NCBI GenBank assembly: GCA_034620365.1 | Contig: JAQGEQ010000213.1 | Coordinates: forward strand, 868,001 to 932,000 | DNA length: 64,000 bases | DNA from: Pegea sp. RAD2-039 | Taxonomy: Eukaryota > Chordata > Thaliacea > Salpida > Salpidae | Direction: 5' to 3' | In this document: positions 1 to 64,000 of the stretch, piece after piece | Layout: each line of letters begins with the position of its first letter | How positions within the stretch are numbered: position 1 is the first letter of the stretch | Notes under the pieces: model-generated | Seen by the model: the letters and a program-made list of their open reading frames with translations, nothing else | The model's database searches: none | Told to the model about the DNA's origin: nothing | Made by a program: the position numbers and the translations under genes

Positions 1-625
1 GTAAAAAGTAATTAATATTTTCAACTATTTATCATGACACCATTATTTTAGTTTACTGATATTTAAAAGGATATAGAAGTTCCTAATTTGCTCATTCTTA
101 AAGGTCAAGAAATTATTAAGTATTTAACATGAGGTTTACAAAACATAGCTGAACACCATGAAACAGGACCAAACAATATCGCTCTTTTTAGTCTTTAATT
201 TAAAACTTATAATAAATAATTTATCTTTAACTTGTCTACTTGTATTACTTGTTGTAATAGCTTTTTGTAGGTGATCAAGTAGTTTAGAACTTTGGGGTAA
301 ATACTGTATGCTGTAGTAAGAACCTTTTCTTTTTGTAACAGTTAGAATGAAAAGTATTTAAAAGTTAGGACATCTGTAGAACAGCATGGCTTCTGTTAGT
401 CGATTGACAAAAGTGTGTTCTGTTTGAAAGGATACACCTTAAATTGTTTATCTCTGCAAATACTGACCTGTTTGCTTAGAGATTTCTTTGTGTAAATATT
501 ATTAACTAAACTAATCTTTGTTCTTATTGATTAAAATCGATTGAATTTTTTGAATGATTGAAAGCTCGTACTGAACAAAAAATACTATAGCAAAGTGAAT
601 ACTGATGAATAGATTTGCATTTTAG
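1..625. other. AT-rich stretch upstream of first visible GPCR exon
   Basis: No coding exon could be supported here. Because the exon at 626 starts within a GPCR coding sequence and in mid-codon, this stretch is most likely intron of that gene, with transmembrane helices 1-4 lying further left, outside the window. Confidence 0.5.
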
Positions 626-2928
626 ACTCTTGCCAATGGAATATAACAAATGATGTGTTTCTCATCTCAATGCGTCACTACACAAGGTAAAATCCATAAG
701 CTTCTTTCATGTTACTTACAACTATTTAAGCTAAAATAGACAATACTTAGAAACTAAATATTCAATTTAAAAACTCTGATAGGTTTTAAGATAAATAAAA
801 AACTGTCATTAACGTGACATTAATTTAAGAAAATGTTCAATACTATCTTGATTTTAAAATAAGTCTTGTTTGGTGAGTTCAGATTATTAGTATTAGATGC
901 AAAAATAACAGATTTTTGTTTTTGCTTTTTCCAGATATTTATTTAAACAAAAAATCTTATCTGATTTTAATGTTGAAATATAACACACTTATTAATGATA
1001 CCATAGTATCAGTATAGCATTTTTATTTAAATTAGAAACATTTTTAAGTTAATTTAATTTCAATTGTTAGCAATCTAACTGCGTAACAAGTTTTCATTTT
1101 TCTCTTTCCTTAAGTTCCTGTTCAATTGTAATCTTAATAAGCAATTCCAAAAAATTCCAAAAATTATAAAATCTAATTTGTTTTCAACAGAACTATCCTG
1201 GGCTTTTTCGTACCCTTAACCATCAACTGTATTTGCAGCATCACCATAGCAGTATACTTAAAAAATAAAAAGGCGCTTGGAAGACTCGCGATACGAAGAC
1301 AAGTAACTTTTGTTACTATTCTTTTAGAACTTAATCTATAAAGCACTTTATTAGTAAGTTATATGCACAATCTAAATAAGACCAACTTGACTTTAAATCA
1401 GATTCTACTTTGTAGCACTCTTTGAATGAAAAATTTATTAAAACTATATACATTAACTTTCACAAAATGAGTTATTGCTTCATTGTGAATTAAATGTCAT
1501 ATATTTTTAAAATTTTATTTAATTAGAAAAAAGCAACTAAAGTCGTGCTACTAGTTGTGGTATTTTTCATCATATGCTGGCTGCCAAACCAAATATCTAA
1601 CTTCTATTTCTTTCTGAGGGCAAACAGATTTATCGGTTAGTAACTAATGCTCTTTAATAACATCTTTTTCGGTCTGAGCACAACTTGGTAACTTCAACGA
1701 ACCCTATGATCATAAAAATAAAAAGATTAAACATGTCTTTTAGTCTTGTTTATGTTGGCCGAAGTGTTTTATAGTTTATGGTTCTAAATAGATGCAAATG
1801 ATGTATGCTGCTGAGCCTTTGAATCTTCTATTTAATTGCCAACAACTTTTAGTAAAGCTTGATAAAAGATTGCTTCAAAAACTCACATATAAATGTTTAG
1901 CTTTTTCCCAACCTTTTTTTAAATGTTCCTGGAAATAAACACAGAAACACTGTTTAGTAACTCTTACCAAAAATCATTTAATTTTTGGAGACAAAATTTC
2001 ACCTGAATTCTGCATTTGACCAGAACTAATGTATTTTAGAGACTGATATAATTGGACAACAGTTAATGTACATCATCCATATGAGTTCTGTATGCCTTCT
2101 ATATGGTCAAAGTTGCATAAATCCAGTCCTATATGGTCTGATTAGAGAGGATTTGGAGTTAAAGGTAACGCAATTATTTATAAACACTTTGCCCAATATA
2201 TTTGAGCGAAGGAAGAAATGAGTTGAAATCTGTTCTTCATGTATATTTAATTTGCTAACCTTTAGCAGATAGATAAATGGACTAAATAATTAAGTGGTTG
2301 GCTTGCTTTTGTTTACGTTCTTCGTCCCTTTAACTAACTCCATAAATATTGGTATAGCAAAGACTAACCTACGAAAAGTTTAATGTAAAGTTTTCAGGGT
2401 TTCACAGTTTAAAACCCTACCTCACTAGCAATATCTAACTTAGTTTTGAATCGCAGACCCAACTGATTCAAATGATGAGACGAATGTCAAGATTAGATTG
2501 CTTTTCTTGCTTCAATCAACTGTCTAAATCTAAAAGTTCGCGAGATATTGGTGAGATGAAACAGCTCCGACCTCCGTCTAGGATTGCAAGCAGTGTACGA
2601 ATCATCACTCAAACAAGGTATGTTAAACCTCACAAAGTATCATCATTTGAAATGAGAAAACATCTACAGATAAAAATTCAGTTTGATTATTTTTCATTTT
2701 AGTAAATCAAATGCATGTTTGGCTCAAAAGCTTCATTTATGTCCATGATACATGCTTATCATTCATATTCCATTCGTTTGTTCTGTGTTCTCAATGTTTA
2801 GGTTTTTCGTTGATAGCTCATTAGACTTCCATCGAAACTCCAGTACTGTGTTTATAGAAGATAGCAATCATACTCAAAATCGTTATAAAGAAAACACAAA
2901 CAGTTCAAAACAATCCTTTAAAAAGTAA
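626..2928 (+). CDS. Rhodopsin-family (peptide-type) GPCR, 3' part, from extracellular loop 2 to the C-terminus
   Basis: Six exons join in frame: 626-686, 1191-1302, 1527-1635, 2040-2164, 2457-2617 and 2802-2928 (TAA). The first encodes an extracellular-loop-2 stretch with the conserved Cys (SCQWNITND). The second is helix 5 (FFVPLTINCICSITIAVYL) followed by a basic loop 3. The third is helix 6 with the CWLP motif. The fourth is helix 7 with NPVLYG, the NPxxY signature, and a helix-8-like RED. The last two are a Ser/Asn/Arg-rich cytoplasmic tail with dibasic stretches. Class A receptors signal from the plasma membrane through G proteins; CWLP plus NPxxY makes the family certain, but the ligand cannot be read from sequence. 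The N-terminal half is missing because the window starts inside the gene. A peptide or amine receptor is likeliest. Confidence 0.88.
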
Positions 2929-5099
2929 GTTAAGCTTAGAGCTTTGATTTATATATAAATACAATTTTTATAATGATAAAAGCAAAACATACTTAATATG
3001 CTACGTGCGACTTTATACGTTGCCTTATTTGGATGAATCATTCAATAAAGCTGGCTGTATCATTACATTCCAGCTTAATAAATCACATGCTTTAATGTTG
3101 TTAACAATATTTTCAACATATATTATTTTAATAGTATTTTATATTAAGAAAGTTATATTGAAGTTTTTTTTCTGTAGGAAAATGTATTTTTTATTGTTTT
3201 ACAGATATGGATCAAAATAACATAAGGTTAATCACTCTGAATTCTTTGTAAATTTCTTTTTATTATTCTGAGCATAAGGTCTGAAACCTAAATGTGAAGC
3301 TGAAATCAAATGTGTTAAAAATATGTAATTAACATGTGGCTTTTGACGTGTTTTAAACTAAAAAAAAATACTTTTCATGTTCTTACTTTGATTGTTCATA
3401 CACAAATTTAAGAACACATCTTTTTCTTTTAAATCGTATTTTCTTAAAATATTGATTACCTTTTTTTATTTTGTAAAAACTTTCTTAAAGAGATAAAATT
3501 ATTGTTCAATAGAAAATAAGCGTTTCTACTGTTTTTTTTTATTAAAGATTTTGCTTTAAAATTTGATCGATTTTTTTCATGACATGTATTTTACTCCCAT
3601 CCTCAATCAAGAACATTATTTATAAAAGGATATTTCTGTTGATGAATCAACTGTTTCAAGGTTATTTATTTTTGTATACGTGTTATTTGTGATCATTACA
3701 AAAATTCTATTCAATCCAATCGCCAACTAAACTTTAAACTTTTTAATAATTTTTAAACGTGTTTTTTTCTAAGTACTTTATCATTATAATAGCTGTAGAT
3801 TTAAAATTGATAATTTGCCATATACAGTCATTATTTTATCTGCAAGCTGTAAATTTTAGAGATACAAATTTGATAGTAAAAATTCAATAAAATGTATGCA
3901 CTTTTATTTTTCTAGATATTCAAACATAATTATTATTTGAAATGTGTACATATTTCATAAAAATTAAAATGTAATAACAGCCATCGTAATTTAATTCTTT
4001 GATAAATAATATCAAAATTCTATAAAAATGTATCTTGTATGATATGCTACTAAATATGTCGTAAAGTATTGTGTTAGTAAATATAACCAGTGCTGTAATA
4101 AATGCTTTACGTCATCAGATGTTTTACGTTAAGGTTTTAGTTTTTAATTTTAATTTATTTAAAAGTCCTTTAATTAGACTCTCCAGAGAGCAGAAAAGAA
4201 AGATTGAATAACGTCTTAAGGGGGCGATAAATGTCATGTAAGAAGCAGAGACCATAAATCAATTCGAAATATAGCACTAGTTCTTAAAAATAAGTTTAGT
4301 CAGTATAACTCCAAGTAAAAATTAGTATGAATAATTTCTTTGGTGTTTGAAAAGGCTTATTTTTAACAACTTAATTAACTTAATATTTAATTTTATGTTA
4401 ATATTTTGCAATAGCGCAAAATTCTTACATTCTAAAAACTCATCTATAAAGTTTTGTTTGACAAATAACTTCTTAATTTAAATTTAACTTATGTCTAATG
4501 GTCATAGCTGTGTAATTTATCATAAACATTTTAGCTTTCGAATAAAAACAGTCAATCAAAGTCTAAAAGTTTAATTACAAAAAGTAGTCAATTATACTAG
4601 TAAAACTATCCTAAGAACAGTAAAAATAGTTTCTGAAAAGGGTTTTTTCATAGCTTAGATATCAGCAAAAGGAATTTTTAAAGTTTTGAATATCAGGCGC
4701 AAGTTTTTAATCTTAATAATGAAGTATTTTTGGTATAGCTTATCATAAAAATCAATTGTACAACAAAAAGCTGGAGTTTTATTTATTACATTTGTTTATA
4801 TTTTATAAAACGTTATTTGAGTACGGTCTTGTTTTGTAATTTTATGGAATATTTTTTTTTTTTTTTTTTTTTTTTTTTATTTGCTCATTTGACACTACTT
4901 AATGAAAATTAGATTTGTTTTTAACTTCACTAAATTCTATAATTAAAAAGCTTTCATGATAAAGTGATAAACAATTTTTAAGACAAGATAAAATTTTAAT
5001 GAATCAAATATTAAGAAGATCATCTCACTTAAAAAATCTTTTCAGATATTTATTTAAAAACTGTTTATTAAATTTTTTTTCCTTTCACATTATTGTTGA
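2929..5099. other. Intergenic, AT-rich
   Basis: No gene supported. The open frame at 3005-3220 is low-complexity and has no family resemblance. The stretch holds the probable 3' UTR of the GPCR, an uninterrupted run of about 27 T at 4852-4878, and a slightly more complex patch at 4180-4260 that may be repeat debris. Confidence 0.6.
4852..4878. repeat. Poly(T) tract of about 27 bases
   Basis: Uninterrupted T run about 220 bp upstream of the ARL14EP-like start codon. On the minus strand it could be the poly(A) tail of a retroposed copy, but no recognisable retroposed body adjoins it. It is also the kind of homopolymer whose length is often misassembled. Confidence 0.9.
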
Positions 5100-7015
5100 A
5101 TGAAAAATATGATGAATTCAAATTTGATAAATACATGCCAAAATAAAAATAAAGAGAACAATACTGATTATGAAGAAACCCCTTGTAAATTTTTAAGACT
5201 TGACATAACCCATGAAAAAGTTGGTGAATGCAGCACTACTTTTTTTAAAAAGTCAGTATCTGCCATTAAAGAGAATGATACTATAAACAATAAAACCCAG
5301 CTTGTTCCTGATAAAAATAATCCTAAAAAGAAAACACAAGCAAGAAGAAAACAAGTCAAAGTTAAACCTCAACCTGAAGTTTTCAACAAGATCAAAAAGT
5401 TTGGCATTTTTCTGTGATATTAGATATTTTTTTATAACTTTGTTTGTTTTATAACCTAATGTCAAGACTTCTATATTTATATATATTATTGATCTTTTAT
5501 TATTTATACCATTTTAGTTAGCTAAAATGTTGATGAATAATTTTCAATTTAAATTGAAGTAAAACATATAATAATACTTTTCATTAATTATTTAACGTTT
5601 TTTTTTTCAAAAATTGAAGATGAAAGCTGAAAATATTTCAACAAATTTGTTTAATATAGTACTAGTGGTTTAACTTTATATATCCATATACAACAAATTC
5701 TAAAAGCTAATTGAATTACAATCTTTTTTGAAATTTTATTTTTAAATCAAATTAACTAACATGCAAAAATATTATAAAGAAAAAAATTGAAAATGACAAT
5801 TTTGAAAATATAAACAAATTTTTGAACTAACTTTGTTATGTAAAAATTAGGATAGGGTGAAACTTGATATTTTCAAACCAACTAAAGATACAAAATACCT
5901 CCGGAATGCTATCAGAGAATATAATATAAGAATATAATATGGGGGAAATTATGTGATATAATATTAATATAGTAATTATATATAAAAAGCTTGGGTATAG
6001 AATCAATATCAATTTATTCAATACATGGCTGCAGAGAAACAAAAAAACTCCAGTGCTATTACTTAACATTAGTTTAAAGGATAGGAACACTATAAAGACA
6101 TAAGTCTGAGCCAAGACTAGGATTACAAAATAAATGGATGCAACTGACAGCATCACTTATCAACAAAGTTACTTCAATTATACTTTTTCAACTCAAATGA
6201 AATAACAGAATTTGCTACAGTAACAGAGTTGGAAATACGACCTAAATTATTCTATTGAAAATGCTATTATCCTACTGAGTGTTATTAAAGCTACTAATTG
6301 AGTTAATTTAACGTTAATCATAAATAGTTCTACTATAAGCTTATTTGTTTTCAATAATTGAAAAAGTATAAACTCTATTTTTTTATGTGGAATATATTTA
6401 CTTATTTTCAAAAACTACTCAGGCATAAACCAATATATGATAAAAATGGGATTTTACTGGAAAGCGGAAAGGATCTTTGCGATTGTCTAAGAGAGCAATG
6501 TGATGGATGTGGGTTCCCCTGCTTGCAGTGTAAAAGTAGAAAATGTGGAGTTCAGTGCAGATGCAATAGATCGTAAGATTACTTTTGTAAAGATAAAATA
6601 TAGAATTTGTTTTAATTATAAATAATACTATATCAACTTCAATAATTCAAAAACTTTAAGCACCACTCTACCCCTTTTTCTGTTTATTGAACAAAAAATT
6701 CATAATTGTACCTTCTACATTGAACCAATCTTTATCTTAAACCACAAATTAATTAGAAGAATCACTAATTGTATGGCTCATCTAATTTATTTGTACTAAT
6801 CTAGTAGCAATTACTAAACTAATTCTGTGAGGAGAAAACAGATAAAATCCTTTTAGAAAATCTGCTTTTAAATTCTTATTAGGGTTTTACTTTAGATGTT
6901 TTTTTTATTTTGATCTATTAAGAAATAATTAGCAATCCAAGAGATAAAAAGTGTTTTTCATTTCTTCTTTTACAGCTGGATGCATTCAGATTATGAAATA
7001 CAAATAGGCTGTTAA
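5100..7015 (+). CDS. ARL14EP: ARL14 effector protein-like (ARF7EP_C domain)
   Basis: Three exons: 5100-5398, 6423-6572 and 6976-7015, giving about 162 residues. Exon 1 is a basic, Lys/Asn-rich leader. Exon 2 carries the diagnostic Cys-rich block (DLCDCLREQCDGCGF, then CLQCKSRKCGVQCRCNR), which matches the ARF7EP_C domain of ARL14EP in cysteine spacing. Exon 3 supplies the typical NR-x-W tail followed by a short acidic end and TAA. The vertebrate protein links ARL14/ARF7 GTPase to actin-based movement of MHC class II vesicles; in an invertebrate-like genome that role is unlikely to apply directly, and the metal-binding block is the safe inference. The exon 1 donor (AAAAA|GTTTGG) was chosen because it keeps frame into the Lys-rich lead of the domain; it is a weak donor. 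The first intron is about 1 kb and may contain repeat debris. Confidence 0.8.
5836..6180 (-). repeat. Possible retrotransposon debris in ARL14EP intron
   Basis: The segment near 5998-6090 (TTTATTCAATACATGGCTGCAG and following) weakly resembles 16121-16200 and 56041-56120, which belong to the dispersed retrotransposon family described elsewhere in this window. The open frame here is hydrophobic and AT-driven and is not taken as a gene. Similarity is short and judged by eye. Confidence 0.3.
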
Positions 7016-8628
7016 AGGTAACATCAGTTTTTTATAAACTTTTATATTTTTACATGTTTAAGTAAAATAAAAGTTCATTTAAAGTATGGTACTTAGAAAT
7101 TATAATACCATAAACTATCTAAAACTTCTGCTTTTTCAGTCGGATGCTTTCATAATCTAAAATTGTTTGTCATTTTCAATAATGAAAAAAAGTTCTGCGC
7201 TTGTTTTTTATTCAATAATAAATATTTTTCGTTGAAAACTAAACAAATCTGTTGATTGAATCATAATACATTACGCATTCTAGCCGATCTGTTTGAATTC
7301 TAATAAATTGAATTCCATTCGCCATATGAAAAAAATAAAAATAGGTTTATGAATTATAAAAACAATTTAAAGATCTGATCGAAATTTAATTCTCTTAAAA
7401 CTCAAAGAACAAAGATTTTAATCTTTTTTTTTAACTATAAAAACTTGATTTACTTGAATGAGAGTTAAATGATGTAATAAATTTTTTTGTAAAATTAGTT
7501 TTATGATTTTTACATATGTTTCTATGAAAGTTATGACATCTGCACATATTACTGAGTCTTGCAAATTAGTTTTTCTTTAGCCGATTAATATATAGCTTCA
7601 TGTAGAACACGCTTGTCATTCATACTTAAAGTGCTTTTAGATTTTTAATTCAAATAAAAATTGAAAAAGTTTTATTTTTAGTAAAGTAGTTTTTAACACA
7701 GTAATTCTATTTATTTTATAATAATAGCTCTGTAGGGGTTTTACACTTGACAGCAGTAATTAAAATAGCACAAAATCATCACAAGCTAAAAAAAATCTTG
7801 ATGCTGACTGGTGATCTAATGATATTTATAGCAGTGCGATAGCCATACTGATTGCCTCATAAAATTCCCGATCTTATTAATAGTGTAACATTAGATTCAC
7901 CTGCAAGTTTTTGATCTTGTTCTGTTGGGATTGCTACATTTGCAAACAAATTTTAGCCTGAATGAAAAGGTTAAGATTAAATTTTTTAGTACAATTACTA
8001 AGATGAAAAATTGATTTGATAACTGATTAAATGACAAAAATCTTAATTAGCTTTTACAATTAACTCTATAAGTTATTAAATAAATTTCAGAATAAGACGA
8101 AATGTGACTTAACTTTGGCTTTTAATTTGTGAAAGTGTTTGTTTAGAATGATCTATCTGTTATCAGTAGACTTATTAGAATTTCCTGACTTTACTATTAA
8201 AAAAATATGTGGTTCTTGACTACCTTAAAGGCTGAAATGCAGCTAATCTAGTTTTACAAATTTGAAAACCTTAGATTTACATTCATAGTTCTCTTTTAGA
8301 ACTAATTGAACTAAAAAGACTGATTTTAATGGAAAATGCTTCCAAGGTTCAATTCTAAATCTTGAAAAATCTTCCACTAAATTAATGGTTTTGTTACTAA
8401 TTAACTTCGAAATAACTGATAAAACATTTTAATAATTATTTCCTCTGTTAAGCCATTTTTAAAGTTTTTAAATAAAATCAAACTTAAAATGACATCTTAT
8501 CCAAATACATGTGAAAGTAGAAAACAGAGATAAAAGGAAATGAATTCTTAAATGAATAATTAAAGAAGTCTACTTTGAGAAATATAAAAATCAGTTAACA
8601 AGCATCAAAGTTCAATTAGTTAGCATCT
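7016..8628. other. Convergent intergenic region between ARL14EP-like and EXOC8
   Basis: Holds the 3' ends of two genes transcribed towards each other. No further gene supported. The patch at about 7740-7960 is less AT-rich than its surroundings but has no readable open frame. Confidence 0.6.
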
Positions 8629-11600
8629 TTATTTACAGATTTCTTGAAGAAAAGTTGTTCTTAGTTTCACCAACTTGTTCAACGGCTGAATAATTTCTTT
8701 CTACAAAACAAACAAAAATATTTTCTAATTACTAGAGTTTAAAACTTAGAAAATATATATTTAACTTTAATTAAGTAAAAACTTTTCATATTCAATATTT
8801 GCATACATTCATTAGCAGGACTGAAACATATTGATGGAAAAGATGTTTGATTTAAACTAACTTTTAACTTCTGTTCAACCAATGGAATCAATGAGATAGC
8901 CAAAAAGCGAGCATTTCGTTTGATGAGTTGAAACTTATTCTGCCTATTTTTTTCGGAATGTAAACAACCATCTATGAAGTGAGTATAAGATGAAATAATC
9001 TCGACAATTCCATCAATTATATCGTTTTCATTTTCTGGTACAGCCATCTAAACACAAAGATACAATTATACTTTCATTTTGTTGCAGATACTATCAGTTG
9101 ATACCTTTAAACAGACATCCACGTGTATTAGAAGAGCTCTAGTTAGAGCAATAGTGGATGAAGTGAGATGAATGAAGCAAGAATCGTAGCAAAAGTCCTG
9201 AAAGTTTTGGATTCCCAACTTTTTCATTTCAGCACAAAGTTTTTCGGCAGCCTACAATCATCACGTGATCATTTGTATCATCAAATCTGGATCAACTGAC
9301 TTGTGGGTCCCCTAAATTAAGAGGTCGCCAACTTTCTTCGGAGTTTCGTAGATTTGTTGCATCTATGACTTTCTGGCGGTGATCTCGAAGTGAAGAAGAG
9401 ATATGACGAAGAAGCAAATTATTGAGCAAGAAATCCAGCTGCAAGCCGCAATTAGCCAGCTTTGAGCAGTACTTCCTGGCACTTAGGACACACTCAGCAA
9501 CATCCGAGATCTCTGAACTTCCTGTAAACACCTGCACCGATAATCGATCCACAAATTTTATCATTTCACTTTCCATCCAGACAGTAAAAGCTGAAAGTAA
9601 ATCAGTTTGTCAATTGGTTGAATTTGTCACAAATGTTTAAAAAAACCTGAAAAACATCCATCTATCTCATCAAAAGAGATCTTGAATTCGCTCGCAGTTT
9701 CCTTTAAGAAGCTGAAAAATATCTTGCAGAGTTTATTGATGAATAGAGTCAAGCTTCCTTCAGTCCGGAGCTGCTGGATGGAAAACTCGAGTGCTCCGGA
9801 TCGGTTTTTGAGGAAGAGCTGACAAGCCTGTGATGTGATGGATGTAGAAAGTCTGATGATTGATTTAGATTTATCTTACTTTCGAAACTTGATCTAAGCG
9901 AATAAGAAGTCCGACAGGACGGCGGAGGACTGCAGCTCCTCTTCGTAAGCTTCGATCTGGAGTTGTTCTTAGCTCACTGATAAAAAAAGTCATCACTTGT
10001 ATAGGTTTAGGAAAAAGGAGCAATTACCCCAGCAGGACTTTGACAAGTTGACTGATCCTAAGTTCCAACTTCTCAGTTGTGTCTTTGCTTGATACAGGAT
10101 CACGAATCTCACTGATCAGCTGCTTCACTAAATGAATCATGTTTAAAAGCGCTCTATACTACTACATCTGTCTGTTTACTTTCTAAAGTGCTTTCAACAG
10201 CTTCTTCAAAACTTCTCTGCGCAATGAACACGTCCAAATCTTCTGTCATGTTAGAGAAGACATTGAGAAAGTGTCTTACTTCTTCATCAATCATTTTTGC
10301 ATTAATTTCATCAATTTTAGATATCTTGGGACTGTTTTGAGCCTCAAAAGTCTGAATTGCTGCAAAATTTGGTAAAGATAAAAGAAATAGTCTGAAGAGG
10401 AAGAAAATATATACATGGAGAAGTTGGAGCTTCTTCGCGATCTTCTTTGCTCAGATGACGTCGTTTAGTTGAATCCATGATTTCGATCCATTCTCTTTTT
10501 TCTTTTGCAGTTTCACATTGAAACATTCGTGCATTGGCAAAAACCAACATCTTAAAAGCATTTTTGACACCTACAAATGTAAAAAAGGAGAAATTTCAAG
10601 AAATGATCATCAAATACTTACGGCCGATATCTCGAGCATTAACCATTGCTAATGTATCTATCTCCCAAACTGCTTGGAACTTGTACCTCTCACTCGTACT
10701 TTTTCCTCTCCTGGAGTTAAGAGAGGTTGCCAACATAACGCTAAAGACAAAAGCTTATCAGAAAACTTGAATAATTTTGTGTCAAAACTGACCAGTCATT
10801 AAATATAAACAGATGAACTTTTTCTAGGACTTGAAATGAATCCATGTCTAGTTCCAGCACATCCCCATCAAACACTAAATGTCTTCCGGGAACTTCAACG
10901 ACTTGCTGTAATATTGGTTTTGTTTGCATAACAACTAAACCACATCAGTAAAGTACCTGGCAATTTTCCACTTTCGTTAGCAATGATTCCATCACTTGTT
11001 TTTTTTCTGTTTCTTTGTTTAATAAAATTTGTTGATTTCTTTTTTCCTGTCCGATATCATCTAAAAAAATTCACAAAAATTAAATTAACAGAAATTCTAC
11101 TTATTCTACTGTAGGTAAAAATATCTACAGTTTTCTTAAAGAATTTCTTATCATTCTAAATTTGAAACCTTTAAAATATTTTTCAAATTGCATTAAATCA
11201 ATTAATCAGATCAGCAACCAAAAAAAAGAGATTTTGGCTCAAGCTGATTTTGTTGACTTTATTTTATACAGTAAATAGAATGAATCATTTCAATATAAAA
11301 TTAAAGAAAATATTTATAAAATCCAAAATAGATTTTTAAGAGAAGATAAATTCTTCTCAGTTATAAGTGAACAGTCTTGCATGATTACCAGCAAAAATCT
11401 ATAAATGCTTAGAAGTTTGTCAAAGAAGATTCCATGACATATAGTGGCTTAGACATAGTGACCTATATATAGTGGCTGATATAATATATTACTCATTAAA
11501 TGATATAAAGAAAAGTCAAATAAATATTACATTTTTTTAAGTAATATAAAATTATTTATGTAAAAATCATTTAAAAGATAAGTTTATGCTTGAAATATGA

Positions 11601-12397
11601 TTTAACTTTTTGGTAGCATATAGAATTTCAACAATTATTTCAAGTTTAGTAACAAACACAAAGAGACATTTTTATACCTAGTTTTGAAATAAAACAAAGT
11701 TTCACAATTAAGCTTCTAAGGATCAGGTTTTTCAAGATCAAAAATGAATGAAATTATTAAATATCTTAAAGAAATTAATCACCAGAAAGTTGCTCTTTTG
11801 CAGCAAAACTCTTCGTCATATTCTCCATCAAATTCTTTTGCTCAGTTAAAATATTACTGAGTTGAAACATTTCTCCTTCTAAAACTATATATTACCACAA
11901 GTTTACCAATATCAATTCAAAAATACAAATTACCAAATTTATATCAGAGTTGTACATATGTAAAAAGAATGAAAAAAATAATTGTTTAATAATAAGTTTG
12001 TAAGAAACTAAAGCATTAATTTTCTTTATATTTAATAACTTAAAAATTAGATAAAGAAATGTATAAATAAAACTTGGAAGAATACAGGAAATCTCTTTTG
12101 CAGTGTTGATGAAGAGTTGATAGTTTTGGTAAACTTGTTTCTTGAGAATTTGAGCAGTTTCCTCTCCTAACAAATGAACTCTATGCCTAGTTTCATGCAA
12201 ATCTTTATCACCATCAGATTCTTTGCTTATACTATTTGCAACTGAAAATCAAAATTAAATCAAACTTGATAATACTTCTACTATCAAATTAAAGCTATTC
12301 TTATAATATTAAACGTACACTTTATAGGATCAAACGTTCTATGATTCAAAGTTCTTGCCAAGGCATTTGAATGTTTGATTTTTGACTGTGATTCCAT
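8629..12397 (-). CDS. EXOC8: Exocyst complex component 8 (Exo84)
   Basis: Fifteen exons assemble into one frame of 693 codons plus stop (human about 725): 12319-12397, 12086-12241, 11783-11884, 10957-11060, 10793-10905, 10622-10740, 10415-10570, 10180-10359, 10028-10127, 9880-9976, 9647-9827, 9301-9590, 9105-9251, 8862-9047 and 8629-8700. Every junction keeps phase. The N-terminus has the Exo84 Vps51-like segment (VYQNYQLFINTAKEIS, then FLEGEMFQLSNILTEQKNLM). The middle exons form the PH domain (GRHLVFDGDVLELDMDSF; FNDCVMLAT; NARMFQCETAKEKREW), which in vertebrates binds RalA. The C-terminal exons form the Exo84 helical rod (EDLDVFIAQRSFEEA). It is a subunit of the octameric exocyst that tethers secretory vesicles to the plasma membrane. 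No defect was seen. Confidence 0.95.
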
Positions 12398-13040
12398 CAG
12401 ACTTTTTATCAAAATAAAAACCAGTTTTTATAACTTTACAATCTGAAAAGGAATTCTAGTAATTCAAATAATTACAAGGATAATCTTATTTAATTTTACT
12501 AATTTCTATATGAGTGCTAGTTTGAAAATAATTTGGTAAACAGTAAAGTAAACAAAAATTATCTATTTTTGTCTGCAAGTTGACCAAATAGTCCTTACAA
12601 CATAATGGCTCAGAGTAATAACTTCTTTGTTAGCTTGAAGTAAAAGTAAGCTAGAAAACCTAGCAATTAATGAGCATGATTAAACTTTTCATTATTTTAT
12701 ACATAAATTTGTTTATTAATATTTTCATAATTTCTAAATATGGTAGTAGTATTATGCCATAAAAAGGGACATTATAGTTTGTAGTTTGAAATCAAAATAC
12801 AAGTATAGAATGAACTGTTGTTTATCATGTTCATCTGTATAAAAATGTTCCAATGTATGATAATATAGTATTTACCATCTGGTTCGATAAACAAAATCAG
12901 CAAATTTATTACATTCTTATATATTCTTAAATGTATACAAGTTTTCAACCAACGAAAAATAAGCTGCTTAAACTCTAAAAACTCAGAATAAATTGCTCTG
13001 ACCAAACCATCCGAATTTTGTTTAATCGGACCTTGGTCTA

Positions 13041-13075
13041 TCAATAATAATAATAATAATCTAATAATAATAATC
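13041..13075. repeat. AAT microsatellite, interrupted
   Basis: Runs of AAT separated by CT, directly read. It marks the left edge of the retrotransposon fragment and may have grown from its tail. Confidence 0.8.
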
Positions 13076-13129
13076 TATTGATCTATTAGATATATGACAA
13101 ATCGGATGCCTTGAATACAATCAAACTGA

Positions 13130-13800
13130 CCTTAGCTTGCTCCTATCTAGCCTTCGCTATCTAATAAAATTTTAGACCGAGTATTCTGTTCTCCTGTTTA
13201 TCATTAAACATGATTGCCTTGACTCTAGAGGAAGTGGTGTTTAATTACTCAATAAATGACTCAAAATTTGAATAGGTTCATCTTCTGCATTGCTTCTGTA
13301 AATGCTATGCCTATGATTGTTTTTAATTTGTTAAACGATTTCCATCGTCATAACAGAGATTGAAAAATGTCTCTATACTTAATGATTCTGCCCAAAACAC
13401 TCTCAATTTTATAACTACAAGCTCCCTAACTCAATATATTAACCCACTCACTCAAAAGTTCAGATTTTGCATCTTTTATTCTGTAACATTCCATTTGCTT
13501 AACAAATTGCAACATTGTTCACTCAACTTTTTTTTCTCTTTCACCTGCGACGATTCTGTTGTTTCTTTTATTAGACTGAAAATGCGTGCTTAAAATGAAA
13601 GATTGTCCTTATAGTCTTTTGATTAAAATTTTATCAAAAATAATTTTGTTATTTTCACTGATCTTGTAGTTTTTACTGCCGTCCACAATATTAAAGATAA
13701 ACTAACTACTACTTCTGAACAAATTAACCAACTCAATAACTTTAATTGAACTCGGTGGACTATTAATAATTTTAAATATAGTTTAAAATAATTTTTTCAA
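13130..13800 (+). mobile_element. Decayed non-LTR retrotransposon fragment (reverse-transcriptase region)
   Basis: Near 13645-13730 a plus-strand frame reads as a degraded version of the region after the RT catalytic FADD motif: a hydrophobic lead, then VVFTAVHNIKDKL and TTTSEQINQLNNF. The same TAVHN..DKL string recurs on the minus strand at about 20650-20690, so this is a repeat family and not a gene. Stops and frameshifts break the rest. The family resembles LINE reverse transcriptases; the clade cannot be assigned by eye. Confidence 0.55.
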
Positions 13801-14868
13801 TGAAGTTTAAAATATTTTTCCAGATTCCATCACTAAAGCAAAAATCACCTCTTTTTAAATCAAGTTTTAAAATATTAACTAATTTTGTTGATATATACTG
13901 CTAGAATTTCAAGCAAAGTGTTGTTAGTGTAAGACTTCATATTTATTTTTAATATTGACAATTGTGTTCAAATGGAGTGCATTTATAGAGTTTGAAATGC
14001 TAATTAAGTCTGATAAAGTTTAAATTCAAATTAAGTTAAAAATTAACTTAAGATTAAAGTCTGATAAACAAATTCATCAGTCCTACAATAATGTAGATTT
14101 AACGTAAATCCACTACTTCTGCAGCAAATTGCAAGTATACGAATGGTGAAAAGAGAATATCAACATTTGATAAACTATAAATGCCATTCCAGCTTTTATT
14201 ACTTTTGATCTTTTAATTTGGTAACTCAAAAGTATTTTCATTTTCTGCTTTTATTTTGTATATTTTACTATTATTATGATTATTGATAATTTATAATTAA
14301 TTAGGAAACCATTTAAGCAAAAATAACATTTTGTCTGATTACTGCATAAAATGTAGGTGATTCCCCTATAAATTATAAGTTCAACTTCTTAGCAAAATAA
14401 AACAAAAAAATATTTTGTATAAATTTTTTAATGCTGCTTAAGCCTTATAATTTGATATTCTCACCAAAACTATTATTTTTTGTGTTCTATATTTTATAAA
14501 ATTATATCTGAAGCACTGTATATTGTTTTTCTATATTAATTTGTGACAATAAAAAGTCTCAATACTTTTAAGTTTAGAAAATGTAATTATTTATTTCGAT
14601 ATTTTAAACTTTGTAGAAAACTATAAAAATGAATAATTTTTTGCACCTTATATTTGTTTCATTTTACATGCTTTTATTTTATTAGATTTTTATATAAAAA
14701 GTTAATAGATAAAATTTGTTTCATAATGAACACCAAAAATGTTGAAAATCAAACAACCAATGGTTTGTTAAAAAATACTTTTAAATTATGTTATTATGCT
14801 ATTTTATTATATTAAAAATTCATATACTTTATTATATTACATCTTAAAATTCATTATATCAATTTTAA

Positions 14869-15913
14869 ATGAAAAAGCAAATATACTTTAGAAATAATTT
14901 TATGGAAATAGCATCTAATAATAAACTAATTTTAAGTATGGATGATTTTCTTACAGAATCATCTTTGAATAAGAGACCCTGTAGAACTAAAAAACAAAAA
15001 AAGTTTTTTGACGAAAGTGTACCTTATGCAGCAAAAAGTAAAAAAAATAAAACTGTTAAACAGTAAGTTTATAATAATTAATAATTTTGATTAAAAAGTT
15101 TATTTTTGAACTTATGAAATCAATTTTTAGCAATTTATTATTAAATAAAAGAATTTAAATTAAAATTTTTAATTGTTGAATTTAGAACTCTGAACACAAC
15201 GAAAAAAGATGGAAGTAATTTAATATCTAAAAAAGTGAGAAAATTTATTTTTAAAATTCTAGCAATTGAAGATAAATTTCAATATCTTCAATTTTTTGTT
15301 CAGTTAGCTAATGACGATGAGGCTGTTTGGCTTGATGCACTAGAAAAAGGGCAACTTGATGAGAACGGCTGCTTACCCAAATCACGTGACGTCCTACAGC
15401 TGACAGCTCGACAGAAAAACAAACTGATGTTTTCATCACACCCACAGAATTTTCTTAAAGAAATTGAAATCAAAGAGGAATTAAGTGAAGATGCAAGGAG
15501 GAAAAAAGAAGAAAAAAATCGTAGAAGAAGAATTCAAGTAGAAGTCCAGGAAAAGTTTTTTTCACATTGCTGTTATTAATTGTTCACAGGCAATCGCTAA
15601 AGCTGAAGAAAACAAACGGCAGACGATAGAGAAGCTGGTTAAAGTTGTATCAGGAAGTCATCAGAAAAGTGGAAAGAAATCAGTTGAAAAGATCCGAGCT
15701 CCGATGATCAGATATTTTTCTGATGCAGTAAAAACGATCCTTGTTTATCCCGAAGGATTTGATTTTCCTTTAAGAAGAGAAACATCCCGAGAACCTCCAC
15801 AAATCCGAATGTGTGAAGTTTGTAATGTAAATCGTCGAAAGTATGATTGTTCGAAATCACATACAGCTCTGTGTAGTCTTGAATGTTATCGAAAGAATTT
15901 AAGTTCAATTTAA
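14869..15913 (+). CDS. INO80B: INO80 chromatin-remodelling complex subunit B (PAPA-1 and HIT zinc finger)
   Basis: Four exons (14869-15062, 15186-15234, 15304-15537, 15590-15913) give about 266 residues, in frame throughout. The middle carries the PAPA-1-like region: LTARQKNKL, then a Lys/Arg/Glu-rich helix (EDARRKKEEKNRRRR) and AEENKRQTIEKL. The C-terminus has a HIT-type zinc finger: CEVCNVNRRKYDC then CSLECYRKN. This combination is characteristic of INO80B (yeast Ies2), a nuclear subunit needed for INO80 nucleosome sliding. The exon 3 donor is ambiguous: CAA|GTAGAA and GAA|GTCCAG both keep frame, differing by two residues. The start is the first ATG after an AT-rich leader. Confidence 0.9.
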
Positions 15914-16120
15914 AAATATTTTTGTCGAATTACTTTTGTAAATACAAAGTTTTGTAATTTAGTTTAAATTACAATGATTTCAATTCCTTTTTTACTTTAT
16001 ATTTTATTTTTTAGTTTTACAATAATTTAAAATAATTGACTATAAATCATAAAAAGTTTAACAATTTTATTACTAGCCTTTGTATGAGATACATTTTTGT
16101 ATTAAGTATTTATTTACTCA

Positions 16121-17060
16121 ACACGTGGCTGCGAGTGAAAAATTAATAGCTCTTGTGGCAAAGTATCAGGAGCGAAAAGAGAAGAAAGGTCTTAAGTATC
16201 ACAATCTAAACTAATTGAGAAAAAACAAGACCACTACTATAGAGGCTTAGGTAGACTGAAAAATTATTGATCAAAAGTTTAATATAAAAAAATAGAAGTG
16301 AGGTAATTGGTATTTTCATATATCACATGTCAAGGAAATTACTTAAATCATATCTTTTTAGAATAATCTTTAAAATTGTGATACAATTTGATGTAGTGAT
16401 GGATTCGGAAAGGGAATTTTCACTTTATTTAAAAAGTTAAATTTTGAATTAAATTCTAAGGAAGTATGGAAAGTTGGGGATCTTTAAAGTATTCTATGAA
16501 GTTAAGATGTATAAACTAATTATAATTTTAAATAAGTAATACAAGATCTGAAAAAGGCAAAAGAAAAATATGAGGTGAACAACTAAATATTTTTTGTCTC
16601 AAAAGATCGGAGTTTTGTATGAAATTGATGAATCAAATCTGAACAAAAAACTTATTTATTGGTGAGCTCACTCATGAAATATAAATATTCCCAGATCGTT
16701 CATGATAATAATAAAGTTAAACTGTCTGCAAGTTTACCACAATGAGATGTGAAACTTCGTCAAAAGCTTGGTGAATATCTGTATAGATGGTTGTTAAATT
16801 ATTTGCTGAGGAATACAGCCACTAGTGGAGACAGGAGGGATGACTTTAAGGAATCGAAGCAGAGAGCAAATTGCTGTTAAGATAATTTGGATTTTCTGTG
16901 AGATTATCAATTCAAAAACTGAGCACTTTTTAATGAAAAATTGATAATTTAGTTTATCTGTCTCCTATTTGAGATATTTTCTAGAAATAGGTTCTGAAAT
17001 ATTTTGCGCCAGTTTACATTAAACTGATTTATATTAATTAAAAAATTATTTTTTACTTTA
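16121..17060 (-). mobile_element. Decayed non-LTR retrotransposon copy
   Basis: On the minus strand near 16770-16800 the frame reads DIHQAFDEVSH, matching the LINE reverse-transcriptase motif around (L)D(x)xxAFDxVxH. Two parts recur elsewhere: the TTTGATGTAGTGATGG.GTCGG stretch at 16388-16410 is nearly repeated at 50152-50175, and CTTAAGTATCA near 16192 followed by a similar 60-bp stretch recurs at 56080-56150. Many stops are present, so it is an old, dead copy downstream of INO80B. Confidence 0.6.
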
Positions 17061-17595
17061 ACGACTTCTTGAAGGAAATCCCGGATGTTTATTTTTTAAA
17101 AAAGCTATCAAATTTTTAACAAATTTCTAGGCTACTTGCGAAGAAGTAACTTCATCAGTGATTCTCAGGCGTGAAAATTCAGCTGTTTTATTTCTTCAAA
17201 TTCACTGTTTCTAACCTTCAACAGAAATTGAATTTCGGAATGAGACAAGAACTGAAGATTTTCAAGAACTCAAGAGTTTGGAATTTTGAGCAGTTTATCA
17301 GGGATACTATCTCAATGTGATCTAAATTATTTCTATAATAACTCTAATATTTTATTTGTTCTTTTTTATATCGAGTTACCAGCCACCGTTCTTTCAAGAC
17401 TGTTTTTACTGAAAAATTTCGGTTTCAGAACTCAATTTTAATCTGGAGACTTTTACTTAGAAGTTGAACTCTTTTCTACACTAACCTGACTAATGATCTT
17501 CTAAACATTTCTACTTTAAACTTTCTTTATATTTTGTTAAAGATGTCAAATAAATTTATTTTTTTAAACTTTATTAGATGCTAATTAGAAGAAAA

Positions 17596-18262
17596 TCAAC
17601 CAAAGAGATCAAAACCCATATCATCATCGGATTCTTCTTCAGATTCTTCCTTCTTAGCTTCCTCTTTAGCTTCTATAATTCAATATAAAATTGAAAATTT
17701 TGAATTTAATACTATTTCTATAAATTGTCGCTATTAGTTTCTTTATAAACAATAAGCTGTTGATTTTCCTTCAGGTAAATCCGTTGAACAAAACCAGTGT
17801 TCACCGGGTAAGAATCATGAAGGAATAAATTGAGTAAAAACAAAATCTTACCTTCAGCAGGAGCATCAGTTGAAGCACCAGCGGCACTAGTTGCACCACC
17901 AGAGGGCACACTTGCCAATTTAGTGAGACCTAAGAGGAAATAGTCCAATGAGATTGTGACAAGAAACTAATTACTTAGTAAGTAAATGAGTTATCAGTTT
18001 TAAAAAATTGACATCATTGCATTCAGGCGAAAGATGGTAATTAAATCATCATTTTTATGCTTGTGAAATTAAATTAAAAGTTGTTCAAACCTTCAGCCAT
18101 CACTTCATCAACACTCTTGCCATCGAGTTGCTTGATGACCAAATTTAATTTGTCATCATCAGCATCGATTCCAACACTTGCAAGAATTTGTTTAATATCA
18201 TCACCAGATGGATTTGAGTTGCCACCAAGGGCAGCCAATAGGTAAGCTGCAACGTAACGCAT
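17596..18262 (-). CDS. RPLP2: 60S acidic ribosomal protein P2
   Basis: Three coding exons (18091-18262, 17852-17929, 17596-17672) total 327 bp, 108 residues, the usual P2 length. The N-terminus MRYVAAYLLAALGGNSNPS and the SVDEVMAEG segment are P2 hallmarks. A Gly/Ala/Ser hinge follows, and the acidic tail ends in the conserved DDDMGFDLFG that contacts elongation factors and ribosome-inactivating proteins. P2 pairs with P1 and binds P0 to form the stalk of the large subunit. A probable non-coding first exon lies at 18839-18891, with a splice acceptor (TTTCTAG|A) directly in front of the ATG. The introns appear to host C/D-box snoRNAs, as ribosomal-protein genes often do. Confidence 0.96.
17766..17825 (-). 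ncRNA. Possible third C/D-box snoRNA in RPLP2 intron 2
   Basis: On the minus strand a 5-bp perfect flanking stem (TTCCT at 17825-17821 with AGGAA at 17770-17766) brackets a C-like box ATGATTC (17818-17812) and a D box CTGA (17774-17771). The C box departs from RTGATGA at its last two positions and I recognise no rRNA target for the sequence before the D box (CAACGGATTTAC). The spacing fits a snoRNA; the weak C box keeps this tentative. Confidence 0.35.
17994..18056 (-). ncRNA. C/D-box snoRNA in RPLP2 intron 1, predicted 28S guide
   Basis: Minus strand: C box ATGATGA at 18052-18046, then TTTAATTACCATCTTTCGC, D' box CTGA at 18026-18023, C' box TGATGTC near 18016-18010, and D box CTGA at 17997-17994. 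The 11 bases ACCATCTTTCG just before D' are complementary to the conserved 28S rRNA stretch CGAAAGAUGGU. By the D+5 rule the target would be the second A of GAAAG, which I believe is the site served by human SNORD32/SNORD51 and yeast snR39. Its layout matches the snoRNA at 18318-18386 box for box. The outer stem is weak. Confidence 0.72.
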
Positions 18263-18317
18263 TCTAGAAAGAAAATATTTTTGATTATTGATAAATAATG
18301 ATTAGCAAATTTCTGTT

Positions 18318-18386
18318 TGCCTCAGATTCAAAGTTAACATCAAATTTTTCAGTCGAAAGATGGTGTTGAAAAAATCATCATTGGCA
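18318..18386 (-). ncRNA. C/D-box snoRNA in RPLP2 5'-UTR intron, predicted 28S guide
   Basis: Minus strand: outer stem TGCC (18386-18383) pairs with GGCA (18321-18318). Inside lie the C box ATGATGA (18381-18375), the D' box CTGA (18352-18349), the C' box TGATGTT (18342-18336) and the D box CTGA (18325-18322). The 12 bases CACCATCTTTCG one base before D' are a perfect complement of the 28S rRNA stretch CGAAAGAUGGUG. All canonical elements are present, so this is the strongest RNA gene in the window. It would be released from the spliced intron and guide 2'-O-methylation. Confidence 0.82.
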
Positions 18387-18838
18387 TTAAAAATTGGAGA
18401 ATAAATAGATTGTAATATATTACATAAAAATTGAAACTTCAAAACACGAAATAAAAACATTTAAATTATAAAAAAATTAAACAATAGGTAAACTTAGATG
18501 ATCTACATTGATGCTTAAGTTCGAAATTAATAAAAAGAATAATCTAATATTTTCATGACAACTACTGACATAATGTCGAAATGGAAAAAACCAGTGCTTA
18601 ACTAATTATTATATAAGTTAGTATAACTATTTAATTGAGACTAGATGAAAAGAAAAAAGTCACAATAACATTTATGCCCAAAGGAGATATAATTAAGTAA
18701 ACATATTTAAATAATACTAAATATCTATACAAAATATTGATTTAGAGCTTATGATTTACCCATACAGATTGGTAATATAAAAAAATCGAATAAATAGCAC
18801 ATTATCTAAACGAAACTATGTAAGAAATTAAAACTCAC

Positions 18839-18891
18839 TTTTAAGTCGTGTGACACGAAACGAGACGAGCGAACAGAAGTTATCAAAGAGG
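18839..18891 (-). promoter_or_regulatory. Probable RPLP2 5'-UTR exon with TOP-like start
   Basis: On the minus strand CCTCTTT (18891-18885) resembles a 5' terminal oligopyrimidine start, typical of translation-machinery genes. About 50 bp later comes a good donor, AAAA|GTGAGT (18838-18833). The matching acceptor TTTCTAG|A is immediately upstream of the RPLP2 ATG at 18262. The local GC content is well above the surroundings, as expected at a promoter. Confidence 0.6.
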
Positions 18892-20039
18892 CCTAACACA
18901 ACCTGACTAGCAATACTACAACAAAATTACCACTAGTGGCAGTAAAGAACAGCATAAAAGTACTATAAATGTTACAATATACACCAACCTTTTTTGATAT
19001 AAGATTTAGGCAAATAAAAATACTGTAAATAATATTAAGTACTAAAATATAAGTATGAACAAATTTAAAATTGCCAATGTAGCTTAAAAATGAATCTTAA
19101 AAAAGTAAGATAACTTAAATACATTCGAATTTAACAGCAAAGAAGGATTAAATACGATAACAAATATAGCAGCAAGTTAATAAAAAATATAGATTAACTC
19201 TTAGACAACTATTTTTGATTTTTTATAAGTTTAAGTGACAGTAAAGAAAGATTCTAATGAAGAAGTTGAAAAAAATTTTTTGTGCAAAAAATTAAAACAG
19301 TAATTGTACTCTACCTAAAGCTGCATTTTACTGTTACTAATAATTTAGCAACCTTGATTCTACAAAGGTTTGATTACTTCAGCTACTTATTTTCAACTGC
19401 AGAATTTTACGCATTATTAAAAAGTACATTATGATTAGAAATAAGAGTTTTTTTAATTTAGCAACCAATCTTAAGAAAAAAGGGTACAAATACGCAGCAA
19501 GAACAGTTTTGGCAAAGTTTTATTCATGACTTTCAACAAATTTGGATTTGAGATAGATTTACAGCAAACCTTTTTTATTAGAAGCACGGCTAAAAAAAGC
19601 TTTTATTTTTACCAATTAGAAAAAGTTTATGGTGTAGCATCTCAACTTGTTAAAACTTGACGAACAAAACTAAACCTAATATATTATAAACTTTTTTTTC
19701 AATATTCACCCTTAAAAAACTTTTTAAATTTATCTTATTTAAACTTTTAAACTTTAAAATTTATCTTAAAGTCTTAACAATTAGTTTGTTTTCTAACAGC
19801 GCACAAAAATAACTTATTATAGGTTTTAATACATAGGCAAAGTGAAAAATCAGAACATAGTGGAGAAATAAGTATAAAACAGTTAAATGTACCAATCAGA
19901 AATGAAAATGAAAACATTTCTAGGAAAGAAATTGTGTGAAATAAATATACGATTTTCAAAAAGACTTTAATCTTACTTTTTAATTTGATTTTATTGAATA
20001 TAGATAATTTGCATTTGTAAAAACCATCTCACTTAGTGT

Positions 20040-22000
20040 TAACAAAACTTTTAATCGAATTTATTTTCAGTTTGACTAAAAAATTGCGGTCCGTAAAGAA
20101 ATAATTAACCTTAAGATCTTCGATCGTTCTATCAATGATACTGCATGCTGCTCTATATTCCACCACGAGCTAACAAATGCGAAAAGTATTTTTTATAGCT
20201 ATGGGTTAATAGTACCACTGCCTTATTCTCAGTTAGAGAAGCCTTAAGGTATATAAAGGCTATTGGAGTAAACATAGGCAGAGTACCAACAATTCGTTAA
20301 CCTCGAAGTCGCTGTGAGTTCATTAATCTGTATCATCGAATAACAGATCCATGGATTGGTGGTGTTAGCTCAGCACACGCTGCTCTCCACTATAATAAAA
20401 TCCAGAAAGATAAACAGAAAAAAAAGGTAAGGGAAAAGCCATCGATAATTTTCAATAATATTTTGAACTGGAAGATACAATTTAATTGATGATGACTTTC
20501 TGTTGTCTATCATTGAGAGATTGCTTATTCCAAGTAAGATTGGTGTAAAATTTTGAAGAAGGTACAAAGGATAATGAATAATCAAAGGCACTTAGTGCAG
20601 TTTGATTTATAGAATAAATAAAACACTTTAAAAAACAAGATATAAATTTTTCAGGTGTTTGAGTTAGTTTGTCTTAAAGATTGTGGACGGCAGTTGTCTT
20701 TGAGATTTATAGCTAAAGTTGAAGGTTTAAAATTTAAAAATCACTGAGATGAATATTTTTAATTTTTATCAATAAGGGGTTATGGATGGTTGGTGTTTAG
20801 AATCTACGTGAAGAACCGTTAGGAAAGAGTTTTTAATGGAGCAAACCTTGGAATGAAATTATTCATAATTAGGATAAAATTACCATAGAAAGACTGTAAT
20901 TATAGCTCTTTGTTAACATTTTCAAAGAGAAAAGAATATATAGGTGTTAATCATTAAACGGTAATTATGTTGATCGATTTATTCTTCATTTGGTAATAGA
21001 TTTCAACATGAATCTTGTCGAAAAGTAAAAATTTTTTTCAATTTTTCTAAAAAAATGTTGGCTTTCAGCTCACTTAAAGTAATTTTTAGCAGAATTTTTA
21101 GCTCTTCTCCATCATCAAGTCAAGCTGATTATTTTTAGCAAGTACAAGTAAACATTTGTTATTTCTGACTATGAAAGGTTTCTCTATTTGATTAGCAGGC
21201 TCAGTCTTAATGAACTTTATGTCTTTTAAGAGCTTTTAACTATTAAATATTTTGAAGTTTGGTATATAATAAAAATATAAAAATAAAAGTACCGGTGAAA
21301 ATGGGAGTAAAATTATATTATCTAATAGGGGGTGTAATATTTAGACTAATTGCCAAAGATCATAAAGAATAAGGCACAACAGAATATGATTCTGGATTTT
21401 GAAAATGCAAATGGAGAACTCAAATTCATATTCTGAAAAATAGAAATACAAAGTTCATCTTGTTTGACCTTTTGATAAAAAAATCAATTATATATTATTA
21501 TTACAAAATTAGATTAATTACATAGAATTATCTCGTAAAGTCGAAATGTCAACTTGAGAGAAGCAGAAAGTTGATTTAAAAGATCTGAAGCTAAACGACC
21601 GATTCATTAATCATTCATTGATAATGGCAAAATTTCAACAACTATCCTTTAACAACTCGAGCAGAATCTCATTTTTCAAACAGCCAGTTTTTTTGTAGAC
21701 CAACTTTTGATTGGTTGAGTATAAATTTTAATGGATTTCATCAAAGCATTAAATGCTGAGATTTTGGAGTTTTAGCAGATCAGTTTAGCTGAAAAGTCAG
21801 AAAGCGTCATGATTTGTATCTGACAGATTTTAAGCCATTTTGATAAGATACTTTGATATCATCCTTCATCAGAGACAGCATACACCAATTTTAGAAAAGT
21901 TAAATAAATTAGTAACTGCTTATTTTTTTATTGAGGAAACTTGATTGACTTGTTTAGCACCTCCATATATATTCTGGACATCAGTGTACAAGAGCTTCTG
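20040..22000 (-). mobile_element. Decayed non-LTR retrotransposon copy or cluster
   Basis: Minus strand near 20650-20690 reads TTAVHNL.DKLTQTPEKF, the counterpart of the RT-like string at 13670. The segment 21043-21240 is about 90 percent identical to 56637-56830, in the same orientation. The stretch 21541-21600 is related to 55590-55650. The copy is full of stops and internally deleted. Confidence 0.6.
21043..21240. repeat. Dispersed repeat, near-identical to 56637-56830
   Basis: About 195 bp running from TTTCTAAAAAAATGTTGGCT to GTCTTTTAAGAGCTTTTAAC, repeated 35.6 kb away with a few indels and substitutions. Flanking sequence diverges abruptly on both sides. Read on the minus strand it suggests a coding stretch upstream of the RT domain of the retrotransposon family. 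Confidence 0.9.
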
Positions 22001-24381
22001 ACCTTGGGTTTAATTTTTCTGGTCCTGCTTTAATATATCGAGCGTTATGTTATGTTAGGTGTTTCTAAGTCCACTATAAATCTTTAGCTTAATAGAGTAA
22101 AACTACTTAGACTTTGCTCAACAAGCTATTTTAAGTCTTTGGATAAATAGATCAGAAGAGCAGAGTAAGCCAATTGTTTCTTTTAAGTTCTCTTTACTTT
22201 GATGGAAAGTTCAAAAACCGTATTTATATGAATATAAATGCAATGGAATAATAATTTATCAGTGATTACGCAATTAACTAAATTAGTTCATCACGCAATT
22301 AAGATGGTTTCATGCTTTGTAGAGCACATAAGAGTTTTTTTTAGATTATCGATTTTATTTTAGCACCTTTACAAGCTTTCAATGATGATGGGCTCATATC
22401 ACGTGAAGAAATTCTATAACAACAAAAATTAAAATTTATTACTTAAATTCAAAGTGATTTATAGCTTTTATTTTGTTTTTGTATTAAACACGTTAGTATT
22501 TACAATATTTTACAAATTATAAATTAAATTCTACGATGTCACTCTTTGTAACTCTTTTAAAGCAAGTTTATTATTTTATATTTATTATTTCAGCGGCAAA
22601 AATTGAAAAAACATTCTTTTTGATAATAAAGTGTTTCTGAAACATTTTTAGTATCTAAAATTTCGTTTGGAAACTCTTACAGCGGCAACAATGCACCACA
22701 AACCGACGAGGCCTGTATTTTCTATATCATTTAAAAAAAATTACCTTTATTTTTTTAAGATGCAATCTAATTAAAATTTATTTTTTTTACCTATAAAATG
22801 ATTTTATATTGTTTTTGAAAAAAATAAAAGAAATTGCAGCTCGAGTATATTATTCAAATATTATAAGTTGAATAAGTTATGATAGTAGATTTGAGAATTA
22901 TAAAATTTAGTATTTAAAAAAATTACTTCTAAATATGAGTTTAGTTGACGTTTCTAAAAGTTTAAATTTTCATTTAGTTGATGTGAGTACTATTTTTGTA
23001 TTACTATTAACTATATTTTGATACTAATGTAGATGATTATTGTTTTATTATAATTTTTGCTTTAGTTTTTAAAAATTGATTTTAATGACTTTTTATATTT
23101 ATGTAATTATTTTGTAAATTATGTAAGCATAGTGAAGCTATAATTTTTTTAATACCTTTTATAAGTTCAGTTAATTTTATAACTTTTAATATTTGTGGTA
23201 TTTACTAATCTTCATCATTTATTGTTAATTTTATGATATTTATCAAAATAATTTATAAATACAATTTGTATAAATTCTTTTCTTATTCTTTTTAGTGTTT
23301 GACTTTTTTAAATGGGATGACAATCAAAAAACTGCTTTTGTATTTATTATATATTTTTTTAAATATAACTTTCATTCATTTGATTGTTTTTTTCATCTGA
23401 TTAAATTTTTATAATTTAAAAACTAATTTCATTAAACAAGTTCATATTTTCTATTTATTTCATTTTTCATCATTTCAACAAACTATTTTATTATTTGTTT
23501 AATCATGCAGATAACAAATTATATAGTTCTTAAAGTTAAGACAAAAAATCTACAAAATGAGAAAAATAAACAAAAAAGGTTTAAAATAAGTAATAAAAAA
23601 ATAATATAGAAAGTATCAAAACACTACAGAGGTAAATATAAGTTAGAAATAAAGAACATTTTGAAGGTTGAAAAATTAACTTAACTGAATTTAATATGAA
23701 GATTGTATTGCTTTTTTGAGCTTTTTATAAGCTATTGTTTTATACTTAATTTTATATTTTCAAATCTCTCATATAAAAATCAAAGACTAATTTATTAAGA
23801 TTTTTGAAATTTCTTCAACTTTATTCTTTTTGTAGATTGATGCTTTTTATGATTTAGTTTTTTAAGTCTGTTAAGAATTCTTTAAATTTTCCAAATTTTA
23901 TTTTGTTTTCATTTAATTGTTAATAAGTAATTTCTTTTTACTTAGATTGGTTTTTGGACATATTGATAGAAGTAAAAAATTTAAATACATTTTAATCTAT
24001 TGTTACTAGCCTTTGAGTAGTATGTACTATTTATGTAAAAATATTCTTTGATAAAAATTGATTGTACTTATATGTGTAAAATTTTGTTCACATGTATATT
24101 GTGTTTTTGTCTAAAGTATTTTAGTTTTTCATTATAATGTCTTTGGTTATTGTTTTAATATTTTTTATTTAACTAATTTATATTTTAGTATTATATTTAA
24201 TCTAACAAAATTATACTGACATTCAAATTGTTTATAATTGTTAAACTGAATAAATCTTAGATGTAATTACTTCATTTATTTTTTGAACTTTGATTAAAAT
24301 CTTTCAAACATTTTAAGGCTCAAAAATTTTTATTTTTTATAAAAGCTAAAAATTGAGTTTTGAACTAAAGTTTAGTTAGAA

Positions 24382-33834
<9,453 letters not shown>

Positions 33835-36800
33835 CTTTTGTACAAAAACACCAAATCTCATAATCGCCCATCACCTGCTCCTCCGCCTCCTGTAGAGCAA
33901 TTTTTAGAATAATTATTCTTTGGCAAGATGCTGCAAACGTCTCTAACCCGACGTCGCTTTGTTGTTTTTTCGTTTTATGTAAATTGAATGATGATTGTGT
34001 AGTTAAGGAGAAAATCGTTGGAAGCTTTTTGTGAACTTGAATAAACTCTCTGAGCTACCAAGAAGACTTCAACTAATCTTCTTCATTTCATTCATAAAAT
34101 TATTTAATATTTAATAAAAGCAGTGGTTAGCTTGCACCATAGTTCAAATCAGTTGATGTGACTAATTAGTGTAGATACTGAAGATGCTGAAAATAAACCA
34201 ATCATCATCGAATGTGGTTTTTTATATAATAACATCAAATATTTGAACTGACATAATTAACTCGTAAATCTTTTTGGTTCATCCAAATATGGTTTGTTGG
34301 AAACTTCTGTTTGTAAACTAACCTCCTTTAGAAACTGATTAATATTTGACAAACGGATTTATTGATATTTATACAAGGCTTCCATCCTAACCACACGTCT
34401 TCCCATTTCAGTAAATTTACTGAAAAGTTTCAAACACATTTCTCATAACCATTCTTCACACAACATTTCGGCAGAAAATTCTTTCAGCCAATCGGCAAGT
34501 TTTAGACAAATTTGCCTTCGAAAGCAACTTAATTCTAGCGGTTGTCGACTCGCTTTAGCTAAAGTTCAAGCTTTTGTGACGTCACGTTTTCTTCTGTGTG
34601 AATGTCACGGTTGAATGGTTTCAAAGCAGCTGCTGACGTCATGATGCTTGGTTGTGTCTGATAGTTGAAGCCTATTAAACGATTCAATTATTTATAGAAT
34701 CCAACTCGATTAAAATCTTTTTTGAGAAAGTCTTATGCTAATTTTTTAATCAAATATTAACTTTTCAAGATTCGTGCAAATTTGAACTAATAAATATTTT
34801 CACTGTTTTTAGTAAATATTGATAAATCACGGGTTGTTCACGTTGTGGGGAAGAAGGAGTGACTACTTGATAACAAGTTTTGAATTTTGCGCCCAAACAT
34901 AATAAGTAGTTTTAACAAAACAAAAACAGAATTAAACGCTGAATAATAATTCAAATCTTCTTGAAACTAGTTTTTGGAAAAATAGATTTTTGAATTGATT
35001 TAAGCTACTTATACAGAAGCAAAATAAAGAAACTTTTGTTGGTTTTATTAATTGATATTAAACAATTGTTTACAAGTAATTCCAAGAACACTTTTTCAGC
35101 TGAAATTGAAAGAGTTAAGTTAACTTTTATGTCAGTTTTATCAGAATGTTGCTTTGCTGATAGCAAACATAAAAAAATCCCAATAAATGCTTTTAGGAAA
35201 ATGATAAAAGAGGGAATTTTAAAATCTGTCAAAAAGTTTTATTTTAGTTTTACTCATGATAAACTTTACAGTCGTTAAAGAAATAAAATTACAAAAACTC
35301 TTTGATGTAAAAATAACAAATTTGGAAGTTTTGATGACTACTGCAAGTTCTCATGAAATATTTTTTATTAAATGAAAATGAAAATAGTTATAATTAGCTG
35401 AGATATTTCATCTACAGCGATTTTAAAATATTTGCAACAAAATAGAATTTACTGCTTTGTTTATCATTAAAGTTGATTTTTTTTGGAATGATTAAACTTT
35501 TATGTCAATCAAATTACGTTTTATTGCCAATAAACTTTGTAATGTTGTTGTTTTCAATTTCAAAATTAATTTACTGAAAACAATTCATTTAATTCATTGT
35601 TTGGTTTTCTAGAAATAAGCAGAATAATTTTCTATACTTTTTTCACTACAATTTAATTTAAATAGTTTGTTCATTTAAGAATTTAATTTATCTAAGCGAA
35701 TACTTATTGTTCAAAAAATAGCTTTTAAAATTCAAATTGAAAAAGAAAATCACTTTTTAATCAAAAACATTTTTAAACATTTAATTAAATTTTGTTTATT
35801 TTTAAAATATTAATTCCTCTTATCAATAAATTAGTTGAAATGAAGTAAAACATGTTTGATAACTTTGCTCCAGAACGAGAATAACCCAAATTGTCGAGTA
35901 TTTAACAAGTGACTACAAAGCTAAACGTGGCCAATTATAATATAAACTTTAACAAACTATTTTATACAAAACGAAAATTCAAAATAGGAATACAGTACGG
36001 TTAAATGGGATTTTTTCAAGCTCTAAACCAAAGTATGACTCATAGGCGATCAGTGAATAACTTTAAGTAAAATTTCAGCTTCCAGACGCAAGTAGTTTAA
36101 TTCCAACGAAGTTTTTTTCAGGTGACTAAGCCCCCAAGTCTGCTTTTGGTGACGTCACCACCGCTACACGTTTCGACCATTTAAATTGAACACTTTGATT
36201 TGCTAATTTTAATTGTTTACTTCTCAGAAATATTTGTTTAATAAATGCCACAAGCAACTGAAAATTTACAAAAATGGTCAGATCACATGAAACCTCCGCA
36301 GAGCGATGTAAATGGCTACTTTTAGTTACTTTACGTAACGAGAAAGCTTAAATTGACTTTAAAAAGAGTTGAAATTGAGTTTAGTCAATTATTAACACAA
36401 TTTCAAGAACTACACTATATTATTTTTGTTGTTTATATTTGAAACAATAAATTTTCTTCTATTTAATTGTTTTAGTCGTAATTACAGAGAAAAGCTATCA
36501 TAAAGATCTCTTTTTTGAACTACTGTAAAAAATCGAATACTACGAAAATGGCTTTTTTTAATTCTAGAACTTTTTTTTATCTTAAAGTCAAAATATTTTT
36601 GAATAATTTGAAGCAACCACGTGATCGAAGTAAGGCTTTGCTGACAACACTTGAAATGACATCATCAATTTTTTCGGTTTTTATTTGTTTTTTTATTTTT
36701 CACCTCTTCATCAACATCGAAGACGCGCGATGAACATCAAAAAAGAGTACAGATGGAAAATATGACGTCATCACCGCTATTCGTCATCGTTACTATGGCG

Positions 36801-37357
36801 TCGTATAATTAAAAATAAATTAAAAGCACAAAAAAAAAAGTAAAAGAAGAAATGGAGATGACGACAACGACGATGTTATAGGAGGGAAGGAAGGAATAGG
36901 GGCACCGGGTAAAGATGTCATGTGTAAAAGTGTGGGGAGCAGCCACTAGAGGGGGTGAGGAGCACCGAGGAGTGCGCTCGATTTGACGATTTCGATACTT
37001 GTATGCACGCGCATGTGTAACAACAACAAACAAACAACAACAACAAACAGCAAATGATGATATACGTATGACATTGCGACAATTAAAGTGATGACGTCAT
37101 CACAAGCTAATGGAAGATAAATAAGATAAAAAAATATAAGAGAGCTTGCTAGGGTGGGGGGAGGAGGTGGAATGGCGAGAGATCTAATTGACCCATCACG
37201 GAGCTGATATTGGCGAGATCTTGAGATATATCAGGCTGAATAGGGCGATTTCAGCGGAGGGTCCTTGACGATAAGTTAAAACAAGTAACACAGTACAATA
37301 TAGATGACGATGTACCGATGCCTTCTTCCCAGCTCTTCTTCTCTGAGACATACTCCG
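33835..37357. other. Convergent intergenic region between PRPF8 and the ERK3/4-like kinase
   Basis: Holds the 3' UTRs of both genes. The open frame at 35036-35278 is unsupported. TGACGTCA palindromes occur at 34577, 34634, 36150, 36763 and 37092. From about 36,700 the GC content rises, with a CTCF-like sequence at 36939-36956 and a G-rich run at 37151-37173. Confidence 0.6.
36939..36956 (+). promoter_or_regulatory. CTCF-like motif
   Basis: GCAGCCACTAGAGGGGGT matches the core of the CTCF consensus (CCACTAGAGGGCAG type) at nearly all positions. It sits between two convergent genes, a place where insulators are plausible. Sequence resemblance only. Confidence 0.35.
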
Positions 37358-43601
<6,244 letters not shown>

Positions 43602-46600
43602 TTTGTGTACAGAAAAGTTAAGAATTTCATCAATTCACAACTTTTTTAAACTACCAACTAAAGGACTTAGAAATAAAAAATTTGATAAAAAACAATAAAA
43701 ATCTTTTTCTGACATTCTCACAAAAACCAGTTATACCAGCCACATTTTAAGTCTAATTCTTTCTTTAAAAAAATACAGAAATATAAATTATTTTCTCACA
43801 AACTTTTTCATGAGCTATGTATACAATAAAAAGCCACAATAAAATTTATGAGAATATAAAACCTTAAAATATTAGCTGTTTATAACCACACTTAAATTGT
43901 TGCTTATTAAATTAAATTTTATGACAGCAAAAACTGTTAAATCAATTATAAAATTGAATATTTTACATAGAAGATTGCCTATCTAAAATTGTTACTTTTA
44001 TAATTTCTATTTTTAGAAGTTTAAGAACTATAATAAAAAAAACTAAATTTTATACAACAGTATTTTTATATAAATCATAAAAACACTAACAAAAACAATG
44101 AAATAACAAAATATTACTTAAATATTTCTATGATCAATGATTTTGATATATAAAATGAACTTAAAACTAATAAGATATAAAAACTTAAATCATACTTAGA
44201 TTTCCTGCCATCAAAACTTATTTTATATTTATAAAAGGTTTAATATAAAAGTACAACAGTTTATTTTCATTTTACCAAAGTTTATAAATTATAAATAAGC
44301 AGTGATGATCATCAAAATAATCTACCCTACAGATAACTAAAAGTTTATTTATAACTTTTAATACAAATTTAGAACTCAAATTTCAGTTTTTTAATTTTAA
44401 ACATATAATATTGTCAAAGACTCATAAAAAATTAGTTTTTATAATTTAATTAAATCAAATATATACAAGTTTAAAGTAGGGCTGTTACTAAAAATAGTCA
44501 AATGGTCAAGTAGATGACCACAAATATGATACTTAATGACAATTCAAACATACTCTACTCAGGAAATAAACAATTATAACAAAATATTTTTATCTAAACA
44601 CTTAAATAAAATATTAGCATTTAATTTAAAGTAAAAACAAAATATAAATTCAAACATGAAAATAGATATCAAAAATCAAAATCTATATATACTTTAATTT
44701 CAAATAAAACCAAGAGATAATCAAATTTAACAATTATGACAACAATTTAAGATTTCAAAAATCAATTACTCTTTAAGGTTAGATGATAGAATTCAAAATA
44801 CAAGTTGTCTAAAGACAAATAAATACAGAAAAAGATAAATAACAGTTTACACCTAGTTTTTCAAGTTTACTTTATTATCAGAAGCACCATGACAAGAGTA
44901 AATGTTTTTATTTGAATAATGACTATTTAATTGTGTTGATTAATCAGAAAGACTGTTGATACAAGTTGAAAAAAGTTCAAATATAACAATTATATGTAAA
45001 CATTATAAACCTTAAATACTAGATACTCAAATAAGAATAAGTTACAAAAATAAAATAATTTTCTAAAAATAAATATCATGAAAGGTTACTGTTATGAAAC
45101 ATTACCAAAATTTTTATGAAACACTTTTTTCTACAATAAGAAAATCTTTTAAGTATTGCCAAGTAAAAGCATAGTCTTAACTGGTTTAATCTAGAAAAAT
45201 TAAAACAAGTCAATAATTACATAAGAAAATTATATAATTAACTTTAATTTGAAAAGTATCAATATTTTATAATCAATATTTATCTTCTAAATATCTAAAC
45301 AAGCATAAACTAAAAATTACAACATTTTATAGCGGAAAAAATTTCAATAAATTTGCTTTTACCCAGCACTTTCTAGTCAATATATCTCACATGAATATTA
45401 ATGAGCTAAGTTTCTAGAAACCACTAAAAACTAAATCTAAAGCCATTTCAATAAAAGACAAAATGTAATGTAACTATGCTTAACTTGCTTTTTACCAGGC
45501 CTTAAATATTCAGTATATGGCTGTTAACACAATTCAACCAGCAATCAACGTACCAGCTGTAGTGCGAAAGGCATAGCTTACTAAATGAAAGTTTCAAAGA
45601 AAAAATTTATAAAAATGCGTTTTAGAGTATTGAGAAAAACCCATTCTAGACTGCCTCCTGGTAACACTTGAAATTTATAGAAAATAAAAAGTAAGCGTTC
45701 CAACCTTTAAAAATATTGATTCTTAAGAACAATCAAAACAGCACAAAGAAAATATTTGAAATGAAATAAAAATAATTTCGATTTTAAAGTCAATTTATAA
45801 AGATTTCAAGCAAGAAGATTACTTCTAAGAAGTACTTTTGTGAAACAGTTTATAATTTTCGGTGATAAATCATTTTAATGAAAAATTAATTTATCATGTT
45901 CTACAGCAAGCTTTAAAAGTCATTCGTTTTATTCAATCTAAAAATTACTTTTTATGAAAAAGCTCAAACAAAACATGTTAAACTAAATTAACTCAATGAG
46001 TATATTTGATGCATTTTTTATCGATTTATACTTTGCTTATGAATTTGTAACAATAAAAAGTAATTAGCTATAGTCACAAAAAACACAAATTTTACGATTT
46101 CTGCTTTCAATTTTTTTATAAAACAAATCTAATAATTCAAAGTTACAAAAATAAAGTTTACTCAATAAATAATCTTTACTTTATTAATGCTACATATTCG
46201 CTCAATCAAAAATAGTTGCAAAAAAAACTGATCATTTTGTAAACTCTTATCTTATACCTAAAGTCTATATGATGCTTTAAAATATTGTATAAATCTTAGC
46301 AACGATCAATAAGTTGCTTTATTTACTAGTATGGTAGTATAGATGATGTGATGAGGAAAATAAACGTTTTATGGACTTAAATTTCGTTTCAGTAAAAGCA
46401 TAGAAACCACTTAAGAATAACAAAACAAAAAAGCTTAACTATTGATCGACACTTAAAGTTGACTACGACTGATTATGTATTACAGTCTTTTTCACTTTAG
46501 TTTCTTTATTATTTATTTAAATAAGCACAACTCTTTGAAAAATTAAGTTCGATTTACTAAGCTTGTAGCCATGCAAATTCAGTATTGTATAATTCAATGA

Positions 46601-49600
46601 AATATTAATAAAAATTGATTTCTCAAATGTTATCTAAAAAATTGAAATGAATTGTTTTTTGCTCTTTAAAAAGCAATTGAATCAAATACATAGTTTAAAT
46701 AGATTTATAAGGACTTATTTTTGTTGTTTAAACGATGAAGTAAAAACAGTTTGTAAATAAAATATTGCTTTAAACTAAGCAGTAAATGCAGCAGATATTT
46801 ATATAACTTTCTTTCAAATATTCTACTTTTACGTTTAAATAAAACTTTTAGTTTTGAATAATTTGTTTAAATCAACAATAATGTGCCACAATGAAAAAAT
46901 ATTTATTCTAGTTTTAAAAATTTCTTTAAAATATCTCACTTTCTACTTAAAAATAAATTCTAAAAATATTTCGCTGATGACTTATAAAGTCAATATTTTT
47001 TCAAGTAAAAACTATAACATATTTCACAAGTGGTTACTTTGCAAATCTATTTTTTAATTGTCTAGCTCACTGTTAATTAACAAGAAAAATTACTTAATGC
47101 ACAAAAACTTTAATAATTACTTAGGTTGCTCTGTATTCTAACACAAGTAAATTAATTATAATTGAATTAAGTGTGGGCTTAATGCTCGTAATGCAATACT
47201 TGGTATTATTTTGAGTGGTATACGGTATATACCTGTATCTTTGTCAGTACAAAATACCTTATTATTCATTTTGTTGTTTATCAAAAGAACAGGAGTTAAC
47301 AACCAATTCAACTTATTTTTATTTTCTAGATTGTTAAACGTTTAAAGGTAAACACAAAAAATCCTTAAACTTTAAAACTCATAATTATTTTCTTTCTATT
47401 TTAGAATTATACTAATCATTTAACCTATTGATAAACAAAAGAAAAAAAAGTAGTCAGTAAAAAACTATGTACAAAAACTTTATATAAACCAAAAGTAATG
47501 ATGAATTTCCAACACTATTTCTAAAAGTACTTATTTCGTTACTAGCTACATTACTTTTCAACATTAATGGATAACTTCTGAAACAGAAAGATTATCTCTG
47601 TTTTTTATATTAGTAGTAAACAGTTAGTTTTTCAAAACAAATAATTTTTTAATCTTTTAAAATAAATTAGATGGAAAATATTGGCTTTCACAATAACTGT
47701 TCATAATGATACTATTCATAAAAAACTTTAACGTTTCAATACACGTTTACATACTTTTTTGTATTCACACTGAACATGTTTATTTATAATTTACATATAA
47801 CGTCTCTCTAAATAGAAAAACATGATCTTATCGATATACTGAGTATTCTCAGCTTCAAAAAAAACTTTTATCTGTCTATACAAAAGTCTATATTTAAAAA
47901 ATGTTAAAACATTGTTTAATAATTGATAAACGCTGCTGTTAATAAAACCAAAAAGTAATGTAGAAAGGTGTCTAAGAGAAGTTATAATTGTTTAATCTCA
48001 GTTTTCAATTGTTGAAATACTTTTATTAGTTGTCATTGGTTATTATCAGAGGCATATTTTATTTAATTAACTTTATAAATATTTTTTTGATTAATAATCT
48101 CATGTCATTGACCTGAAATCAAACGGGTAATTTTGAAAAGCCAATTAGTTATGTAAAGTATAACGCAGCTGTTTCTATTTCTTGAAACAACTCAATTTCT
48201 TACCGGTAAGATTAACACACTAGTAAACTTGTACACCCACAAAATTAATAATGATAGAGGAATTTACAATTCAACTTCAGTATCACTCTACAATCATTTG
48301 AAATTAAGCTTATTGGAGAATATGGCACTACAACATTTCTTAAAATATCCAACATACATATTTATTTTGATCTGTGTCTTTGAGTTCAACTATATAATTT
48401 CAACTTCAAACGTTATATAACATTCTAATTTTAAATAATTGTAAGTTGGCTAAATTGATAGGTAACTATTTTATAAGAAAATTATGATGTATATATCCAA
48501 AAGCATAAACTTTTGAGCAGTTTGTTACACCATACTTGTGATAATACTGGTAATGACACAAACATTTATTTGTGCTATAGCTGTTTAAAAACTAAAACAA
48601 AATATAATTATTACTGATAACGACACTTGGATTAAAAATCTTACTTTTTGCTTAAGCTATCTTAAGAAATATTTGTTCTAAAGTAAAGTAATGAACAATA
48701 TAAACCCTTTCATTATAAAACGGAAGTCTACTCACAAAAATCAGCTGCGTATAAAATACAATACAACAAAATACAACAAGTTTGTTCAATTGTAATGAGT
48801 AAACTTCAATAACCTATACAGCCGTCTACTATTTTACTGATAATCAACTTTTTTGAAGTCTAATTTAACTTGCTATGATAAATAGTTGTATAATTCTTAC
48901 AGAATATAACTTCTTTGCTATTAAGCAGTCACTGAAGTAACTTCTTACAAATCTCTAAATAATTATTTATACATTTATGAATGATAGTATTTTAGTAGAT
49001 AAAAAATTATGAGGTTTTATTGGCGCTATTTTAATTAATAAAATAAAAAATTAGTTTTGAATGTATAGTTTCATTATTATTGCTCATTAATTTCAACAAT
49101 TGATAGTTTTAAAACAAATTAAAAAGTGTAGTGATCATTTAAAACTCATCTTTAATTCAAGTCTTTTTGAGATTGTTAAAAACGATAACTTAGAGTCATT
49201 TATTTTATCTTTTTAAAAACTGTAACACACCTCCGCTAACACACATTCTCACAAATAATATTCTATAAAATATGTTCAAAAATTGTATAGCATAACTTAC
49301 AAACAATCAACTCATTTACTTAAACTAACTCTAAACAATTGTAATATGACTCACCTAAGTATTTTTTACAAATTCCGTTTGATAAACACATAACTAAAAT
49401 TGATTGAAAAATACTTTTCTGATCTCTCTATTCTTATTTTAGCATTTTAACGAATCATTAAAGGGATATCATTTTAAATTCTTATACGAATTTTAAGATT
49501 GTAATAATTTTATCTTTGTACTTACTATTAAAGGTTTACAAAATATTTGATATATAACATCAAACCAAATACATTTATTTAACAGATTGAATTATTCAAC

Positions 49601-51090
49601 ATTATTAGCTCAACATAAAACTATCTATTTGTTGATATTTAAAAAAATGTTAGTATTTATAAGTTAGAAGTTTTTGATCTCTATATAATGGTTTTAAAAT
49701 ACTTTTTCTTTAGAAAATCAATATCAAACTTAATTTAGTTAATTTAAATGAATTTGTTAATGCAATATAATAATAACAACTTTTTATAAACAAATATATT
49801 AATTAGAATATCTTTATGATTAGGTTACTGATGAAAAGTATGATATATCTAATCTTTTCCAAGTAATTATATTTTAAGCAGTTGATAAACAATTCATGCT
49901 GAAACTCCGAATTAGTTAATTTATGATGTAACTTACCAACTTTCATTATCATTTTGATGTTATGAATTACCATAATTGTTATTTGTATTTTATACTAATT
50001 ATTTTCATCATTTATTTAGTAATTAGTATATTCTCTGTGCGTTACAAAATAAACTGAATATACAAAATAAATGAAAAATTACTATATGCCACTTGTTAAG
50101 AAAATTAATTAAACCATATTTGTTCAACAAAATTTTAAAAGAGGTAGTAAATTTTGATGTAGTGATGGAGTCGGGAAGATAATACCAAACCATGTTTATC
50201 CAATTGGAAAAACGGTTACTACAATAAGTTTTTGAAAGTTGCTGAGTTGGTTAATTGCAAACTTTAAAGTTAAAATGAACAATTAATTAAATATCTTTTT
50301 CATGATGAGGACTTAAACAGAAAAGTTGAAACTAATTTGTAAAAGGATGTATGTGATAAATAGTTTTGAGAGAGTAAAATATTTCTAGTTATTTGAAAAA
50401 CATTTGAGAATTCGGTATGAAGCAGATATTCTGAACAAATAATTTACGTGATGAGTCTATTTCAAGTCGGAAGATATGAAGATGACAAAATCTTTAATGA
50501 CTTGACGTTAGGAGATGTTATTGTTGTTTAGATGACAATCATAGATAGGAGCTAGATTTAGCTATCTGAGTTGAAGCTACTGGTCAGTAGACTCTAACAA
50601 GAAGAGGAACTGATGTAGTACTAAAAGATCACTTCAAATCTTACGTTAAAAATAATGAAATGAGGCAACTACTGTAAACTACAATTTGTAAAAGTTGCAA
50701 AATGTGGAATTGAATTTTCATCTTATTGAAACGAAGACTCGAATATATTTACAAATATGGAAATCTTATTAAAGAAATGATCGAACAATCGGATTCTTCT
50801 CAAATTTCTATTTATCTCATCTCCCAGCGAAGCAAAAGATGATTTAGTTGTCAGCTTATTCTGATCTAATCATATTATGTTAGCTTTTGAAGGTTGAAAG
50901 AACATTTAAATATAAACTGGAATTAGAAATCACAATTTTGTTGAAATCTTCATAAAAGATCAGTTTTTATAATTTGAATATCTTGTGCCACTTTTGTATT
51001 CATCAGCGGCATTCAATGATACTAATCTTTGTGTTTGAAGACGAAAGTAAAAAAGTTTCAAATAAATAAATGAAGGTTTGAATGATGAAA
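43602..51090. other. 7.5-kb AT-rich gene desert
   Basis: No coding exon with any family resemblance was found on either strand. The open frames at 46854-47057 and 48229-48420 look like chance. It holds no TGACGTCA. A decayed retrotransposon copy occupies about 50140-50960. The part next to 43602 must contain the kinase promoter. Confidence 0.65.
50140..50960 (-). mobile_element. Decayed non-LTR retrotransposon copy
   Basis: TTTGATGTAGTGATGGAGTC at about 50152 matches 16388 in the copy at 16121-17060. A second matching part, GTATGAAGC...TCTGAACAAA...GTGATGAG near 50415-50460, corresponds to about 16618-16670. No open frame survives. Confidence 0.55.
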
Positions 51091-52044
51091 TTATTTCGGT
51101 GAAGACTTCGACTTTGTCATAATTCGTAAAATATTTCTGGCAATTTCAGCCGCAGAACAATTTTGACCGAAATACTCGCAATAATCTCCCTTGTGATCTA
51201 CTAAATACATGATGATGGAATGATCAACTAAATAGTCGCCATCAACTTCATCCTTTGATCCCGCAGAGTAATAGACACGAAAAGATTTTGTAGCAACTTC
51301 TATTTGATCCCTAGATCCTGAGAGCCCAATAAAATCTTCCGAAAAGTCCTGAAAAATCAAAAGAGTCAGAATATTAAATAATTTGAATTAAAATTAAACC
51401 TTTAAATATTCTTTGATAACTTTTGGTGTGTCTCTTTCAGGATCAATAGTGATAAAGATCGGTTGAAGATCAGAAGAGTCACTCTTCCTATTAACAATCT
51501 CAACTGCTGTGATCATCTTTTCTAACTCCTCAGGACAAATATCAGGACAGTTTGTGAAACCGAAATAGATCAACAACCACTTGCCAATGAAATCTTTATT
51601 TGATCTCATCTCGCCATCTTGATCCATCAACTCAAAGTCACCTCCCAGCTTGGGACTTCCGTATGAGCGAATAAGGGCATCATCTATCGATTTCAATTTC
51701 TTCGCTTTGTAGTGTTTCATTAAAAGGATTCCAATTGAACCGAAGCAAGCCACAATCAGCAAACTTTTCCAATCAAATGGCATCCGGCTTCGATCCTTCT
51801 CTTTGTGTGGAGTTTTCAAAGTAGATTGATGCCTTTGTGGGGTTTGGTGGACAAGTGGTTTAGATGTGGAGCAGGTCTGGTACATAAGTGGTTTAGATGT
51901 GGACCATGTTTGGTGGACAAGTGGCTTAGATGTGGACCATGTTTGGTACATAAGTGGCTTAGATGTGGACCAGACTTTCCGGATGAGATGAGACTTTTCT
52001 TTAGAGGTAGATTTGAAGAATGGAAAAAGTTTTAAACACATCAT
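51091..52044 (-). CDS. SCO1: SCO1/SCO2-type cytochrome c oxidase copper chaperone
   Basis: Two exons (51400-52044 and 51091-51348) encode about 300 residues. The start is the ATG at 52044. A basic, Ser/Thr-rich N-terminus fits a mitochondrial presequence and includes four near-identical 11-residue repeats ([11 protein letters not shown] type). A single membrane helix follows ([16 protein letters not shown]). The thioredoxin-like domain has [20 protein letters not shown] with the copper-binding CPDIC, then [12 protein letters not shown], and in exon 2 the conserved [11 protein letters not shown], whose His is the third copper ligand. SCO proteins sit in the inner mitochondrial membrane facing the intermembrane space and deliver copper to the CuA site of COX2. 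SCO1 and SCO2 cannot be told apart here. It lies 92 bp downstream of AGA, same strand. Confidence 0.94.
51838..51970 (-). repeat. 33-bp coding tandem repeat in SCO leader
   Basis: Four units of 33 bp encode an 11-residue motif (W/C)STSKPL(VH/MY)QT. The VHQT and MYQT versions alternate, so the array is really two copies of a 66-bp higher-order unit. It is in frame and lies before the membrane helix. Confidence 0.92.
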
Positions 52045-52136
52045 CAATTTATTAAAACCTGTTCAAGAAAATTAAGTGATGAAAAAGAAATTAACAAATT
52101 TTTATGTAAAAAATTAAACGAATAAATTCAAAGTGT

Positions 52137-54044
52137 TCAAATGCAGTGAAGCGAAACGACTCGAGTTTTCGTGTCATTCACATCTCGAACACAAAAGCTG
52201 AAAGATGAGAATCCAACACAAGATGATCCTACAAAATCAGATCTTTTAGATTTTTTTCATAAACTTCTACATCAATCTCACCGATTTGACCGTGCTTCGA
52301 AACAGCGACGACAGCTCCCTGGAAATCTGGATGACGTTTTACAATCCTCTGCATCGCGACTTCCGATGCATGTTGCGGGGAATACCCGCTTCTCATTAAC
52401 TCCACAATCTGTGATTAAATGATGACGTCATCAAGCAAACACATAGTTACCTGACTTACCGTAAAAGTTGGCAGGAATCGCATCATGACGTCACCATTAC
52501 CAGTAGCAACCGCTCCTCCTACGTCATCATCAGCATACGCGCCTGCTCCTGCTACAGGAGAGTCCCCAACCCTTCCAGGTATCTTGTGGTTCATTCCATT
52601 AGTCGAGGTACCAGCTGCTATTCGTCCTTTGCTATTGATAGCGACCATTCCTATAGTATCGTGGTTGGTCTGGTCCAATTTGGCCTGGAACTTTAACTTG
52701 TCCAGGACTTCGTATTTAGTAGATATAGGATGGTAAGGACCACAACTAGTAGCCGGGTCTGGGGCCACGTTTCGACGGTAGTTCGGTTGGCAATTTTTTT
52801 CTTTCCAATTTTTCCATTTCTGAAATTTGAAAAGATTTTTTGATTATTCTGAAGAAGATTTTCGAAAATCCTTGAAGGACTTCTTGATGGAGGACTTCAA
52901 AAACGGGAGTTTTTACAGATCAGGATGGAATTGATTAAATGAAGATTTTGTGAAGATAATTACTTGAAATGATTGGTTAGTTGATAAGCTTTCTTCTATG
53001 AAGCCCATTTGAAGAGCAAATTTAGTAGCTAATTCACCAACTAGCATTGTATGATCCGTCTTTTCTAACACAAATCTCGCAACTTTAATCGCGTTCTTCA
53101 CTCGTCGAAGACATCCTACTGAACCAACATCCATCGTTGTTCTGAATGAATTGATGAGAAAAGTTTTTTATGAAATATCAACAAACCCATTCATGATTAA
53201 AGCATCTAATGTAGTTTCACCATCTTCATCTGGTGAACCACCAAAACCAACAGTACCATCACACTGATCTTCCTCACATCGACTACATCCATCTACAACT
53301 GCACTTATGGAGCAATCAGTTTTATTCAAAGTGTTCCAGCCTAAAATCAGGATTCTGAATTATTCAGAGTGAAATAATTTGGTACATTTGTAATCAAAAG
53401 TTTTAGATTGTTTTTATGGTGAAAATATTTAAAGAAGTATAATTTTTCTTACTGAAGCTATCAACTTAAAATATTTTCTTCATATATAGATGATGGTTAA
53501 ACAAAAAGTTTTGAAAATATTTTTGCATATTTTACAAAACAAACTCCTTTTTATTTGTATTAATAACTTTTAAACAGATTGTAATTTTTGATATCCTGTA
53601 TCAGTCTCAAAATGGTACTAACATTAAGTAAACAATAGAAGAATATCAAACAAACAAGCTCTAAAAAACAGAATATTAACTGATTTGTTGATTACTTGAG
53701 AACGAATATCCTTAGTAAGAGATTATTATTACATAAATGTGAACAAAACACTTCTTAAAGAATCAATTTGTTAGTTAAAGAGTTTAAGATACTAAATTAA
53801 AAATATGTGTATTTGATTCAAGTTGCTGAGCACTACTAATACTTTCTTCCTGCTACTAAATATGCAGGTTGTCTGGTTCATATAATTACCCTTTTTTAAA
53901 CTTTAAAGCCAACTTAATAAATAAAGTAAAAACTCTACCTTGATCAGTTGCTTGAGGCCAGGGCCAAGTGTTAATGATCAACGGCAAGGAAATTGTTTTT
54001 TTGATTATTAAGACAACATAAAATATTACCAAAAACCAATTCAT
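52137..54044 (-). CDS. AGA: Aspartylglucosaminidase (N4-(beta-N-acetylglucosaminyl)-L-asparaginase)
   Basis: Exon 1 (ATG at 54044) gives a signal peptide ([14 protein letters not shown]) and [16 protein letters not shown]. Exon 2 (about 53180-53340) has [20 protein letters not shown]. Exon 3 (about 52965-53131) has [17 protein letters not shown]. The next exon, ending near 52454, has the autocleavage site HDTIGMV, whose Thr becomes the N-terminal nucleophile of the beta chain, and [15 protein letters not shown] with TGNGD. The last two exons run to a TGA at 52137; the end [10 protein letters not shown]...HCI parallels the vertebrate C-terminus, so a further splice (acceptor TTTTGTAG|GATC) is needed to reach it. 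It is a lysosomal Ntn-hydrolase that removes Asn-linked GlcNAc during glycoprotein breakdown. No catalytic residue is missing. Confidence 0.94.
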
Positions 54045-55159
54045 ACTATTCAATCAAAAGAGTTCATAACAAATCTATTCTCTAAAGCAAAATTTAGATT
54101 AAATAATAGATAATAAAGAAATAATTATTTGAAATAAAGTTATAAGCAAAAACTAACAATTCTAATTTCAGTTTAAGAATTTGATAATTTGTTTAAGTAC
54201 TCAAAGATTCTAATTTATCCAAAAAAAATCGACAAAAAGTACCAACAAATTTAAGTCAAGCACATCTTAATTTTAAATACTCAGAACAATTTTCATTTAA
54301 ATTAGATCTAACAATATCAGCTATTCCTTGAACCAAATTTTAGTTATATGTATATTCTCAATTACACATTATTCACCTATATTACAAACCTAAATCATAT
54401 GTCTGTGTGAATCACTTATTTTTGAATATTGGTTAGATAATTTTTGGTGTTCTTTTCTTACAATCAAAATATCTTTTCTTGCTGATAAAGGAAGCAAGTC
54501 TGGGTGTAAAATAATTTTTTTTTGAAAATCATAAACATCATCAATCTTATCAGGAACATTATTACAAATATTCAATTAACCTTTTATAAAAGAGAATATT
54601 TAAACATAAAAGAAAAGAAATAATTAAACAAAATGCTAATTAGTTGTAAATTGTAATATATATAATAAATAAATATGAGTTGCAAAAATAATAAACTTTA
54701 AACAAAAAATATCAATATTTTGAAATATACCAACATGAACAAGTTTGCTTGTTTCTTTTCGATTCATTTTATACATTATACTGTTAACTACATTTATTTA
54801 TGAGGCATATTTAAGAATATTTTTATTCAAAACATGATCAAATCTTCTATATATTAAATTATACATAACTAGAAGATAATTAGTTTTGATTTATTATTAT
54901 AACAATTAAAAAACAATTGACAGTATTTCTTAAAATTGAAAAATTCTTTTTTTTGCAAAATGATATTAGTTATGTATGGTAGATACCATAATAAATAAAA
55001 TAGTAAATAATTAATACCATTTATAAAACTAAAAATATTTCTTACAAAACTATAAATAAAATCATGATTAGCTACTAAAATTTGCACCAAATTTCAAGTT
55101 ATTTAAAAAACATCATTCATAAAAACTTTAAAATTTATTATTTAATGACGCATGGGTGC

Positions 55160-56870
55160 AAATAAGAAATCATAAAGCTCTTAAAGTGAATACAACAAAT
55201 ATGACTGCAGAAAATAACAGAAAAAACTCTTAAATACTACAACTCAACATTATTATTATCTATATATAAAAAACAGCAAAAGCATATCTTAAAAATAACA
55301 AGGCTAAATTAACAACTTTAAAAGTTACAAAAAATAGAGATGAAACTACTGAAGAGAATGACTATGATATGATAATACTGAATGATATTATTACTCAAAT
55401 ATTCTTTTAAGCTAATTTGATTAGAAGAAACAAGATTTGCTGCAGGGATAGATTTAGGAAGAAGACTTATCCCGTGGCTACCCTAATCAAAAATATATTT
55501 GCGAAAGTTCTTAATTGGGTTATTTTAATCAGAGAACATACATTACGGTAAATTTGTTGGTAAATATTGACAGTAGAAATGTATGTATCAATCTCAGAGA
55601 AGCTGAGAGTTGACGCAAAGAGACTAAAGCTTGACGACGAAGTTTAGCAATATTATCACAACTTGCTCCCTGGGCAGCTAATTATTATCACGCAACTATT
55701 TTACAAGTTTTTTGTACAGTTCTTGCTTTCTATTTAGTAAAATTAAATTGTTTATTAAAAAAGAATAAATGAAATTCTTTATAAATCTTTTTGAAACTTT
55801 ATTTTATTAATACTTTCCTTAACATATCATAACTTCTAAAATTTCAAATTCTAACATCCATCGCTTTTTTTATTTGATTTTTAATAATTTTAAGCAAATT
55901 TAATTATTGTTAAATTATCACCACTTATAATAAGTTGCATGGAATAAGTGAAACAAATGGTAGACATTCTGGAAAGATATTTTTCATACATATTTGTGAT
56001 TTATGACTTTGTAATTAACAAATTGTACATCTCTTTTAGTGAACAAAAAACATTATGACTGCAGAAGAATACTGAAAGTTCTTAAGTATCAATGAGTTAA
56101 CATAATTGAGGTAGAAAAAACAGGAACACTACACAGGAGGAACACTACAGGAGCAAAATTAAAATAAGTTATGAATCAGAAGTACACAATAGGGGGAGAA
56201 AATTAAAGAAGTAGAAAAGAAGTATATCACTTGTCAACACTTAAATCTAACTTTTTAACATAATTTGCTGTAATGATGGAAGACGATTCTAAACACTGGT
56301 TACCTTATTGAATAAGCTCTTAGTTTGCTGGATGTCACTAAAGATATTGAGTGAGGTAATTTTGAATGATGAGCTTTTGAGGACAGATTGTAATCTTTGA
56401 ATAAATCATTAAGGCTAAAATGAGAATAACCATTAATACTTTTAAATATTAATACGATATTAGAAAGAAGGCATCGATAGAGAATTAGCACTAAGCTTTT
56501 AGAGGACGGTCTTTGTTTGAAGCAAAGGTTATGCCACATCTAAGAAAATCTTTCCAAGAACTAGTAGCTCCATATTTTACCTTTTTATTTTACTTTCAGC
56601 TCTTAGTAACAATTGTAGGCACTTTATGAGAACTTATTTTTCTAAAAAAATGTTGGCTTTCAGCTCATATAAAGTAATTTTTAGCAGAATTGCTCTTCTG
56701 CTCAAGTCAAGCTGATTATTTTTAGCAAGTACAAGTAAACATTTGCTTTGCTTCTGACTGTAAAAGGTTTCTCTATTTGATTAGCAGGCTCAGTTTTAAT
56801 GAACTTTATGTCTTTTAAGAGCTTTTAACTTTTTCACGACTTTTACAACCCCAAGATCAAAATCTACTAC
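55160..56870 (-). mobile_element. Non-LTR retrotransposon copy, decayed, with C-terminal ORF remnant
   Basis: The minus-strand open frame 56300-56539 reads FKSINGYSHFSLNDLF followed by a basic, Ser-rich stretch ending in SKLRAYS. This resembles the region after the RT domain in LINE proteins (FKsLnGlaPsYLsdLf ... RS.K.RaYs). Within the element, 56637-56830 is nearly identical to 21043-21240, and 56041-56150 resembles 16121-16250. It is probably the youngest copy here, judging by the 80-codon frame still open. Confidence 0.62.
56637..56830. repeat. Dispersed repeat, near-identical to 21043-21240
   Basis: Same orientation as the copy at 21 kb, with a few indels (around GCTCTTCTGCTC and GCTTTGCTTC). 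The ends of the match are sharp. Confidence 0.9.
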
Positions 56871-57234
56871 TTTATATAAATATATAAATATTATATAAAC
56901 TACTTTATTTAGGTACTCAGGTCTTAATTTCAAATTTTAATTTATTATATTTTGTAAAAAAAGAAGTATTTTAAAGTTTAGATTAAAAAAAAAAGATAAA
57001 AACATTAAAATTCTGAAGAAAAGTTTTTGTAAATAAATTATAAAAATTCCACACAAAAAAGACAGCAAATAACCACTAAAGGACGCTCTTTGATCTCATT
57101 TGAATAATTGAAAATGGCAGCAAAAAGTGAAAGCAAAAGTAGTTTCATAAATTGGTAAAAATTTTTAAAAACTTAGTTTTAAAAAATGTTCAAACATATT
57201 TCAAAAAAATATTTTTAGCAGAAAGAATGAAAAT

Positions 57235-62383
<5,149 letters not shown>

Positions 62384-64000
62384 GTTCTGAAGAAATGTTT
62401 TGTTAAAATTTTCAATATTAAAATTTTATATACTTGAAAATGAATAGAAATAACTTAAACTTAAAGATTTAAATCTAAGATAAGATTAATTTATATAAAA
62501 TCATTTTTTAAACAGAAGTTATTTTATACAAAATTATCTAAAAAACTGAAAATGTATTTAGTTTGTAAAAAATTAATAATTTTAAAAAGTAATCATTGTT
62601 TTATTTAAAATTATTCTAAAAAATATAGAATATCTATAGCTCTTAATTTATGGATAAGAAATGAGAAATTGTTTATTTAGAAAAGTTTCCAAGGCTGCAT
62701 CGAGTTTCTACTAGTGGTAAAAACCCTTTTAATTCTTTTAAAACTATAAACTTCGGTTGACAATATTTAGTACAAAAGAGATATTTGAATAGTGAAAGCA
62801 AGTAAATATATTTGAAGTAATTTTTACTGATAGATTAATTTAATTTTATTAAAATTTTATCTTAAGGTTAATATAGTAGAGTCATGATAAAATATAAAAT
62901 GCTTTACCATACAATTAAGATGTGATACTAAAAAACGTAAAAAAAGTTAAAAAAAGTAGTCAAATCTTAATTTAAATTAAGTTTGCTAAAATATACCCAA
63001 AATTCAAAATAAAATAAGCTTTCGGAACTTTAAGTCGTCAAAAAATAATAATTATGATTACTACAAATAATAAATTATAAATAAACTTCTTACTTTGCCC
63101 TATTTCCTTTAAATTATTTGTAAATCGGTATTTGTAACCAATAAACAAATCGTATAACTTCAGTGAAAACTTTTTTAATTAAATTTTACAAAAAAAATTA
63201 TTATTTAACTTATTGTACAGCAAATCTTGAATCATTTTTTTCCTAAATTACTTCTATGAGAATTACCAATAACTATTTCCGAAACAGATTAAGTATTTTT
63301 ATTCTCAGTTTTAACAGTTAAAAGTACTTAATTTATCATAAAATTGATTTTAAGCTTAAAAAATTATTATTAATAGTGCTTTGAGGTTAGAAGATAAACC
63401 AAGTTTGTGTCTAATTACGCCAATGCTTGAAATATACACCTGGCTACATTTTTACAGTCGTATGATAAATGAGATTGCTGGCTGACTGTACAGCTCTTAT
63501 CTTTCTTTACATTTTCTTGTTTTATCTACAGCTTTTACTCTGGTTCAGCCCACAAAAATATAGGCGTACTATGATTTCACTTTATCTACTGCAAGATATG
63601 ACAACTGAGAATGCTGTAACCTAGCAAAGAATTTCACTTTTTTAGAGTATCTCTATTTCTACAGGCAGATTAGAGTTTGTCATGGAATACAATTTTAGGC
63701 AAACGGTTATTCTCCAATGAGAAGACGTTGCCGATCCAATAAGTTTCGTATTTTTGTGGGTATGGTGTCGATACAGGGTAATTGTACAAACTTTTATGGA
63801 AGTTGATGGTTTGCTGCACATTTCAAATAATAATAAAAATCAACAAGAGGATATCAGACACACACTTTAAATATACTCTAAATACACTTTAAATAAATAT
63901 AGAAAATAGAAAAAGAGTAAATTGCGTACTCTGTGCAAGACTAAGATCAAGGATGCAGGCTTTTTAACAATGTTTAAATGGTGTTGCTAAACTATACATG
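62384..64000. other. Upstream of PCNX4 to right edge, AT-rich
   Basis: No gene supported. From about 63410 to 63960 composition becomes more balanced, with short open frames on the plus strand near 63670-63860 but no family resemblance. It may be part of a gene or repeat continuing past the edge. Confidence 0.5.

Follow-up and report, generated by a model that had tools for sequence, protein, structure and literature searches.

The window (the entire 64,000-nucleotide stretch of a Pegea sp. contig analyzed here) contains, on its minus strand, a gene whose spliced exons encode a 108-amino-acid protein, ribosomal protein P2 (RPLP2). The translation matches the Pfam family PF00428 (Ribosomal_60s; E = 5.1e-24) and the P2 chains of solved ribosomes in the PDB (best E = 6.8e-34). 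Judging from the sequence, exon 1 probably lies just upstream of intron 1, with its start close to a CCTCTTT tract around 18891. Near RPLP2, the window also contains exons of Prp8, encoding the PROCN and U5 snRNA-binding domains (26124-30060, plus strand), and an SCO1/SenC gene (51394-52047, minus strand). Searches beyond the window covered the genome assembly of 105.7 Mb in 387 contigs.

Introns 1 and 2 of RPLP2 each contain a candidate box C/D snoRNA gene (Table 1). The element in intron 1 (snoRNA 1), read from 18386 to 18318, consists of a TGCC stem strand, box C (ATGATGA), the guide CACCATCTTTCG, a single A, box D' (CTGA), box C' (TTGATGT), box D (CTGA), and the complementary stem strand GGCA. 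The element in intron 2 (snoRNA 2), read from 18056 to 17994, consists of box C (ATGATGA), the guide ACCATCTTTCG, a single C, box D' (CTGA), box C' (ATGATGT), and box D (CTGA). Thus, both elements have boxes C (RUGAUGA) and D (CUGA) near their ends, an exact internal D' box, a C' box containing TGATGT, and the common guide ACCATCTTTCG one base before D'. The first-pass annotation had proposed two intronic C/D candidates at these positions, with all four boxes at matching positions and a perfect 4-bp outer stem on the intron-1 copy. The sequence bears this out: the boxes are ordered and spaced correctly in both elements, and the TGCC/GGCA stem is found on the intron-1 copy only, compared to a single terminal base pair in the intron-2 copy. 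The distance from the D box to the last base of the intron is 58 nt in intron 1 and 64 nt in intron 2. Neither element folds better than shuffled sequence (123 and 125 of 200 shuffles, respectively, fold as well); C/D snoRNAs are not expected to be strongly structured.

Table 1 Features of the RPLP2 locus (window positions) and of two further loci with candidate guides
Feature	Position	Strand	Target, length, or basis
Box C/D snoRNA 1 candidate (RPLP2 intron 1)	18318..18386	-	D' guide for 28S A999
Box C/D snoRNA 2 candidate (RPLP2 intron 2)	17994..18056	-	D' guide, same 28S A999
RPLP2 intron 1 (5' UTR intron, GT..AG)	18264..18838	-	575 nt
RPLP2 exon 2, start codon at 18262	18091..18263	-	Spliced translation, PF00428, PDB P2
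RPLP2 intron 2 (GTTTGA..TTAG)	17930..18090	-	161 nt
RPLP2 exon 3	17852..17929	-	Spliced translation
RPLP2 exon 4 with stop codon	17596..17672	-	Spliced translation
RPL23 twin C/D candidates	L171 (G000:C47, about 755917-756282), guides L171:1501 and 1796		28S G997
A1009 guide and 18S A1602 guide candidates	L174 (G000:C115 around 105700)	-	

A third C/D snoRNA, in RPLP2 intron 3 (box C at 17818, box D at 17774), was considered and rejected: the putative C box, ATGATTC, departs from the consensus at two positions, and the score of 13.5 is within the noise. The D-side guide of this candidate pairs with 18S A1504 through 12 pairs, including one G-U. Intron 3 also contains a hairpin (17835-17762, minus strand) with the arms TTCCTTCA and TGAAGGAA and a CTGA motif, whose folding is equaled by 3 of 200 shuffles.

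To identify the target, the rDNA of this species was used; it was found on contig C27, where Rfam recognized the 18S, 5.8S, and 28S genes, and 28S positions are numbered here from Rfam's first 28S base. The 28S carries an intact complement of the guide, CCCGAAAGATGGTG. The D' guide of snoRNA 1 forms 12 Watson-Crick pairs with it and that of snoRNA 2 forms 13 pairs, including one G-U, and in both elements the fifth-base rule places A999 opposite the fifth base before D'. As in the U51/snR39 group, antisense of at least 10 nt at a D or D' box pairs with CGAAAGAUGG and the fifth base lies opposite the second A of GAAAG. Both the single shared site, at this second A, and the complementary 28S stretch had been predicted in the first-pass annotation, and both predictions hold for the 28S of this species. 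The D-side guides of the two elements gave only weak pairings, mostly A/T, and were rejected. A diverged partial 28S copy was also detected on another contig (L003; G000:C322:133384-134187; 369.7 bits, model positions 671-1449), in which the target reads CCCAAAATATGG; this copy resembles a fragment of rDNA or a pseudogene. The candidate guides in this genome address positions 997, 999, and 1009 (see below), with the same spacing as chicken positions 1457, 1459, and 1469 and human positions 1509, 1511, and 1521. By this sequence comparison, A999 corresponds to human Am1511, the site of U51/U32A and snR39/59, so the RPLP2 twins would fulfill the function of an ancient snoRNA from within a different host. 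The hosts of yeast snR39 and snR59 are RPL7A and RPL7B.

Human U51/U32A and chicken GGgCD35 address, as judged by spacing to neighboring guided sites, the same 28S nucleotide as the RPLP2 twins. In the available portions of the published guide tables, chicken 28S-A1459 is assigned to U51, U32A/B, snR39, and snR59 (PMC2653536), and U51/U32a (Am1511) and yeast snR39/snR59, which share this site, are among the snoRNAs whose ancestry is followed back to the last eukaryotic ancestor (PMC3511168). These tables group the human, chicken, and yeast guides, in agreement with the first-pass annotation, according to which human SNORD32/51 and yeast snR39 serve the same rRNA site. Because the tables cover the A999 site, its function and ancestry are already known. 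What differs is the arrangement: according to the same portions, chicken GGgCD35 has one isoform, in intron 3 of EEF1B2, and human U32A/B are double guiders (PMC2653536), whereas the RPLP2 elements are twins that lack a convincing D-side guide.

The best-scoring Rfam family for both elements is RF00535 (fly snoMe28S-Am982), to which they align over the full length with the guide and D' in register; the fly RNA carries its guide, CACCAUCUUUCG-A-CUGA, at the corresponding position. In a 1.4-kb search, snoRNA 1 scored 37.8 bits (E = 0.00018) and snoRNA 2 scored 31.4 bits (E = 0.0056), both below the gathering score of 49. At E values up to 10, the RPLP2 elements were first and third of the 15 matches listed for the genome (E = 0.003 and 0.1). 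Of 14 prokaryote genomes used as controls, 9 also gave weak matches at the same threshold, so that RF00535 scores alone prove little. Two of the other 13 listed matches, on contigs C381 (33.9 bits) and C5 (29.6 bits), lack the exact guide and were taken as chance. On the sequence comparison, the RPLP2 elements appear to work like RF00535 but are not filed as its members.

The elements were further evaluated with a snoscan-like scan of both window strands, in which a perfect C box, a D or D' box, and an rRNA duplex were required and reversed rRNA served as the decoy. The 87 perfect C boxes yielded 6 candidates with an rRNA duplex, headed by the RPLP2 twins (17.0 and 14.5); the remaining four scored 13.5 (C box at 58373, 18S A1219), 10.5, 10.0, and 9.0. 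The decoy gave one candidate (12.0), located on the D side of the same intron-1 element. When the C box was permitted as many as two mismatches, snoRNA 1 remained first among the real-target candidates, but snoRNA 2 was outscored by one further real-target candidate (15.0) and by one decoy (15.5). Genome-wide, the pattern ACCATCTTTCGNCTGA (guide, one base, and CTGA) occurs at exactly two places, both in RPLP2, compared to none for the backwards control. Looser spacing, N{0,4}, gives 5 places versus 5 in the control; therefore, only the exact layout stands out, and the other three places are background. The guide pattern occurs at least 155 times in the prokaryote and viral collections; one of the occurrences listed closely follows a C-box-like motif (L118) and was taken as background, and no relative of the RPLP2 protein was found in the viral contigs. 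It is very improbable that the elements are chance motifs with a coincidental guide complement. Such a reading could draw on the Rfam gathering scores, which no match reaches, and on the decoy and competing scores obtained when a poor C box is allowed, but it would have to account for a perfect C box, guide, and D' occurring twice in one gene, for the genome count of 2 against 0, and for the twins' place at the head of the perfect-C-box scan.

A similar arrangement was found for a neighboring site. Two bases upstream of A999 lies the counterpart of chicken G1457, which the available part of the chicken survey lists as the snR39b site (PMC2653536) and whose human counterpart is given as Gm1509 (PMC3511168, also available in part); for this reason, a guide ending in CGGG was sought. 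The pattern ATCTTTCGGGN{0,1}CTGA occurs at exactly two places in the genome, 295 bases apart (control, 0), and these lie in two adjacent introns of RPL23 (Pfam Ribosomal_L14, E = 7.9e-39; solved L23, E = 6.5e-76). Both members of this pair are predicted to guide 28S G997, two bases from A999, through 13 and 11 pairs. With the guide layout CATCTTTCGGG-N-CTGA, they resemble the snR39B group (Gm1509), SNORD96, SNORD2, and ceN70, and their best Rfam matches are SNORD96 (37.9 bits) and ceN70 (34.2 bits), both below the gathering score. The distance from the D box to the 3' splice site is 66 to 67 nt, close to the RPLP2 values. In chicken, as far as the accessible text goes, the guide of the snR39B group is hosted by EIF4A2 (PMC2653536), as opposed to RPL23 here.

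For A1009, the genome has a single guide, of the U80/snR60 type (one genome place; control, 0); for the chicken counterpart of this site, A1469, the available part of the published assignments names U77/80 and snR60. A second C/D candidate, about 0.85 kb away, pairs with 18S A1602 (12 pairs) and may be U82-like, given its distance from the 18S end when set against human numbering. This locus resembles a multi-snoRNA host gene, and no coding exon was evident by eye in its 3 kb. A U18-type guide, sought as GGTCCGTGTTTCN{0,2}CTGA, had no match in the genome; the pattern, modeled on the U18 site, could be incorrect, or this guide could have diverged. Pattern searches for four 28S sites thus gave twin guides for two, a single guide for one, and no match for the last (U18).

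These findings are best explained, with a probability of about 0.93, by two predicted box C/D snoRNA genes in consecutive introns of RPLP2 that guide methylation of 28S A999, that is, equivalents of U51/U32A, snR39/snR59, and Am982 doubled in one host. The host is expected to be highly transcribed. Splicing and debranching, followed by exonuclease trimming that is halted at each assembled C/D RNP, would release two RNAs of about 60 to 70 nt from the RPLP2 introns. The segment of each RNA immediately before the D' box would pair with 28S CGAAAGAUGG(UG), and A999, which the sequence places opposite the fifth base before D', is the predicted substrate for 2'-O-methylation by fibrillarin.

It is unlikely that the intron-1 copy alone is functional and that intron 2 carries a relic that is decaying or poorly processed. 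The intron-2 copy has no terminal stem, has the lower Rfam score (31.4 versus 37.8), and sits in an intron whose 5' splice site, GTTTGA, departs from the consensus as commonly given. However, its boxes, guide, and D' spacing are all intact, and stemless C/D snoRNAs can use flanking intron pairing in place of a stem. Splice sites such as GTTTGA may, moreover, be normal in this genome because the RPL23 introns start with GTTAAA and GTTTGT. Selection on both copies is suggested by the intact boxes and guide, given that the spacers between them show no detectable similarity.

The origin of the doubling is less clear. The first-pass annotation had taken the twins for a within-gene duplication, which goes further than the comparison allows: outside the boxes and guide, 1776 of 2000 shuffles are as alike as the RPLP2 spacers (for the RPL23 twins, 1649 of 2000), and RPLP2 introns 1 and 2 share just two 11-mers, of which the first falls at the C box and the second in the guide. 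With spacer similarity at the level of shuffled sequence, duplication is no more than plausible. The same shuffles and the two 11-mers favor an independent origin of the RPLP2 twins, through separate captures or copies from elsewhere. We consider this somewhat unlikely, given that both copies are in one gene, that their exact layout occurs nowhere else in the genome, that RPL23 repeats the pattern for the neighboring site, and that short, AT-rich spacers would saturate fast. Furthermore, human C/D families with at least two expressed members mostly reside in a single host, with 59.5% having all members in one host according to the available part of the source (PMC8178906). Duplication within RPLP2 followed by saturation is a plausible and the simplest account.

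The proposal that RPLP2 is a new host stands for C/D guides and not for snoRNAs in general: within the partial coverage of the literature searched, no C/D guide hosted by RPLP2 was met, and the gene appears there as a host only of an H/ACA snoRNA, ACA52, in chicken intron 2. RPL23 appears in the same partial coverage as the host of ACA21, in intron 3. In the portions of the papers available, 27 ribosomal-protein genes are reported to host snoRNAs in the fly (PMC2246290), and snoRNAs are described as mobile among broadly expressed genes (PMC3511168), so that a change of host is to be expected. Box C/D snoRNAs received new names in 2024 (PMC13228274). The novelty is modest: the kind of guide, its function, and the ancient site are known, and the paired placement in RPLP2 appears to be new within the literature covered.

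One reading of the two pairs, which we regard as quite unlikely, is that this lineage keeps doubled guides in adjacent introns for G997 (RPL23) and A999 (RPLP2) because single copies undersupply the snoRNP, with the guides competing and a host-fixed ratio setting the balance of modification. If this were true, the crowded, overlapping target stretch would be the setting of the competition. With the candidates described here, RPLP2 joins the hosts of an ancient 28S guide, and two neighboring sites that each have twin guides in adjacent introns of different ribosomal-protein genes make a clean case. This arrangement fits the view, expressed in the available part of PMC3511168, of a constant rRNA site whose snoRNAs relocate from one broadly expressed host to another, and it may offer a natural system in which to ask whether the doubling of guides reflects dosage or drift.
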